From assembly GCA_030600585.1 (NCBI GenBank), contig JAUVLU010000011.1:1-60535 (forward strand): DNA of 60,535 nucleotides, given 5' to 3'. Below the pieces are notes generated by a model that worked only from the letters and a program-made list of their open reading frames with translations, did no database searches and was not told the DNA's origin. Position numbers and translations under genes: made by a program. Positions 1 to 60,535 of the stretch are shown here, one piece after another; position 1 is the stretch's first letter, and every line of letters begins with the position of its first letter. The stretch comes from Candidatus Cloacimonadota bacterium. GTDB lineage: Bacteria > Cloacimonadota > Cloacimonadia > Cloacimonadales > TCS61.

Positions 1-1626
1 GATGATGCAATTTCTCAATTCAGACTTGCCGGAAGTATTTTTGAAGGTCATGTAGAACCGGATGTGCCGGGCATTGAATGGGCAAGCGGAAATCTGGGTC
101 AGGGACTTTCTGCCGGATGCGGTTTTGCTCTGGCAAGTAAACTAAAAAACATTGATAATCATACTTTTGTTCTAATGGGAGATGGTGAACAGCAGAAAGG
201 GCAAATAAGTGAAGCGCGCAGATTCGCCGTAAAATATAATTTGAATATCACAGCTTTTATCGATTATAATCAATTACAGATAAGCGGTGACATTAATAAT
301 GTTATGCCTCAAAATATTATGGAAAATTATCTTTCGGACGGCTGGGATGTAATTGAGATCGATGGTCATGACCTGATTGAGATACGAGATGCAATTCTGG
401 ATTCTGTTCAAAATGAAAATCCAACTGTGATAATCGGGCATACAATAATGGGGAAAGGCGTTTCATTTATGGAGAACAAAGAAAAATATCACGGGTCTCC
501 CCTCCCGGAAGAACAACTTGAAAAAGCTCTAAATGAGCTTGGTATAGATAATGATCTTGATAAATATAAAAAACTCAGAAACGAATTTAAAACTTTAGAT
601 TCCACAAAGAATGACAACTATTCCAATACAGATTTTGATATAAATGTTGGCGAACCAATAATATATGAAGATAAAACCGATAACCGCTCTGCCTGGGGAA
701 ATGCAATTGCCGATATTGCTTCCAAAAATAAAAACGCGCTTATCGTTGTTTTCGATTGCGACCTGCAGGGAAGTGTGAAGACCAAAGAATTCGAGTCTGC
801 CTTACCGGAGAACTTCATTCAGGGTGGAATAATGGAACATAACACAGCCGTTGTCGCCGCTGCTATGTCTAAAGAGGGATTACAGGTTTTCTTCCCTGAT
901 TTTGGCGTTTTCGGGGTTGATGAAACTTTTAATCAGCATAGATTGAGTGATATTAATAAAAGCAACTTGAAAATTATTACTACGCATGTTGGCTTGGATG
1001 TCGGAGAAGACGGCAAAACACATCAATGCATAGACTATTTTGGGTTAATGAAAAATCTCTACAATTTTAAAACCATTATTCCGGCTGATCCAAATCAAAC
1101 AGACAGGATCATCCGTTACATTACAGGAAAATACGGAAACTTCCTCATTCCAATGGGACGTTCCAAACTGGAATTGATAAGAAATGATAACGGCGACATA
1201 TATTTTGGAACTGATTACAAATTTGAATACGGCAAAGCAGACCTGCTGAGAGATGGAAAAACGGCTGCACTTTTTGTTATGGGAACACTTACGGGAAGAG
1301 CTATATTAATTGCGGATAAATTAAAAGAGCTGGGAATCTCACTTCAAGTGTGGAATATTTCATGCCCGAATGATCTGGATGAAGATGCGTTAAAACAAGC
1401 TGCAAAAACCGGAACAGTTTTCACTTATGAAGATCATAATGTAAATACCGGTATCGGGAATAGCATTGCAGATAAAATGATGCAGATCGGTTTGCAGTGC
1501 AAATTCATAAAATTTGGTGTTGAGGATTATGCGCTTTCGGGTAATAGTGAAGATGTGTTCAAACATTGCAAATTGGATGTGGATTCTATTATGAAGAGAA
1601 TTGAAAAGGTATTAAAAGAAAATTAA
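1..1626 (+). CDS. tkt: transketolase, 5' end cut by the window
   Basis: Transketolase moves two-carbon ketol units between sugar phosphates using thiamine diphosphate, in the non-oxidative pentose phosphate pathway. The reading frame is open from base 1, so the true start lies upstream. A complete enzyme is about 620-660 residues and 541 are visible, so roughly 100 are missing. Visible landmarks are the cofactor-binding GDGEQQKGQ near visible codon 60, the pyrimidine-domain start (WGNAIADIA) near codon 220, and the GGIMEHN segment carrying the catalytic glutamate near codon 272. The C-terminal domain follows from about codon 400. It is one polypeptide, not the split two-subunit form. A 235-bp AT-rich gap with no clear terminator follows. 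Confidence 0.93.
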   Translation, partial: DDAISQFRLAGSIFEGHVEPDVPGIEWASGNLGQGLSAGCGFALASKLKNIDNHTFVLMGDGEQQKGQISEARRFAVKYNLNITAFIDYNQLQISGDINNVMPQNIMENYLSDGWDVIEIDGHDLIEIRDAILDSVQNENPTVIIGHTIMGKGVSFMENKEKYHGSPLPEEQLEKALNELGIDNDLDKYKKLRNEFKTLDSTKNDNYSNTDFDINVGEPIIYEDKTDNRSAWGNAIADIASKNKNALIVVFDCDLQGSVKTKEFESALPENFIQGGIMEHNTAVVAAAMSKEGLQVFFPDFGVFGVDETFNQHRLSDINKSNLKIITTHVGLDVGEDGKTHQCIDYFGLMKNLYNFKTIIPADPNQTDRIIRYITGKYGNFLIPMGRSKLELIRNDNGDIYFGTDYKFEYGKADLLRDGKTAALFVMGTLTGRAILIADKLKELGISLQVWNISCPNDLDEDALKQAAKTGTVFTYEDHNVNTGIGNSIADKMMQIGLQCKFIKFGVEDYALSGNSEDVFKHCKLDVDSIMKRIEKVLKEN

Positions 1627-1861
1627 GTTCTTATTATTTAGTAGCAGAATTAATTTATTCAATTTGTAGAATCTACTTTATTAGAGTAAATTAGCAGTTA
1701 AGAGAAAATTGATTACATACTGGATTTAGAATAACTATTCACTAAATAAAAACACCAACATATTGAAATAAAGTAAAATATGGATGAAATATCTAAATAA
1801 AAATATTTGACACTTATGGGAATATGAATTGTTTGGTAAAAAAAAAATTAAGGAGACAAGA

Positions 1862-2452
1862 ATGGCTAGATGGTCAAAACAGATTGATAATGTTTTAAAA
1901 TTATCATCAACGAATAAATCTGATGAGAAATTTATAGAATCGTTTAACAGAATTCGAAATCACCTTCCTGTAAACGATCAAGAGAAGAAAGAATTTGATG
2001 AATTTTCACTGGTAACCAGTAGTATGGCTATTTTAATCCATATTGCTAAAGCTGATGGTGTATTAAAAGGCGAAGAGCATGAAAGAATAATTGAAGATTT
2101 GATCTTCCAACTTGAACAACGTCCTTATGAATACGATGAACTTTCTGAAAAGTTTGGTAAATATGAACGTGAAATAATTAGTAATATGTTTGATAAGTTA
2201 TTAATGGATTACGAAAAGGATTTAATTGATCTGGATGAAATAATTCGCATTATAAAAATGATCTATCAGAATAATCTTGAAAAACGCTTCTATCTCATAA
2301 GACTCTGTTTTTACGTAGCTTTTGCTGATTCTGACTATGACAAAAAAGAGCATAACGCAATAAAAGAAATTGCTAATAAACTTGATCTAACTCCGGAAGA
2401 TATAACAAAAATTGAAAAAGAAACCAGGGATGAAGTTATAAATAATAAGTAA
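1862..2452 (+). CDS. TerB-like tellurite-resistance-domain protein
   Basis: An all-helical protein of 196 residues with the two acidic, probably metal-binding TerB signatures. The first is IAKADGVLKGEEHERI in the N-terminal half and the second is FADSDYDKKEHNAIKEIA near the C-terminus. TerB domains occur in stress-response and membrane-associated proteins, and the exact role here is unknown. The ATG at 1862 was chosen because AGGAG lies six bases upstream. A TTG at 1829 would add 11 residues but has no ribosome site. No signal peptide is seen, so it is probably cytoplasmic. It appears monocistronic, ending at a strong hairpin at 2496-2526. Confidence 0.75.
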   Translation: MARWSKQIDNVLKLSSTNKSDEKFIESFNRIRNHLPVNDQEKKEFDEFSLVTSSMAILIHIAKADGVLKGEEHERIIEDLIFQLEQRPYEYDELSEKFGKYEREIISNMFDKLLMDYEKDLIDLDEIIRIIKMIYQNNLEKRFYLIRLCFYVAFADSDYDKKEHNAIKEIANKLDLTPEDITKIEKETRDEVINNK

Positions 2453-2495
2453 CATTAATAATCCGAAACTTTTGTAATTATTTATCAGTAATAAG

Positions 2496-2526
2496 CCATC
2501 TGAAATTTCAGATGGTTTATTTTTTT
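2496..2526 (+). terminator. Rho-independent terminator after the TerB-like gene
   Basis: CCATCTGAAA and TTTCAGATGG form a perfect 20-base palindrome, followed by TTTATTTTTT. It lies 43 bases after the stop codon of the TerB-like gene. Confidence 0.8.
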
Positions 2527-2590
2527 GTGAATTTCCTAAAAATCCTTCCTGAAAATAACAACGTGCAATACTCGTCCAGTCTTCTATAAA

Positions 2591-2615
2591 TCGGCTTTGC
2601 AAAGCAAAACGATGC
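2591..2615. repeat. short dispersed palindromic repeat, copy 1
   Basis: TCGGCTTTGCAAAGCAAAACG with a GCTTTGCAAAGC palindromic core. Related copies lie at 3556-3576, 23484-23504 and 52823-52845. They resemble REP-type elements; the function is unknown. Confidence 0.5.
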
Positions 2616-2667
2616 TTTTTATGCTTCGGATTGGCAGGCAGGATGACACAAGCTCAGGTTAAATAAA

Positions 2668-3372
2668 TTAAAACCCTTCTATTTTAACATTAAATTCTAC
2701 TTTTTCAATTTCTATTTCACTTATCAAATTATTATCACTATCGGTTGAAATAGTATGAATTGGATATTGAATTCCATCTACAGTTTTATAATCAATGTAA
2801 GTACGTATAATTTGTTTCGCATCTATCAGATAGATCATTTGAACGGGAAGTTTTTTTTCAATATCTACAAATAATGTAAGTTTAGAATCGTTCTTTACAA
2901 GTTCAAGTTCATAACATTCTCTTTCCAGAATTGTCTTTTCACCCAAAAGTTTGATCTCATAATCGGTTTTGCTTTGCGCAATTAGGATAAAATTCCTATT
3001 CAAATTACCACTTATCGCGTTGATATATTCTTCCGGTAAATTCTCGTAAAACCCTTGCGGATATTTGAGCCAGCCATTATCGTTATCAATAATAAATTCT
3101 TTATCTTTGAACTTGATACGGAGTTTGCCGGGTAACTGCACTTCCACCTGTACAGGAAATGATATTGTACCAAATTCAATAGGTTGATTTGCCGTACCAT
3201 TCGTGCGTATGGTCTTTATTTGATCTACATTGCCGATACTTCGCACTATCTCATCAAATATTTTGCTGCCCTCAAATTGCTGTTTCTCTCCAAGTTTGTA
3301 TTCTCCAAATTCATCGGAAACCAAAGCAACGGAAATAAGAAATATTATACAAACTAATTTTATAATTTTCAT
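2668..3372 (-). CDS. LolA-like exported outer-membrane lipoprotein-sorting family protein
   Basis: A 234-residue protein with an N-terminal signal peptide (hydrophobic residues 4-18, no lipobox cysteine), so it is probably periplasmic. The rest is the beta-rich pattern of LolA/LolB-like proteins: repeated strands such as VQVEVQLPGKLRIKFKDKEF and a C-terminal half with KLPVQMIYLIDAKQIIRTYIDYKTVDGIQYP. That is the common 'intermediate ... DG ... YP' layout of LolA-like and DUF4292-type proteins, which bind lipid moieties or lipoproteins. The family is inferred from pattern, not from a catalytic motif. AAGGAG lies about 10 bases upstream of the ATG. It is a single gene, with a palindrome (3468-3494) in the upstream gap. 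Confidence 0.6.
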   Translation of the reverse strand: MKIIKLVCIIFLISVALVSDEFGEYKLGEKQQFEGSKIFDEIVRSIGNVDQIKTIRTNGTANQPIEFGTISFPVQVEVQLPGKLRIKFKDKEFIIDNDNGWLKYPQGFYENLPEEYINAISGNLNRNFILIAQSKTDYEIKLLGEKTILERECYELELVKNDSKLTLFVDIEKKLPVQMIYLIDAKQIIRTYIDYKTVDGIQYPIHTISTDSDNNLISEIEIEKVEFNVKIEGF

Positions 3373-3467
3373 TCTAATCTAACTCCTTCGACTGGAATAC
3401 AAAAAATGAATGGATTTTTTTGTCAAATAATTAAAACAGGGCTGTTATGCTAAATGGCTGTCTTTTG

Positions 3468-3494
3468 CAGTATGTGCAAAATTTGCACATACTG
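3468..3494. promoter_or_regulatory. 27-bp palindrome upstream of the LolA-like gene
   Basis: CAGTATGTGCAAA, a central A, then TTTGCACATACTG: perfect 13-base arms. It lies 96 bases before the start codon of the minus-strand LolA-like gene, with no U-tract, so an operator is more likely than a terminator. The binding protein is unknown. Confidence 0.4.
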
Positions 3495-3555
3495 AATATT
3501 CATCAAGTTCAACTTTCGAATGTGGCTCCCAACTTCCGAATGCTTCAACAAAGAG

Positions 3556-3576
3556 TCGGCTTGCGAAGCAAACGAT
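3556..3576. repeat. short dispersed palindromic repeat, copy 2
   Basis: TCGGCTTGCGAAGCAAACGAT, a variant of the element at 2591-2615. It lies in the 485-bp gene-free stretch 3373-3857, which otherwise holds the palindrome at 3468-3494 and an attC-like element at 3700-3830. The ORF on the other strand here is not credible. Confidence 0.45.
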
Positions 3577-3699
3577 CTCCACTCATTCATCTTAACTTTG
3601 TCGAATCTTCGGAATGTTGACTTCTTGAATCTTCAGCTTCTGATTTCAAAAAACAATCGGATGACCTTTGGACAATCCGATGTTTTCCCAACTTCTCAC

Positions 3700-3830
3700 G
3701 AAAGCTTTCGGGACGCCCTGACAGACCGACCAAAGTTTGAATCCGGCGTGTTTACTCCGGCTTTTGACGGATGCCAGATTCAGACGGAAAAAATAACGAG
3801 ACTGAATCGCAGGTGCTTTTTTTATGTAGC
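3700..3830 (-). other. attC-like recombination site A2, end of the two-gene cassette
   Basis: Read on the minus strand it starts with GCTACATAA, the exact complement of TTATGTAGC that begins this cassette at about 5540. This gives the R''/R' pairing expected of an integron cassette. AAAAAGCACCTGC follows, shared with element A1. Further on are GATTCAGTCT and TTTGGTCGGTCTG, and the GATTC...GAATC stem tracts shared with A1 and B1. The left limit is approximate because the downstream core site is not clear. Recombination activity is inferred. Confidence 0.5.
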
Positions 3831-3857
3831 ATAAAACTATTGCAAAAGAAATAAAAA

Positions 3858-5009
3858 CTAATTATTTAAACCAATTTTGGATTCATTGACATCATTTATA
3901 GTTGGTTTTCCAATTTTAAATAAATTGGCTTCTATATTTTTAGTTTCTGTTAACCAAGTTTCTAATTCCTGAGATTTAAGATTACGTTTTATCATTAGAA
4001 GTATAAAACCAATAAAAAAGCCAACAGCAGTTACATTATATATTGGGAATTCTCCTTCACCAAGAATTGAAGAAGCAATAATTAAAACAATAACTGAAAC
4101 AATCATTAAACCACATCCAAACCCACCTAAATCTTTTGAGGTCTTAAATGCTTTCTCGATAAGTTCATTTGTAATTTTGCCAAAATAGGATTTAATTTCT
4201 GAATATAATGATGAAAATTCATTATAAAACTTCGAATTAGATAAACCAATTAGTTCGCTAAATATCAATATTTTTTCAAATTCTGGAATAATACATTGAT
4301 TGTTTATGAAGTTTATCAGTTTGTTATTATCTAGAACGATAGTATTAATTTTTTTTTCAAAAGAGAGAAGTAAATTATTATATTCAATTAAAATAATATT
4401 ATGTATCGACTCTAACCATGTTTTTACAGCATTATCAATAAAAGCAATAATGTCCGGAGAGACACTTTTTTTCATTTCTATTAATGATTTAGCTAATGGT
4501 AATGTTTGTTCTATGATTTTGTAATTTTTATCAAAGATTTTGTTTTTAACATTTTCGTCATAATGTTTGAAACGATTTTCAGCAATTGGAATTATTGCAT
4601 CTTCTGTAAGCCATTTGCCTATTGAAATAAAAGTTGATAGAAGGTTGTCTGTTCCAATATTTTGTGAAAATTTAATGATTGCAATTGATTCAAAAATTGA
4701 TTTTATCTCTATATTTGTTTCAATCAGGTCGGAAGATAAGGATAAACATTTTTTCATTGATTTAATTGAATTTCCTAAGAAGTCTTCTTTTTTGTCCATT
4801 AATTGTAATTCAGAAATAGCTTTAATTAACCAACCAACAGGAGCTTTAGAATTTAACTTTATTGTCTCTTCTGAAAGAGCTAAAGTTTTTTCAAAATTGT
4901 CATTTTCTAGTTCAACAGATATTAAATCACATATAGAATTGATTTCATCTCTTTCACCTATTTGTAGTAAATCTTTCTTAAATAAATATTGAGCAATATT
5001 AGAATTCAT
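3858..5009 (-). CDS. helical membrane protein of unknown function (cassette A2, gene 2)
   Basis: Not recognised as a named family. The 383-residue protein has a mostly helical, TPR-like N-terminal two thirds (for example EKTLALSEETIKLNSKAPVGWLIKAISELQL). Two hydrophobic helices follow near residues 300-320 and 330-348, then a short charged tail, so it is probably anchored in the inner membrane with a large soluble domain. The start at 5009 was chosen because TTAGGAGGAATT precedes that ATG; an upstream start at 5051 would lack a ribosome site. It overlaps the nuclease-like gene by 11 bases, which suggests translational coupling. Together the two genes fill one integron-like cassette. A nuclease plus a membrane protein suggests a defence or toxin role, which is inference only. 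Confidence 0.6.
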   Translation of the reverse strand: MNSNIAQYLFKKDLLQIGERDEINSICDLISVELENDNFEKTLALSEETIKLNSKAPVGWLIKAISELQLMDKKEDFLGNSIKSMKKCLSLSSDLIETNIEIKSIFESIAIIKFSQNIGTDNLLSTFISIGKWLTEDAIIPIAENRFKHYDENVKNKIFDKNYKIIEQTLPLAKSLIEMKKSVSPDIIAFIDNAVKTWLESIHNIILIEYNNLLLSFEKKINTIVLDNNKLINFINNQCIIPEFEKILIFSELIGLSNSKFYNEFSSLYSEIKSYFGKITNELIEKAFKTSKDLGGFGCGLMIVSVIVLIIASSILGEGEFPIYNVTAVGFFIGFILLMIKRNLKSQELETWLTETKNIEANLFKIGKPTINDVNESKIGLNN

Positions 5010-5508
5010 AATTCCTCCTAATTTTAGAGAATTTACCAATATAAAGAACACCCTTTAATAACTCATTAAAGTGTATCTCGATTTGTTCAAATTTTTCAAA
5101 ATACATTTTAATTTCATTTATATGATTGTCATATGTAGAATTGTTTATAATTTTTGGATATACTATTAATATGATGACATTATTATTTAATTTTGAGTTT
5201 TTTATTAGTTCCCTTTTTTCAATTGAACGTTTTAGATCACAAATATTTGTAGGTACCTGATTATTTGTTTCAGAAGTTAATACTTTCAATTCAATTGCCC
5301 AATCACCAACAACAATATCGACATCATTATGTTTTTCAGGAATTACATTTTCATTATTCATAATCGTTTTCAATAAACCTACAATTTCAACTTGTAACCA
5401 ACCTTCAAACCGAGACCTTTGATTGGTATATGATTCTATACCTCTGTGTTTTTCAATTTTTGGAATTATGCTTTTTCTTATCGCTTCAACTAAAACCGAA
5501 AAATTCAT
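4999..5508 (-). CDS. PD-(D/E)XK nuclease-like protein (cassette A2, gene 1)
   Basis: A 169-residue protein with a likely PD-(D/E)XK core. An early glutamate-bearing helix (RFEGWLQVEIVGLL) is followed by VDIVVGDWAIELKV, giving the D...(E)xK arrangement near residues 63-75, then predicted strands such as NVIILIVYP. This suggests a metal-dependent DNA or RNA nuclease, but the target is unknown. GGAGG lies seven bases before the ATG. The gene begins only about 30 bases after the cassette start (core site TTATGTAGC) and is coupled by an 11-base overlap to the membrane-protein gene. It has no promoter of its own that I can see, as is usual for integron cassettes. Confidence 0.6.
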   Translation of the reverse strand: MNFSVLVEAIRKSIIPKIEKHRGIESYTNQRSRFEGWLQVEIVGLLKTIMNNENVIPEKHNDVDIVVGDWAIELKVLTSETNNQVPTNICDLKRSIEKRELIKNSKLNNNVIILIVYPKIINNSTYDNHINEIKMYFEKFEQIEIHFNELLKGVLYIGKFSKIRRNYEF

Positions 5509-5532
5509 TTCAAAACCTCCTTTATTTTTATG

Positions 5533-5668
5533 CTACATAATGTGTGGCGTGTGCGGCGGGAATCCGGCAGCTGCCGGATCACGACCAAACAAACCGACCA
5601 AACCTGAATCGGAACGATTCAGACGAAAGCGGACTGCCAACCCAACTGCAGGTGCTTTTGTTAGTGGC
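5533..5668 (-). other. attC-like recombination site A1 between the two cassettes
   Basis: On the minus strand it starts with GCCACTAACAAAAGCACCTG (R'' complementary to TTAGTGGC, the start of the same cassette at about 6686). It ends with GCCACACATTATGTAGC, where TTATGTAGC begins the next cassette. In the middle is TGAATCGTTCCGATTCA (5605-5621), a 7-bp stem also present in element B1. At about 136 bp it is close to Vibrio-type attC (VCR) length. Site function is inferred from layout. Confidence 0.6.
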
Positions 5669-5672
5669 AAAT

Positions 5673-6665
5673 CTACTCCATTAATCTTTTTGTAAATTCT
5701 TTAAATGTGACACATCTATTGGGAGGAATCATTGCAGAAATCCATCCTTTTCCTCTTCCTTTTTTTATTGTTCCATCTTTTAATAAATTTTTATTTAACC
5801 TCAAAGGTTTATCGAGAAAATAATATGTGAAAACTTCATTTGAATCTTGATCATTAGATTCTACTCCAGAAATCCAATTATTTACAATTTGTTTATCTTT
5901 ACAAAAACTTAGAAGGTCACTTTCGAAATTTCTTATGTCTTTTGGGCTTAAAGTTAAAATACCCAGAATTTTTGATAGATAACTAATCCCAAGACCTTCT
6001 TCTTGTTTAGCATTATTTGTAAAGTATGGAGCAAAATATAGAGGACTACCAAAGGTTTGATTTCTTCTATAAATTCGATACTTTTTAAATCTTTCTATTT
6101 CGTTAGAATCCGAAACATCTTGTACTAAAATTTCTTTTTGCTCAGTCATTTTAAAACTCCTTATAATATATTTTAAAAATTCATTTATAATTTCATCATC
6201 ATAAAACTCACGATTATCAAATAAAGTAATTATATCAAACCAGCTTAAATGTAAAATTTGAATGTTATCTGTTACAAGCTTATTTGTGTCTCTTTTTTGA
6301 GTTATAAAACATAAGATATTTTTTGTGCAATTAGAATCGAATGCTGTTAAATATTGAGTCCTTTGTTCTTTTATTTTATTATTTCTAACTTTAGATTCAA
6401 TAATTATGTGAAAATAAGTTGAATATTTTATTTCAATATCTGTTCGTCCTTCTTTTCTACTTTTCTCTGTTAAAATATCAATTTCTTTGAAATTATTCAT
6501 CGTATTTTTATATGGTAAACCAATGCTTTGCAAAAATTGGAAAAGAGCTTTAGAGTTATTACCAATAATATATGCAAAAGCTTTAGAAAGTGCTGCTTCA
6601 TCGTTACCAAGTAAATCAAATCTATTCAGTATTGAATATGGATGACCAGATTTTTTTATCAACAA
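5673..6665 (-). CDS. PD-(D/E)XK nuclease superfamily protein (cassette A1)
   Basis: A 330-residue protein with a PD-(D/E)XK core in its N-terminal third. EIDILTEK is followed by GRTDIEI and then FHIIIESKV, supplying the catalytic Asp and the E-x-K pair near residues 75-93. YLTAFD and ILCFITQKRD fit the following helix and strand of the PDDEXK fold. The C-terminal half is unassigned. The start is TTG at 6665 (a second TTG follows) with GGAG six bases upstream; no ATG fits. The gene fills the cassette: its start lies 21 bases after TTAGTGGC and its stop lies five bases before the complementary GCCACTAAC. A defence role is plausible but unproven. Confidence 0.65.
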   Translation of the reverse strand: MLIKKSGHPYSILNRFDLLGNDEAALSKAFAYIIGNNSKALFQFLQSIGLPYKNTMNNFKEIDILTEKSRKEGRTDIEIKYSTYFHIIIESKVRNNKIKEQRTQYLTAFDSNCTKNILCFITQKRDTNKLVTDNIQILHLSWFDIITLFDNREFYDDEIINEFLKYIIRSFKMTEQKEILVQDVSDSNEIERFKKYRIYRRNQTFGSPLYFAPYFTNNAKQEEGLGISYLSKILGILTLSPKDIRNFESDLLSFCKDKQIVNNWISGVESNDQDSNEVFTYYFLDKPLRLNKNLLKDGTIKKGRGKGWISAMIPPNRCVTFKEFTKRLME

Positions 6666-6678
6666 TTTTCACTCCTTT

Positions 6679-6786
6679 GCCACTAACATCTGCACGCCAC
6701 GTCCACCGAAATGGTATACATAACCAACTTATAGATATGATAAAAATAGGTATACAATAACTTTTTTGTAAGTTATTGTATACCAT
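6679..6786 (-). other. attI-like junction and identical block, copy A
   Basis: Bases 6703-6786 are identical to 49925-50008. On the minus strand the block holds a hairpin (6749-6784; arms GGTATACAATAACTT, followed by TATTTTTATC) that could terminate the recombinase transcript. It then has a further GGTATAC-type half repeat (6714-6720) and CACGTCC-type sequence leading to GATGTTAGTGGC, where the first cassette starts. The position between a recombinase 3' end and the first cassette suggests an attI site. This is inference; no cleavage evidence exists. Confidence 0.5.
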
Positions 6787-6981
6787 TCAATCATCAATCT
6801 CGATATCCAAATTATCAAGTGGATTCTTAATTTTACTGAGTCCTCTTTTCGTTATATGTGTATAAATCTCTGTTGTCTGCCCCGTAGTTTTGAAAAAATG
6901 TATCGGGGTTTTAGAACTGTTATGTCCAAGAATTTTCTGAATATATCTCAAGTTTCCTCTCCTAAATTCTAATGTTTCAAG
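6787..6981 (-). pseudogene. C-terminal relic of an IntI-like tyrosine recombinase, copy A
   Basis: The minus-strand frame reads ETLEFRRGNLRYIQKILGHN, then SSKT, an extra PIHFFKTTGQT, then TEIYTHITKRGLSKIKNPLD and NLDIEIDD before TGA. LGHxSSKT, TEIYTH (tyrosine nucleophile) and KIKNPLDNL match the C-terminal box of tyrosine recombinases. The R/K-[SN]-PLD-[NR]-L ending is seen in integron integrases. The frame is closed upstream by TAA at 6982-6984, and the rest of the enzyme is missing. Eleven codons interrupt the usual SSKT-TEIYTH junction, and the same insert occurs in copy B. It is dead as an enzyme. Confidence 0.65.
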
Positions 6982-7547
6982 TTAATTATTAAAATCAAAA
7001 CCGAATTTGATAAAATGATAGTTAGGTGTCAATTAGAAAATAATTCTGAGTTTCGACTCGAAAGAGAAACGTCGAGTCGAAGCGGTGCAATTAGCCATTG
7101 TTAGGTTCAAGACAATCCGTCAAATGCCGGAGGAACGAGTAAAAATAAAATCTGAGATTCTTCCGTCTTCGTCCCGATTTTCGGGACTACGCCGCGACAA
7201 GTCGTCGAATGTCTATGTATGTTCATCCTCAGACTGTGTCCGGCTTTTGACGGAAAGACAGATTTATTTTTCATTCTCAAATCGTATATCGAAAATCTCA
7301 AATCAATTCTTTCTGCGGCTTCTAATGCCTGCCCGCCTCTGGCGTGGCTCCCTCTTTTGTTTTTGAAGAGAGGGAAAGCAGGGTGAGTTAATTCTTTCAG
7401 CGGCATCTTATGTTATTATGAGTCAGGTTTACTTTCCCGCCACGGAGTGTCGGGCTACTGCGTTCACCTTTCTTTGCGTACTTAGCGTCTTTGCGGTGAG
7501 TTATCATTATTCTTGACGCTATCCACGTCATTTTCAAATTGCAATTT
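6982..7547. other. gene-free, repeat-rich stretch before mfd
   Basis: No credible gene. About the first 60 bases stay similar to 50205-50260, including AAAATCAAAACCGAATTTG and GGTGTCAATTAGAAA. Further similar pieces shared with the region upstream of 50485 are GAGAGGGAAAGCAGGGTGAG near 7368 and TTTCTTTGCGTACTTAGCG near 7471. So the duplicated region extends well beyond the recombinase relic. TCCGGCTTTTGACGGA near 7240 also occurs near 3763. A weak TTGACG (7513) could belong to an mfd promoter. Confidence 0.45.
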
Positions 7548-10500
7548 ATGAGTATCTTTTACAATAAAATAAGGTCGTTGATAGATAAATCGGAGTTTAT
7601 CAAAAAATTCGATGCGGAAATTGCCGAAAAAAGATCGAGGAGTTTATTTCATAATCTCAATCGTTCTGCAAAATCACTGCTGCTGGCACGGGTATTTGAA
7701 CAAACAGGGAAGAACATAATTTTTATAACTGCGGATGATAAAGTTGCAGAAGATTATCTCGATGATCTTGATCTTCTAATTGGAAAAGACCGAGCGCATT
7801 TCCTGCCGGATTATGAAGTTCTGCCTTATGAACAGCGTTCACCGCATTATATGCTGCGAGGGCAGAGGATCGAAACTCTTACTGCCGCCGTATCTTCTGA
7901 GCCGGGAATTTTTAGTGTTTCCGTTCGCTCTCTTCTGCGTAAAATAACTGCTGCTGCAATTTTCAAAGAGAATATAATCAGGTTTTCTGTTAACGATGAA
8001 TACGATCCCGACCTTCTTATTTCCAATCTCGTTGGAATGGGATACGAGAACCAGTTTCAGGTTTCCAAAGTTGGAGAGATCGCCCGTCGTGGCGGCATTA
8101 TCGATGTATTCAGCCCCAATTCGCACCGTCCGGTTAGAATCGAGTTTTTTGGTGATATAATAGAATCGATACGAGTATTTTCTGTAAATTCTCAACGTTC
8201 TACCGGTGAGGAACTAACCAAAATTACCTTAATTTCTTCCCGTGAATTTTCGCTGCATGATATCGATACGGATGAGAAGATGTGGCAGAAGATCCATGAT
8301 AACGGATTCTATGAAGGAATCGAACTCGATGTTTCTATGCTTATCCCCAAAGTTGGAACTTTCTTGGAATATTTCCAGTCGGATAATTGCATTATTTTTT
8401 GGGATGAATTTCAATATATTCCATCTTATGTAAAAGAAATTTTTGAAGAAACGACCGATCTTTATCAGAAAATTCGTTCCAAATATAAGAAACGTATAAT
8501 TCCACAACCGGATGCGCTTTTCGCTGATAAACGGTTTGTGAATAAAATTTTAAAGAAATATTCCAATTATTTTCTTTCTGCTTCATTTCAGGAATTTAAA
8601 GAGATCACTGCCAAATTCAAAGCACCGATAGCATCCCAAATAAATCTGCAGGGAAACCTTGAAATCTTTGAGAAAGAACTCAGAGATAAATTGGAAGCCG
8701 GTTACAGAATAATCATTCAATCTGATAATAGCAGTCAAAGTAAACGGATGCGTGATCTATTGCCGGAATTTGATGAACAGATAGATTTCACGATCGGTGT
8801 TTTGCAATCCGGTTTTGATCTTACCGATGCTAAGATTGCGGTTTATACCGACCATGAAATATTCAGCAGATATAAGCGTAAACGGCATCAGAACAGGTTT
8901 TCCAAAGAAGAAGCTCTGGTAGATTACGATGCGCTGAAACCCGGGGATTACATTGTTCATATCGATCATGGCATCGGCATTTATGCAGGATTAAAACGAT
9001 TGAACATTGAAGGTAATACAATAGAAACTCTTACTTTGCGTTATGCCGGCAATGACGTGGTTTATGTTCCAACCTTCCAGCTTTCATTAGTTTCCAAATT
9101 TGTTTCGGAAGAGGGAATCGCCCCTGCAATTCACAAACTCGGCAGTAAAAAATGGGAAAATATGAAATCTCGGGCACAAAAACAGATCGAGCTTATTGCC
9201 GAGGATCTGATAAAATTGTATGCCGAGCGAAAGGTTAAAAAAGGTATTGTCTTTGAACCTGATTCCGCATGGCAGACCGAGATGGAAGAATCCTTCATCT
9301 ACGAAGATACACCAGATCAGAAGAGAGCTGCCGAAGAGATAAAGACAGACATGGAAGACAATACGCCAATGGAACGCCTGTTGTGCGGAGATGTGGGATT
9401 TGGAAAAACCGAAGTTGCAATCCGCGCAGCGTTCAAAGCTGTGAACAGCGGATATCAGGTTGCCATATTGGTTCCAACAACTCTGCTGGCAGAACAGCAT
9501 TATCTTGTTTTCAGGGAAAGGCTGGCTCAATATCCGGTAAGAATTGCCATGTTCAGCCGATTCCGTTCTAAAGCTAATATAAAAAATGATGTGGCAAGAT
9601 TGGCAACAGGTGAAATCGATATTGCCATCGGTACTCACCGTCTGTTTTCACAAGATATAAAATATAGGAAACTCGGACTGCTTATAATTGATGAAGAACA
9701 TAGATTCGGTGTTCGGCATAAAGATAAACTGCGGCAGATTAAAACAAATGTAGATACGCTTTATATGAGCGCAACACCAATTCCCCGCACAATGTATATG
9801 GCACTTTCCAAATTGAAGGAATTATCTCTCATTCGCACTCCACCTAAAGCAAGATTGCCGATAAGAACTATTATCGTTCCTTACGATATTAATATTATCA
9901 AAGATGCTATCAATCGCGAAGTTGATCGTGGCGGACAGGTTTTCTTTGTTCATAACAGAGTGCAGACAATTGAAAGCATAGCTGCCGAACTGCAGGAACT
10001 TCTCCCTCACGTGAGTTTTGAGATCGGTCATGGACAATTACCGGAGAAACAATTAGAAAGAATAACACTCGATTTTGCGCATCATAAATTCGATGTGCTC
10101 ATCGCAACCACAATTATAGAATCCGGCATCGATATTCCAAATGCAAATACAATGATAGTAAATCGTGCCGATATGTTCGGACTTGCCCAATTATATCAGA
10201 TGCGAGGCAGAGTTGGAAGAAGTAACCGCCGCGCTTACGCTTATCTCATAATTCCGCCTAAATTGAATGATGATGCGCGAAACAGACTGGAATCACTCAT
10301 CGAATATGAATCATTGGGAAGCGGATACCAGATCGCGATGCGGGATATGGAACTGCGTGGAGCCGGATCACTTTTGGGAACCAAACAAAGCGGTATAATT
10401 AATTCTATTGGATTTAATTATTATAATCGTCTTTTGGAAAGTGCTATTAAAGAATTACAGGATGAAGAATTTACAGCGGAATTGCAAAAAGAAAAGCTGC

Positions 10501-10952
10501 TGCATCTTAAATTAGATATAGATCATTATTTTCCTGAAACTTATATTTCCAATGAAAAAGAAAGATTGGAAATTTACCGCAAACTTTTACATTTTAATTC
10601 ATTAAATGAATTTGATGATATTGAGAAAGAATTAACCGATAGATTTGGTGAAATACCGGAGAAATCGGGGAATGCAATTCTGTATTATAAATTGCGTATG
10701 CTGGCTCTGCAAGCTAATCTTCGTTCCCTCGATATTAAGAAAGATCGATTCATAATTGAATTTGATTCCAAGTGCCTTCCACCCCGTTCTTTGATCTCAG
10801 AAATTATAGGCGAATTCAAATATCCGGTCAATTTTGACACAACAAAAAATCTAAAAATTATTTTCAATATCTCCGAAGCAACTGAAACCGTAAAAAACAA
10901 TCACCTGAAAATAGCTCTCAAGATATTGCAATTTATCGCTGAAAATTCTTAA
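7548..10952 (+). CDS. mfd: transcription-repair coupling factor
   Basis: Mfd is an ATP-driven DNA translocase that displaces RNA polymerase stalled at lesions and recruits UvrA. The 1134-residue protein has the full architecture. It starts with UvrB-homology modules, then a CarD-like RNA polymerase interaction domain at about residues 460-545 (PGDYIVHIDHGIGIYAG ... LRYAGNDVVYVP). The helicase motor follows, with Walker A GDVGFGKTE near 615 and the IIDEEHRFG box near 713, then the TRG region (GSLLGTKQSG) and a C-terminal TRCF domain. The ATG at 7548 was chosen; a TTG at 7539 in frame is possible, and neither has a good ribosome site. It stands alone. Confidence 0.95.
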   Translation: MSIFYNKIRSLIDKSEFIKKFDAEIAEKRSRSLFHNLNRSAKSLLLARVFEQTGKNIIFITADDKVAEDYLDDLDLLIGKDRAHFLPDYEVLPYEQRSPHYMLRGQRIETLTAAVSSEPGIFSVSVRSLLRKITAAAIFKENIIRFSVNDEYDPDLLISNLVGMGYENQFQVSKVGEIARRGGIIDVFSPNSHRPVRIEFFGDIIESIRVFSVNSQRSTGEELTKITLISSREFSLHDIDTDEKMWQKIHDNGFYEGIELDVSMLIPKVGTFLEYFQSDNCIIFWDEFQYIPSYVKEIFEETTDLYQKIRSKYKKRIIPQPDALFADKRFVNKILKKYSNYFLSASFQEFKEITAKFKAPIASQINLQGNLEIFEKELRDKLEAGYRIIIQSDNSSQSKRMRDLLPEFDEQIDFTIGVLQSGFDLTDAKIAVYTDHEIFSRYKRKRHQNRFSKEEALVDYDALKPGDYIVHIDHGIGIYAGLKRLNIEGNTIETLTLRYAGNDVVYVPTFQLSLVSKFVSEEGIAPAIHKLGSKKWENMKSRAQKQIELIAEDLIKLYAERKVKKGIVFEPDSAWQTEMEESFIYEDTPDQKRAAEEIKTDMEDNTPMERLLCGDVGFGKTEVAIRAAFKAVNSGYQVAILVPTTLLAEQHYLVFRERLAQYPVRIAMFSRFRSKANIKNDVARLATGEIDIAIGTHRLFSQDIKYRKLGLLIIDEEHRFGVRHKDKLRQIKTNVDTLYMSATPIPRTMYMALSKLKELSLIRTPPKARLPIRTIIVPYDINIIKDAINREVDRGGQVFFVHNRVQTIESIAAELQELLPHVSFEIGHGQLPEKQLERITLDFAHHKFDVLIATTIIESGIDIPNANTMIVNRADMFGLAQLYQMRGRVGRSNRRAYAYLIIPPKLNDDARNRLESLIEYESLGSGYQIAMRDMELRGAGSLLGTKQSGIINSIGFNYYNRLLESAIKELQDEEFTAELQKEKLLHLKLDIDHYFPETYISNEKERLEIYRKLLHFNSLNEFDDIEKELTDRFGEIPEKSGNAILYYKLRMLALQANLRSLDIKKDRFIIEFDSKCLPPRSLISEIIGEFKYPVNFDTTKNLKIIFNISEATETVKNNHLKIALKILQFIAENS

Positions 10953-11063
10953 AACAGCATATTTACGAGTATATGAAAACATTTGACAAAAAAGCCTAAC
11001 TTTAGAATTTTTCATCATCTTGAAAAGAGTATTGTTTAATAGTTTAGAAATTCAGGAGGTTCA

Positions 11064-12416
11064 ATGAAAAATATAAACATATTTATGTTAGTAATAGTCG
11101 TGCTTCTTTCTTCTATTTGTCTTTTTGCTGAGGGAATTGGCGGTATGCAATATGGTAGCAATATCATGTATAATGTCTCTGTTGTTGGTGCTGTTAAGAA
11201 TCCGGGAGTTTATATGCTTCCACCAACCAGCCGTGTTTCAGAAGCTATTAAATTTGCCAATACACTTCTCGATACGATCAATGTTCCCGTGCATGCTGCA
11301 GATAATGCCTCAAAAAGAAATATTACCCTAAAGAGAAATGAAGAGATCATAAAACTCGACTTGTTAAGATTCCTCGTTCTCGGTGAAGACGATTCTAATC
11401 CATATCTAAAAGATGGAGATATTATTATAGTACCGGCTATTAAAAAACAAGTACATGTTTATGGTGCTGTCGGTAATAGAAATGATGAGGAGCTTAACAA
11501 CTCTATCGAGTTAAGAGATGAAGACAGGGTGTTTGATATTATTGAACTTGTAATGGGTATAATGCCAAGTACAGATAACCGGAATGCTGAAATCGTGAGA
11601 TTTATCGAGAATTCATCTAAAACTGAATCGATCAGTATAGACCTTGAAAAGATCATGGAAGATCCTGAGTCTAAAGAGAATATGATATTGCAAAATGATG
11701 ACAGGATATATATTCGCGAAATTCCTGAATATCATAATAAAAGTTTTGTTACTTTGATAGGCGAAATTGCTTACGATGGAACTTATGCGATTGAAAACAA
11801 TAAAACAACCCTTCTGCAGATAATTACAAAATCAGGCGGACCGACTGAGGATGCCGATCTTTCCAATGCCTATCTTCAAAGAATTAGTGAAGAAGATCTA
11901 CGTGAACCGGAATATGAAGAATTAAAAAAAACACGAACTACCGATATGTCTCATCTTGAATATAGATATTTCAGAAATAAACTTACTGAAGAAATTGGTA
12001 TCTTCGCTAAAAATTTTGATACTTTATGGAACAATAAAGAAATTGAATATGATATTAACCTGAAAGATGGAGATGTGATATATTTCCCGGCAAAAGCAGT
12101 TGCTATAAATATTAGTGGAGAAGTTGCAAACCCGGGACTTATCAATCATGATAGCGAATTGAATTATCTTGAGTATATCGAGCTTGCCGGTGGCATTACA
12201 GGTAAAGCATGGAAAGGAAAGATAAAAATAATCCGAGCAAAAACAGGTGAGTGGATCAACCCGAATAAGAATACTAAACTATACCCGGGCGATACTATTT
12301 TTGTCCCGCAGAAAGAGAGATTTTCATATTACTGGCCACATATTAAAGAAACAGTAGCCTTTGTTGCTGGTTTAGCAACTACTTATATAGCTGTAAAAGG
12401 AATAATAAATCCTTAA
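11064..12416 (+). CDS. SLBB-domain polysaccharide export-type protein
   Basis: A 450-residue protein with a signal peptide (residues 5-22). Several soluble-ligand-binding beta-grasp units follow: VSVVGAVKNPGVYMLP near 35, VHVYGAVGN near 132, VTLIGEIAYDGTYAI near 230 and INISGEVANPGLINH near 350. It ends in a hydrophobic segment (VAFVAGLATTYIAVKG), as seen in Wza/KpsD-like capsule or exopolysaccharide export proteins. I see no classic poly_export N-terminal motif. GGAGG lies upstream of the ATG. Downstream at short spacing are a sugar-nucleotide epimerase/dehydratase and a DegT-type aminotransferase, which supports a role in surface polysaccharide assembly. Confidence 0.75.
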   Translation: MKNINIFMLVIVVLLSSICLFAEGIGGMQYGSNIMYNVSVVGAVKNPGVYMLPPTSRVSEAIKFANTLLDTINVPVHAADNASKRNITLKRNEEIIKLDLLRFLVLGEDDSNPYLKDGDIIIVPAIKKQVHVYGAVGNRNDEELNNSIELRDEDRVFDIIELVMGIMPSTDNRNAEIVRFIENSSKTESISIDLEKIMEDPESKENMILQNDDRIYIREIPEYHNKSFVTLIGEIAYDGTYAIENNKTTLLQIITKSGGPTEDADLSNAYLQRISEEDLREPEYEELKKTRTTDMSHLEYRYFRNKLTEEIGIFAKNFDTLWNNKEIEYDINLKDGDVIYFPAKAVAINISGEVANPGLINHDSELNYLEYIELAGGITGKAWKGKIKIIRAKTGEWINPNKNTKLYPGDTIFVPQKERFSYYWPHIKETVAFVAGLATTYIAVKGIINP

Positions 12417-12429
12417 TAACGGAGAAATA

Positions 12430-13389
12430 ATGAATATATTAATAACAGGCGGCGCAGGTTTTATTGGATCACATCTGGCAGAAAAACTTCTGAAAGAAGA
12501 GCACACCGTTCATGTGATAGATAATCTTTCAACAGGAAAATATTCCAATATTATCCACTTAACAAAAAAGAAGAATTTCAATTATGTTATCGATTCTATC
12601 TTAAATCGTGAAGTTTTAGAAGAACTAATAAAAAAATCCGACCAAATATATCATCTTGCTGCAGCGGTTGGTGTAAAATATATCATCGATAATCCGCTTC
12701 TTTCACTTCAAACTAATATTGGCGGTGCAGAAAATGTTCTGGAATTTGCCAATAAATATAAGAAAAAAGTATTGATGGCATCTACTTCCGAGATCTACGG
12801 AAAGAACGATAATATCCCATTTAAAGAAGAAGATGATAGATTGTTGGGTTCCACACATATTTCCAGATGGAGTTATAGTACCGCAAAAGCTGTAGATGAA
12901 TTTTTTGCATTAGCTTATTATAGAGAGAAGAAATTACCGGTTGTTATTGTGCGTTGTTTTAACACGGTAGGTCCGCGGCAAACAGGACAGTATGGGATGG
13001 TCATTCCAAAATTTGTAAGGAATGCTCTTTTAAACCATCCTATCACGATCTTCGGTGATGGTAAACAGACCCGATGTTTCTGTGATGTGGACGATGTAAC
13101 CGATGGTATGATCAAATTAATGAACAACAAAAAAGCAGTAGGTGAAATTTTTAATATTGGGAACGACAAGAGCATTAGCATTGAAGAACTTGCGCATAAG
13201 ATAAAAAAACTTACCAACAGCAGATCAAAAATTGAATATGTAAAATATGAAGATGCTTATGAAGAAGGTTTCGAAGATATGCGTCATCGTAAACCGGATC
13301 TTACAAAAGTAATCGGATTGATAGATTATAAACCAAAATACAATCTTGAACAAATTCTTAAAAGAACAATAGATTATTTTGAGAGATAG
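12430..13389 (+). CDS. NAD-dependent sugar-nucleotide epimerase/dehydratase
   Basis: A 319-residue extended short-chain dehydrogenase. It has the Rossmann signature TGGAGFIGSH at residues 6-15, IDNLSTGK near 36, and the catalytic Y-x3-K (SYSTAKA) near residue 152. FNTVGPRQTGQYGMVIP and the substrate-loop FGDGKQTRCFCDVDDV are typical of UDP-glucose 4-epimerase, UDP-glucuronate decarboxylase and dTDP-glucose dehydratase relatives. The precise substrate cannot be read from sequence. It starts 13 bases after the SLBB gene with GGAG upstream, and is followed eight bases later by an aminotransferase. The set probably makes an amino- or modified sugar for a surface glycan. Confidence 0.85.
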   Translation: MNILITGGAGFIGSHLAEKLLKEEHTVHVIDNLSTGKYSNIIHLTKKKNFNYVIDSILNREVLEELIKKSDQIYHLAAAVGVKYIIDNPLLSLQTNIGGAENVLEFANKYKKKVLMASTSEIYGKNDNIPFKEEDDRLLGSTHISRWSYSTAKAVDEFFALAYYREKKLPVVIVRCFNTVGPRQTGQYGMVIPKFVRNALLNHPITIFGDGKQTRCFCDVDDVTDGMIKLMNNKKAVGEIFNIGNDKSISIEELAHKIKKLTNSRSKIEYVKYEDAYEEGFEDMRHRKPDLTKVIGLIDYKPKYNLEQILKRTIDYFER

Positions 13390-13397
13390 GAAATAAT

Positions 13398-14501
13398 ATG
13401 AAAGTTCCATTACTAGATCTGAATGTACAATATGAACCGATAATGGATGAAATCAAAGCAGAAATTGAAAAAGTACTTGAATCGCATAAATATATTCTTG
13501 GACCGCAAGTTAAAGAATTTGAAGAAATGACTGCCGAATATTGCCAATGTAATCACGCTATCGCTTGTGCTTCCGGCACTGACGCTCTTGTTCTTGCACT
13601 AAAAGCTTTAAATATACAAGAAGATGATCAAGTTATTACAACAACGTTTACATTTTTTGCAACTGCCGGCTCAATATCACGAGTTGGCGCTAAACCTATA
13701 TTTGTAGATATCAAACCGGATACATTTAATATCGACCCGCAAAAAATTGAAAATGCAATAACAACAAAAACTAAAGCAATAATTGTCGTTCATCTATTTG
13801 GTCAACCTGCCGAAATGGATAAGATCATGGAAATTGCCCAAAAACATGACCTGAAAGTAATAGAAGATAATGCTCAAGGAATTGGCGCTAAATTTGATGG
13901 AAAATTTGCTGGAACTATTGGAGATATTGGCACACTCTCTTTTTTTCCCAGCAAAAATCTAGGAGCAATGGGTGATGCCGGAATGTGCCTGACAAATAAT
14001 GATAAACTTGCTGCAAGATTAATCCAACTTCGTGTTCATGGTGAAAACCCGAAATACTTCCATAAGTGGGTGGGATTGAACAGCCGACTCGATACTATAC
14101 AAGCAGCAGTTTTAAAAGTAAAACTTCCACACCTTGAAAATTGGAGTGAAGCTCGCCGTGAAAATGCACAATATTATTATAAAAATCTGAAAGATGTTTC
14201 GCAAATAAAAGTACCCTTCATTCATGAAAAAGCAACTTCGATATATAATCAATTCACCTTGATCGCAGAAAATCGTGACGGCTTGCTTGAGTATTTGAGA
14301 AAAAATAACATTGGTTGTGCAGTTTATTATCCAAAACCGCTGCATATTCAAGAGTGTTTTTCCAAGCTCGGATATAAAAAGGGTGATATGCCGATTGCAG
14401 AAGAGATTTCACAAAAGGTTATTTCAATTCCGGTATTTTCGGAGATCACAAAAGATCAGCAAGATTATGTAATAGAAACTATTAAAGAATTTTACGCATA
14501 A
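13398..14501 (+). CDS. DegT/DnrJ/EryC1/StrS-family sugar aminotransferase
   Basis: A PLP-dependent aminotransferase of 367 residues that aminates keto-sugar nucleotides. Visible marks are the N-terminal LDLNVQYEP, the cofactor-site ACASGTDALVLALKAL near 55, EDNAQGIGA near 155, and the PLP lysine in FFPSKNLGAMGDAG near residue 180. GLNSRLDTIQAAVLKVKLPH is the conserved DegT core helix. The length is typical. It follows the epimerase/dehydratase directly, so the pair likely converts one nucleotide sugar to an amino sugar. The next gene, etfB, starts 17 bases on with AGGAG but seems functionally unrelated. Confidence 0.88.
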   Translation: MKVPLLDLNVQYEPIMDEIKAEIEKVLESHKYILGPQVKEFEEMTAEYCQCNHAIACASGTDALVLALKALNIQEDDQVITTTFTFFATAGSISRVGAKPIFVDIKPDTFNIDPQKIENAITTKTKAIIVVHLFGQPAEMDKIMEIAQKHDLKVIEDNAQGIGAKFDGKFAGTIGDIGTLSFFPSKNLGAMGDAGMCLTNNDKLAARLIQLRVHGENPKYFHKWVGLNSRLDTIQAAVLKVKLPHLENWSEARRENAQYYYKNLKDVSQIKVPFIHEKATSIYNQFTLIAENRDGLLEYLRKNNIGCAVYYPKPLHIQECFSKLGYKKGDMPIAEEISQKVISIPVFSEITKDQQDYVIETIKEFYA

Positions 14502-14518
14502 AGATAACAGGAGCAAAG

Positions 14519-15301
14519 ATGAATATAATAGTTTGCATTAAACAAGTTCCCGATACAACTGAAATCAAAATAGATCCTGAAACAAATACCCTGATCAGAG
14601 AAGGTGTAGAAAGTATTATCAATCCGTTCGATCTTTACGCAATTGAAGAAGCTATAAGACTGAAAGAAAAATATGGCGGTAAAGTTACAGCGATAAGTAT
14701 GGGTCCTCCACAAGTAGAATCTGCTCTTCGGGAATCTGTGGCAATCGGCGTTGACGAGATATTACTTCTTACAGACCGCAAATTTGCCGGTGCCGATACA
14801 TGGGCCACAAGCCTCACTCTTGCAGAAGCTATTAAAAAAATTGGTGAATACGATATTATTTTATTTGGACAGCAGGCAATCGATGGTGATACCGCTCAAG
14901 TTGGTCCGGGCGTTGCCACGCATCTTGGAATTCCTCAAACCGGTTTTGTAAAAAAGATCGAAAAAATCAAAGATAACAGGATAATTTTGCAAAGACTTAT
15001 GGAAGATGGTTATGACAGGTTGGATATGCCGCTTCCGGCTGCTATAACGGTAGTAAAAGAGATCAACGAACCGCGTCTTCCTTCTCTTCGCGGGAAAAGA
15101 AATTCCAAGAAAACCGAATTGAAAATATGGTCGGCTGATGATCTGGGATTAGATGAAGAAAAGATCGGATTGAATGGTTCTCCCACTCAGGTTATCAAGA
15201 TATTCTCACCTGATCTGCAAAAAGATGGGGAAAAACATGAGCTTCCTGCAGAAGAACTGGTGGAAATACTTTATAATAAATTAAAAGAACTTGGGAAATA
15301 A
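14519..15301 (+). CDS. etfB: electron transfer flavoprotein beta subunit
   Basis: The beta subunit of ETF, which binds AMP (or a second FAD in bifurcating types) and shuttles electrons from acyl-CoA and other dehydrogenases. The 260-residue protein has the N-terminal IIVCIKQVPDT, the GADTWATSLTLAEAI segment near residue 90, and the family signature ITVVKEINEPRLPSLRGK near residues 178-195. No alpha subunit gene (etfA) is adjacent: the next gene is lgt, on the same strand 10 bases later. Whether the partner is encoded elsewhere cannot be seen here. Confidence 0.9.
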   Translation: MNIIVCIKQVPDTTEIKIDPETNTLIREGVESIINPFDLYAIEEAIRLKEKYGGKVTAISMGPPQVESALRESVAIGVDEILLLTDRKFAGADTWATSLTLAEAIKKIGEYDIILFGQQAIDGDTAQVGPGVATHLGIPQTGFVKKIEKIKDNRIILQRLMEDGYDRLDMPLPAAITVVKEINEPRLPSLRGKRNSKKTELKIWSADDLGLDEEKIGLNGSPTQVIKIFSPDLQKDGEKHELPAEELVEILYNKLKELGK

Positions 15302-15310
15302 ATATTATAA

Positions 15311-16105
15311 ATGATACAATTCCCTGAAATAAATCCAACAATTGTTAAACTTGGCATGTTCGAGATTCGCTGGTACGGCTTATTTTACATTGTCGGATTT
15401 ATAATTGCCTTTATTTTTGTGAAGAAGAGTTATGCTCGCAAAAATATCAAAATGAAAAAAGAGGATTATGAAACTTTTCTTTTTAATCTTATGCTTGGTG
15501 TAATAATCGGCGGCAGGCTTGGATACATTTTGTTTTACAATCTCCAGTTTTATTTAATTCATCCATTACAAATTTTTGCTGTATGGCAAGGTGGAATGTC
15601 ATTCCATGGCGGAGCTATTGGTGTAATAATATTTGGTTATATTTTCTGCAAAAAGCATAATTACAGTTTTTTGAAATTGGCAGATCCGGTCATGCCATTT
15701 GTTTCTATCGCACTTTTTCTGGGAAGGATCGGGAACTTTATTAATGGTGAATTGTGGGGCAGAGTTACAAATGTACCATGGGCTATTGTTTTCCCTTTGG
15801 ATCCGCAGAAACTTCCACGTCACCCATCACAAATTTATGAAGCATTGTTAGAAGGAGCATTATTATTTGCAATAACCTACATTATGTTCCGCAAAATAAA
15901 AAAGCCGGGAATCGTTTTTTGGACTTGGATTGGATTATATGGTCTTTTTAGAAGTCTGGTTGAATTTGTACGTCAACCCGATGAAAATCTGGGTCATCTT
16001 ATCGGCTTTATGACAATGGGACAAATATTGAGTTCTGTGATGATAATCTCAAGTCTTGTTGCTATTGTCTTAATTATTCGAGAAAAAAAAGATGAAACCG
16101 GGTAA
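15311..16105 (+). CDS. lgt: prolipoprotein diacylglyceryl transferase
   Basis: Lgt attaches diacylglycerol from phosphatidylglycerol to the lipobox cysteine of prolipoproteins at the inner membrane. The 264-residue polytopic protein carries IRWYGLFYIVGF near residue 20, GGRLGYILFYN near 68, and GGMSFHGGAIG near 95. The Lgt signature GRIGNFINGELWGR lies near 140 and PRHPSQIYEALLEG near 172. Spacing from etfB is tight and no strong ribosome site is visible. It overlaps the following lipoprotein gene by 14 bases, consistent with coupled translation of a lipoprotein with its maturation enzyme. Confidence 0.95.
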   Translation: MIQFPEINPTIVKLGMFEIRWYGLFYIVGFIIAFIFVKKSYARKNIKMKKEDYETFLFNLMLGVIIGGRLGYILFYNLQFYLIHPLQIFAVWQGGMSFHGGAIGVIIFGYIFCKKHNYSFLKLADPVMPFVSIALFLGRIGNFINGELWGRVTNVPWAIVFPLDPQKLPRHPSQIYEALLEGALLFAITYIMFRKIKKPGIVFWTWIGLYGLFRSLVEFVRQPDENLGHLIGFMTMGQILSSVMIISSLVAIVLIIREKKDETG

Positions 16106-16721
16106 GTTTTTTCTTTTATTTCTATTATTACTTTTTATTACAAGTTGTGCCTTTCTAATAAAACCTGCAGAAACCGATAAAGAAAAATTACTCTATACAC
16201 ATTTAAAATTCTGGGAGAATATACGGATCGATGGAATTATCGAAGCTAATTACAAAAATTTTGTTTTCCGAAAAAATATAACCATCAAAAAAAACAGTAC
16301 TGCCTTCAGGATCGATATTTATGATTCCGGAATATTCGGTATGCAGTCGACACCATTTATTTCTGCTTATTACGATTCTGTTTTAACAATACGTACTCCC
16401 GACCAGCAAACAAAACAGCAAATCAAACCGGAAGGCAAAGAAGAAATTGATCTATCGATTTTCTTTCAAATATCCGATCTGTTTGCAATGAAAGATGAAA
16501 TAATTAAACACCAAAAACTTAACTTAAATGATGTTACAATTATTTTTTCGGACGATATGAAAATCAATAATATCCACAGTAACACAAGTTCTACAAAGAT
16601 AACCTTCAATTATTTGCAAGACCTGAATTCGATTACATTCCAAAAAGAAGAAAAAGAAATTATTAAAATTCAAATTGACAAAATTACGCATCCGAATGAA
16701 GAAATAAATAGATTGAAATAA
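16092..16721 (+). CDS. predicted lipoprotein of unknown function
   Basis: Not recognised. It is 209 residues with a clear lipoprotein signal peptide: a basic N-terminus, a leucine-rich core, and lipobox FITSC with the cysteine at residue 19. The mature part is beta-rich and hydrophilic and loosely resembles LolB/DUF4292-type outer-membrane lipoproteins (an N-terminal KFWENIRIDGIIEANYKNF strand pattern), but I see no decisive motif. It overlaps lgt by 14 bases and is followed 39 bases later by purB. Confidence 0.7.
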   Translation: MKPGKFFLLFLLLLFITSCAFLIKPAETDKEKLLYTHLKFWENIRIDGIIEANYKNFVFRKNITIKKNSTAFRIDIYDSGIFGMQSTPFISAYYDSVLTIRTPDQQTKQQIKPEGKEEIDLSIFFQISDLFAMKDEIIKHQKLNLNDVTIIFSDDMKINNIHSNTSSTKITFNYLQDLNSITFQKEEKEIIKIQIDKITHPNEEINRLK

Positions 16722-16760
16722 CGAACTGCAAACTATAAAAAAGCAGTTCTGAGGTATGTT

Positions 16761-18056
16761 ATGATAGATAGATATTCACGGAAGGAAATGACCAAGATTT
16801 GGGATCTGCAGAATCGGTTTCAGTGTATGCTGGATGTAGAGATTGCAGCTTGCAGAGCGATGAATGAGATGGGAATAATCCCCAAGGAAGATCTTGATGC
16901 GATCATAGAAAAGGCTGATTTTGATGTTGAGAGAATCGCTGAAATTGAAGAGATCACACAGCATGATGTGATTGCCTTTCTTACAAATGTGGCAGAATAT
17001 GTTGGTCCGCCATCCCGCTGGATACATTTTGGAATGACATCTTCCGATGTGCTCGATACTGCTTCCTCGATCCAGCTTAGGCAAGCTGGTGAACTTATTC
17101 TTCGCGATTTACAAAAATTTTCCGAAATCCTCAAAATGAAAGCTCGTGAGTACAAAAACACACTTTGCATCGGAAGATCACACGGAATTCATGCAGAACC
17201 TACAACATTCGGTCTTAAATATGCACTCTGGTACGATGAAATGCAGAGAAATATTATTAGAATGGAAAATGCAATTGCAATTGTTTCGGTGGGACAAATA
17301 TCCGGTGCTGTAGGAAATTATGCTCATCTTTCACCCAAGATCGAAGAAATAGCCTGCAAATATCTTGATCTTAATCCGGTAAATATTGCAACACAGGTTA
17401 TTCAAAGAGATAGGATTTCCGAGTTCATGAACACACTCGCTATTATTGGTTCAACTATAGAAAAGATCTCTATGGAAATCCGCCATTTACAGCGGACTGA
17501 AGTTCTGGAAGTGGAAGAAAATTTTTCTAAAGGGCAAAAAGGTTCTTCTGCAATGCCGCATAAACGTAATCCCATTATTACGGAACGTATGTGTGGAATG
17601 GCTCGTATTCTGCGTTCTAACGCAATTGCAGCATTAGAAAATAATGCTCTTTGGCACGAGAGAGATATCAGTCACTCTTCAGTTGAACGGATCATTCTGC
17701 CCGATTCAACTATCTTGCTGAACTACATGCTGAATAAAATGATTCCGCTTATAGAAAATTTGCTGGTTTATCCTGAAAAAATGATGCAGAATATTAAACT
17801 TACCAACGGTCTTGTTTTTTCTCAGGTGGTATTATTGGAACTTGCAAAAAAAGGAATTTCCAGAGAAAGATCTTACGCTCTGGTTCAAAGAAATGCGATG
17901 GAATGCTGGAATACCAAAAAACCATTTGAAGAGATCATCCTCGCTGATGATGAAATCCATGAATTCTTTTCTGAAGAAGAATTACATGATATTTTCTCTT
18001 TCGATAGATATTATAAAAACGTTGATTTTATCTTTAATAGAATTGGAATATTATAA
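16761..18056 (+). CDS. purB: adenylosuccinate lyase
   Basis: PurB cleaves SAICAR and adenylosuccinate to release fumarate, in purine synthesis. The 431-residue protein starts with the family's MIDRYSRKEM and has HFGMTSSDVLDTA near 90. GRSHGIHAEPTTFG near 137 includes the catalytic histidine, and the fumarase/aspartase signature SSAMPHKRNP lies near residue 262. The length matches the bacterial/archaeal short form. GAGG lies upstream. Its stop overlaps the next start by one base. Confidence 0.95.
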   Translation: MIDRYSRKEMTKIWDLQNRFQCMLDVEIAACRAMNEMGIIPKEDLDAIIEKADFDVERIAEIEEITQHDVIAFLTNVAEYVGPPSRWIHFGMTSSDVLDTASSIQLRQAGELILRDLQKFSEILKMKAREYKNTLCIGRSHGIHAEPTTFGLKYALWYDEMQRNIIRMENAIAIVSVGQISGAVGNYAHLSPKIEEIACKYLDLNPVNIATQVIQRDRISEFMNTLAIIGSTIEKISMEIRHLQRTEVLEVEENFSKGQKGSSAMPHKRNPIITERMCGMARILRSNAIAALENNALWHERDISHSSVERIILPDSTILLNYMLNKMIPLIENLLVYPEKMMQNIKLTNGLVFSQVVLLELAKKGISRERSYALVQRNAMECWNTKKPFEEIILADDEIHEFFSEEELHDIFSFDRYYKNVDFIFNRIGIL

Positions 18057-18571
18057 TGTCAAATTATACTCCGAGTGAATATTTAACCAAGATACAAAAG
18101 CTAAAATATAAAGCAGCTATTTTCCCGATCCTGCTCGTTATCATCAGTTTTGGATTAAATATTTTATTTGAACTTGATCAGGTTAAATATCTCTCAATTA
18201 TCGGGCTGATCTGGTATATCTTTATAATAATCAAATTCAGAATTAGAAATAACTATCCGCCGGAAAGTGAAACTGAAATAATACTATCTCCGATATATGG
18301 AAGAATTGTTAAAATTGAAGGCAATTCAATTACAATAAAAAAAGGTATTTTCCAATCGGCAGATATTCGATATGCCGGACAAAATATAAAAGTAAAAATA
18401 GGTTCCAAAAAAGTAAATTATTTTGAAGAACGACCTACTCTTGTTGGAAAATTAATCGGTATGATTTCATCCCCGGCAATTTGCATTTGTGAGGTTCCGG
18501 AAGAGTGGAAAATTGAAATTAATATTGGCGATAAAGTTGTAGCCGGCGAAACAATTTTGGCAATAAAATGA
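18056..18571 (+). CDS. phosphatidylserine decarboxylase-like membrane protein, probably catalytically unusual
   Basis: A 171-residue protein with two N-terminal membrane helices (about residues 19-38 and 42-60). A beta-barrel domain follows that resembles the PSD barrel: LSPIYGRIVKIEGNSITIKKG near 79, and the terminal INIGDKVVAGETILAIK like the end of PSD. The LGST self-cleavage motif that makes the pyruvoyl cofactor in PSD is not present in the translated sequence. So it either does not decarboxylate or is a divergent relative. Its start overlaps the purB stop and its stop overlaps the pssA start (ATGA), placing it in a phospholipid context. Confidence 0.55.
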   Translation: MSNYTPSEYLTKIQKLKYKAAIFPILLVIISFGLNILFELDQVKYLSIIGLIWYIFIIIKFRIRNNYPPESETEIILSPIYGRIVKIEGNSITIKKGIFQSADIRYAGQNIKVKIGSKKVNYFEERPTLVGKLIGMISSPAICICEVPEEWKIEINIGDKVVAGETILAIK

Positions 18572-19293
18572 ATACAAAAAACCTGAAGTATTTGATACCG
18601 AATTCTTTCACAGCTTTCAGTCTTATTTTGGGATTATCCGCACTTCATTTAATAAGTTTAGGCAACTTTTTTTTAGCTGCCTGGCTAATCGGTTTTGCAA
18701 TGGTCTGTGATTTTTTAGATGGTAAACTTGCCAGAATATTAAATGCCCAGAGTAAATTTGGAGCTCAATTTGATACTCTTTCCGATTTTGTAACCTTTGG
18801 AGTAACTCCGGGTTTTTTAGCTTATTCCTGTCTATTAAATGAGGTACATTTTATTGGTGCTGCGGTATCTGTTTTCTATGTTTTTTGTGGAGGATATCGA
18901 TTAGTGAGATTTAGTTTGAAGAATAAAATAACTTCAAAAAAAGAACCGTTTATTGGATTACCAATTCCAGCAGCCGCTGGAATGATCGCTTCATTTATTG
19001 TCTTTAATTCTTATTCACAAGATACAAAAATCATCGTTGATCTTCTATTAATTTCTACCTTTTTAGTATCGATTTTAATGATAAGTAAGATAGAATATCT
19101 CCCGCTTGAGAAGGGAAATAAATTAACAAAAGAATCAAAATTCTTTATTGTTTTAGCAATTATCAGTATTATTTTAGCTGTAAAATATTCTTATTTTATC
19201 TTCATAATCTGGATGCTGATCTATATTTTATATGGTGTGTTCAGGCAAATATTTCTTTCATATAAAAAAGGAATCTCCAAAAACACACATTAG
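18568..19293 (+). CDS. pssA: CDP-diacylglycerol-serine O-phosphatidyltransferase
   Basis: A membrane enzyme making phosphatidylserine from CDP-diacylglycerol and serine. The 241-residue protein has the CDP-alcohol phosphotransferase signature D-G-x2-A-R-x8-G-x3-D-x3-D exactly, from DGKLAR to QFDTLSD, near residues 51-73. Several hydrophobic helices surround it, and IPNSFTAFSLILGL at the N-terminus is typical of PssA. It overlaps the PSD-like gene by four bases. The serine specificity is inferred from overall resemblance and context; a phosphatidylglycerophosphate synthase is the main alternative. Confidence 0.85.
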   Translation: MNTKNLKYLIPNSFTAFSLILGLSALHLISLGNFFLAAWLIGFAMVCDFLDGKLARILNAQSKFGAQFDTLSDFVTFGVTPGFLAYSCLLNEVHFIGAAVSVFYVFCGGYRLVRFSLKNKITSKKEPFIGLPIPAAAGMIASFIVFNSYSQDTKIIVDLLLISTFLVSILMISKIEYLPLEKGNKLTKESKFFIVLAIISIILAVKYSYFIFIIWMLIYILYGVFRQIFLSYKKGISKNTH

Positions 19294-19391
19294 TTAAACT
19301 TATTCAACAGTAACAACAGACAAAAATTTCCTAAATCTCTGCATTAAATTAAGTTGCCGGCACCTATATTTCCACATCTATTATTTTAATC

Positions 19392-19419
19392 TTGACATAC
19401 AAATGTCTATCCTTATAAA
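19392..19419 (+). promoter_or_regulatory. sigma-70-like promoter before the 19.5-kb gene
   Basis: TTGACA at 19392-19397, a 16-base spacer, and TATAAA at 19414-19419. It lies 72 bases before the next start codon, after a gap with no other signal. The match to the classical consensus is good. Confidence 0.55.
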
Positions 19420-19490
19420 AGACACGTAAACGTAATGGTAAATTAAGTTAAATGTATTATGAGAATAGGGCGGTGTTTTGAGGAGGTTTT

Positions 19491-20186
19491 ATGCCAATAT
19501 TTAAAGACAATTATTTTACAAATGACACCTATTCACTCCGTACAGAAAGATTGAAGATAATAAAAAATTATATTCTCGATTGGTCGGGACATTTGTCACT
19601 TCCAAAAGAGTTACTCGATTGGGGAATGACAGCATCGAATATGTGGCTGAACATACTGAAAAAAGTTGAAGAAAAAAAGAATCGTTCCAATGATATTTTT
19701 TTAGAATTAAAAGAAATTGATGAAATAACGTTCAAATATTATTTACGCTGCAAGCGTTTGATCTGCAATAAATATTCTACCGATAAAAAAATATTATACC
19801 GTTATGGAATCGACATAAAATTTCCCAGAAACAGACAGGAAAAAATTTATACAATTAAGAAAATGCTAAAAACATTTTCCAAACAAAAAGAGCAGAATGA
19901 ACCCGATCTTATCCCTGAAGATTTCATAATAAAACTTGAATCATTATTAAGCCGATCGGAAGCAACTTTTGAAAAAGCACATTCAAACGGCAGATCAACT
20001 TCTGCGGAAGCGGTTGAAAAACAAGTTGAAATTTTCAAGGAAGATTCCAGGAAATTACGCACCTTATATTCATGGGCATTGATGACCTGGGAACCTGACG
20101 AAGCATACTTGGTTCAACTTGGATTTGCCGTGAAACCAAAGATGAAAAACAGTGTCGATGATGAGACAGATGAGGAACTGGAATAA
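19491..20186 (+). CDS. conserved-looking protein of unknown function upstream of comF
   Basis: Not recognised. A 231-residue soluble, charged, mostly helical protein with no signal peptide or membrane helix. A long helical middle (KIYTIKKMLKTFSKQKEQNE) precedes a serine/glutamate-rich segment and a C-terminal WALMTWEPDEAYLVQLGF followed by an acidic tail (DDETDEELE). GAGGAGG lies upstream and a good promoter sits at 19392. The ComF-family gene starts one base after its stop, so the two are probably one transcript. Confidence 0.65.
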   Translation: MPIFKDNYFTNDTYSLRTERLKIIKNYILDWSGHLSLPKELLDWGMTASNMWLNILKKVEEKKNRSNDIFLELKEIDEITFKYYLRCKRLICNKYSTDKKILYRYGIDIKFPRNRQEKIYTIKKMLKTFSKQKEQNEPDLIPEDFIIKLESLLSRSEATFEKAHSNGRSTSAEAVEKQVEIFKEDSRKLRTLYSWALMTWEPDEAYLVQLGFAVKPKMKNSVDDETDEELE

Positions 20187-20187
20187 T

Positions 20188-20886
20188 ATGAAAATTCTGC
20201 AAACATTTGTCGGACTTTTCTTTCCAAAAATATGCTTGAGTTGTGATGAACGTCTTTTAGAAAATGAACAATTTCTCTGCTTAAATTGTTTTAACTCACT
20301 TACGTTTTTGGAAGAAATTTGTCCGATTTGCGGCGCACCAAAAATTGAAGAAAAATGTAAAGTTTGTGATACAAATGAATTTCTTTTTGATAAAGCTCGT
20401 TCGGTTTTTATGTTCAATATTATTGTTCAAAAAATGGTTCATGAATTCAAATATAATGAGATGACGCGGATCGCAAAATTCTTTGGAATACTCTCACGAG
20501 AATATATTGAAAAATTCCAGCCATTTGATCATATCGATTATATCGTTCCTGTTCCACTTCATAAAGTTAAGAAGCGCGATCGTGGATTTAATCAATCGGA
20601 ATATATAACGCGGGAAATTTCTAAAAACATGAATTGGAAACACCTTCCCAAGCTTATTAAGAGGAAGAGATTTACCGAAACTCAAACAAAATTGAATAAA
20701 GAACAAAGAAAGAAAAATGTGTCTTTTGCTTTTAAGATAAATCCAAAATATGATATTAAAGGCAAAAACATATTGCTGGTGGATGATGTATTCACAACCG
20801 GTTCTACGGTAAATTCTATAACCGCTGTTTTAAAGGAAAAGCAGGTTAATAAAGTATATATTTTCACGATTGGAAGAGCATTGTAG
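20188..20886 (+). CDS. comF: ComF/GntX-family phosphoribosyltransferase-like protein
   Basis: A 232-residue ComFC-type protein. It has an N-terminal zinc finger with paired cysteines (CLSCDE, CLNC, CPICGAP, CKVCDT, residues 11-65), then a phosphoribosyltransferase domain with IVPVPLHKVKKRDRGFNQSE near 118 and the PRPP-binding LLVDDVFTTGSTVNS near residue 195. In naturally competent bacteria ComFC helps DNA uptake or recombination; elsewhere the role is unclear. The start at 20188 was chosen because it directly follows the upstream stop. An in-frame ATG at 20152 would overlap that gene by 35 bases. Confidence 0.88.
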   Translation: MKILQTFVGLFFPKICLSCDERLLENEQFLCLNCFNSLTFLEEICPICGAPKIEEKCKVCDTNEFLFDKARSVFMFNIIVQKMVHEFKYNEMTRIAKFFGILSREYIEKFQPFDHIDYIVPVPLHKVKKRDRGFNQSEYITREISKNMNWKHLPKLIKRKRFTETQTKLNKEQRKKNVSFAFKINPKYDIKGKNILLVDDVFTTGSTVNSITAVLKEKQVNKVYIFTIGRAL

Positions 20887-21167
20887 TAGGAACGATTACC
20901 CTTAATCGTCTGTAAAATAATATATTTGGTCATTCTGAGTTTGGCTTTAGCCAAGTATCGAAGGATAGACCAAAAGATGCAAATTCAATACTTCGATAGT
21001 TGCTTTGTTTCTACTCAGAACATTTAGAAGAGAGATTCCCAATCGGAGTTGGGAATGACAGTTTTGTCTTTCTGACGATACTTTCACGTTGTTCTCAGGA
21101 AGAATCTCAATATTAAACTAATAAACCCTCTTTAATTCTCCCTTATAATAGGGAGACAAGACGAAAG

Positions 21168-23540
21168 TTATTTCAACAGTAACATTTTCTTTATAATATT
21201 TTTTGTTGCCGTTTGTAATCTGTAAAAATAAACCCCTGAAGAGACTCTTTTACCATTATCATCTTTGCTGTTCCATAACATTTCACTTCTGCCGGGACTC
21301 ATATAGCAATCTAATAAAGTTTTTACCTTCTGTCCTTTAATGTTGTAAATTTCTAATTTCACCTGACCGGATTCCGGCAGATCAAATACTATCTTAGTTT
21401 TCGGGTTAAATGGATTTGGATAATTCATTAAATGATAATCTGTAACCGGTATTGGATCATCGTTAATTCCCGAATAAGATGGTGCGTCAAACTCATAGCA
21501 GCCCATATCAATGATTGCTGTTCCGTCTCCATCTCCATCCCAAACACGATGATTTTGCAACAAATCCCACGGTGGAAGATAAAGACCTGTCGTATCCGCT
21601 GTGCCTGTATCTACGCAGGGAGAAGTTGAAGTTAACTGATAAGGATCATCTCCTGATAAAAGGAAAAGCGGATCTTCCTCTATATTGCCTTCTCCCCAGT
21701 TTATAATGTTTGCATTGTTCATATTGTAAATACCATCTTCACCATTTTTGATGTTGCAGTGATCTAAATTAAGTTCATATATATAACCATATTGAGTATC
21801 ATCGACCATAAATATTTCATAATCTGTGTTGTCGTGCATGATAGTATTAGTCATATTTATATCACCGTAAGAATAAATGGTTGTAGGATAAAAGTTATTG
21901 GAAGCTGTATTATTGCTGAACGTACAATTATTAAACTCTGTTAAACCGTCATAATTGAAATTTTGGAATACGTATCTGCTGCCGATTGAATTATCAGAAA
22001 TCAGGCAATTATTGAATCTAATGGTAGGGTCTCCGCCATTGTGGTTTGTAGTTCGAATTATTCTACCTTCTGTATTTGTGGAATGATTACCTGAAAACAC
22101 ACAATTCTCGATAGATATATCATCATAAGCCATTAAATCCATGCTAACTATGCAACCGTAAGGATCAGGTGCAATGTTAATATTATTTTTGATAATACAG
22201 TTTTTTAAATATCCAGCATTATTTGCAAAATAGAAACCAGAATTAGAGCCATCGGTGATATTATCTGTAATAAGTAAGCCGTCATACATATTATAAACAT
22301 ATTCATTAACCAATGTAAAACGGATATTTGAATTATTATGAATTTTAATATTTGAGAGCTTCACAATATCCATATCAATAAAACCAATTACTGAAGATGT
22401 ATAGTTTTCAGAACAATTCCGAATTGAAAAATTCGAGAATTCAACAGTTCCAGTTACGTTTTTTCCCATTATTGCTGTTGGAATGTAATCGTTGAATAAA
22501 ATCGTATCATTCATATCTTCTCCAATAACAGAAACATATTCTTTACAACCAATAGGAAATATCTGCTGATTTATCTCATGAGAATAAGTACCTGTTGCAA
22601 CATGTACTGTGCGGGGATTTAGGCTGTCTGCTTGTATCTTGCGAACTGCCCAGGATACATTCTTGAGTGGCACATCAGGTGAAATGCCAGTATTTGCGTC
22701 ATCACCATCTACAGCTACATAAAGATTATTCGGCTCTAATTCCATCCAATTATGCTGAATATCGAAGGTATAAGTAGATTCTTCTAAATATTCCGCAAAA
22801 TAGCGACTTGGATTAAATACTGAAAAAGTATCGACAACTACATCAATAACACCGGTATCCATCACAAATAGATCTGCTCCTTTGCCTGCATTGTTATTGT
22901 AAATACTGCATAGGTTATTGGAATCAAATAATGTAGAGTCATTAGACCAAATATAAATACCTCCACCAAATACGGCAGAATTATGAATTATCCTTAATCC
23001 GGAAAGGGTTAAGTCAGACAATATTGTTAAAATTGCACCACCTAATGTAGCAACATTATCATGTAAATAACAATTTGTTATATCAACATTTTCAGCACAT
23101 TGAACAAAAATACCTCCTCCTACTGAACCTTGAATTTCCGTTCCATATCCATTTTGAATTGTAAAACCACGTATTGTCGCTCCAATAGTTATGTCCTGAA
23201 TTTCGATGCAGCTCAATAATCGTTGACCATCAATAATAGTTGAATTTATATATTGAGAATTTCCGGTTGTTAGCTCAAGACTTGCGAGAACAATATTTTT
23301 ACCATTGAAATCCAGGTTTTCATAATATGTTCCGGAATATACGAGAACAGTGTCAGAATCAGTGGATGTATTTATTCCTTCTTGAATGGTGGTGAAATTG
23401 CCTGTGCCGTCTTGTTTGATGTGCCAGGTAAAGCAGAATAACCACTGATAGACACTGATAAACACGAATAAGAATAATAAATGTCGGCTTTGCAGAGCTA
23501 AACGACATCTTCGGTGGAATGACTTGGTTTTAGATTTCAT
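21168..23540 (-). CDS. secreted right-handed beta-helix protein with T9SS sorting domain
   Basis: A 790-residue exported protein. The N-terminus is unusually long and basic, followed by a hydrophobic stretch (LLFLFVFISVYQWLFCF). The body is a parallel beta-helix of the pectate-lyase/nosD type: ITNCYLHDNVATLGGAI, LKNCIIKNN, IENCVFSGNHST, FNNCTFSNNTASN, and the opening QDGTGNFTTIQEGINTS typical of these proteins. It ends in a type IX sorting domain (MNYPNPFNPKTKIVFDLPES ... SSGVYFYRLQT ... KMLLLK). GAGGAAATT precedes the ATG. The residues RCRLALQSRH are encoded by a dispersed palindromic repeat (23484-23504). The ligand or substrate is unknown. Confidence 0.85.
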   Translation of the reverse strand: MKSKTKSFHRRCRLALQSRHLLFLFVFISVYQWLFCFTWHIKQDGTGNFTTIQEGINTSTDSDTVLVYSGTYYENLDFNGKNIVLASLELTTGNSQYINSTIIDGQRLLSCIEIQDITIGATIRGFTIQNGYGTEIQGSVGGGIFVQCAENVDITNCYLHDNVATLGGAILTILSDLTLSGLRIIHNSAVFGGGIYIWSNDSTLFDSNNLCSIYNNNAGKGADLFVMDTGVIDVVVDTFSVFNPSRYFAEYLEESTYTFDIQHNWMELEPNNLYVAVDGDDANTGISPDVPLKNVSWAVRKIQADSLNPRTVHVATGTYSHEINQQIFPIGCKEYVSVIGEDMNDTILFNDYIPTAIMGKNVTGTVEFSNFSIRNCSENYTSSVIGFIDMDIVKLSNIKIHNNSNIRFTLVNEYVYNMYDGLLITDNITDGSNSGFYFANNAGYLKNCIIKNNINIAPDPYGCIVSMDLMAYDDISIENCVFSGNHSTNTEGRIIRTTNHNGGDPTIRFNNCLISDNSIGSRYVFQNFNYDGLTEFNNCTFSNNTASNNFYPTTIYSYGDINMTNTIMHDNTDYEIFMVDDTQYGYIYELNLDHCNIKNGEDGIYNMNNANIINWGEGNIEEDPLFLLSGDDPYQLTSTSPCVDTGTADTTGLYLPPWDLLQNHRVWDGDGDGTAIIDMGCYEFDAPSYSGINDDPIPVTDYHLMNYPNPFNPKTKIVFDLPESGQVKLEIYNIKGQKVKTLLDCYMSPGRSEMLWNSKDDNGKRVSSGVYFYRLQTATKNIIKKMLLLK
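23484..23504. repeat. short dispersed palindromic repeat inside a signal-sequence coding region, copy 3
   Basis: TCGGCTTTGCAGAGCTAAACG, related to 2591-2615 and 52823-52845. It lies in the coding region of the beta-helix protein and supplies part of its basic N-terminus. Confidence 0.5.
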
Positions 23541-23697
23541 AATTTCCTCAAACTCACCCCAACCCCTCTCTTCAAACCAAGAGAGGGGCTTTTAGGATGA
23601 TTATATTTTATAGACAATATCCTTGCCGAAGGCAGGTAAACCTTGCGAAGGTCAACAAAAGCAAGAAGTCCTAAAACCTTCGCAAGGTATGTATGCA

Positions 23698-25029
23698 CTA
23701 TTTCAACATTAACATTTTCTTCATTATTGTTTCATCTTTTGTTGATAATTTGTAGAAGTATATTCCTGATGATACACTCTTTTCGTTATTGTCTTTCCCA
23801 TTCCAAACCACTTCATAATATCCTTCCGGTTGAGAACCATCTATAAGCTGTTTCACAAGCTGCCCTTTTATGTTGTAGATATTCAATGAAACTTTTCCTT
23901 CCTGAGGAAGGCTGTAGGAAATTGTTGTAGCCGGATTGAAAGGATTGGGATAGTTAGATGCGGAAAATTCTATAATTTCCGGTATTATCTCAGAACCTTC
24001 GCGCAAATTGATAAACCAGGCTTCATCTTTATCTTTTGTAGTAAGTTGTTTCATTATTACATTTGGATTGGAAGAAGTTAGACAATTGTAAGAAGAAATT
24101 TGCTTGTTTTCACTTCTATTACCGTAATACAATTCAAGTTCAATATTACCCGGAGCAGCCGATGTTGTGTAGGCATTGATCTGTGTGAGAGTGTCTTCTA
24201 CTACTGTAGCACCAATACATTCTCCATTTACAAATGCACCAATCTCCTGCGGCATATTACTACTATCCAGTTCGATGTAGAGTGGTGTATAATCTGCCTG
24301 CTCTTCGTAAGTGAAATATTCTGTTTCTGCAAATACTGTTCTCTCTACCGGTGTACCACTTTCCCACCCGAAATCATTGATCGTTGTATTACATTTCACA
24401 ATTACCATATCACCATAAGAAAGAGTTGGTTCATGACCGGATTGGACTCTATACCACCATTCCCCACCAAAATAAGTTGCTGTCCAATATTGATGTTGTA
24501 TAAAATGGATATTTGAACCACTCCAATAATCACTAAATGCATCGCTGACAAACTGTGTATCATCTAACCAATAACCGATCCAATTCTCAACATTATTTCC
24601 TGCTAATGCAATTGTCGTATTATCCGTTACTTTAAAACCGGGTACTTCCAAAGCGGCTGCATCATTCATGTGGAATTTAAAGCCTTCCGTGCGGAAAAAC
24701 TGTTCATAATCGTGAAGCCAACTACCACTATAATATTCAATTGTATAAGTTTGTGCTTCAACTATATCGAGAATAGCCGGAATTGGAAGCTGCATAATGT
24801 CAAAAAGAAGATATTCTGCTACATCTGGGTTGTAATCAGCTATACTATACACATTATCCAATGCCGGGAAGCTGAGCCATTTCCAGCCGTTGTCAATTTC
24901 CGGTGAAGGGAGTTCGATTGTGTCGACACGGTATTCCCCAGTAATTTTACCCCATAGATGAACAATCGAAAATCCAGCACATAATTGTGTTAACATAAGA
25001 AATAATATTACTATTATTTTAAATTTCAT
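23698..25029 (-). CDS. secreted protein of unknown function with T9SS sorting domain
   Basis: A 443-residue exported protein. Signal peptide residues 2-18 (FKIIVILFLMLTQLCAG), a body of unrecognised beta-rich sequence with many aromatic residues, and a complete type IX C-terminal sorting domain from about residue 360 (NYPNPFNPATTISYSLPQEG, NIYNIKGQLVKQL, SSGIYFYKLST, KMLMLK). The ATG at 25029 was chosen because AAAGGAAATA precedes it; the longer frame from 25086 lacks a ribosome site and would bury the signal peptide. It lies downstream of nothing on its strand and is separate from efp, which diverges from it. Confidence 0.8.
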   Translation of the reverse strand: MKFKIIVILFLMLTQLCAGFSIVHLWGKITGEYRVDTIELPSPEIDNGWKWLSFPALDNVYSIADYNPDVAEYLLFDIMQLPIPAILDIVEAQTYTIEYYSGSWLHDYEQFFRTEGFKFHMNDAAALEVPGFKVTDNTTIALAGNNVENWIGYWLDDTQFVSDAFSDYWSGSNIHFIQHQYWTATYFGGEWWYRVQSGHEPTLSYGDMVIVKCNTTINDFGWESGTPVERTVFAETEYFTYEEQADYTPLYIELDSSNMPQEIGAFVNGECIGATVVEDTLTQINAYTTSAAPGNIELELYYGNRSENKQISSYNCLTSSNPNVIMKQLTTKDKDEAWFINLREGSEIIPEIIEFSASNYPNPFNPATTISYSLPQEGKVSLNIYNIKGQLVKQLIDGSQPEGYYEVVWNGKDNNEKSVSSGIYFYKLSTKDETIMKKMLMLK

Positions 25030-25436
25030 TATTTCCTTTCTTGTTGATAAATTGAACTCAACTCTATTTTCTATTATTAGAAACACTTCCTAAAAATGCT
25101 AAGTTGTTTTTTTCTGTAAAGGTTAAAATTGTTTTGCAGTAAATTATAATTTTAGTAATTTTCATTTTTTCAATTATCAACATTCATTCCTTTTTGGATA
25201 TATTTGTTTCTCCTAATCCAATAAAAAACAAGGCATAACACAAGCTCAGAAAAAGAGCTTTCACCTTTTTTCATATCAGATTATAAATTTCAATTTGTGA
25301 CGATTCGTGTAAATTCGCGGTTCAATTTTTTTGTAACAAACTACTTAATTCATTCTATAAGTTATTCTATATAAATATTTCTTGCCATAATCAACCGATA
25401 TTTTTTTTTAACTTTCTCGATTGCATATAGTTAGAT
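25030..25436. other. gene-free gap between divergent genes
   Basis: 407 bases with no credible gene. A weak hairpin AGCTC-AGAAAAA-GAGCT lies near 25244, with CACCTTTTTTC downstream. The remainder is AT-rich and should contain the promoters of both divergent genes. Confidence 0.4.
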
Positions 25437-25442
25437 TATAAT
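25414..25442 (+). promoter_or_regulatory. possible efp promoter
   Basis: A perfect -10 box TATAAT at 25437-25442, 37 bases before the efp start codon. The -35 region (TTCTCG, 17-base spacing) is weak. Confidence 0.35.
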
Positions 25443-25478
25443 ACAGCGATCGGCAGTAAATATGGTTAGGGAGAGAGC

Positions 25479-26039
25479 ATGGTAGGAACTTCGGATATCA
25501 GAAATGGATTGATCATTAGATTTAAAAACGGCTTGTATGAAATCGTTGAATTTCAACATGTAAAACCCGGCAAAGGTGCAGCATTTGTACGCACTAAACT
25601 CAAAAATATAGAAACCGGCAAAGTAATTGATAACACCTTCCGAACCAGTGAAAAATTAGAAGACGTAAGAGTTGATAAAGAAAAAAAAAAATATCTCTAC
25701 TTTGATGGAACTTTCTATGTTTTCATGGATTGTGAAACATACGAACAGATGCAAGTTTCCAAAGAAATGATTGGTGATCTGGATAAATTCCTGATTGAAA
25801 ACATGACAGTTGCAATGAGGTTTGATCCCGATAAAAACATTTTAGGAATTGAATTACCTACAACTGTAATTCAGGAAATTGCAGACTGCGAACCCAATGT
25901 AAAGGGTAATTCAGCTTCCGTAAGCGGCAAAAATGCAACAACATCGACAGGATTAAACATTACTGTTCCATTCTTCATTGAGGTTGGCGATAAAATTAAA
26001 ATTGATACTCGCACTGCTGAGTATATTGAAAGAATTTAA
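25479..26039 (+). CDS. efp: elongation factor P
   Basis: EF-P binds the ribosome between the P and E sites and relieves stalling at polyproline stretches. The 186-residue protein has three beta-barrel domains. KNGLYEIVEFQHVKPGKGAA places the conserved modification-type lysine at the tip of domain I (PGKGAAF, residue 33 or so). The C-terminal STGLNITVPFFIEVGDKIKIDTRTAEYIER is the EF-P signature. GGGAGAG precedes the ATG. No lysine-modifying EpmA/EpmB gene is in the window. A small zinc-ribbon gene follows 25 bases later. Confidence 0.95.
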   Translation: MVGTSDIRNGLIIRFKNGLYEIVEFQHVKPGKGAAFVRTKLKNIETGKVIDNTFRTSEKLEDVRVDKEKKKYLYFDGTFYVFMDCETYEQMQVSKEMIGDLDKFLIENMTVAMRFDPDKNILGIELPTTVIQEIADCEPNVKGNSASVSGKNATTSTGLNITVPFFIEVGDKIKIDTRTAEYIERI

Positions 26040-26064
26040 TAAATAGAATTATAAGGAGAGTAAG

Positions 26065-26271
26065 ATGCCAAAAACAAGATCATTTTCCGCAAAACTTGCT
26101 CACGAGATCAGTACCGAGGGAAAGACAATCTGTCCTAAGTGCAACCAGGAAATAAAAAAGGTTAAACTTATTCGTGCCCGTAGTTCCAAAGCTAATACAT
26201 GGGCGCCTAAGTACGATTTTGTGGATATGTGTAAATGTAATGAAAAAGATATTTTATCAGGAAAAATTTAG
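26065..26271 (+). CDS. small zinc-ribbon-like protein
   Basis: A 68-residue basic protein with a CPKCNQE knuckle near residue 23 and a second C-K-C (DMCKCNE) near 57. It probably binds one zinc, as in small ribbon proteins linked to translation or DNA binding. AAGGAGAG precedes the ATG. It sits 25 bases downstream of efp and is likely cotranscribed. The function is unknown. Confidence 0.65.
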   Translation: MPKTRSFSAKLAHEISTEGKTICPKCNQEIKKVKLIRARSSKANTWAPKYDFVDMCKCNEKDILSGKI

Positions 26272-26369
26272 ACGTTAATTATCTTAAACGTAGTTTATAA
26301 AACAACACATGACCCTCTTGTCTTTACTGATAGGAGGGCGTTTGTGTAGTATAGGAACAGGATGGAAAA

Positions 26370-29300
26370 ATGAAAAGATCGATTCTAATAATTCTTGCTG
26401 TATGCGTTGCCGGTTCATTCCTCTTTGCAATGCCGCCCGTACCGGGAAAAACGGATAACGTAAATTATAAAATATATCCTTCAGAAAAATACAGCAGGAA
26501 TAATTCAGCATTCAGAGAGGAACTTCCTCAGAATATTTTAGCAATTATGGTTGAGTTCAGTGATGTTACTTTCGATCTTATCCCCGACTATCCCGATTCA
26601 CTTGCTCATAACAAAGAATATTTTGAACGCCTCTTTTTCCACCTTACTTCCTTTTATGCTGATGCCTCTCATGGAAATTATATACTCACGGAAGACAACT
26701 ACACCGTTTGGGATAATATTATTACTCTTTCTCAACCAATGGGATATTATGGAGATAATGATCTCCAGATTGAGCGCATTTGTGAATTCACTCAAGAAGT
26801 TGTACTACTTATAGATGATCAGTTAGATTTTAATGATTATGATGCTATTATCCTTATTCATGCCGGAGCCGGTGAAGAAGCAGCTCCAGATGGAGAAAAC
26901 GAAGATCAACTGAGTAGCACATTCCTCTCACGCCGTTCTTTACAAGCCGGACTTGATCCGGAAAATGATGATTTCCCCGGAATTGAAACCAATGATGGAA
27001 TTTATCTCACAGAATTTGTAATTATACCGGAAACAGAGTGGCAGCCAAATGGTGTTCAAGGTGAAGACACGATCTATGGAATTTTTGGTGTTATCGCTCA
27101 TCAATTCGGGCATCAGATCGGATTACCAACACTTTTTGATAACAATTCCGGCAACGGGAGTTCATACGGAATTGGCGGTTTTGGTGTTATGGGAACTGGC
27201 GTTTGGAATGCAAATGGTTTTGTTCCTCCCTTGCCTTGTGCCTGGTCTCGTTATTATCTTGGTTGGGAAGATGATAACATTGTAGAGATAAATTCTTCTT
27301 TCGAGAATCTATCACTTGCTTTTCCTATGTTGGAAGATGAAGAAACATCCAAACTTTATAAGATCAATATTTCAGAAAGTGAGTACTTCTTAGTTGAGAA
27401 CAGACAGCAAAATCCTGATGGAAGTGTGTTCATAAATACGGAAGGAGAAACTCTTGCCACTTTTACTTTTGATACAATCGAAAACCAAAGTGTTTATCCT
27501 CCCGGACATCCTTATGCCGGACAGCCAAAATTCAGTTTTATGGATAATTCCTACGCTGGTTGTGAATGGGATTTTTATCTGCCGGGGTTTGGCTTTGGTG
27601 ATGCCCTGCAGAACGATGGTTCAGGAATTCTCATCTGGCATATCGATGAAAATATTATTGATCAAAATTTCACTCCCGATTTTGAAGTTCATTCTGTAAA
27701 CGGCGACGCTTCCCATAAAGGTGTTGATCTGGAAGAAGCCGACGGCATTCAGCAATTAGATTCCACGCTTTATGGTTACAGTAGTTTCTACGGTTCAAAG
27801 GATGATTCTTATAGAGAAGGGAATAATACCTATTTTGGGCAAAACTATCACGGTGATCTCTTTTCAACACCGATAGCAGAAAGTTATTATGGTGGAATTC
27901 CACTTGAAATATATGATATCAGCAGTTCGGATTCAATAATGACTTTTTCAGTAGAATATGAGTGGTCGCTCAATGCATTTTTTATTGGAGAAAACCCTTA
28001 CTCTGCCGCAACAATAGATTTTGATGATGATGGTGAAAATGAAATGTTCTACCTGATGCCGAATGGTAAAATGTGTTTATGGAAAGATGATGAACCATAT
28101 CCCGATTTCCCGCTCTACGTTTTGATTAATTCACAGGTTTGTAATTATTTTGCATTTGACGAACAAACAAAAAGTATTCTTATTCCAACTAAATCTGCTA
28201 ATAACAGCACAGCATTTTTATTCCGAATAAATAATAATTTAGAAAATTATCAGGAACATATTCTATTACCGCTTGAACGAAGCTGGGCAGCTTCTCCGGT
28301 TGTAAATCCTGATGTAGCAAGCGAGAACAGAGTCTTTATTCCACTACACGATAATAATTCTACAGGCAGTGAGATCATTATTTTAAACAGTGATTATGAA
28401 ATAATCGAGACACTGGTTTTTACTCAACATATCGCATCTAATTTAATATATAAAAATGACAAATTATACTTTATTGATAATGAATGGATCGTGCATCAAA
28501 TCACTCTTCCTGGCTATGATCGTAATGAATTCCCATTAAGCATTGAAGAACCTTATCCAAATATTTCATCTGCTTTACTTGCAGATATCGATCTTGATGA
28601 TTCTGATGATTTTATTCTCACCGCCGGAGATTCGACACTTTACGTTTTTGATGTTGCCGGAAATAATCTTACAGGATTTCCGCAAAATATTCCGCTTAAT
28701 TCAACGGCTGTTCCATCGATCAGTGATATTGATAATAATGGATTCCCTGAAATATTGATAGGCGGCGAAAATACATTTGCAATATTCAATAAAAACGGTG
28801 ATGTTTTCAAGCCAAGCCATGAACTTACCGATCCCGATTCATCCTTTATTGCTTCGGGTATTATCGCTTTGAACATCGATGATGACGACGAGAAAGAGAT
28901 ATTGGGAAATATGTCCCGCAATAGATTCTGCGTGTGGGATAATGTTAATTTCAATGATTTTGAATTAAACAGAAATTACGACTTCTCGTTTGGCAGCCGC
29001 AGTCTGAATTACCCATTGATCTCAGATTATTCAAATACAGGGATTAATGCATTTATTCCTTCTAATAATGGAACGATTTACAAAACAGGAATAACCGCTA
29101 CTCAAGCAGATATTGACGCTGAAGTATGGCAGGTGGAATATGCTAATCTCCAAAGAACAGCATCGCTGCTCATCTCATCGGAAGAGCCGGAGGAAAATGA
29201 GGACAAAGTTTTTAATAAAGCTCAAACATATTTTTACCCAAATCCTTTGAGCACAACTTTCAATAAAGCTATAAATTATCACTCACAAATTTCTGCTGAA

Positions 29301-29519
29301 ACAATAATTTTACGGATAGAAACATACCAGGATGTTAATGTAAAAATAAAAATATTTGACATCGCAGCCAACAAAATCTATGAAAACATCAGTTCTTGTG
29401 AAACAGGATTTGATAACAAGATCAATATCGATGCATCGAATTTTTCTTCCGGTGTATATTTTGCGATATTGAGCGCAAAAGGGAAGGTTCTAAAATTAAA
29501 ATTTGCTATAGAAAAATAG
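26370..29519 (+). CDS. secreted M6-like metalloprotease homologue with T9SS domain, HExxH changed to HQxxH
   Basis: A 1049-residue exported protein with signal peptide residues 4-19. The N-terminal half matches the M6 (immune-inhibitor-A-like) fold: IMVEFSDVTF, HGNYILTED, then HQFGHQIGLPTLFDNNSG and GIGGFGVMGTGVWN, and later ILIWHIDENIID. The zinc motif reads H244-Q-F-G-H248, so the general-base glutamate of HExxH is glutamine (CAA at 27102-27104). The second half has FG-GAP/VCBS-like repeats (LADIDLDDSDDFIL, ISDIDNNGFPEIL). The end is a degenerate sorting domain (FYPNPL ... SSGVYFAILSAKGK). By family rules it should be proteolytically weak or inactive. Confidence 0.8.
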   Translation: MKRSILIILAVCVAGSFLFAMPPVPGKTDNVNYKIYPSEKYSRNNSAFREELPQNILAIMVEFSDVTFDLIPDYPDSLAHNKEYFERLFFHLTSFYADASHGNYILTEDNYTVWDNIITLSQPMGYYGDNDLQIERICEFTQEVVLLIDDQLDFNDYDAIILIHAGAGEEAAPDGENEDQLSSTFLSRRSLQAGLDPENDDFPGIETNDGIYLTEFVIIPETEWQPNGVQGEDTIYGIFGVIAHQFGHQIGLPTLFDNNSGNGSSYGIGGFGVMGTGVWNANGFVPPLPCAWSRYYLGWEDDNIVEINSSFENLSLAFPMLEDEETSKLYKINISESEYFLVENRQQNPDGSVFINTEGETLATFTFDTIENQSVYPPGHPYAGQPKFSFMDNSYAGCEWDFYLPGFGFGDALQNDGSGILIWHIDENIIDQNFTPDFEVHSVNGDASHKGVDLEEADGIQQLDSTLYGYSSFYGSKDDSYREGNNTYFGQNYHGDLFSTPIAESYYGGIPLEIYDISSSDSIMTFSVEYEWSLNAFFIGENPYSAATIDFDDDGENEMFYLMPNGKMCLWKDDEPYPDFPLYVLINSQVCNYFAFDEQTKSILIPTKSANNSTAFLFRINNNLENYQEHILLPLERSWAASPVVNPDVASENRVFIPLHDNNSTGSEIIILNSDYEIIETLVFTQHIASNLIYKNDKLYFIDNEWIVHQITLPGYDRNEFPLSIEEPYPNISSALLADIDLDDSDDFILTAGDSTLYVFDVAGNNLTGFPQNIPLNSTAVPSISDIDNNGFPEILIGGENTFAIFNKNGDVFKPSHELTDPDSSFIASGIIALNIDDDDEKEILGNMSRNRFCVWDNVNFNDFELNRNYDFSFGSRSLNYPLISDYSNTGINAFIPSNNGTIYKTGITATQADIDAEVWQVEYANLQRTASLLISSEEPEENEDKVFNKAQTYFYPNPLSTTFNKAINYHSQISAETIILRIETYQDVNVKIKIFDIAANKIYENISSCETGFDNKINIDASNFSSGVYFAILSAKGKVLKLKFAIEK

Positions 29520-29751
29520 TATAGTTCTTTAAATTTATATTTTATTAAAAATAAAGTGTTTTCTGTCATCCTGATCCCGAAAACTTTCGGGATTGCTCTC
29601 TGGAAGGATCTCATTCTTTTCGCAAGGAGCAAAGCTGAAAGTTCTTCCAAGAGACTTGTCCGGCTTAGACGGATTCTTCGTTGGTAAAGCTAAAAGAAAC
29701 CTCAGAAAGACAGTAAGTTTAATTTTTTAAAAATACTTAACGGAGGGAAAA

Positions 29752-30657
29752 TTGTTAAAAATAAATAAGATATTATTGATCCTGATCATATTCAGTCTGA
29801 CTGTAATGATTTCTGCTGAAACAAGTGGAGAGTGCGGCTTCCAATTACTTAAGATTGCTTCAGGACCGGAAAGTGCAGCACAAGCAGGAACAGGAGCATT
29901 TTATTCAGACGAAGCTTATGCTTTTATGATCAATCCTACAGCAGGATTATTTGCAGAGCAAAGAGTTATCTCGATAGCGCAGAATTACTGGATTTTCAAT
30001 ACAAAATTAAACAGTGCCGGATACGCTAATACAAATGGTAAAACATCATTTGGTGTTGCTTACCGCTATCTGGATTATGGAATGCTTGAAAACAGAAAAG
30101 ATACAGGTGAGCTTATCGGTGAATTTCACCCGATGGATCTTATATTCTCTCTTAATTTTGGCTACCGAATTACACCAAACCAATATGCAGGAATTAATGC
30201 AAATGCGCTTTATGAAAAGATAGATACTGCTTCCAGTTACGGATACACATTCGATCTTGGCTATACTTACCTTTCCTTTATTAAAGGACAGAAATTTAGT
30301 GCTGCTATAAAAAACATGGGGCAAACTTCCGCGATGGAAAATGAAACAATTGATCTTCCAATTTCCTTTGAACTTGGAGCTATTCAAGAATTTGATATTA
30401 ATACAATTAAGCTATTCAGTGAAATTAAAATTATCAAACATATCGATGATGACGAGCTAAAAGCAGTATTTGGAACAAAAATTGAACTAAATAAAATATT
30501 GGATCTTAAATTGGGTTATAAACTAAATTTCGATGCAGAAAGTTTTACAGCCGGGTTTGGTATAAATTTAAAGAAAATATCAATAGATTATGCATACGTA
30601 CCATTCGAATACAACATTAACGATGTGCATGTAATAGGATTATCATATAAATTCTAA
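29752..30657 (+). CDS. PorV/PorQ-like outer-membrane protein
   Basis: A 301-residue beta-barrel of the UPF0164/PorV-PorQ type, the outer-membrane partners of type IX secretion that pass cargo to the translocon or shuttle it to the attachment complex. Signal peptide residues 1-20. The family-typical beginning FQLLKIASGPESAAQAGTGA is followed by FYSDEAYAFMINPTAGL. Alternating strands follow, ending YKF with a terminal aromatic residue. The start is TTG at 29752 with GGAGGG upstream. It sits between two large T9SS-tagged proteases, which supports the assignment. Confidence 0.8.
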   Translation: MLKINKILLILIIFSLTVMISAETSGECGFQLLKIASGPESAAQAGTGAFYSDEAYAFMINPTAGLFAEQRVISIAQNYWIFNTKLNSAGYANTNGKTSFGVAYRYLDYGMLENRKDTGELIGEFHPMDLIFSLNFGYRITPNQYAGINANALYEKIDTASSYGYTFDLGYTYLSFIKGQKFSAAIKNMGQTSAMENETIDLPISFELGAIQEFDINTIKLFSEIKIIKHIDDDELKAVFGTKIELNKILDLKLGYKLNFDAESFTAGFGINLKKISIDYAYVPFEYNINDVHVIGLSYKF

Positions 30658-30669
30658 TGAGGTGGTTTT

Positions 30670-33600
30670 ATGAAGCTGAGCCGGAATATAATTCTTATTT
30701 TAATGTTTTCCATTTCTCTTTTTGGAATGGAGTATGTCCCAAATCAGCTTATATTTAAAACTACTTCTGCAAAACAGGTAAATAATAAAACGATCGGCTT
30801 AGAAAATTTTGATAATTTTCTAACTGAAAGAAACATAAAAAACATAAAATCCATCCTTCCAAAATCGGATAATAAATATTTTGTAGCAACTTTTCCAAAT
30901 GATATTAACTGGGAAAATATTAAGAATTACCGGTTCGAAGGAATTGAATATTTCCAGCCTAACTATCTAAATGAATTATACCTGCATCCCAATGATCCTG
31001 AATTTCCAAATCAACAAACGCATCTTGATAATTGCAATATTCCTCAAAGCTGGGATTTCACGGTTGGGAACGAACAGATCATAGTTGCCATAGTTGATTC
31101 CGGTCTTCATTTCGATCACCCGGATCTGCAGAATAACATTTTTATTAACCAGAATGAAATACCGGATGACGGTATCGATAACGATAATAATGGTTATATC
31201 GATGATGTTCACGGCTGGGATTTTGTAGATGCTCCTGAGCTTAGCAGTATCGCACTGGGTGATTATTTACAGCAGGATAATCAGCCGGATGACGAACTGA
31301 ATCATGGAACTCATATTGCCGGTATAATCTCCGCAGACACAAATAATGAAGAGGGTGTGAGCGGCATTTCATGGAATTCTAAACTGCTGATCATTCGTTC
31401 CGGTTTCAAGACCCTGGATGGTGGTTATCTTCAAGATGACGATGCAGCCGCAGGTATAATCTATGCTGCCGATATGGGCGCAGACGTGATAAACCTGAGC
31501 TGGGGAGATACAAATTTTTCCCAGATAATTGCCGATGCTTGTTATTATGCATATAATATGGGAAGCATTATTGTAGCAGCTGCTGGAAATGAAGGAGCTA
31601 CCGCTTCTCATCAGGTAGTCTATCCTGCTCAACTCTCCACAACTCTTGCCATTGGCGCTGTAGATAGGGATAAGAGACTTGCTTTCTTCTCCAGTTATGG
31701 TCCGCAACTCGACCTTGTCGCTCCGGGGCAACTTGTTTTAAGTACATTCGATACTTCTCCGGAAGATCTTTATAAAGAGCAATCCGGAACTTCTATGGCT
31801 GCTCCTTTTGTGTGTGGCGCAATTGCTCTTCTTTTATCGGTAGAGCCGGGATTGGATTTTCCTGAAGTACGAGGGCGTCTTATCTCTTCTGCTCACGATC
31901 TCGGAGAAGAAGGTTTTGATCATATTTTTGGGAATGGACTTCTGGATGTTTATTCACTTCTTACTGATGCTTCCTGCCCGGTAATAGAGATAACAACACC
32001 TCAAGATAATGCAGGATTAAATTCTACTTTTGATATTATTGGAACTGTACAATGCTCCAATTTTTGGCGTTATTCAGTTAAATACACTTCCGAAGAAATG
32101 CCGATATCAACAGATTGGTACGATGTTGATCCTCAAATTGATTACTATTATGACTCGGTAGAAAATGATCTAATCGCACAATTTGTAGTTGATTATGATG
32201 TATCGGATGATACCTATAAAATAAAAATCGAAATAGTAACATCTGCTCAGCAGCATTATACTTATTTCAGAACCATTCATATTGATCAAACAGATCCTGA
32301 ATTCAACGCAGACTATGCTGCATATATGAAACGATATTCAGCAGAAATTCCGGAATATTATATTCAAGCTCTATTTGATGAAGATGTGAATATTTTTCTC
32401 CGGCAACATCCATCAACTGAATTTCTTCCTCATTTTGGAGATGCGGATTCACTTCAAATAATTAAGATAGATGGTCTTCCGCAAAACGTTCTCATCGATA
32501 TAAAGGGAGAAAACCTGTGCGGTTTAGAAACAGTTGTTAATGATGCTTATATATTTGAAACAGATGGTCAGGCTGTTGATATTCACGGTTTCAATCAGAC
32601 AGCAATCGGTAATGAACTCGTCTCAATTCAAAAAACCTGTGATTTTGACGGTAATGGGAAAAATGAGATCCTTGCTCTTGAAACCGAAGGTGAACTACAA
32701 ACATTAAAAATACTTGAATTAAGCGGTGAGGAACTTATTACCAAACATGAATTCTCTGCAGTTTTCTGGCCGAATGATATGGGAAATTCTAATGAATCTG
32801 GAATGGAAGTTCTCGGCATTCAATTTGACCGCCCGCTTATTTTAGAAACTTCCGGCGGAACATATCCCAGTGAACCGATATTCGTTGATGATAACGCTCT
32901 CGGTGCTAATTTTGCAGATTATGACAATGACGGGATCGATGAAGTTATCCTGATAAAAAATGAAGATATTAATGAAATTTCGCATCGTGTTCTTACTCTT
33001 AATAAAAGAAACGGAAATATGTTTGAAAGAGAGGAATTGATACTTAATACGACATCTACATCTCTGAAGAATTTCTTCTCTACAAAAGTGGTTTGTGATA
33101 AATTGGACAATGACGAAAATCCTGATATATTAACAGCCGATAAAGACGGCGACATTATGATATTTGAACGGGAATCTGACGAATTTGAAATGGTGTGGAA
33201 TTACAGATTACCGGTTAGTAATGCTTATAATCTTTGCTCGGGAGATTTCACCGGAGACGGTGAATCAGAATTCTGTGTTGGTGGTTATAGCTTAGATACA
33301 TCCGATCCTGCAAAATCATTTTCATATTATGAGTTCTTTAAAAACACAGGCGTAAACAATGAATACCATTCTCTTGGATATCTTGCTTTTTCAGAAATCG
33401 ATACAAAAAATTCTATAGCTTCAGCAGATATGGATGGCGATGGAGATGATGAAATTGTAATTGCCGTACCACCCAATATTTACATTATCGATTATATTGA
33501 CGGACAATTCCAACCAATATGGCAGGGATTTTCTGCAAAAACAAGTTCGAACGTGATCGCTTTCTCAGGCAAAACAACTTCTCAGAATGCATTTATTATC

Positions 33601-34848
33601 ACAAATATGGAAGATTGTGGAATTACAAGAAGTGCCTTAATTACAAAAATGGAAAATTTTACAGGTCCCGCATCCCCACAATTTTTCACTGCCGCTCCTC
33701 TCGATTCGGTATCTGTGTATTTATCATGGCAACATCAGGGTGCAGATCATTTCAATGTTTATCGCAAATTTGAAAATGATGTAATATTAATAGCTGAAAA
33801 TGTGTTGGAGAATAATTTTATAAATATTGGTCTTACCGCCGGAGATACTCTCTACTACCAGGTTACGGCTGTAGATTATTTATACGATCCTGTGGAGAGT
33901 CTTCCCACTTCATGGAAGACAGCTGTTCCTTATTATGCTCCTGAACTCGATAATATCAGGATGATATCACCTTATGAGATCAAACTTAAATTTGATCTTG
34001 AAGTTGATAATATTTTTTCTGCAATTTTCTCTGTGGAATTTGGAAGAGAGAAAATCTACCCGATCTCAGTTAATGTAGTAGAGCAAAATACTGCTTTAAT
34101 CTTAAGATTCAATGATAACTTCGGTGAATATTATGATTATATTTTGAATATTTCGGGACTAATAGGGAAAACAGGTGTTCCTGTAGCTCCGGGTCCCTAC
34201 CAGTTCCAATATGAAGAAGATACCACACCACCTGAAATAATCACTGTTAGTGCTTCTAATGCAAATATTGTTAATATAGTTTTCAGCGAAGCATTGGACG
34301 AATCTTTAGCCGAGGATATAACCAACTACACACTTCTTCTTCCGGCAATAGATAAGGATAATGAGATTGAGAGATTAGAATATTTTGAAGCTGATTCGTG
34401 TTATGTGGCAATGCAGATGAAAAATGAGCTTAAATATACAAATCAGCCGTATTTTCTAAAGGTGAACAATATTAAAGATCTTGCCGGCAATGTAATTTCC
34501 AATAGCGGCAATAAATGTCATTTCAGCTTGACATCTATGTTGGGTCTAAGAAATTTAAAACAAATGATAGTTTATCCGAATCCGCTTGATATCGGCGAAA
34601 GCCTGATTGATAGAGTTAATTTTATCAATCTGCCGCTGGATGTTTCCGGCAGGATCTGGATATATAATTTAGATGGGGAATTGATCTTTGAGAGCGTAGT
34701 GGGTCCTTATAATGCAAATTATCTGAAGTCCTATTTCAGTTGGGAATGTGAGAATAATTCCGGTAATAGAATTTCATCCGGGATATATTTTTATCTTCTT
34801 AGAATGGGCAAGGATTCACGGAAAGGAAAGATCATAATAATAAATTAG
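30670..34848 (+). CDS. secreted S8 subtilisin-like protease with FG-GAP repeats and T9SS domain
   Basis: A 1392-residue exported serine protease. After a signal peptide and an inhibitor-like prodomain (NQLIFKTT ... IEYFQPNYLNELY) comes the S8 domain. Its catalytic Asp is in IVAIVDSGLHFDHPD near residue 142, His in NHGTHIAGII near 214, the oxyanion Asn in AAAGNEGA near 305, and Ser in SGTSMAAPF near 373. All four are intact. Then follow FG-GAP-type repeats (FADYDNDGIDEVIL, SADMDGDGDDEIVIA), a fibronectin-like region, and a C-terminal sorting domain (VYPNPL ... SSGIYFYLLRMGK). It begins 12 bases after the PorV-like gene with GAGGTGG upstream, so the two are probably co-expressed. Confidence 0.9.
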   Translation: MKLSRNIILILMFSISLFGMEYVPNQLIFKTTSAKQVNNKTIGLENFDNFLTERNIKNIKSILPKSDNKYFVATFPNDINWENIKNYRFEGIEYFQPNYLNELYLHPNDPEFPNQQTHLDNCNIPQSWDFTVGNEQIIVAIVDSGLHFDHPDLQNNIFINQNEIPDDGIDNDNNGYIDDVHGWDFVDAPELSSIALGDYLQQDNQPDDELNHGTHIAGIISADTNNEEGVSGISWNSKLLIIRSGFKTLDGGYLQDDDAAAGIIYAADMGADVINLSWGDTNFSQIIADACYYAYNMGSIIVAAAGNEGATASHQVVYPAQLSTTLAIGAVDRDKRLAFFSSYGPQLDLVAPGQLVLSTFDTSPEDLYKEQSGTSMAAPFVCGAIALLLSVEPGLDFPEVRGRLISSAHDLGEEGFDHIFGNGLLDVYSLLTDASCPVIEITTPQDNAGLNSTFDIIGTVQCSNFWRYSVKYTSEEMPISTDWYDVDPQIDYYYDSVENDLIAQFVVDYDVSDDTYKIKIEIVTSAQQHYTYFRTIHIDQTDPEFNADYAAYMKRYSAEIPEYYIQALFDEDVNIFLRQHPSTEFLPHFGDADSLQIIKIDGLPQNVLIDIKGENLCGLETVVNDAYIFETDGQAVDIHGFNQTAIGNELVSIQKTCDFDGNGKNEILALETEGELQTLKILELSGEELITKHEFSAVFWPNDMGNSNESGMEVLGIQFDRPLILETSGGTYPSEPIFVDDNALGANFADYDNDGIDEVILIKNEDINEISHRVLTLNKRNGNMFEREELILNTTSTSLKNFFSTKVVCDKLDNDENPDILTADKDGDIMIFERESDEFEMVWNYRLPVSNAYNLCSGDFTGDGESEFCVGGYSLDTSDPAKSFSYYEFFKNTGVNNEYHSLGYLAFSEIDTKNSIASADMDGDGDDEIVIAVPPNIYIIDYIDGQFQPIWQGFSAKTSSNVIAFSGKTTSQNAFIITNMEDCGITRSALITKMENFTGPASPQFFTAAPLDSVSVYLSWQHQGADHFNVYRKFENDVILIAENVLENNFINIGLTAGDTLYYQVTAVDYLYDPVESLPTSWKTAVPYYAPELDNIRMISPYEIKLKFDLEVDNIFSAIFSVEFGREKIYPISVNVVEQNTALILRFNDNFGEYYDYILNISGLIGKTGVPVAPGPYQFQYEEDTTPPEIITVSASNANIVNIVFSEALDESLAEDITNYTLLLPAIDKDNEIERLEYFEADSCYVAMQMKNELKYTNQPYFLKVNNIKDLAGNVISNSGNKCHFSLTSMLGLRNLKQMIVYPNPLDIGESLIDRVNFINLPLDVSGRIWIYNLDGELIFESVVGPYNANYLKSYFSWECENNSGNRISSGIYFYLLRMGKDSRKGKIIIIN

Positions 34849-34868
34849 GTTTTATAAAGGAGACGAAC

Positions 34869-35684
34869 ATGATTTCATTAGATTGGCAAAAAAGATTAAA
34901 AATGGATACCCAGGATTTTGTCGAACGAAAACTACCTGAAAGTAATTATGATATTGATATAGTATATAATGCATATCCACAAAGAATTGACGGCAATATC
35001 CCAAATGCGGTTATAACGCTGGTTGGAAAAACATTAGCTGCCAAACTTTATAAAGAAGCGGATAAATACTTTGATTTTTATGATTATCTTTTAAAGAAAA
35101 AGGGTGAACACGGCGGAATGATATTTGCCTATATTATGGCTCGGGCAATAAAAAAGCAGCCCGTATTATTCTTGAATTATATTGAAGATTTCTTCTTTAA
35201 TACAAGAGATCAAAAAACATGTAACCTGGTTATGGATAAAGCCATATATCCACTTCTCAAGAAAAATACCTTAGAACATATCGACTTGATCTTAAATTGG
35301 ATAAAAAAAGATAACAAGCTGCTAGAAGAGAGCATTATTAAATTATTGAGTAAACTCATCGGACAGGATAAAAAACTTATCGAGCCGATCTTTAAAAAAC
35401 TGGAAACTTCATGGCTTTATGCAACTCCGAATATTGTAAAACTTAACTCAAGATTCTTAAAGGCGATCTATAAAAAAGATAAAAAGTTTTATTTATCCGT
35501 ATATCAAAATTATCAATTAACCAGAAACCCGATCTTTGCTGAAATTCTTTGTGAAGCTATCTGCTGTTATAATGATAATATTCAGAAAATTTGTGATACT
35601 TGGGCGCATAGCGGAAACATTAAAGTTAAAAAGATCGGTCTGCACGGACAGAAATTACTAAAAACCAGAAAAGGCAAAAAATAA
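34869..35684 (+). CDS. all-helical HEAT-like protein of unknown function
   Basis: A 271-residue soluble protein of repeating amphipathic helices, for example LVMDKAIYPLLKKNTLEHID and ESIIKLLSKLIGQDKKLIEP, which suggests HEAT/ARM repeats. It is loosely reminiscent of AlkD-type DNA alkylation-repair proteins, but I cannot see a decisive motif. AAGGAGACG precedes the ATG. Its stop overlaps the greA start by one base (TAATG). Confidence 0.6.
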   Translation: MISLDWQKRLKMDTQDFVERKLPESNYDIDIVYNAYPQRIDGNIPNAVITLVGKTLAAKLYKEADKYFDFYDYLLKKKGEHGGMIFAYIMARAIKKQPVLFLNYIEDFFFNTRDQKTCNLVMDKAIYPLLKKNTLEHIDLILNWIKKDNKLLEESIIKLLSKLIGQDKKLIEPIFKKLETSWLYATPNIVKLNSRFLKAIYKKDKKFYLSVYQNYQLTRNPIFAEILCEAICCYNDNIQKICDTWAHSGNIKVKKIGLHGQKLLKTRKGKK

Positions 35685-36154
35685 TGGCAAACTACATTAC
35701 AAAAGAAGGGATGCAGCGTCTTAGAAAGCGCATACAAGAACTGATAAAGGAAAGACCGACTGTTATTAAGCAAGTTGTTACTGCCCGTGAAATGGGAGAC
35801 CTGAGCGAAAATGCCGAATATCATGCAGCAAGAGAAAGACAGAAATATCTGGAGAATGAATTCAACCACTTGAAAAAAAGAATTGATCATTTACAGGTTA
35901 TTGACGATACAAATATTCCCAAAGATGCTGTAAGATTTGGTGCCAGAGTTTTATTAAAAGAGCTAAAAGAGAATACTCTGAGAAAAGTGCGGCTGGTTGG
36001 TGCCGACGAGATATTTGATGTGAAAGATGAATATGAAAGAATTTCAATTCTTTCACCTGTTGGCAAGCCGATGATCGGGAAAAAAGTTGGTATGCATTTT
36101 ACAGTTAACGCTCCCATCGGTAAAAGAGAATTTGAAATATTAGAAATAAAATAG
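35684..36154 (+). CDS. greA: transcription elongation factor GreA
   Basis: GreA rescues backtracked RNA polymerase by stimulating transcript cleavage. The 156-residue protein has the N-terminal coiled coil with the acidic tip GDLSENAEYHAARERQ (residues 37-53), where the aspartate and glutamate reach the active site. The FKBP-like C-terminal domain has SPVGKPMIGKKVG near 124. The length is typical. It is coupled by a one-base overlap to the upstream helical gene, and the aminopeptidase gene follows 16 bases later. Confidence 0.93.
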   Translation: MANYITKEGMQRLRKRIQELIKERPTVIKQVVTAREMGDLSENAEYHAARERQKYLENEFNHLKKRIDHLQVIDDTNIPKDAVRFGARVLLKELKENTLRKVRLVGADEIFDVKDEYERISILSPVGKPMIGKKVGMHFTVNAPIGKREFEILEIK

Positions 36155-36170
36155 AATAAAAGAGGAAAGA

Positions 36171-37586
36171 ATGAAAAAGACCGACGAATTAAGAAAAAAA
36201 CTTACTTATGAAAGAAAAAACTTTTGGAATGAAGCCTCTGCTAAAGAGCAGAAAGATGCTCTTAAACTTTCAGAAGGTTATAAGAACTTCCTTGATAAAT
36301 GCAAAACTGAACGTGAATCTATCGAATTCTATGTGAAGGAATTAGAAAAACAAGGTTATAAAGAAATTGAAAACGGGAAAAAATCAAAAAAGGTATTTCG
36401 TGTCTCAAGAAATAAAAATGCCGGTATTGCTTTTATCGGGAAGAGACCTGTCTCAGAGGGTGTGAACCTTATTGTATCGCATATTGACGCTCCCAGAGTT
36501 GACCTTAAACAAAACCCGCTTTATGAAGATGGAACCACAAATCTTGGAATGATGAAAACTCATTATTATGGCGGAATTAAAAAATATCAATGGATGTCCA
36601 CTCCGCTTGCTCTTCACGGAACGATCATTAAAAATAACGGCGAAACCATTAAAATCTGTATCGGCGAAGATGAGAAAGATCCGGTTTTTGTTATGCCCGA
36701 CCTTCTTCCCCATTTAGCAAGAAAAATTCAATATACAAAAAAGATCGGAGAAGCTGTCGATGCAGAAAAAATGAACATCGTTTTCAATTCGATTCCATAT
36801 CCAAAAGATAAAGATACCAAAGAAGCTGTTAAATTGAACGCACTGGTTCTTCTAAATGAAAAGTACGGAATAACCGAAGAAGATTTCTTAAGCGCAGAAA
36901 TTGAGATAGTTCCAGCCGGAAAAGCCCGCGATGCTGGTCTCGATAGAAGTTTGGTTCTTGGTTACGGACAGGATGATAGAATATGTGCATACATTTCTGC
37001 TTGTGCAATATTCGATGTAAAAGAAAATTTAGATAAAACAGCAATAGTATATCTCGCTGATAAAGAAGAGATCGGCAGTGATGGAAATACAGGCGCAAAA
37101 TCTATTTTTATCATCGATTTTATTGCTGACCTGCTCAAGTATAACGGTGAAGCATACGATAGCTCTACTTTAAGAAAAGCACTTATAAACAGTCAGGTCT
37201 TATCTGCCGATGTAAATGCCGGCATTAACCCGAATTTTCCAACCGTTCATGAAAAGGAAAATGCGGTGCATATTGGGTATGGTGTTAGCGTAACCAAATT
37301 TACCGGCGTTGGTGGTAAAAGTGGATCAAATGATGCAAATGCTGAATTTAATTCTAAAATAATAAATATTTATAATAAAGAAAAAGTGTGCTGGCAAGTC
37401 GGTGCACTGGGTAAAGTAGATGAAGGCGGCGGTGGAACCATTGCTAAATTCATGGCTGAACATGGTGCGGAAGTTATTGATTGCGGACCCGGCGTTTTAG
37501 GAATGCACTCACTTTACGAACTAACCAGTAAAGCTGATATCTACTCATCTTACAAAGCTTATAAAGCATTTTTCGAGAATGCATAA
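36171..37586 (+). CDS. M18-family aminopeptidase
   Basis: A 471-residue zinc aminopeptidase of the M18 family that removes N-terminal residues from peptides in the cytoplasm. Metal and catalytic motifs visible are IVSHIDAPR near 103 (His, Asp), GYGQDDR near 265, ADKEEIGSDGNTGAKS near 298 (Glu-Glu), and the C-terminal GPGVLGMHSLYELTSKAD with the last metal histidine near 443. The extended form with YYGGIKKYQWMSTPLALHG resembles the bacterial 'putative aminopeptidase 1' group. AGAGGAAAG precedes the ATG. No signal peptide is seen. Confidence 0.88.
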   Translation: MKKTDELRKKLTYERKNFWNEASAKEQKDALKLSEGYKNFLDKCKTERESIEFYVKELEKQGYKEIENGKKSKKVFRVSRNKNAGIAFIGKRPVSEGVNLIVSHIDAPRVDLKQNPLYEDGTTNLGMMKTHYYGGIKKYQWMSTPLALHGTIIKNNGETIKICIGEDEKDPVFVMPDLLPHLARKIQYTKKIGEAVDAEKMNIVFNSIPYPKDKDTKEAVKLNALVLLNEKYGITEEDFLSAEIEIVPAGKARDAGLDRSLVLGYGQDDRICAYISACAIFDVKENLDKTAIVYLADKEEIGSDGNTGAKSIFIIDFIADLLKYNGEAYDSSTLRKALINSQVLSADVNAGINPNFPTVHEKENAVHIGYGVSVTKFTGVGGKSGSNDANAEFNSKIINIYNKEKVCWQVGALGKVDEGGGGTIAKFMAEHGAEVIDCGPGVLGMHSLYELTSKADIYSSYKAYKAFFENA

Positions 37587-37599
37587 ACTGGAGTAAATT

Positions 37600-38334
37600 G
37601 TGAAAAAAATATTAAGCCTGATCATTGTTCTAATAATTCTATTTGGATGCAGCAGCAATAAGATGTCGAAAATCATGCCTGTGGAAAAGAAGATGGAGAT
37701 CGCAAATGATTTTTTTGAAAAAGGAAAATATAATAAAGCAATTCCATATTTTTCTGAGGTTGTTTTTGAACGTAATTCCATTTATACACCGACCGCACAA
37801 ATGAAGCTGGCAGATTGCTATTTTAATCAGAACAAATTTACCGAAGCGAGATTCGAATATGAAGAATTAATACGACTATTTTCTGATTATAAAGATATTG
37901 GAAGAGCGTATTTCCAACTTGGTATATGCTATTACAATGAATCGCTGTCTCCTCATTACACTCAAGAAGAGACCTATAAAGCCATCGCTGCTTTTGAAAC
38001 ATTCATAGAAAAATTCCCATTTGATAAACTTAAAAAAGATGCGATCGATTATATACAAAAATGCAGATACAAACTGTTGATGAAAAAATATTATAATGGT
38101 TATGCTTATTATAAGTTGTTCGATTACAGTGCTGCATTGATGTATTTTGATGAGATCATCGAACTGGGAAACAATAATGAGCCGGACAGAATGTCTCTTT
38201 ATTATGCTGCCAAAATATATCTTGAAAGAGAAGATATTGAGAATGCAAAACTTACCGGACAGAAACTCATCAATCGTTATCCTCAAACAGACGAAGCGGA
38301 AAAAATAGCATCTGAATTAGAAAAGATAAAATAA
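37600..38334 (+). CDS. bamD: BamD-like outer-membrane assembly lipoprotein
   Basis: BamD is the essential lipoprotein of the BAM complex that inserts beta-barrels. The 244-residue protein starts at GTG 37600 with TGGAG upstream. It has a lipobox ILFGCSS with the cysteine at residue 17, and tandem TPR units such as YNKAIPYFSEVVFE, ARFEYEELIRLF and KAIAAFETFIEKFPFD. The C-terminal repeats (YSAALMYFDEIIELG) are also typical. Its stop overlaps the nadD start by one base. A general TPR lipoprotein is the alternative, but the length and repeat register fit BamD. Confidence 0.82.
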   Translation: MKKILSLIIVLIILFGCSSNKMSKIMPVEKKMEIANDFFEKGKYNKAIPYFSEVVFERNSIYTPTAQMKLADCYFNQNKFTEARFEYEELIRLFSDYKDIGRAYFQLGICYYNESLSPHYTQEETYKAIAAFETFIEKFPFDKLKKDAIDYIQKCRYKLLMKKYYNGYAYYKLFDYSAALMYFDEIIELGNNNEPDRMSLYYAAKIYLEREDIENAKLTGQKLINRYPQTDEAEKIASELEKIK

Positions 38335-38912
38335 TGAAAGTTGGATTATTGGGCGGCTCGTTCAATCCGGTGCATAATGGACACATCGAATTAGCGCAGA
38401 CCGCCCTCGATTCTTTTAAACTGGATAAAATACTCTTCCTTCCTTCGGGAACCCATCCGTTAAAGAAAGACAGCAGCATCACTCCAAAAGAGATAAGATA
38501 CGATCTCACCAGAAAAGCAATAGTTTCCCACCCCGATTTTGAAATTTCACAACTGGATATGAATACAGCGGAACCAAGCTATACAAAGCTTCTTGTAATG
38601 CGGCTGCAAAAGGAATTCCCGCATGATAAATTCTATTTTATTGCCGGCAGCGATATTGTTTCTGAACTGCAAAAATGGCACGATCATAAATGGCTTTTGG
38701 ATAATATTGAATTCATAATTGCTCACCGCCCCGATATTGATATATCCGCCTGGAAGAATCTGGGATATATCGATAAATTTCATTTCATGGAGATGAAGCC
38801 GGTTAATATTTCTTCTACGATGATACGAGAAATGATAATAAACGGTAAGGATATTTCTGCTTTAGTTCCACCAAATATTCAAAAAGAACTGATCTCGCTA
38901 TATTCACGTTAA
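38334..38912 (+). CDS. nadD: nicotinate-nucleotide adenylyltransferase
   Basis: NadD transfers AMP from ATP to nicotinate mononucleotide in NAD synthesis. The 192-residue protein has the nucleotidyltransferase signature GGSFNPVHNGHIELA (residues 6-20), LFLPSGTHPLKKD near 36, the substrate-site FIAGSDIVSELQKWHD near 101, and ISSTMIREMI near 160. It overlaps bamD by one base. It is followed by a 129-bp gap, so it probably ends its operon. Confidence 0.95.
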   Translation: MKVGLLGGSFNPVHNGHIELAQTALDSFKLDKILFLPSGTHPLKKDSSITPKEIRYDLTRKAIVSHPDFEISQLDMNTAEPSYTKLLVMRLQKEFPHDKFYFIAGSDIVSELQKWHDHKWLLDNIEFIIAHRPDIDISAWKNLGYIDKFHFMEMKPVNISSTMIREMIINGKDISALVPPNIQKELISLYSR

Positions 38913-39041
38913 ATATATAGATTCGGTGCAGTTCACTAACCTTCTCATAAATAATAACCTTAGCATAATCTATGTCTTGACAACAGAAAGCACTAAAAGA
39001 TTTTCTACTGAATATTAAAAAATGAGTATTTAGGAAATAAA

Positions 39042-39419
39042 ATGATTTTGGAAATAAGCGAAGAAAGAGCAGTAGAACTAATAGAAAAAATATCGCAGTT
39101 CATTGCTAAAAAAAGGATGGCAGCACCAGCAATAATGACTATTGAGTCAATGCGTCCACTTGCCAGAATAGGCAGCCAGCTTATGCATTTTCTCGCTCCA
39201 TTTGCAGAGATCATTTTCAATCCGAAAGAATACCAGGAATTAGCCGTATTATTAGAAAATGAAGAATACGTTCGACTTCTAATAAAACGCATTGACGAAA
39301 TTGATGTCGAAATGTATCGTGAGGAACGAAAAGAAAGAAAACTAAAAAATAAACGAAGTAGAAATAAAATAAAGCAGTTCTTTAAAATTAAGAAAAAAGA
39401 TAAGAATAATAAATTGTAA
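39042..39419 (+). CDS. small protein of unknown function upstream of the GlmL-like ATPase
   Basis: A 125-residue protein. The first 90 residues form a helical domain (SQFIAKKRMAAPAIMTIESM, LARIGSQLMHFLAPFAEIIF, YQELAVLLENEEYVRLLIKR), and the last 35 are strongly basic (KKDKNNKL tail), which could bind nucleic acid or anionic lipid. There is no signal peptide; the segment around residues 44-58 is only mildly hydrophobic. AGGAAATAAA precedes the ATG. The GlmL-like gene follows after 13 bases, so these likely form one transcript with the KOW gene. Confidence 0.65.
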   Translation: MILEISEERAVELIEKISQFIAKKRMAAPAIMTIESMRPLARIGSQLMHFLAPFAEIIFNPKEYQELAVLLENEEYVRLLIKRIDEIDVEMYREERKERKLKNKRSRNKIKQFFKIKKKDKNNKL

Positions 39420-39432
39420 AATGGAGGGAAAT

Positions 39433-41298
39433 ATGGGCAATACTCAAAAGCTTAAGAGGATCATTGCTACCGACTGCGGAAGCACCACAACAAAATCGAT
39501 CCTTATTGAGTATGTCGATGGTGAATACCGGCAAACGGTGCGTGGTGAAGCTCCCACAACTGTGGAAAAGCCATTAAACGATGTAACCAAAGGTGTTGTT
39601 AATGCAGTTACGGAATTAGAAGAACTTGCACGTTTGAAATATAACGATGACACCATCAAATTTATTAAAGATGATAATATTTGGCTTTCGGAAAAAGAAG
39701 ACGAAGGTGTGGACGCTTATGTTTCTACCAGTAGTGCCGGCGGCGGACTGCAAATGATGGTTACCGGCGTGGTTGCCAAGATGACCGGTGAAAGTGCGGA
39801 ACGCGCAGCTTTGGGAGCAGGTGCAATAGTTATGGACCTTATTGCCAGTAACGATAAACGCGCTAATCATGAAAAGATCGAAAGGGTTCGCCAGTTACGA
39901 CCCGATATGATCTTGATGGCTGGCGGTATAGATGGCGGAACCACAAAACACGTTGCGGAAATGGCGGAACTCGTGGGTGCTGCCGATCCTAAACCGCGTC
40001 TCGGTTCCAGCTATAAACTTCCGGTAATTTATGCTGGAAACACAAAAGCACAAGACATTATCAGAGAAACACTCGAAGATAAAACAGACCTGATCATTAC
40101 CGAAAATCTCCGTCCGGTTTTGGAAAGAGAAAATCTGGGACCTGCGAGAGATAAAATTCACGATCTTTTTATGGAACACGTTATGGCTCAAGCTCCGGGA
40201 TATAATAAACTGATGAGCTGGACGAAAGGACCGATCGATGGTAAACTTGTTAATATTCCAATTATGCCTACTCCGGCAGCAGTGGGAAATATTATGCAGA
40301 CAATTGCAAAAGTAGAGGATATAGAAGTTCTGGGAGTTGATATTGGCGGCGCAACAACAGATATATTCTCCGTATTCACCGAAGATAAAGTTTTCAACAG
40401 AACGGTGAGCGCGAATCTGGGAATGAGTTACAGTATTTCCAATGTGCTGGCAACTGCCGGATTAAAAAATATCCTGCGTTGGGTTCCGTTTGATATAGAT
40501 GAATCTGAACTTCTTAATATGATAAAGAACAAAATGATCCGTCCAACCACAATTCCACAAAAATTAGAAGAACTTGTGCTGGAACAGGCAATTGCCAAAG
40601 AAGCCCTGAGATACGCTTTTATCCAGCATAAAGAATTTGCAGTCGGCTTAAAAGGCGGACAGAAAAAACGTGAAATTGCAGATGCATTTGCTCAGACAAC
40701 ATCCGGTTCAAGTGTTGTAAATATGATGAGTCTCGATCTTCTTGTTGGTTCTGGCGGCGTTATGTCACATGCTCCCCGCAGAAACCAATCTGTAATGATG
40801 CTGATCGACGCATTTCTGCCGGAAGGAATTACCAGACTCGCAGTTGACAGCATATTTATGATGCCTCAACTTGGTGTTCTGGCAGAGATCAGTGAAAAGG
40901 CAGCAACAGAAGTATTTGAAAAAGACTGTCTAATTTATCTTGGAAGCTGTGTAGCTCCGGTAGGTGCGATGAAACCGGGTAAAACTGCTCTCATTGCAAA
41001 ATTTGAGCTTCCTTCTGGAGAAGTATTTGAAGAAAATATCCCATTCGGTGAAGTAAGGCTTATACCTTGCGGAGTTGGCGAGACAGCAAAAGCTGCTTTA
41101 AAACCGGGTAGAGGATTGGATATTGGTGCAGGAAAAAATCAGGAGATAGCCTGTGAACTGCATGGTGGTGTTGTTGGAATAGTTTTGGATACTCGTGGAA
41201 GACGACCTTTCGTATTGCCGGTCGATGCTTCTCAGCGTGTTCCGCTTCTCAAAAAGTGGATGAGAGAATTCGACGTTTATCCCGAAGAAATTTTATAG
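39433..41298 (+). CDS. GlmL/MutL-family ASKHA ATPase
   Basis: A 621-residue member of the family named for GlmL (MutL), the accessory protein of B12-dependent glutamate mutase. It has ASKHA-type phosphate and adenosine motifs: IATDCGSTTTKSILI near 10, STSSAGGGLQMMV, MILMAGGIDGGTTKH near 160, and VLGVDIGGATTDIFSV near 302. GlmL is thought to repair or chaperone the mutase-cobalamin complex. No mutase subunit genes (glmS/mutS, glmE/mutE) are next to it, so its client may be elsewhere or different. The ATG at 39433 was chosen (GGAGGG four bases upstream) over one at 39421. Confidence 0.82.
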   Translation: MGNTQKLKRIIATDCGSTTTKSILIEYVDGEYRQTVRGEAPTTVEKPLNDVTKGVVNAVTELEELARLKYNDDTIKFIKDDNIWLSEKEDEGVDAYVSTSSAGGGLQMMVTGVVAKMTGESAERAALGAGAIVMDLIASNDKRANHEKIERVRQLRPDMILMAGGIDGGTTKHVAEMAELVGAADPKPRLGSSYKLPVIYAGNTKAQDIIRETLEDKTDLIITENLRPVLERENLGPARDKIHDLFMEHVMAQAPGYNKLMSWTKGPIDGKLVNIPIMPTPAAVGNIMQTIAKVEDIEVLGVDIGGATTDIFSVFTEDKVFNRTVSANLGMSYSISNVLATAGLKNILRWVPFDIDESELLNMIKNKMIRPTTIPQKLEELVLEQAIAKEALRYAFIQHKEFAVGLKGGQKKREIADAFAQTTSGSSVVNMMSLDLLVGSGGVMSHAPRRNQSVMMLIDAFLPEGITRLAVDSIFMMPQLGVLAEISEKAATEVFEKDCLIYLGSCVAPVGAMKPGKTALIAKFELPSGEVFEENIPFGEVRLIPCGVGETAKAALKPGRGLDIGAGKNQEIACELHGGVVGIVLDTRGRRPFVLPVDASQRVPLLKKWMREFDVYPEEIL

Positions 41299-41307
41299 GA
41301 GGTAAGA

Positions 41308-42432
41308 ATGGCACAAGCATATTCTCCAGGATTAACAGTAACAAATAGTATAGTTCTAAAAAAAGATAGAATTCTTCCTCTAAAAGGAAAAGTTCTGGCA
41401 AAAAAAGGTGATAAAGTAAAAGCGGAAGATATAGTTGCAGAAACTCTTCTTCCCGGAAAGGTGGTTCCCTTCAATCTCGCAAATAAGCTCGGTGTACCTG
41501 CTGAAATGTTAGAACAGTATCTCAAAGTTAAAGCCGGTAATAATATCAAGAAAGGGCAGGTTATGGCAGAAACGAAAGGATTCTTCGGTTTGTTTAAAAC
41601 TTCCGTAAAATCTCCTCTCGAAGGTGAAATTGAAAATATTTCCAAATTAACCGGACAGATGCTTCTGCGTGAACCGAGAATTCCAATTCAAGTAAAAGCT
41701 TTTATCGATGGAGTGGTTGTTGAAGTGATCGAAGAAGAAGGCGTTATTATTGAAAACAAATCCGCTTATATTCAAGGAATCTTTGGACTTAGCGGAGAAC
41801 GCTCCGGCGAAATTAAGATGCTTGCTTCTTCACCTGAAGAAATTATCGATCCTGCCAAGATAGACGATTCTTGCAAGGGCAAGATAATAGTCTGCGGTGC
41901 GCTTGTTACTTATGATGCAGTTAAGAAAGCTCAGAAAGTAGGAGTAAGCGGCATTATCTCAGGTGGTATCGATGACCAGGATCTTAAAAAACTTCTCGGC
42001 TACAATATCGGCGTAGCAATTACCGGTCATGAAAAGCTCGGACTTACTATCGTGATCACAGAAGGATTTGGAATTATCAAGATGGCAAAAAGCAGTTTTG
42101 AACTACTTAAAAGCTTTGAGGGACATAAAGCATCGATTCACGGGATAACTCAGATCAGAGCGGGCGTTATGCGTCCTGAGATCATTATTCCCATTAAGTT
42201 CAAGGAAGAAGAACTTATAGTTGAAGAAGCTAAAATGGCTACACTGGAAATTGGCACAACTATCCGTGTGATCCGTCAGCCGAATTTCGGATTGATTGGA
42301 AAAGTTACAGCTCTACCGGAAAAACTTACTAAAGTAGAAAGCGAAACAATGGTTCGTATCTTGGAAGCCGAACTTGAAAACGGAGAAAAAGTTACAATCC
42401 CGCGTGCTAATGTGGAAGTAATAGAAGATTAA
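41308..42432 (+). CDS. barrel-sandwich/KOW-domain partner protein of the GlmL-like ATPase
   Basis: A 374-residue cytoplasmic protein. The N-terminal half has lipoyl/biotin-type barrel-sandwich strands (GKVLAKKGDKVKAEDIVAET, NNIKKGQVMAETKG, SPLEGEIENISKLTGQMLLR). The middle is an alpha/beta segment (KGKIIVCGALVTYDAVKKA, VSGIISGGIDDQDLKKLLGY). The C-terminus is a KOW-like barrel (GTTIRVIRQPNFGLIGKVTA). No biotinylation-type MKM lysine motif is seen. It starts nine bases after the GlmL-like stop with GGAGG upstream and ends before a strong terminator. I recall similar KOW proteins beside GlmL-family genes in other anaerobes; the function is unknown. Confidence 0.7.
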   Translation: MAQAYSPGLTVTNSIVLKKDRILPLKGKVLAKKGDKVKAEDIVAETLLPGKVVPFNLANKLGVPAEMLEQYLKVKAGNNIKKGQVMAETKGFFGLFKTSVKSPLEGEIENISKLTGQMLLREPRIPIQVKAFIDGVVVEVIEEEGVIIENKSAYIQGIFGLSGERSGEIKMLASSPEEIIDPAKIDDSCKGKIIVCGALVTYDAVKKAQKVGVSGIISGGIDDQDLKKLLGYNIGVAITGHEKLGLTIVITEGFGIIKMAKSSFELLKSFEGHKASIHGITQIRAGVMRPEIIIPIKFKEEELIVEEAKMATLEIGTTIRVIRQPNFGLIGKVTALPEKLTKVESETMVRILEAELENGEKVTIPRANVEVIED

Positions 42433-42472
42433 TAAGCTCACGGATTTCCACGGAAATTCACAGATAAAACTT

Positions 42473-42502
42473 AAGGAGCAGAGTGATCTGCTCCTTTTTT
42501 TT
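42473..42502 (+). terminator. Rho-independent terminator after the GlmL-like/KOW unit
   Basis: Perfect 10-bp arms AAGGAGCAGA and TCTGCTCCTT with a GTGA loop, followed by eight consecutive T in total counting the arm edge. It lies 41 bases after the KOW gene stop. Confidence 0.9.
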
Positions 42503-42535
42503 ATGTTTACTATATATGTGTTTGTTACAAGTATC

Positions 42536-43282
42536 TTATTCAATAATCTGCATATTAAAAGCTTTACTTAAACTTCGTTTTGAAATTCTGAATCCGCTTC
42601 CGTGATCGTGCGTTTTTCCAATGCTTTTTCCTTTTCGGTATATCCCAATTCTTATATCAAACATAATCAAACCTTCTTCTAATAGTTTAAGAAATTTTTG
42701 AAAAGTAAAATCAGACAATAGAATCATTTGATTGAAATGAAATAATTCTTTGCCATCATTTTTCTTTGTTTCAGCTTGAATAAATGCAATATACTGTAAT
42801 TTTGTATCAATGATTTCTTTAATATTATTAAAACTCCAATATATTGTATCATCAATAATTATTCCTGAAGACAAATCCTTAATTAGCAGTTTAATTTTCT
42901 CATTTGTATAATCAATTTCTATTTTAAAACCATATCCACTTTTATGATTATTAAAGGAAGTTGAAAAAATACTAGTGTGTAACACTTTCATATCAGGAAT
43001 CTGCTTATCAGGTGAGCCATACTTTTTGCGTAAAGTTGTATTCGCTTTTTTTGGATATGTTGGTGCTTTTGTGAAAAGTGTTATATAGGAACCTGTATAA
43101 TTTCTTTGGCTTTTGATTTCGATGTCTTTATAATCCGCAATATCTAAATTGTTTTCTACAATATTACAGCAATCTTCAAAAGTTTTACCTATTCCAGTAT
43201 TCCCACTTCGATGTGTTTCAATAAAACCTTTATCTTTTACATTATTAAAAATTTCTATAAATTCATTTAAATGCTTACTCAT
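42536..43282 (-). CDS. MvaI/BcnI-family type II restriction endonuclease
   Basis: A 248-residue nuclease resembling the MvaI/BcnI family, monomeric enzymes that cut CC^WGG or CC^SGG. Visible marks are THRSGNTGIGKTFEDCC near 24, the PD-(D/E)XK-type catalytic pair in YKDIEIKSQR near 51-60, and the C-terminal HDHGSGFRISKRSLSKAF, a strong family pattern. The exact target cannot be read from sequence. It starts two bases after the stop of the regulator gene, with AAGGAG inside that gene's 3' end. The divergently transcribed genes are two methyltransferases, completing a restriction-modification locus. Confidence 0.85.
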   Translation of the reverse strand: MSKHLNEFIEIFNNVKDKGFIETHRSGNTGIGKTFEDCCNIVENNLDIADYKDIEIKSQRNYTGSYITLFTKAPTYPKKANTTLRKKYGSPDKQIPDMKVLHTSIFSTSFNNHKSGYGFKIEIDYTNEKIKLLIKDLSSGIIIDDTIYWSFNNIKEIIDTKLQYIAFIQAETKKNDGKELFHFNQMILLSDFTFQKFLKLLEEGLIMFDIRIGIYRKGKSIGKTHDHGSGFRISKRSLSKAFNMQIIE

Positions 43283-43284
43283 TA

Positions 43285-43596
43285 TTATCTCCTTTTTAAC
43301 ATTCTTTGTTTTTTTTGGTTTTGGATTTGTTTTTTTACTGTTTCTAAAACCTGTAGTTCTTTTTCATCGAAATATTTAGACTTACTTGGAAAAAAATCAG
43401 TTATTTCGCATTCAAACAAAAAAGCTAATTTAGTTAGATGAACAATATTATACTTGTGGTGAGAGTTGATAGATTCTATGTTGTTAATAAAATTCTGACT
43501 AGCATTGATAATTGCACTAATTTCTTGAATCGTAAAATTCATTTCTAATCTTTTTCTTCTTACATTTTCAATAATCTTCTTTTCAATGAGTTCCAT
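43285..43596 (-). CDS. HTH regulator (C-protein-like) of the restriction-modification locus
   Basis: A 103-residue XRE/Cro-type helix-turn-helix protein: NVRRKRLEMNFTIQEISAIINASQNFINNIES holds the HTH near residues 10-42, followed by a helical tail. Small HTH proteins next to type II nucleases are usually controller (C) proteins that delay nuclease expression. The ATG at 43596 was chosen because TTGGAGG lies five bases upstream. A TTG at 43644 would place the start inside the palindromic operator and lacks a ribosome site. It is transcribed away from the methyltransferases and is translated just ahead of the nuclease. Confidence 0.8.
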   Translation of the reverse strand: MELIEKKIIENVRRKRLEMNFTIQEISAIINASQNFINNIESINSHHKYNIVHLTKLAFLFECEITDFFPSKSKYFDEKELQVLETVKKQIQNQKKQRMLKRR

Positions 43597-43632
43597 AATA
43601 ACCTCCAAAATTAAAAAAATAAAAAGTCCGCT

Positions 43633-43654
43633 GGTTGTAAACAACCTATAGGTT
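43633..43654. promoter_or_regulatory. paired palindromic operator (C-box) between regulator and methyltransferase
   Basis: GGTT-GTAAAC-AACC-TATA-GGTT: two overlapping perfect palindromes, GGTTGTAAACAACC-type (43633-43646) and AACCTATAGGTT (43643-43654). It lies in the 111-bp divergent promoter region. The layout fits autoregulatory C-protein boxes with two dimer sites. Binding is inferred. Confidence 0.6.
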
Positions 43655-43707
43655 AAAAAATAATATTTTTTTATTGCCTAATTTATAGAACTTTTTTTTT
43701 TTGAAAT

Positions 43708-44508
43708 ATGGAATTAAATAAAGTTTATAATAAAGATTCGGAATTTATGAATGATATTGAAGAAGAATCAATTCATTTAGTAATTACAAGCCCCGAATAT
43801 TTTGGTGCTTCAATGTGGAATCATAAATCTTCTTTTGATGAATATATTCAAAATCTTGATAAAGTTTGGAAAGAATGTTTTAGAGTATTAAAACCTGGCG
43901 GTAAGTTAGTAATTAACATTGCTGATTTATCAACTCGAACAAGTGATTACGGACGAAGAAAAATCTATCCAACACATTCAAAAATAATTGAAAATTGTGA
44001 GAAAATTGGATTTGATTATTTTGATTATGTTATTTGGCATAAACCGAATAGGCAAATGAGAAAAGTTTATGGCTCTTATCCTTATCCAGATAATTTTCAG
44101 TTTTTTATTATGACTGAGTATATTTTGGTTTTTAGAAAATGGGTTGATAAGAAGTACTTCAATAAAAGAATTAAGCGAAATCCTGAAATAAAAGATGAAT
44201 CATTAATAGGTAAGGAAAACTGGTACAAATGGGCTCCGAATGTTTGGAATATCAGCCCTGTAATTAAGTTCAATAATGAAGGAAAGAATATGTACGGTCA
44301 CATTGCACCATTCCCGCCAGAAATTCCTAACAGATTAATTAGAATGTATTCGTTTGTTAATGATGTAATCCTTGATCCTTTTATTGGATCTGGAACTGTT
44401 GCAATTGAAGCTTTAAAGCTTGGGAGAAAATATATTGGATATGAGATTTCTAAAGAATACTTTAATCTTTGTAAAAACAATATAAATAAATATAAAAATG
44501 ATAAATAG
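43708..44508 (+). CDS. DNA methyltransferase 1 (beta-class, N4-cytosine or N6-adenine)
   Basis: A 266-residue amino-methyltransferase. Catalytic motif IV appears early as ITSPEYFG near residue 32 (usual form SPPY/DPPY; here SPEY). SAM motif I appears late as DPFIGSGTVAIEALKLGRKYIG near residue 223, which is the beta-class order IV-TRD-I. It protects the host from the nuclease encoded on the other strand. No clear ribosome site precedes the ATG; a run of ten T lies just upstream. It overlaps the second methyltransferase by 11 bases. Confidence 0.85.
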   Translation: MELNKVYNKDSEFMNDIEEESIHLVITSPEYFGASMWNHKSSFDEYIQNLDKVWKECFRVLKPGGKLVINIADLSTRTSDYGRRKIYPTHSKIIENCEKIGFDYFDYVIWHKPNRQMRKVYGSYPYPDNFQFFIMTEYILVFRKWVDKKYFNKRIKRNPEIKDESLIGKENWYKWAPNVWNISPVIKFNNEGKNMYGHIAPFPPEIPNRLIRMYSFVNDVILDPFIGSGTVAIEALKLGRKYIGYEISKEYFNLCKNNINKYKNDK

Positions 44509-45748
44509 TATTAGTACAAATAAATATACTGATTACAGTTGGGATTTTAGAAAAGAGAACACAAAAGGTAACACGCATTGTTTCCACAATTATCCAGCAA
44601 TGATGATACCGCAAATAGCTAATCGATTATTAGAAAATTATGCAACCCACGCAAGTTTATTATTTGATCCGTATTGTGGTACTGGAACATCATTAGTTGA
44701 AGCGAACCTAAGAAATATTAATGCAATAGGAACGGATTTAAACCCACTTGCTATATTAATCGCAAAAACAAAGACGACTTTAATTGATTTAAATAATTTA
44801 TCAGAAAACATCTCCAAATTTCTTACTTATCTAAATGATAGACTTTTTGATACAACTAATATTGAAAAACCTGATTTCAAAAACATAAATTATTGGTTTG
44901 ATGAAAAAGTAATGAAAAATTTAATGATAATTAAATCTTTTATTAAGACATTAGAAGATCAGAAGTTACGAAACTTTTTTAATGTTGCTTTTAGTGAAAC
45001 GGTCAGAGAATCATCTTGGACACGAAATGGTGAATTTAAATTATATCGAATGAACGAGAAACAAATTAGAAAATTTGAACCGAAAGTGTTTGAGTTAATG
45101 ATTAAAAAGTTAGATAGAAATTATTATGGATTAAAAGAATATACTATAAATCTGAAAGGAAATGCAAAATCCATTATATACGATTTTAATACAGTTAAAG
45201 ATATTCCTGATAATTTAATTAATAACGTAGATATTGTGCTTACATCACCACCATACGGAGATTCAAGAACAACCGTTGCTTATGGTCAATTTTCTCGTTT
45301 AGCAAATCAATGGCTTGATATTTCAGAAGCATCAAAAATCGATAATATGTTGATGGGCGGAATTAAGAGAAAAGAATTTAATGAGTTTGAATTTTCTATA
45401 TTGAATAATGTTATCAAAAAGATAGCACAAATTGATAATAAAAGAGCATTAGAAATTAATTCATTTTATTATGATTATTATTTATCAATCAAGAATGTTG
45501 CAAAAACAATAAAGAAAAAAGGTTATGCCTGTTATATCGTTGGTAATCGAACTGTAAAAGGAATAACTTTACCAACTGATGAAATCACAAAAAGTTTCTT
45601 TGAAATGAATGGCTTTAAGCACATCGAAACGATAATTAGAAATATACCGAATAAAAGAATGCCTTCAAAAAATTGTCCTACGAATATAAAAGGAAAAAAA
45701 TCAGCTACAATGTTAAATGAATATATTGTAGTATTACAAAAAAAATAA
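44498..45748 (+). CDS. DNA methyltransferase 2 (N4-cytosine/N6-adenine type)
   Basis: A 416-residue methyltransferase with SAM motif I first (FDPYCGTGTSLVEA near residue 56) and catalytic motif IV much later (VLTSPPYGDSRTT near residue 248). This order differs from the neighbouring enzyme, so it is not a duplicate of it. ATG overlaps the first methyltransferase stop by 11 bases. Two methyltransferases beside an MvaI/BcnI-like nuclease match what is known for BcnI, which has two N4-cytosine methyltransferases; they may methylate the two strands or different sequence variants of the site. Target specificity is inferred. Confidence 0.85.
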   Translation: MINSISTNKYTDYSWDFRKENTKGNTHCFHNYPAMMIPQIANRLLENYATHASLLFDPYCGTGTSLVEANLRNINAIGTDLNPLAILIAKTKTTLIDLNNLSENISKFLTYLNDRLFDTTNIEKPDFKNINYWFDEKVMKNLMIIKSFIKTLEDQKLRNFFNVAFSETVRESSWTRNGEFKLYRMNEKQIRKFEPKVFELMIKKLDRNYYGLKEYTINLKGNAKSIIYDFNTVKDIPDNLINNVDIVLTSPPYGDSRTTVAYGQFSRLANQWLDISEASKIDNMLMGGIKRKEFNEFEFSILNNVIKKIAQIDNKRALEINSFYYDYYLSIKNVAKTIKKKGYACYIVGNRTVKGITLPTDEITKSFFEMNGFKHIETIIRNIPNKRMPSKNCPTNIKGKKSATMLNEYIVVLQKK

Positions 45749-45789
45749 CCGGAAGTTTTTTATAATGCCATCGTAAAGCTTATAAGCCA

Positions 45790-45833
45790 AATAACAAAAA
45801 TTCTTTGACAGAGAAGATCGTTTCGTTTCAAAT
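45790..45833. repeat. direct repeat flanking the GNAT gene, left copy
   Basis: About 44 bases nearly identical to 46304-46346, sharing AATAACAAAA, CTTTGACAGA and TTTCGTTTCAAA with a few substitutions. It contains a TTGACA hexamer. Confidence 0.65.
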
Positions 45834-45835
45834 AA

Positions 45836-46246
45836 CTAAATATCACCCTTTTGAAACGTAAAATTTCTTTTCCCCATTGCCGGCATTCGAGAAAGACCAA
45901 ACTTCTGGTAAAAAGATTGTAGCGGTTCATCACAACAAAGATCAATCATATAAAGTTTACTCAATTTATTCAACATTCTTGTCATGAGTTCTTTTCCAAT
46001 TCCATGTTTTTGGTATTTTGGCAAAACTTCCAAAAGTGGAATATATGCACTTAATATTTTATCTGATATGGCATTAACAAAACCAATCACCTTATTCGTT
46101 TTATCATCGATTGCCAGAATTATAAAGGCACTGTTTTGCAGGATCTGCAAGTGGGTTTCTTGTGATGGAGGATCGGGCCATCCATCAAAGAAACCTTTTA
46201 GTTGTTCAGCTTTTATTCCTTCGGTATCGCTTTTATAAATTATCAT
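45836..46246 (-). CDS. GNAT-family N-acetyltransferase
   Basis: A 136-residue acetyltransferase using acetyl-CoA. Strand beta-4 and motif A are clear: AYIPLLEVLPKYQKHGIGKELMTRML, with the Q-x-x-G-I-G CoA pyrophosphate loop near residue 81. The C-terminus has LQSFYQKFGLSRMPAM. The substrate is unknown. AGGAG precedes the ATG by six bases. It stands alone, bounded by a 44-bp direct repeat on each side, so the gene may have come in or been duplicated as a unit. Confidence 0.85.
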   Translation of the reverse strand: MIIYKSDTEGIKAEQLKGFFDGWPDPPSQETHLQILQNSAFIILAIDDKTNKVIGFVNAISDKILSAYIPLLEVLPKYQKHGIGKELMTRMLNKLSKLYMIDLCCDEPLQSFYQKFGLSRMPAMGKRNFTFQKGDI

Positions 46247-46303
46247 TTAGTGCTCCTGTTTATGAAAACAAATCCAAATTTGCAAAAATGAAATTATTGA
46301 GTC

Positions 46304-46346
46304 AATAACAAAATATCTTTGACAGAAAAGATCATTTCGTTTCAAA
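46304..46346. repeat. direct repeat flanking the GNAT gene, right copy
   Basis: Partner of 45790-45833. A weaker relative (TTGACA ... TTCGTTTCAAAT) lies near 46574-46607. Confidence 0.65.
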
Positions 46347-46617
46347 AATCAACTCAAAGACGGAATACGGTTATTTCATCTGTAGAAATTCAAATTTACT
46401 GCACTTTTTTAATTACTCACAAATTTTTTGTGTATACCCTTAAATGTAATATGATGGTTTAGTCATGCTGAAATGTTCCATTCAGATTTAAACCTCCGAT
46501 AATTCCACTAAGTATGCAAATTCATTTACCACAACACATTTAGCTGTTGGAATATTTCAGAAAAATAAAGAAATTCTTGACACTTCCATGCTCCTAAATT
46601 CGTTTCAAATTAAAAGT

Positions 46618-46737
46618 GTCCGAAATTTATTTTTCTAAGGTTTTATGCTAAGAAAGTAAATCGATAGGGTTTGGTTGGAAACTACTTTGCCTCCCGCGTT
46701 TGGAAAGGATATTCATTAAAAAACAAATAGGGAGGGG
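46618..46737 (+). promoter_or_regulatory. structured leader of the aldehyde oxidoreductase gene, possible Moco/Tuco-type riboswitch
   Basis: The leader holds GGTTGGAAACTACTTTGCC, then CTCCCGCGTTTGGAAAGG, and ends in the ribosome site GGGAGGGG. CCTCCC at 46690-46695 is exactly complementary to GGGAGG at 46730-46735, so the ribosome site could be masked. Conserved GCCUCCC and GGAAA blocks recall, from memory, molybdenum/tungsten cofactor RNAs, which control this class of gene. I could not align it; treat as a hypothesis. The remaining gap 46347-46617 shows nothing else convincing. Confidence 0.35.
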
Positions 46738-46739
46738 AA

Positions 46740-48530
46740 ATGAAAGCTTATGCAGGAAAAATCTTAAGAATTAATCTTACAAATGGAGAAATTAAGAAGG
46801 AAGATCTTGATCCAAAAGTAGCGGCAAAATTTATCGGTGGAAGAGGATTGGGAACATACATCCTCTCGAAAGAGATAGACCCAAAAATCGATGCTCTTTC
46901 TGAAGGAAACAAACTCATCTTCGTAACAGGACCATTAACGGCTGCTCCTGTGCCTACAAGCGGCAGATTCATGGTCGTTACCAAATCTCCTTTGACGGGA
47001 ACCGTTGCATGCTCCAACTCAGGCGGATATTGGGGAGCAGAATTAAAAACGGCTGGATATGATCTCATCATTTTAGAAGGTAAATCAGAAAAACCTGTTT
47101 TCTTGCAAATTGAAGACGATAAAGTAGAATTAAAAGACGCTTCTCATCTCTGGGGAAAACTTGTCGGAGAGACAACCGATATTTTAGAGAGTGAAAGTGC
47201 TCCCAAATCAAAAGTTCTGGCTATTGGACCTGCCGGTGAAAAACTTTCAGTAATTGCATCCGTCATGAACGATCGTTACAGAGCAGCAGGAAGAAGCGGT
47301 GTCGGAGCTGTAATGGGCAGCAAAAATTTCAAAGCTATCGTGGTAAAAGGCAGCGGTAAAGTGGAAGTTGCCAATGAAGAAGAACTGAAAACCGTAAACA
47401 AAAAATGGTTACAGAAACTAAAAGATGATGGCATTACGGGTACTGGATTACCCACTTATGGCACAGCGGTACTTGTTAATGTTATTAACGAAAGTGGCGT
47501 TTTCCCGGTCAATAATTTCCAAGATGCATATTTGGAAGATACTGAACAAATTTCAGGTGAGACTCTTACTAATAATTATATGCTCAAAAAAGATCCTTGT
47601 TACAGATGCCCTATCGCTTGCGGTAGATATTGTAAAGCCGATGAGATCGAAGGCGGCGGACCTGAATATGAAACAGTGTGGGCATACAGTGCCGACTGCG
47701 GAGTTAACGATCTGAAAGCTGTGATCAAAGCAAATTTCTGGTGCAATGAATATGGGTTAGATACCATCTCCGCCGGATGTACTATTGCAGCAGCAATGGA
47801 ATTGTATCAAAAGGGAATTATAAAAGACCAAGAACTCGAAGGCAGTCCATTAGAATTTGGGAATCCAAATTCGATTGTTGATTGGACGATCAAGATGGGC
47901 AAAAGAGAAGGTCTTGGAGATAAATTGGCTATGGGTTCATACAAACTTTGTGAGAGTTATGGACATCCTGAGATTTCAATGAGCATTAAAAAACAAGAAA
48001 TCCCAGCCTATGATCCACGTGGAATTCAAGGTATGGGTTTACAGTATGCAACTTCCAACAGAGGTGGTTGTCATGTGCGCGGTTACTTGATCGCTCCGGA
48101 ATTATTGGCTCATCCTGAAGCCATTGACAGATTCTCTTTAGATGGCAAGGCAACATGGGTAAAGATCTTCCAGGATTTTACAGCAACGATCGACTCTCTT
48201 GGATTATGCCTTTTCACATCTTTTGCTTGTGGTGCCGATGATTTTGCTGAACTTATTAATGCCGTTGCAGGAACAAATCATGATGCCAATAGTATTTTGG
48301 AAGCCGGTGAGAGAATTTGGAATATGGAAAAAGTATTTAACTTAGCAGCAGGTGTTGCTCCGGGCGAAGACAAACTTCCAAAAAGATTATTAGAAGAGGG
48401 AATTCCAAGTGGACCATCTAAGGGCTGGGTACACAAATTAGGCGAACTCCTTCCTTCCTATTACAAAGAAAGAGGCTGGGACGAACAAGGTATTCCCACT
48501 AAAGAAAAACTTGAAAAATTAGGTTTATAG
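46740..48530 (+). CDS. aor: tungsten-type aldehyde:ferredoxin oxidoreductase
   Basis: AOR oxidises aldehydes to acids with ferredoxin, using a tungsto-bispterin and a 4Fe-4S cluster, in the anaerobic cytoplasm. The 596-residue protein starts with the typical GKILRINLTNGEI and IGGRGLGTYIL. GRFMVVTKSPLTG lies near 76 and AGRSGVGAVMGSKNFKAI near 182. The cluster ligands appear as CYRCPIACGRYC near residue 286, with the last cysteine near 488 (LGLCLF). EYETVWAYSADCGV and GLDTISAGCTIAAAMELY are pterin-site segments. The ribosome site is very strong (GGGAGGGG). It stands alone between a structured leader and a terminator. Substrate is unknown. Confidence 0.92.
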   Translation: MKAYAGKILRINLTNGEIKKEDLDPKVAAKFIGGRGLGTYILSKEIDPKIDALSEGNKLIFVTGPLTAAPVPTSGRFMVVTKSPLTGTVACSNSGGYWGAELKTAGYDLIILEGKSEKPVFLQIEDDKVELKDASHLWGKLVGETTDILESESAPKSKVLAIGPAGEKLSVIASVMNDRYRAAGRSGVGAVMGSKNFKAIVVKGSGKVEVANEEELKTVNKKWLQKLKDDGITGTGLPTYGTAVLVNVINESGVFPVNNFQDAYLEDTEQISGETLTNNYMLKKDPCYRCPIACGRYCKADEIEGGGPEYETVWAYSADCGVNDLKAVIKANFWCNEYGLDTISAGCTIAAAMELYQKGIIKDQELEGSPLEFGNPNSIVDWTIKMGKREGLGDKLAMGSYKLCESYGHPEISMSIKKQEIPAYDPRGIQGMGLQYATSNRGGCHVRGYLIAPELLAHPEAIDRFSLDGKATWVKIFQDFTATIDSLGLCLFTSFACGADDFAELINAVAGTNHDANSILEAGERIWNMEKVFNLAAGVAPGEDKLPKRLLEEGIPSGPSKGWVHKLGELLPSYYKERGWDEQGIPTKEKLEKLGL

Positions 48531-48543
48531 ATACAGCCTTATA

Positions 48544-48582
48544 CTCCCACCTCGATCTAACTCGAGGTGGGAGTTTATTTTT
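48544..48582 (+). terminator. strong Rho-independent terminator after aor
   Basis: Perfect 12-bp arms CTCCCACCTCGA and TCGAGGTGGGAG, a six-base loop, then TTTATTTTT. It lies 13 bases after the aor stop. Confidence 0.92.
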
Positions 48583-48689
48583 GGAGCAACAATGATCAAG
48601 ACAGAAAGAATTATGATAGAATATGTTTTTTATACTTGATTCGTCACGAGTTATCGGGACAGTGGAATACACCAAGGCGTACAGGTGTT

Positions 48690-48815
48690 GATTAATGTTT
48701 GGCAGCTGCGGTATCGGTACGATCACGCCTGGAAACGAACCAACCAAAGTTTGAATCGGTACGATTCAGCCCAAACAAACCACCCAGCCTACCCGCTGAC
48801 ACGCTTGTTATTCCC
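48690..48815 (-). other. attC-like recombination site B1
   Basis: On the minus strand it starts GGGAATAACAAGCGTG, nearly complementary (one mismatch) to TTATGCCC at the cassette start (about 49908). It ends GCCAAACATTAATC, closely matching the end of element A1 (GCCACACATTA). The centre has TGAATCGTACCGATTCA (48752-48768) and TTTGGTTGGTT, both shared with A1. Length is about 126 bp. No further cassette is recognisable beyond it; 48583-48689 holds nothing else I can name. Confidence 0.58.
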
Positions 48816-48844
48816 AATTAAATTCATAATTTGTATAGACACAA

Positions 48845-49423
48845 TTAATCTTGATTTAATCTATTTTTATAATACTCAATCATTATTGTTTGCAACTCAA
48901 CTTGTTGCTTTATTTGAGCGTCATCTTGAATAAAAGTAATTGGAAGTGAATTTTCACCTGATAGAATCTCAATTAGGCCTTTTCTCAAATTTTCTTGTTC
49001 TCTTTCAACAGTTGCATGACCAATTGGAGAATAAATGTTTCTTTTAATCAGAACTTTATCAAAATTATATCCTAATGACTTTCCCATTTCATATAATAAA
49101 TTTGATAACAAGTCTTCATTTTTCGAAATCCAAAGAGATAAGTCTTTATCCTCCACTTTTTGGAGTAAGTTATCAAAATATTCCTTCCAAGCTATAATGA
49201 CTGTATTATGCTTTTTATTATCAGAAAATTCTAAGTCAATTCTATTTAAAGCTTCAACATGAGCATGTGAAAGTGGAGCACCACGAGTTGCTATTAATGT
49301 TTTAAAAACTGATAACTTTCTATTGCTCTTTTCTCTGTTCCTTGCTAACATTTTTTCAATTTGAACAGCTGCAATTGGACCAATTATTATAGCAAGAATT
49401 GTTAAAATATTTGCTAATTCCAT
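48845..49423 (-). CDS. DUF6680-like membrane-anchored protein (cassette B1, gene 2)
   Basis: A 192-residue protein with one N-terminal membrane helix (ILTILAIIIGPIAAVQI) and a cytoplasmic domain. It carries KLSVFKTLIATRGAPLSHAHVEALNRIDLEF near residues 36-66, a pattern I associate with the DUF6680 family. The function of that family is unknown. GAGAGG lies before the ATG, inside the end of the GIY-YIG gene, whose stop is two bases upstream. The gene ends 30 bases before the attC-like element, so cassette boundaries frame the pair tightly. Confidence 0.65.
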   Translation of the reverse strand: MELANILTILAIIIGPIAAVQIEKMLARNREKSNRKLSVFKTLIATRGAPLSHAHVEALNRIDLEFSDNKKHNTVIIAWKEYFDNLLQKVEDKDLSLWISKNEDLLSNLLYEMGKSLGYNFDKVLIKRNIYSPIGHATVEREQENLRKGLIEILSGENSLPITFIQDDAQIKQQVELQTIMIEYYKNRLNQD

Positions 49424-49425
49424 AT

Positions 49426-49848
49426 CTAATTCCTCTCAACAATATTTGATGTTCTTATAAATTTGTGATTCCCCGTGCAATTAACAATTGTTTTATCAAA
49501 TGGAAACGCATTTTTAAATTCTGTATTTTCTGGTGGTTGATTTGAATTAATTAATGCTGCTTCAACTCTTTCATTGTATTGTTTGTCAACAAATGTGTAA
49601 CAAATACAGATTTGTTCTTCTTTTTTTAGGTAAGAAAGGAAATCATTCCATTTTTCATGCTTGTTGAGCCTTTCATATAAGTCATCAGCCTTACCAATAT
49701 AAATAAGTTGTTTTAAGTTCACAGAATCTTTATCTTCGTTGTAAACACACCGATAAATTCCATAAACTCCCGAATTTGCAGATATAGATTTAATCCCTCT
49801 TTGAAGTCTATAACCTTTAAATTCTTGATTAAATTGTTTCTCAGCCAT
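49426..49848 (-). CDS. GIY-YIG nuclease-fold protein (cassette B1, gene 1)
   Basis: A 140-residue protein with the GIY-YIG core: SGVYGIYRCVYN near 26 and LIYIGKADDLYERLNKHEKW near 48, where tyrosine and arginine of the active site are present. NERVEAALINSNQPPENTEF near 93 holds the metal-binding glutamate and a terminal asparagine. This suggests a small nickase or nuclease; the substrate is unknown. GGAGG precedes the ATG. It is the first gene of cassette B1, beginning about 60 bases after the cassette start, and is followed by the membrane-anchored DUF6680-like gene. Confidence 0.8.
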   Translation of the reverse strand: MAEKQFNQEFKGYRLQRGIKSISANSGVYGIYRCVYNEDKDSVNLKQLIYIGKADDLYERLNKHEKWNDFLSYLKKEEQICICYTFVDKQYNERVEAALINSNQPPENTEFKNAFPFDKTIVNCTGNHKFIRTSNIVERN

Positions 49849-49900
49849 TTTACCTCCTTAGATTTACCTTATTTTATAAGACTTTATAACATTTAGTTTT

Positions 49901-50008
49901 GGGCATAACGGCGGCGTGCCACGCCCACCGAAATGGTATACATAACCAACTTATAGATATGATAAAAATAGGTATACAATAACTTTTTTGTAAGTTATTG
50001 TATACCAT
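49901..50008 (-). other. attI-like junction and identical block, copy B
   Basis: Bases 49925-50008 equal 6703-6786 exactly. The hairpin (arms GGTATACAATAACTT) lies at 49971-50006. On the minus strand the block leads into GGCACGCCGCCGTTATGCCC, where cassette B1 begins after the G. Confidence 0.5.
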
Positions 50009-50009
50009 A

Positions 50010-50204
50010 TCAATCCTCAATATCAATATCTAAATTATCAAGTGGACTCTTAATTTTACTGAGTCCTATTTTCTTTATATGTGTATATCTCTCAGTTGCC
50101 TGCACCGTAGTTTTGAAAAAATGTATCGGTATTTTTAAATTCTTATGTCCCCAAATCTTCTGATTAAATTTCAAATCTTCTCTCCAAAATTCTAATGTTG
50201 CAAA
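50010..50204 (-). pseudogene. C-terminal relic of an IntI-like tyrosine recombinase, copy B
   Basis: The frame reads TLEFWREDLKFNQKIWGHKN, then LKIPIHFFKTTVQA, then TERYTHIKKIGLSKIKSPLD and NLDIDIED before TGA. It has the same length, the same 11-codon insert and the same closing TAA just upstream (50205-50207) as copy A, but more substitutions in conserved places (LGH to WGH, EIYTH to ERYTH). So both copies derive from one truncated ancestor, or were truncated before duplication. Confidence 0.62.
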
Positions 50205-50485
50205 TTATTTTTTAAAATCAAAACCGAATTTGTAAATATTATTATTAGGTGTCAATTAGAAACTTTGAACTTCTCGATTCACACTCTCTCCGCTCGCTGC
50301 ATATCAATTCTTTCAGCGGCATCTAATGATCCCTCTCTTGCGTTTGAAGAGAGGGATAGCAGGGTGAGTTAATTTTTCTTGCGGCTTCTTTATACTTTCG
50401 CTATCCTTCCCCGATTTTCGGGGCTCAGGATGACAATATCTTTTTCAGCAGTTGCCTTTCTTTGCGTACTTAGCGGCAAATTATT
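50205..50485. other. gene-free repeat stretch downstream of glnA
   Basis: Continues the duplication shared with 6982-7500: AAACCGAATTTG and GGTGTCAATTAGAAA, then GAGAGGGATAGCAGGGTGAG near 50351 and TTTCTTTGCGTACTTAGCG near 50457. CCCCGATTTTCGGGG near 50410 is a short hairpin. No gene seen. Confidence 0.45.
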
Positions 50486-51910
50486 TTACAAACTATAATA
50501 AAGATTCATCTCGAATGGATGCGGTCTGTTATTCACGGCGACTACTTCTTTCATTTTTTCAGTAATCCATGTATCGATGAGTTCTTCATTAAAAACATCT
50601 CCGGCAAGTAGATAATCGTGATCTCCCTTCAACGCTTCTAATGCCTCTTCCAGACTAGTTGGAATTGAGTGCAGTTTAGCTTGTTGTTCTTCACTCCATG
50701 CAAACACATTATCATTAAAAGGACCGTAACCGTTTTCTTTGGTCGGCATGATCTTATTCTTAATACCGTCTAATCCTGCCATTAAAAGAGCACTCATTGC
50801 CAGATAATAATTACAGGTTCCATCGCCAGTTCGGAATTCAATACGTTTCGTTTCCTTACTTGTGGCATATTTTGGAATTCTTATCGCGGCGCTGCGGTTG
50901 GCAAGTCCGAAGAAGAGTTTTACGGGAGCTTCAAATCCGGGAAGTAAGCGTTTGAATGAGTTTGTACTTGGATTTGTGAATGCGGTTAGAGAGCGTCCGT
51001 GTTTCAATATCCCGCCAATAAAATAAAGAGCTTCATCGCTCAGGTCAGCGAAATTTCCTTTTTTATAGAATATATTTTCACCCTTTTTTCTTAGTTGGAT
51101 GTGGAAGTGCATCCCGTTTCCTGCTTCTTCATAAATTGGTTTCGGCATGAAGGTTGCGGTAAGCTCATTTTCCAGAGCGCAGTTATGGATAATATCTTTT
51201 ATGTACATCATCTTATCGGTGATCATTCCAAATTCCAGAAGTTCGGTTTCTATTTCCTGCTGAGAAGATAATCCCACTTCATGGTGGTGATACCTTATAG
51301 GACAGCCAATATCTTCGATAAGTTGAACCATCTCTTCCCGCACATCCGCGTATTTATCGAATGGAACATCAATGTGATAACCTTTTCTGTTTGCGACAGC
51401 AGTTCCATCAACATCTTTATAACCGCCGGGAAGATCATTTTTATTCTCTGCAGAAGTAAATTTATAACCGGCAGCAAATTTCCCATTATCAATTATCGCC
51501 TCATTAAAGAGATAAAATTCAAATTCGGGTATCCAATAAGATTCGTCGGCAATTTCTGTTTCTTCCAAATATTTTTGTGCTCTTTTTGCCAGACTTCGCG
51601 GATCTTTCTTCACACCGATTCGTGTGTCTGCATCACAAATATAAGAAAGCATTCGCAGGGTTGGATGATATGTGAACGGATCGACGATAGCAGTTGAAAT
51701 ATCGGGAATAAGTATCATATCGCCGGCTTCAACAGATTTCATTCCGGGAATACTTGAGCCGTCAAACGGAATTCCATTTTTAAGAACGTATTCCAGTTTT
51801 CTTGCCGGGCAGGATATATGATACCAGTTTCCAGCCAGATCGGAATATTTCAGATCTAATGTCCTGATCTGATTTTCATCAATAAGATTTTTTACTTCTT
51901 GTAAATTCAT
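50486..51910 (-). CDS. glnA: glutamine synthetase type I
   Basis: GlnA makes glutamine from glutamate, ammonia and ATP. The 474-residue protein has the N-terminal beta-grasp with LDLKYSDLAGNWYHIS and NGIPFDGSSIPG near residue 46. The catalytic-domain motifs are PEFEFYLF near 128, HHHEVGLSSQQEIE near 208, and the ATP-site FMPKPIYEEAGNGMHFH near 256. NRSAAIRIP lies near 341. The end RPHPFEMNLYYSL carries NLY around the position that is adenylylated in some GSI enzymes, but the usual downstream context is absent. GGAG lies seven bases before the ATG. It is transcribed alone; no GlnK or GlnR gene is adjacent. Confidence 0.95.
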   Translation of the reverse strand: MNLQEVKNLIDENQIRTLDLKYSDLAGNWYHISCPARKLEYVLKNGIPFDGSSIPGMKSVEAGDMILIPDISTAIVDPFTYHPTLRMLSYICDADTRIGVKKDPRSLAKRAQKYLEETEIADESYWIPEFEFYLFNEAIIDNGKFAAGYKFTSAENKNDLPGGYKDVDGTAVANRKGYHIDVPFDKYADVREEMVQLIEDIGCPIRYHHHEVGLSSQQEIETELLEFGMITDKMMYIKDIIHNCALENELTATFMPKPIYEEAGNGMHFHIQLRKKGENIFYKKGNFADLSDEALYFIGGILKHGRSLTAFTNPSTNSFKRLLPGFEAPVKLFFGLANRSAAIRIPKYATSKETKRIEFRTGDGTCNYYLAMSALLMAGLDGIKNKIMPTKENGYGPFNDNVFAWSEEQQAKLHSIPTSLEEALEALKGDHDYLLAGDVFNEELIDTWITEKMKEVVAVNNRPHPFEMNLYYSL

Positions 51911-52136
51911 AATTTATCTCCATCTATTTATTATATCTTTAACTTTTTATCATTGCGATAAGTTCCTTTCACTTTCCGAAGCTTCCCAAAAAGGAATTCT
52001 CTCAATTAAGATTCGGAAAGTTTTCTCACAACTGTATTTTCCAATTCGACACCATTTCAACCTTCCAAATCTTCTTACATAAGAAAAACTTTGGAAGAAA
52101 AGCTTCGGAAGGAAAATAAGATAACTCGCAAAGACA

Positions 52137-52787
52137 TTATAGGGTTATCCCTGTTAAAAGTTTTAAGAAAAAATTCAACGGCGGCATAATTATTGCCCCG
52201 ATTATATTAAGTTTAAAAATAAATGATACTGCAAATATTATCATTAAAATTTGAGCACCTTTTCTCTCTTGTGCGGTATATTTGTAATAAGCTTCGTCAG
52301 ATAAAAATCCACCCAGAATTTTCGATCCGTCCATCGGCGGGATCGGGATCAAGTTGAAAATACCCAATGCCAGATTTATTAGGATTGCATATACAAGCAT
52401 ACTTGTAAAAAATTGTGCAAGCATTGAACCCGAATAAAGAATATTGGGATTTGCTGCTTTCAACAGATTAAAAACAACTGAAAGAATGATAGCCATTACA
52501 AAATTGGAAACAGGTCCGGCTGCTGCGGTAATAGCCATATCTCTCTTTTGATTTTTGAAATTATAGGGATTTACAGGAACAGGTTTTGCCCAGCCGATAT
52601 GAACAATGAACAACATCAATAAACCAATCGGATCGATGTGAGAAATTGGATTTAAAGTAAGCCTGCCGGCACGTTTTGCTGTATCGTCTCCAAGTAAATA
52701 CGCTACATAACCATGACTGAATTCATGTATTGTAAGTGTAATAAGTAAAATTGGTATCTGTATTAATAACTGAATTATTGTATTCAT
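52137..52787 (-). CDS. M50-family site-2-type intramembrane zinc protease
   Basis: A 216-residue polytopic membrane protein with the zinc motif H21-E-F-S-H25 in the first helix and the second metal site NLIPIPPMDGSKILGG near 145. ILLITLTIHEFSHGYVAYLLGDDTAKRAGRLTLNP is the pattern of the short S2P/M50 group, which lacks PDZ domains and is often found in anaerobes and archaea. The substrate is unknown. AGAGGAAATA precedes the ATG. The 226-bp gap before glnA holds short inverted repeats (CTTTCCGAA and TTCGGAAAG) but no gene. Confidence 0.9.
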   Translation of the reverse strand: MNTIIQLLIQIPILLITLTIHEFSHGYVAYLLGDDTAKRAGRLTLNPISHIDPIGLLMLFIVHIGWAKPVPVNPYNFKNQKRDMAITAAAGPVSNFVMAIILSVVFNLLKAANPNILYSGSMLAQFFTSMLVYAILINLALGIFNLIPIPPMDGSKILGGFLSDEAYYKYTAQERKGAQILMIIFAVSFIFKLNIIGAIIMPPLNFFLKLLTGITL

Positions 52788-52822
52788 TATTTCCTCTTAA
52801 TTATTACCTTGCGAACGGTGTA

Positions 52823-52845
52823 TCGGCTTGAGTAGCAAACGATGC
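52823..52845. repeat. short dispersed palindromic repeat, copy 4
   Basis: TCGGCTTGAGTAGCAAACG, a degenerate copy of the 2591-2615 element, upstream of the M50 gene. Confidence 0.4.
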
Positions 52846-52878
52846 TGAAATTCTCTTGCCTGTCTCACGGTCTTGACC

Positions 52879-52990
52879 TTCGCAACGGTTTATTTCACGA
52901 TCAAGGTGATCGTGTTACTTCGCAATCAAGATGATTGCGTTACTTTCGCAACGGTCTTGTTTCACGATCAAGATGATTGCGTTACTTTCA
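52879..52990. repeat. imperfect tandem repeats with palindromic cores overlapping the tyrS stop
   Basis: Three units: CACGATCAAGGTGATCGTG, GCAATCAAGATGATTGC and CACGATCAAGATGATTGCG, each followed by TTACTT. The longer repeat TTCGCAACGGT...CACGATCAAG recurs about 65 bases apart. Each unit is a near-perfect inverted repeat around AAG/AAGA. The last unit supplies the final codons and stop of tyrS. Confidence 0.7.
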
Positions 52991-54167
52991 CAAATCGGCG
53001 TTTGCCTACTTTTATTACGCATTCATCTGTTATCTCATAAAATATGTCTGTGATCTTTTTGCCATCTATACTCACAGCATTCTGTTTTATCATTCTCCTG
53101 CCTTCTCCGCCGGAAACACAGGTTTTGCTTTTAGTTAAAATATCAATTACCTTCATCGGTGCTGAAATCATAAATTCAGGTATATCATCGGGAATATCTT
53201 TTTTCTTAAAGATAAGATTGAACTCTTCTTCTGCCGTTTCAGCAATTTCATATCCGTGATATAAGGCAACTATTTCACGTGCTAAACGCTGTTTAATTAT
53301 TTTAGGATTTATCTCGTCATTTTTTAGCTGCTTCTCAATTTTTTCTATCTCTTCCGGTGCAACTTTTGTGGCATAATTAAAATAATTAATGATCAGTTCA
53401 TCAGGAATCGACATTGTTTTCCCATATTTTTCTTTAGGAGAATCGAATACAGCAATATAATTATTGAGCGATTTACTCATCTTTTCATTGCCGTCCGTTC
53501 CCATTAAAATTGGAGAAAGAATTGCAATTTGCTGCGGTTTACCAAAATATTTCTGCATATCGCGTCCGGCAAGAATATTGAATTTCTGTTCGGTTGCGCC
53601 CAGTTCCACATCTGCTTCAATTGCTACGGAATCGTAGCTTTGCAGAATTGGATACATGAGTTCGTGCATCCCTAAACTTTGCCCGTTCTCATAGCGTTTA
53701 CGGAAGGTATCGTGTGCCATGAATTGCGCCAGTGTAAATTTTCCCATCAGTTTTAGCACATCAGACATCTTCATATCACCGAACCATTCGGTCTGCCAGC
53801 GAACTTCGGTTTTGTCTTTATCCAGCACCGCGTAAAGTTGTTCCATATATTTTTCTGCATTATTTTTAACCTGCTCAGCGGTAAGATGAGGACGTGTTTC
53901 ATCTTTTCCTGATGGATCACCGATCTGAGCTGTAAAATCACCAATAATAATAACTCCAATATGCCCCATATCCTGAAATTCACGCATCTTCCTGATCGGA
54001 ACCAAATGCCCGATATGAACATCGTATCCGGTGGGATCGATACCGTATTTTATGCGAAGCGGCTTTCCGGTTTCTTTAGATTTTTTTAATTTGGCAACTA
54101 ACTCCTTCTCGGAGATAATTTCTTCAACGCCTTTTTTTATCAGCTTCATTTCTTTATCAAATTTCAT
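52968..54167 (-). CDS. tyrS: tyrosyl-tRNA synthetase
   Basis: Class I synthetase charging tRNA-Tyr. The 399-residue protein has the HIGH motif in GIDPTGYDVHIGHLVP near residue 44, the KMSKS loop in NEKMSKSLNNY near 230, and an S4-like C-terminal domain (ITKSKTCVSGGEGRRMIKQN). The compact N-terminus resembles the TyrRS group found in many anaerobes (TyrZ-like). GAGGG precedes the ATG. The last residues, KVTQSS, and the stop codon come from a tandem repeat unit (52963-52989), so the natural C-terminus may have been altered by repeat growth. Upstream is the oriC region. Confidence 0.94.
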   Translation of the reverse strand: MKFDKEMKLIKKGVEEIISEKELVAKLKKSKETGKPLRIKYGIDPTGYDVHIGHLVPIRKMREFQDMGHIGVIIIGDFTAQIGDPSGKDETRPHLTAEQVKNNAEKYMEQLYAVLDKDKTEVRWQTEWFGDMKMSDVLKLMGKFTLAQFMAHDTFRKRYENGQSLGMHELMYPILQSYDSVAIEADVELGATEQKFNILAGRDMQKYFGKPQQIAILSPILMGTDGNEKMSKSLNNYIAVFDSPKEKYGKTMSIPDELIINYFNYATKVAPEEIEKIEKQLKNDEINPKIIKQRLAREIVALYHGYEIAETAEEEFNLIFKKKDIPDDIPEFMISAPMKVIDILTKSKTCVSGGEGRRMIKQNAVSIDGKKITDIFYEITDECVIKVGKRRFVKVTQSS

Positions 54168-54413
54168 TTAACCCTCTACCTACTTAAATTATTAAGCTTT
54201 TCCAATACCTTGAAAGTAGATTTCTTTGTCAAATAATTTAAGAAATCCTCGAATTCATTCCTAAATTTAACAACATAAACAATAATGCATTTCAAATTAT
54301 TGTTTTCACTTTTTTATTTAGACTTCACATTGAAATTCATTATTAAGCTTATTACCTGTATTTATCCGTGTTCACATTCGGTTAGCGGTTATTTTTTTTG
54401 TCTCAATTTTTAG

Positions 54414-54733
54414 TTATCCACAAAAAAGTGTTAATTATGTGCAAAATATAGAGTTGAAGCAGCATATTGTGGATAACTTTAATAATATTATTAACTTGTA
54501 TCTGTTTGCATTATATTAAGTTAAGTGCCGCATATAATAGTTTATCCACAATGGTTCAACTATTTTACAGACTTGACAAATAAACTTTTGTTTTCATTTT
54601 CGTTGTTAAATTAGTGATAGAGATAGTTTACATGAAATTTTGAATTGTGGATAAGTTTCTGTTTTCTTGGTATTGTTGAGCTTAACCATTTGAAAGATAA
54701 TGTGTTAGCTTCAGTGTAAAATTATGTGGATAA
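54414..54733. other. oriC: left part of the replication origin, five DnaA boxes
   Basis: Five perfect 9-mer DnaA boxes: TTATCCACA at 54414-54422 and 54542-54550, and the complement TGTGGATAA at 54468-54476, 54646-54654 and 54725-54733. They lie within a 631-bp gene-free, very AT-rich stretch (54168-54798) upstream of dnaA. TTGACA at 54574 could be part of a dnaA promoter, which would make dnaA autoregulated. The unwinding element is probably one of the AT-rich stretches, but I cannot place it. Confidence 0.88.
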
Positions 54734-54798
54734 GTTGTGTATAAAAAATATGTGTTTCTCATTGATCGGCAATCACAGAAAGAGTTTAAGGGTGTTTT

Positions 54799-56136
54799 AT
54801 GAATAATTATGACGAGTTTTGGTCTGGAGTCCTTGATACACTTCGGGAAAATATCAGCGAGCAGGGTTTTAATACGTGGTTTGGTGAAACTGAAGTTATT
54901 AATATGGAAAATGACAAACTTACGGTAAAAGTTCCAACTCAATTTATAGCAGATTATTTAAATTCAAATTATAGTGAATTAGTATCTGAAATTTGTTTTA
55001 ATTTATTTAAGAATAAATATAATATACGTTTCACTGGAATTAATCCTGCAAGACCGGAGAAGAGACACGCTGTTAAACAGCCGACGAAGAATATCGCCAG
55101 CTACCAAACCAAACTTAATAAAAATTACAATTTCAATGAATTCGTAATAGGAACAAATAACAGATTTGCTCATTCAGCTTCCTTAGCGGTTGCCGAATCA
55201 CCTGGGACAACATACAATCCACTTTTTATTTATGGCGAATCGGGGATGGGAAAAACACATCTCATGCAAGCTGTTGGAAATTTTGTAATGGAAGAACTGG
55301 AAGATAAGAAAGTTTTTTATATTACCACAGAAGAATTCACGAACGAAATGATAGATAATATTAGAAATAATTCCATGCCTGCTTTCCGAAATAAATTCCG
55401 CAATTTTGATGTCTTATTAATAGATGATATTCATTTCCTTTCTAAAAAAGAGGGAACTCAGGAAGAATTCTTTCATACATTCAATGCCCTTTATGAAAAG
55501 AAAAAACAGATCGTACTCACCAGCGACAGACCACCTAAGGATATTCCCGACCTGGAAAAAAGACTTGTTACAAGATTTGAATGGGGACTTTTGGCAGATC
55601 TGAAAAGCCCCGATTTTGAAACTCGTGTTGCCATCTTGAAGAAAAAAGCTGAATTTGAAGAAATCTGGCTTAAAGATGAAGTGATTGAATTTATTGCCGA
55701 ACATATTTACAGCAATGTGCGCGCTTTGGAAGGTTCACTCATCCGCATTCTTGCATTTGCTTCCTACAATAATCTTAATACTGAAGATATTACGGTTGAT
55801 GATATCAGTGAAATACTCATCGATATGATCTCTGATAAAATTAAGGATGTGAATCTTGAAACAATCATGCAAAAGGTTTGCGAAGCTTATAATATTACTT
55901 CTACACAGATATTCGATAAAACCAGAAAGAAGAACATTGCTTTCCCACGACAGATCGCAATGTATCTTTCCAACCTGCTTATCACACAGTTATCTCTAAA
56001 AGAAATAGCACAATATTACCAGAGAAAAGATCACACCACCGTGCTTCATGCCAAAAAAACTATAGAGAAGCAATTTAAGGAAGATCGTGAACTCAGAATC
56101 CAGATAGAAAAACTCATTAAGGATATAAAAAGATAG
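54799..56136 (+). CDS. dnaA: chromosomal replication initiator DnaA
   Basis: DnaA binds 9-mer boxes and opens oriC. The 445-residue protein has the domain I start (FWSGVLDTLRENISEQGFNTWF), a short linker, and the AAA+ domain with Walker A GESGMGKTH near residue 145, Walker B LLIDDIHFLS near 207, and sensor motifs including TSDRPPKDIPDLEKRLVTRFEWGL. The C-terminal HTH domain carries the signature YYQRKDHTTVLHAKKTIE near 405. Length is typical. No dnaN follows, which breaks the common dnaA-dnaN order. DnaA boxes flank it on both sides. Confidence 0.97.
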   Translation: MNNYDEFWSGVLDTLRENISEQGFNTWFGETEVINMENDKLTVKVPTQFIADYLNSNYSELVSEICFNLFKNKYNIRFTGINPARPEKRHAVKQPTKNIASYQTKLNKNYNFNEFVIGTNNRFAHSASLAVAESPGTTYNPLFIYGESGMGKTHLMQAVGNFVMEELEDKKVFYITTEEFTNEMIDNIRNNSMPAFRNKFRNFDVLLIDDIHFLSKKEGTQEEFFHTFNALYEKKKQIVLTSDRPPKDIPDLEKRLVTRFEWGLLADLKSPDFETRVAILKKKAEFEEIWLKDEVIEFIAEHIYSNVRALEGSLIRILAFASYNNLNTEDITVDDISEILIDMISDKIKDVNLETIMQKVCEAYNITSTQIFDKTRKKNIAFPRQIAMYLSNLLITQLSLKEIAQYYQRKDHTTVLHAKKTIEKQFKEDRELRIQIEKLIKDIKR

Positions 56137-56258
56137 TTATCCACATATTCACATGGTGGTATGTTGATAGAAGTTTATAAATTGATCTTTAAAAAATTAG
56201 AAAAATAAAATGTGGATAACTCAAATTCCATAAACAGAATAGCCACAAGTTATCCACA
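56137..56258. other. oriC: right part of the replication origin, three DnaA boxes
   Basis: Perfect boxes TTATCCACA at 56137-56145 (immediately after the dnaA stop) and 56250-56258, and TGTGGATAA at 56211-56219. With the five upstream this makes a bipartite origin, as in Bacillus-type oriC. Confidence 0.85.
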
Positions 56259-56377
56259 CAAAATAGAAAAACCTATTCTATTGAAAAATAGAAAGTTAAG
56301 TAGTCTTTTTTATGGTTATCATCATATACACAGCACCTACTAGGACTACTAATATTTATAATAAAAAAGGAGTTTAA

Positions 56378-57643
56378 ATGAATATAGGAATCAAAACAAT
56401 CGGTATTATCATGTTTATTTCATTAATTGTGATAAGTTGTACCCAAAAGGATAATCTTGTTGGAACAGGAGGATCCGGAGAACACACTCCAATAAATACA
56501 ACTATTGATCATACTAATTTCACAAAAATATATAGCTATGAAGATAGCTGTGCATACAATAATTCTAATTCAATGGTTATTGGAAACTATGAAGAAGAAA
56601 TTGCCTACGGTTTAATATGCTTTACAAGTCTGCCGGATACATTCTCCGAAATATCGAGTGTAAATATCAGCTTGAAAATTAAAGACCGTAATAATTTTGA
56701 GATTGTAGATAATACAACTCTAAAGCTTGCTAAAATAAATGATATTGAATGGTATGAAAATGCTACATGGTGGGTTTCTTCAGATTCTACAGAATGGAGT
56801 GGTGAACATTTTAGCGAAACCGATTATATTGATCTGCTGCCGGATGAATATGAAATTGAATGCGAAGATGATTCAATTAATATTATCTTTTTAGAAACAA
56901 ATATTCTTGAAGATTGGATAAATGATGAAGATAATAATAATTCCGGTCTGGTTATTTATTCCGATACCGATGGTTTCCTGGATATTTACGCTTCAGAATA
57001 TTCAAATGATGAAAATCCGATATTAACTTTTGAATACAAAGAAACCGCAGAAGATACATTAACTACAAAAACTATTTCTACCTGTTACGATTGTATGATC
57101 TACGAAACAGATAATGAATTTGGAAAATGGGAAAATGAATTGAAAATATCGAATATTCAACCAATAAAGATATACACCAAATTTGATATTCTGGAATCCA
57201 CATTTATTGATGTACTTCCTGCTGAATATATAATTGAAAATGCCGATACAGCACTTTTCCTGCAGAGAATAACAATAAATAAAGCCGAACTAATTTTAAA
57301 TAATGATGGAACCAATGCGTATCCTCTGACCGGCTCGATATATTTAAGCCCGTATTTTGTTATAGCCGACACCATAAACACAGACGATCCGAATCTTCCA
57401 TTACTAACAAATGATGATATTGATGATCTATATATAAGTAGTTCAACCGATACTTTACAGAGTGAACAAATAGCAATCGATATAACAAAAATTATCCAAT
57501 ATTATATTTCTGATGGAGATGAATACGAAAACAAAGGAATTGTTTTAAGATCATTAAATGTTAATGATAATTTTATACACACCGAATTTGATCTGGAGCC
57601 TGAAATAAAAATAACCTTTACTCCGCCATATTTTGAAGAATGA
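56378..57643 (+). CDS. large predicted lipoprotein of unknown function
   Basis: A 421-residue protein with a lipoprotein signal peptide (lipobox IVISC, cysteine at residue 21). The mature protein is beta-rich, acidic and poor in known motifs. Two halves show similar patterns (YSYEDSCAYNNSNSMVIGNYEEEI near 50 and ISTCYDCMIYETDNEFGKWENEL near 235, each followed by predicted strands), suggesting an internal duplication. DNRLRE-type beta domains are one possibility. AAAAAGGAG precedes the ATG. The parvulin gene follows 13 bases later, so the two are likely cotranscribed. Confidence 0.65.
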   Translation: MNIGIKTIGIIMFISLIVISCTQKDNLVGTGGSGEHTPINTTIDHTNFTKIYSYEDSCAYNNSNSMVIGNYEEEIAYGLICFTSLPDTFSEISSVNISLKIKDRNNFEIVDNTTLKLAKINDIEWYENATWWVSSDSTEWSGEHFSETDYIDLLPDEYEIECEDDSINIIFLETNILEDWINDEDNNNSGLVIYSDTDGFLDIYASEYSNDENPILTFEYKETAEDTLTTKTISTCYDCMIYETDNEFGKWENELKISNIQPIKIYTKFDILESTFIDVLPAEYIIENADTALFLQRITINKAELILNNDGTNAYPLTGSIYLSPYFVIADTINTDDPNLPLLTNDDIDDLYISSSTDTLQSEQIAIDITKIIQYYISDGDEYENKGIVLRSLNVNDNFIHTEFDLEPEIKITFTPPYFEE

Positions 57644-57656
57644 TCTGAGGTAAAAT

Positions 57657-58448
57657 ATGAAGAGATTATTAATTCTTATCTTTGTAATTGCATTGTTTTC
57701 CTGCGTTCAAACAGATGAAGAAAATATTGTGGCTAGAGTAAATGATATTAAACTTACAATGGATGAATTTAAAGCAAATTTCTCTGATAATGAATGGAAT
57801 AATATTACGGTTGAAGAGAAAAAAGAATTTATCAGGGATTGGGTGCAACTTACCTTATTAGCTCAGGAAGCCGATCTATTAGAGATTTCTCAATCTAATA
57901 GAATAAAACAACGAATTAAATCTGCTGAAATTAATATAAAAGCTAATGCTCTTATTGCAGCCAAACTTACAGATGTTACAGTATCGGAAGATGAACTATT
58001 TAATTACTACAAGATCCACAAAAGTGAATATCAAATAAGTTTTAAAGAGTATAAAGTGCAAAGAATATTTACAAAGGAAAAAGCAAAACTAAAGGGAATA
58101 TTCGATGCAATTAAAACCACCTCTTTTAAGGATGCTGCTATTGAATATTCGGAAGAAACTGCCGGTAAAAATGGAGGATATATTGGATTCCTTTCACAAA
58201 AAAACGCACATGAAAATATTTGGAATGCTTTAGCTTCCCTGAAAAAATACCACTATACAAGCGTGGAAACAAATAGAGGTTTTTATATATTAAGATTTTA
58301 TGATACGAGAACAGTTTATGCGAATAAAACCTTTTTAGAAGTTAAAGACAAAATCAGAGAAACAGTTACAAAAAAGAAAAAAGAAGAAGTATATAATAAT
58401 TTGATAAAAGAACTGAAAAATAAATCTGAAATTACAATTTCAATTTAA
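57657..58448 (+). CDS. parvulin-type peptidyl-prolyl isomerase lipoprotein
   Basis: A 263-residue exported protein with lipobox ALFSCVQ (cysteine at 16). It has an N-terminal SurA/PrsA-like helical chaperone part and a C-terminal parvulin (PpiC) domain: VQRIFTKEKAK, AIEYSEETAGKNGGYIGFLS and TSVETNRGFYILRFYD are the usual strand-loop pattern, somewhat diverged. It probably assists folding of envelope proteins in the periplasm. Its stop lies 11 bases before the next start, and the two genes form a parvulin tandem. Confidence 0.8.
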   Translation: MKRLLILIFVIALFSCVQTDEENIVARVNDIKLTMDEFKANFSDNEWNNITVEEKKEFIRDWVQLTLLAQEADLLEISQSNRIKQRIKSAEINIKANALIAAKLTDVTVSEDELFNYYKIHKSEYQISFKEYKVQRIFTKEKAKLKGIFDAIKTTSFKDAAIEYSEETAGKNGGYIGFLSQKNAHENIWNALASLKKYHYTSVETNRGFYILRFYDTRTVYANKTFLEVKDKIRETVTKKKKEEVYNNLIKELKNKSEITISI

Positions 58449-58459
58449 TGGGAGAATTA

Positions 58460-59722
58460 ATGAAAAAAATATTATTGATAATTATCACACTACTGATCAT
58501 GGCTTCATTATCCGCAGAAATAGTTGATAAAATAATTGCTAAAGTTGGAAGAGAAATAATTCTGATAAGTGACCTTAATAAAAGAATGCAGCAATTGAAT
58601 GCTTCCGGAATGGCTATGGATGAGATAACACAATTTGATGTTTTGAATGATATGATCGAATCTAAATTGATCATCCAGAAAGCTAAAGAAGAAGAATATG
58701 AAGTTGATGAACAAATGATAAAAGAAACGGCAGAAAATCAGATCAAACAGGTTGCATCTCAATTTCCAAGTGAAATAGAATTTAAAAAAGAACTCAGAAA
58801 TGCCGGTCTTTCCGTGCCCGATCTAAAAGATTATTATATCCAAATGATTACGGAAGAACAATTGAAAACACAAATCATTCAACATAATATTAAAAGCAAG
58901 ATCCACATAACCGAAGGCGAAATCGAAGAATATTATAAAGAAAATAAAGTTGATATTCCTTTCCGACCTGAGATGTATCAGATAGGAATGATCGTGCGTT
59001 TTATTGAAGCCGGAGGAGACACTAAAAATAAAATATTAGTGGAAATAAACAAGATTAGAGATAAACTAAATGAAGGCGCCGATTTTGCTGAACTCGCTAA
59101 AGAATACAGCGACTGTCCTTCCGGAGCAAATGGTGGTAATCTTGGTTTTTTTGGAAAAGGAATGATGGTTAAACCATTTGAAGAAGCTGCTTTTGCTTTG
59201 ATGCCGGGTGAGATCAGTGAAGTTGTCGAAACTCAATTCGGATTCCATATAATAAAAGTTTTAGAGAAAAAAGGTAATGAAGTTAATGCCGGTCATATTC
59301 TAAAAAAGGTAGAAGCGAACAAAGATGATGTACAGGCTAATATTCAATTAATGGAAAATATTTTAGAAAAACTCGCAAATGGAGAAGATTTTGCTGAACT
59401 GGCTAAAACATATTCGGAAGATGAAGAGTCGGCAGTAATGGGCGGAATAATTGGAGAATTTGCAAAAGATACATATCCCGAAATGTTCAAAAAACACTTA
59501 GAAAATCTTGATGTTGGAGAAAACACCGGATTAGTTAGAGAGCAGGAAAACTTCTATATTTTTTCAATTCTAAATAAGATTCCCGAAAGAGAATTTAAAT
59601 ACACTGAGATATTTGATAGATTAAAAGAAATGGTAACTTCCCAAAAAGAAATCGAACTTTATGGAAACTGGATAAAAGAATTAATGCAGGAAACATACGT
59701 CGAAATTTTGATAGAAGAATAG
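58460..59722 (+). CDS. surA: SurA-like periplasmic chaperone with two parvulin domains
   Basis: A 420-residue protein. Signal peptide residues 1-17 (ILLIIITLLIMASLSA), then the SurA N-terminal domain beginning VDKIIAKVGREIILISDLNKR. Parvulin domain 1 has FAELAKEYSDCPSGANGGNLGFF near 215 and FGFHIIKVLEKKG; parvulin domain 2 has AGHILKKV and FAELAKTYSEDEES near 315. SurA escorts outer-membrane proteins to BAM. The ATG at 58460 was chosen because GGGAG lies five bases upstream and the signal peptide starts there; an ATG at 58448 would overlap the upstream stop. Confidence 0.88.
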   Translation: MKKILLIIITLLIMASLSAEIVDKIIAKVGREIILISDLNKRMQQLNASGMAMDEITQFDVLNDMIESKLIIQKAKEEEYEVDEQMIKETAENQIKQVASQFPSEIEFKKELRNAGLSVPDLKDYYIQMITEEQLKTQIIQHNIKSKIHITEGEIEEYYKENKVDIPFRPEMYQIGMIVRFIEAGGDTKNKILVEINKIRDKLNEGADFAELAKEYSDCPSGANGGNLGFFGKGMMVKPFEEAAFALMPGEISEVVETQFGFHIIKVLEKKGNEVNAGHILKKVEANKDDVQANIQLMENILEKLANGEDFAELAKTYSEDEESAVMGGIIGEFAKDTYPEMFKKHLENLDVGENTGLVREQENFYIFSILNKIPEREFKYTEIFDRLKEMVTSQKEIELYGNWIKELMQETYVEILIEE

Positions 59723-59860
59723 TGAGAAAGAATTAGCTCACCTGTCTTCATCCCAAATACTAACGGGATTACGCCAAGGCAGGCGGATCAACACGGATTT
59801 AAAGGATGAAATTATTTGTATAAAGAATTATCAAATTTTGGAAGTTTTAGTTGGTAGATA

Positions 59861-60331
59861 ATGAGAAAATTTTCTGAATATCTTTCAACCCTGTTTGGGA
59901 TCGGCTACTTTCCTAAAGCTCCGGGAACAGCCGGAACTCTCTTTGCTGCGACTGTTTATTTTGTGTTACCGAATCATTGGTTTTATGGTTGGCAGAATTC
60001 TACACTTGCCCTAATTGCAATTTTGATCGGCAGTATCATTTCAGTATTTTTCATCTCTAAAGCAGAAGAAGAACTCGGACACGATAACGGCAAGATAGTC
60101 ATAGATGAATTCTGGGGTTATTTTATAGCCGTCTTGTTCCTGCCAAAAACATTGACGGTTATCATTACAGCGTTTATTCTATTTAGAATTTTCGATATTC
60201 TCAAACCCGAGCCGGTTAATGTTCTGCAAAAATTACCCAAAGGCTGGGGCGTGATGGCAGATGATATTATGGCGGGAATTTACGCTAATATTGTTTTACA
60301 AATTGTAATTCGGTTGATTCCGAAGAATTGA
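59861..60331 (+). CDS. pgpA: phosphatidylglycerophosphatase A
   Basis: PgpA removes phosphate from phosphatidylglycerophosphate to give phosphatidylglycerol in the inner membrane. The 156-residue polytopic protein has the family hallmarks GIGYFPKAPGTAGTL near 13, IVIDEFWGYFIAV near 79 (catalytic acidic residues), and FRIFDILKPEPVNVLQKLP near 107, then GVMADDIMAG near 130. No strong ribosome site is seen. It is preceded by a 138-bp gap and followed by a hairpin at 60367-60392. Confidence 0.92.
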   Translation: MRKFSEYLSTLFGIGYFPKAPGTAGTLFAATVYFVLPNHWFYGWQNSTLALIAILIGSIISVFFISKAEEELGHDNGKIVIDEFWGYFIAVLFLPKTLTVIITAFILFRIFDILKPEPVNVLQKLPKGWGVMADDIMAGIYANIVLQIVIRLIPKN

Positions 60332-60366
60332 TTCATCCTGCTTTAATTATTTGAATCCCTCTGCTG

Positions 60367-60392
60367 TCTCCCTTTTAGTAAGAAAAGGGAGA
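60367..60392 (+). terminator. hairpin after pgpA
   Basis: TCTCCCTTTT and AAAAGGGAGA form 10-bp arms with an AGTAAG loop, 36 bases after the pgpA stop. There is no U-tract, so termination is uncertain. Confidence 0.4.
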
Positions 60393-60394
60393 TC

Positions 60395-60535
60395 TGTCCA
60401 GTCCTAAATACGGTTGTCACTTTTTTTTGTTTTTTCTCCCTAAAGTCCAACCTGCAGGTTGGACTTTAGGCTGCTTTTTTATTATCATTTTCATTATAAA
60501 CTTCTGTAGGGGTTTTATAAGCAAGACTTAAATGC
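60395..60535 (-). mobile_element. end of an IS3-family insertion sequence, truncated by the window
   Basis: The likely end starts near 60395 with TGTCCAGTCC, a plausible terminal inverted repeat. The IS continues out of the window. Inside are a perfect 32-bp palindrome (60439-60470; 14-base arms starting CCTAAAGTCC) and the transposase tail. The outer boundary is inferred. Confidence 0.5.
60466..60535 (-). CDS. C-terminal end of an IS3-family transposase (orfB/integrase), partial
   Basis: The minus-strand frame reads HLSLAYKTPTEVYNENDNKK, then AA and stop. H-x-S-L-x-Y-K-T-P-x-E-V is the hallmark C-terminus of IS3-family (DDE integrase) transposases. The stop codon lies inside the 32-bp palindrome, which may act as the element's terminator. 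Confidence 0.75.
   Translation of the reverse strand, partial: HLSLAYKTPTEVYNENDNKKAA

Follow-up and report, generated by a model that had tools for sequence, protein, structure and literature searches.

Two cassette arrays lying 43 kb apart in the window (the whole 60,535-nucleotide stretch of Candidatus Cloacimonadota DNA that was analysed) are probably satellites of a patch-less integron-like platform, composed of a promoter, two tyrosine recombinase genes (Rec1 and Rec2), an attI site and cassettes, and would be served by recombinases acting in trans. By presumed function and by anatomy the arrays appear integron-like, but the enzyme to which they point, which lacks the I2 patch of the integron integrase IntI, would not make them classical integrons.

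Anatomy of the two arrays

Array B, the stretch under study, is read from high to low coordinates and comprised the following features:

48690-50262, minus: array B, whole block (leader, Rec2 tail, attI-like site and one cassette)
50200..50262, minus: left part of the leader, promoter-like, with TTGACA at 50250-50255; aligns with sequence that lies upstream of Rec1 in relatives
50010-50174, minus: ORF of the Rec2 remnant, last ~50 codons (LKFNQKIWGHK...YTHIKKIGLSKIKSPLDNLDIDIED, then stop; profile A1 residues 314-359)
49909..50009, minus: attI-like site with inverted repeat GTATACAATAACTT...AAGTTATTGTATAC; the 84-bp block of the sequence-only reading
between 49909 and 49908, minus: attI-like crossover
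48696..49908, minus: gene cassette B1, two genes and attC; ends TTATGCCCAA and TTGGGAATAA pair at 9/10 bases
49426..49848, minus: GIY-YIG nuclease-domain protein, 140 aa (Pfam PF01541, 5.8e-6)
48845..49423, minus: DUF6680 protein, 192 aa (Pfam PF20385, 2.1e-59)
48696..48815, minus: attC-like site of B1, arms partly degenerate, end CCAAACA^TTAATC
48752-48769: central stem of the B1 attC-like site, CTGAATCGTACCGATTCA

The core GTTATGCCC (49901-49909, minus) and its near-complement GGGAATAAC (48807-48815, minus) paired at 9 of 10 bases. A similar layout with different genes was noted in the sister array:

3440-7039, minus: array A, whole (PDDEXK_4-like nuclease and two unknowns)
6787..7039, minus: leader and Rec2 tail (tail ORF 6787-6951)
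6687..6786, minus: attI-like site, end GCAGATG^TTA
5541..6686, minus: cassette A1, ends pair at 11/11 bases
5673-6665, minus: PDDEXK_4 nuclease-like gene in A1 (Pfam PF14281)
5541-5668, minus: attC-like site of A1, fold z -3.6
5605-5622: stem of the A1 attC-like site, CTGAATCGTTCCGATTCA
3440..5540, minus: cassette A2 (ORFs 4999-5508 and 3858-5051), ends TTATGTAGCATAAAA and TTTTATGCTACATAA pair at 15/15; degenerate at the far end and in attC; left boundary approximate

The arrays shared a repeat of 103 nt (49906-50008 versus 6684-6786, 94% identity) that contains the 84-bp block and was followed by further similarity at 85% identity (50010-50262 versus 6787-7039). The sequence-only reading had described in array B a minus-strand recombinase tail, a core, two genes, a near-complement and an attC-like element, all of which were present, the tail in both arrays, and the TGAATCG stem and the end that it had reported as common to site A1 were likewise borne out. 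Its interpretation of the loci as cassette arrays is upheld by attI-like and attC-like sites, by base pairing between the two ends of a cassette and by the different genes behind like leaders. Partial decay of the window attC sites is suggested by their mismatched arms and by the single-strand folding of the B1 site, which was average (z -1.7). Two of the four single-strand folds, those of L151 and L201, had slightly shifted coordinates and were left out of account. One attC was counted in array B, and one clear and one degenerate in array A; the definition of a CALIN asks for at least two without an integrase. A simple arm-pairing scan within the window was unspecific (9-13 hits per 6 kb control). 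An inverted repeat, TTCGACTCGACG...TTTCGAGTCGAA, was noted in repeated sequence that precedes several leaders (7040-7100 and the upstream flanks of loci L004, L005, L019 and L022).

Distribution in the genome

A search of the organism's own assembly (2.58 Mb, 89 contigs, 97% complete) with the 357-bp leader block gave 32 matches, corresponding to ~28 distinct loci (best E 6e-186), and the TGAATCG stem was present in 13 copies; the further copies of block and stem for which a search had been proposed were thus found. The end CCGCCGCACACGCCAAACATTA (CCGCCGCACACGCC-AACATTA) occurred in 8 near-exact copies, and the reversed control patterns of stem and end each occurred 0 times. The elements shared by arrays A and B were far above chance expectation, and the copies of leader, stem and end across the genome indicate that both arrays belong to a genome-wide family. 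Upstream flanks beyond the leader were common to some copies, which points to spread partly via larger duplications. A second attI type, ending ACA^TTA (L014, L015, L017 and others), matched the attI behind single intact recombinases of two relatives (G031 and G018); therefore, two cognate platforms appear to have left satellites in this genome.

Rec2 profiles recognized only tails, most of which started near residue 307-317, and two Xer-like genes. The full-length integrase with a matching C-terminus for which a genome search had been proposed was not found: the 97%-complete assembly held neither a full-length IntI nor an intact Rec1/Rec2 pair, only the two Xer-like genes (302-303 aa; XerC/XerD-like), and no classical IntI in it exceeded the family cut-off. 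Given that no intact pair is present in this assembly, activity here may be extinct.

Leader or attI sequence was also noted downstream of glnA, 0.5-14 kb off, in six congeneric species (L245-L250), as in the window. The distances and neighbours of these copies varied, and as the far flank (AFOR) was not shared, none of the six species gave a clean empty site. When cassettes were chained automatically from the pairing of their ends and nothing else, the result in this AT-rich genome was mostly noise, so only predefined junctions were used. PADLOC indicated no clear defence genes.

Recombinases adjoining attI in relatives

The block formed by the window tail and attI adjoined the second of two tandem tyrosine recombinase genes in genomes G021, G001, G005, G015 (twice) and G002, with 88% identity in G021 over q164-349; the organism names of the sequence relatives were Candidatus Cloacimonadota and Candidatus Tenebribacter davisii. 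The full platform in Cloacimonadota relatives consisted of promoter, Rec1, Rec2, attI and cassettes, all on one strand, and the regions upstream of Rec1 aligned with the satellite leaders (TTTTC.AATTGACA, followed by a CAAATTCGGTTTTG-like stretch). Service in trans, as proposed earlier for a single integrase and several loci, is made plausible by the congeneric genomes G001, G002 and G005, in each of which many recombinase-free arrays accompany an intact pair of recombinases, and satellites of this kind are probably so served; in the own assembly, XerC/XerD-like recombinases and tails were the only candidates.

Rec2 (~360 aa) retained the complete catalytic set R212, K237, H301, R304, H327 and Y336, also in a 12-row alignment (A3). 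Its best PDB match was the Vibrio integron integrase IntI (2a3v), of which residues 180-240, the region of the IntI-specific patch, were unmatched. The I2 patch was missing from Rec2 in a residue-level alignment (gap of ~40 residues), and both Rec2 and the Bacteroidota enzymes skipped TIGR02249 positions ~180-238 and scored below the TIGR02249 cut-off. In Rec1, Arg I was replaced by T/S in 9/10 sequences and HxxR by TxxK or SxxK in 10/10, the tyrosine being kept where the C-terminal end was present; orthologues scoring over 480 bits occurred in 9 of the 125 genomes that represented the phylum. The tail in the window is thus not that of an integron integrase in the usual sense, as had been supposed, but that of Rec2, an enzyme without the I2 patch that is paired with a catalytically degenerate Rec1.

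In a quick tree, which carried a long-branch warning that bears on the order among clades, Rec1, Rec2, most Bacteroidota enzymes and IntI were split from host Xer by a long, fully supported branch; IntI formed its own clade, and the single Cloacimonadota recombinases with which Rec1 was nested are catalytically intact. Structure prediction by AlphaFold gave models of middling quality (pLDDT 73 and 79), and that of Rec2 resembled XerA and IntI.

The single, catalytically intact Cloacimonadota recombinases were associated with an attI type of their own, ending ACACACA^TTA (L121, 1700-1850, and L124, where the contig end falls exactly at the crossover), and the attI after one such gene (L123) ended ACAGTCA^TTA. 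On contig C175 of genome G002 (L128, 1-993), a short-type attC (ATAACAAACAGCTCCACAG) lay ~24 bases past the end of a disrupted classical IntI gene, an arrangement that looks like a classical integrase turned into cassette cargo.

Cassettes and sites in relatives

A scan of 84,980 species genomes placed relatives of Rec2 in Neomarinimicrobiota and many Bacteroidota, and those that were aligned were also without the patch. Directly behind these aligned enzymes lay a hairpin resembling attI, with G^TT at its end, and those of Flavobacterium, Pedobacter and others headed cassette arrays with classical-looking attC (median 121 bp); no classical IntI above the family cut-off was found in eight array-bearing Bacteroidota genomes. 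In all, 94 Bacteroidota attC sites in 21 loci were supported by cassette-end pairing, and one array contained 10/10 consecutive cassettes with 8/8 end pairing. Covariation of the arms was evident from the 54 different 8-mers that occurred in these 94 sites with pairing kept, and average pairing energy was -20.5 kcal/mol for a site's own arms as opposed to -10.1 for swapped arms, a contrast that is somewhat inflated, the sites having been partly picked by energy. The attC sites observed were hairpins of 60-150 bp. The short Cloacimonadota attC served as an independent test: pairing of the arms reached 3.4/4 positions only when the 3' arm was given exactly one additional base, other offsets giving 0.3-0.7. 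This single unpaired base of Cloacimonadota attC was located in the 3' (L') arm; the unpaired base of classical attC is in L''.

With respect to the features that mark an integron, attI was found beside the recombinase with cassettes joining at G^TT, whereas neither Rec2 nor the Bacteroidota enzymes were an IntI with the I2 patch; paired R/L arms whose structure is better conserved than their sequence were seen in the Bacteroidota and Cloacimonadota relatives and in part in the window.

Turnover at the crossover was evident among three Flavobacterium species, in which recombinase (98-99%) and attI (97-100%) were nearly identical and identity immediately past the crossover was 58-64%, so that the genes behind one attI differed between near-identical platforms. 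For excision and insertion of cassettes by the recombinase, this turnover is indirect evidence only. Many platform contigs ended at or just beyond the attI crossover, which fits cassettes that vary within the population, although repeats alone could also explain it.

The complete Bacteroidetes genome UKL13-3 (CP012155; L190, L191 and L195) contained three patch-less platforms, two of which had near-identical attI and different cassettes. A Chryseobacterium plasmid (L244, NZ_CP041688, 7183-11796) carried a patch-less recombinase and an array in which a 137-bp attC of equal pairing energy occurred three times; thus, the patch-less platform is plasmid-borne too. The xerD/tnpF gene that precedes tet(X3) on Acinetobacter plasmids, as in pHH1107 (L243, FJ012881, 4139-6300), was a patch-less relative with 49% identity to the Flavobacterium enzyme; it was followed by an attI-like CACTTG^TTATGTGCC, and tet(X3) by an attC-like TAACAAGC...ACA^TTAGC with weak arms. 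From these sequences, tet(X3) may have left Flavobacteriaceae as a cassette of a patch-less platform.

Proposed mechanism and alternative explanations

What is retained in the arrays of the window, namely the promoter, the final ~50 codons of Rec2 and attI, makes them look like derivative copies formed by internal deletion. The simplest reading of the leader is a single deletion followed by multiplication: Rec1 and the greater part of Rec2 would have been deleted from one ancestral copy, so that promoter, tail and attI were left, and the derivative would have multiplied to about two dozen loci. Rec2, together with Rec1 in Cloacimonadota, would catalyse recombination between the attC of a cassette and attI. 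Crossover at the conserved TT (G^TT in attI, A^TT in attC) would bring the cassette in, and attC would presumably be folded from one chosen strand. The recombinase promoter, which points to attI, would also drive the first cassettes. Recombinases from an intact platform would act in trans, the satellites being either so served or in decay. More tentatively, the enzymes may form a patch-less clade in which the degenerate Rec1 takes the role of the patch, either gripping folded sites or blocking exchange of the second strand, and in which satellites multiply and rely on one pair in trans.

The folding of the sites is the part of this scheme most open to a different interpretation, in which they are read as ordinary double-stranded DNA, as dif is by XerC/D, and the attC arms are inverted binding sites without any single-strand folding. 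The loss of the I2 patch, by which IntI recognizes folded attC, and the sequence kinship with XerA speak for such reading, which we nevertheless regard as rather doubtful, since the arms vary widely between cassettes with pairing kept (the 54 8-mers noted above) and the single extra base is conserved in its position, as expected for the reading of structure. It is unlikely that the arrays are instead remnants of ordinary integrons, i.e., leftovers of CALIN type whose cassettes were inserted by a classical IntI with the patch, since lost or lying elsewhere. Although IntI-like genes were present in two relatives (intact in G015, 442 bits, and broken in G002) and Bacteroidota attC look classical, the leader tails match Rec2 rather than IntI, the attI copies lie behind Rec2 or single patch-less recombinases, no IntI over the cut-off was present in the own genome or the eight array-bearing Bacteroidota genomes, and the disrupted IntI of G002 ends just before a short attC in the manner of cargo.

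Far less probable still are dispersed intergenic repeats or transposon ends that spread by homologous recombination, with hairpins that act as terminators. The upstream flanks shared by some leaders, which place part of the spread in larger duplications, would agree with this, but the array boundaries fall at the crossover, the ends of a cassette pair mutually and genes differ behind like attI. The transposon ends that the sequence-only reading had named as its alternative gained no support: the repeat search gave no terminal repeat pair at the array edges, the Pfam matches of the array genes included no transposase, and no target duplications were noticed. Satellites of a patch-less platform remain the preferred explanation.

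Comparison with known systems and implications

As in the chromosomal integron (Vibrio superintegron), a cassette array has attI at one end and attC of ~60-150 bp with R and L arms, cassette ends pair and crossover is at a conserved TT. In contrast with that system, the recombinase is without the I2 patch and its gene is oriented like the cassettes, the Cloacimonadota platform has two recombinases, one of them catalytically degenerate, and Cloacimonadota attC have A instead of G as the crossover base and an extra base in the 3' (L') arm. The integron of Treponema denticola, with one platform per genome, has a single classical IntI with the patch, and its recombinase gene is oriented like the cassettes with the 3' end adjoining attI; the arrangement here is the same in orientation and position but differs in the patch-less enzyme. 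Cassettes without a neighbouring integrase recall CALIN, yet in most of the present arrays attI and part of a recombinase gene persist, and the enzyme to which they correspond is not IntI. A related tyrosine recombinase pair and modules moved site-specifically are likewise found in XerC/XerD with dif and in pdif modules; the Xer pair, however, is unlinked with both members active and dif is a fixed 28-bp site with two 11-bp arms, whereas Rec1 and Rec2 sit beside attI and the sites are variable hairpins.

The patch domain has been called defining and necessary for IntI (PMC9668308), and its gain by an Xer-like ancestor has been discussed (PMC4792948). In the IntegronFinder 2.0 survey, the integrases listed for Bacteroidetes proper all lacked cassettes, and Salinibacter had the one complete integron (PMC9024848). 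Proteins of the present kind are named 'site-specific tyrosine recombinase/integron integrase' at NCBI. A literature search, outside which most subscription papers and preprints lay, found no report that ties such proteins to attI and cassette arrays and none of the Rec1-Rec2 pair; patch-less platforms in common Bacteroidota such as Flavobacterium are apparently unreported.

Acquisition of the I2 patch is seen as the step by which an Xer-like enzyme became an integron integrase. With patch-less platforms in culturable Flavobacterium and relatives, the need for the patch becomes directly testable, as does whether patch-less enzymes represent the ancestral state or secondary loss. Searches that require IntI miss these platforms, so that the extent to which Bacteroidota exchange cassettes is probably underestimated. 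In Cloacimonadota, a pair of one dead and one active recombinase together with recombinase-free satellite arrays would be a new genomic organisation.
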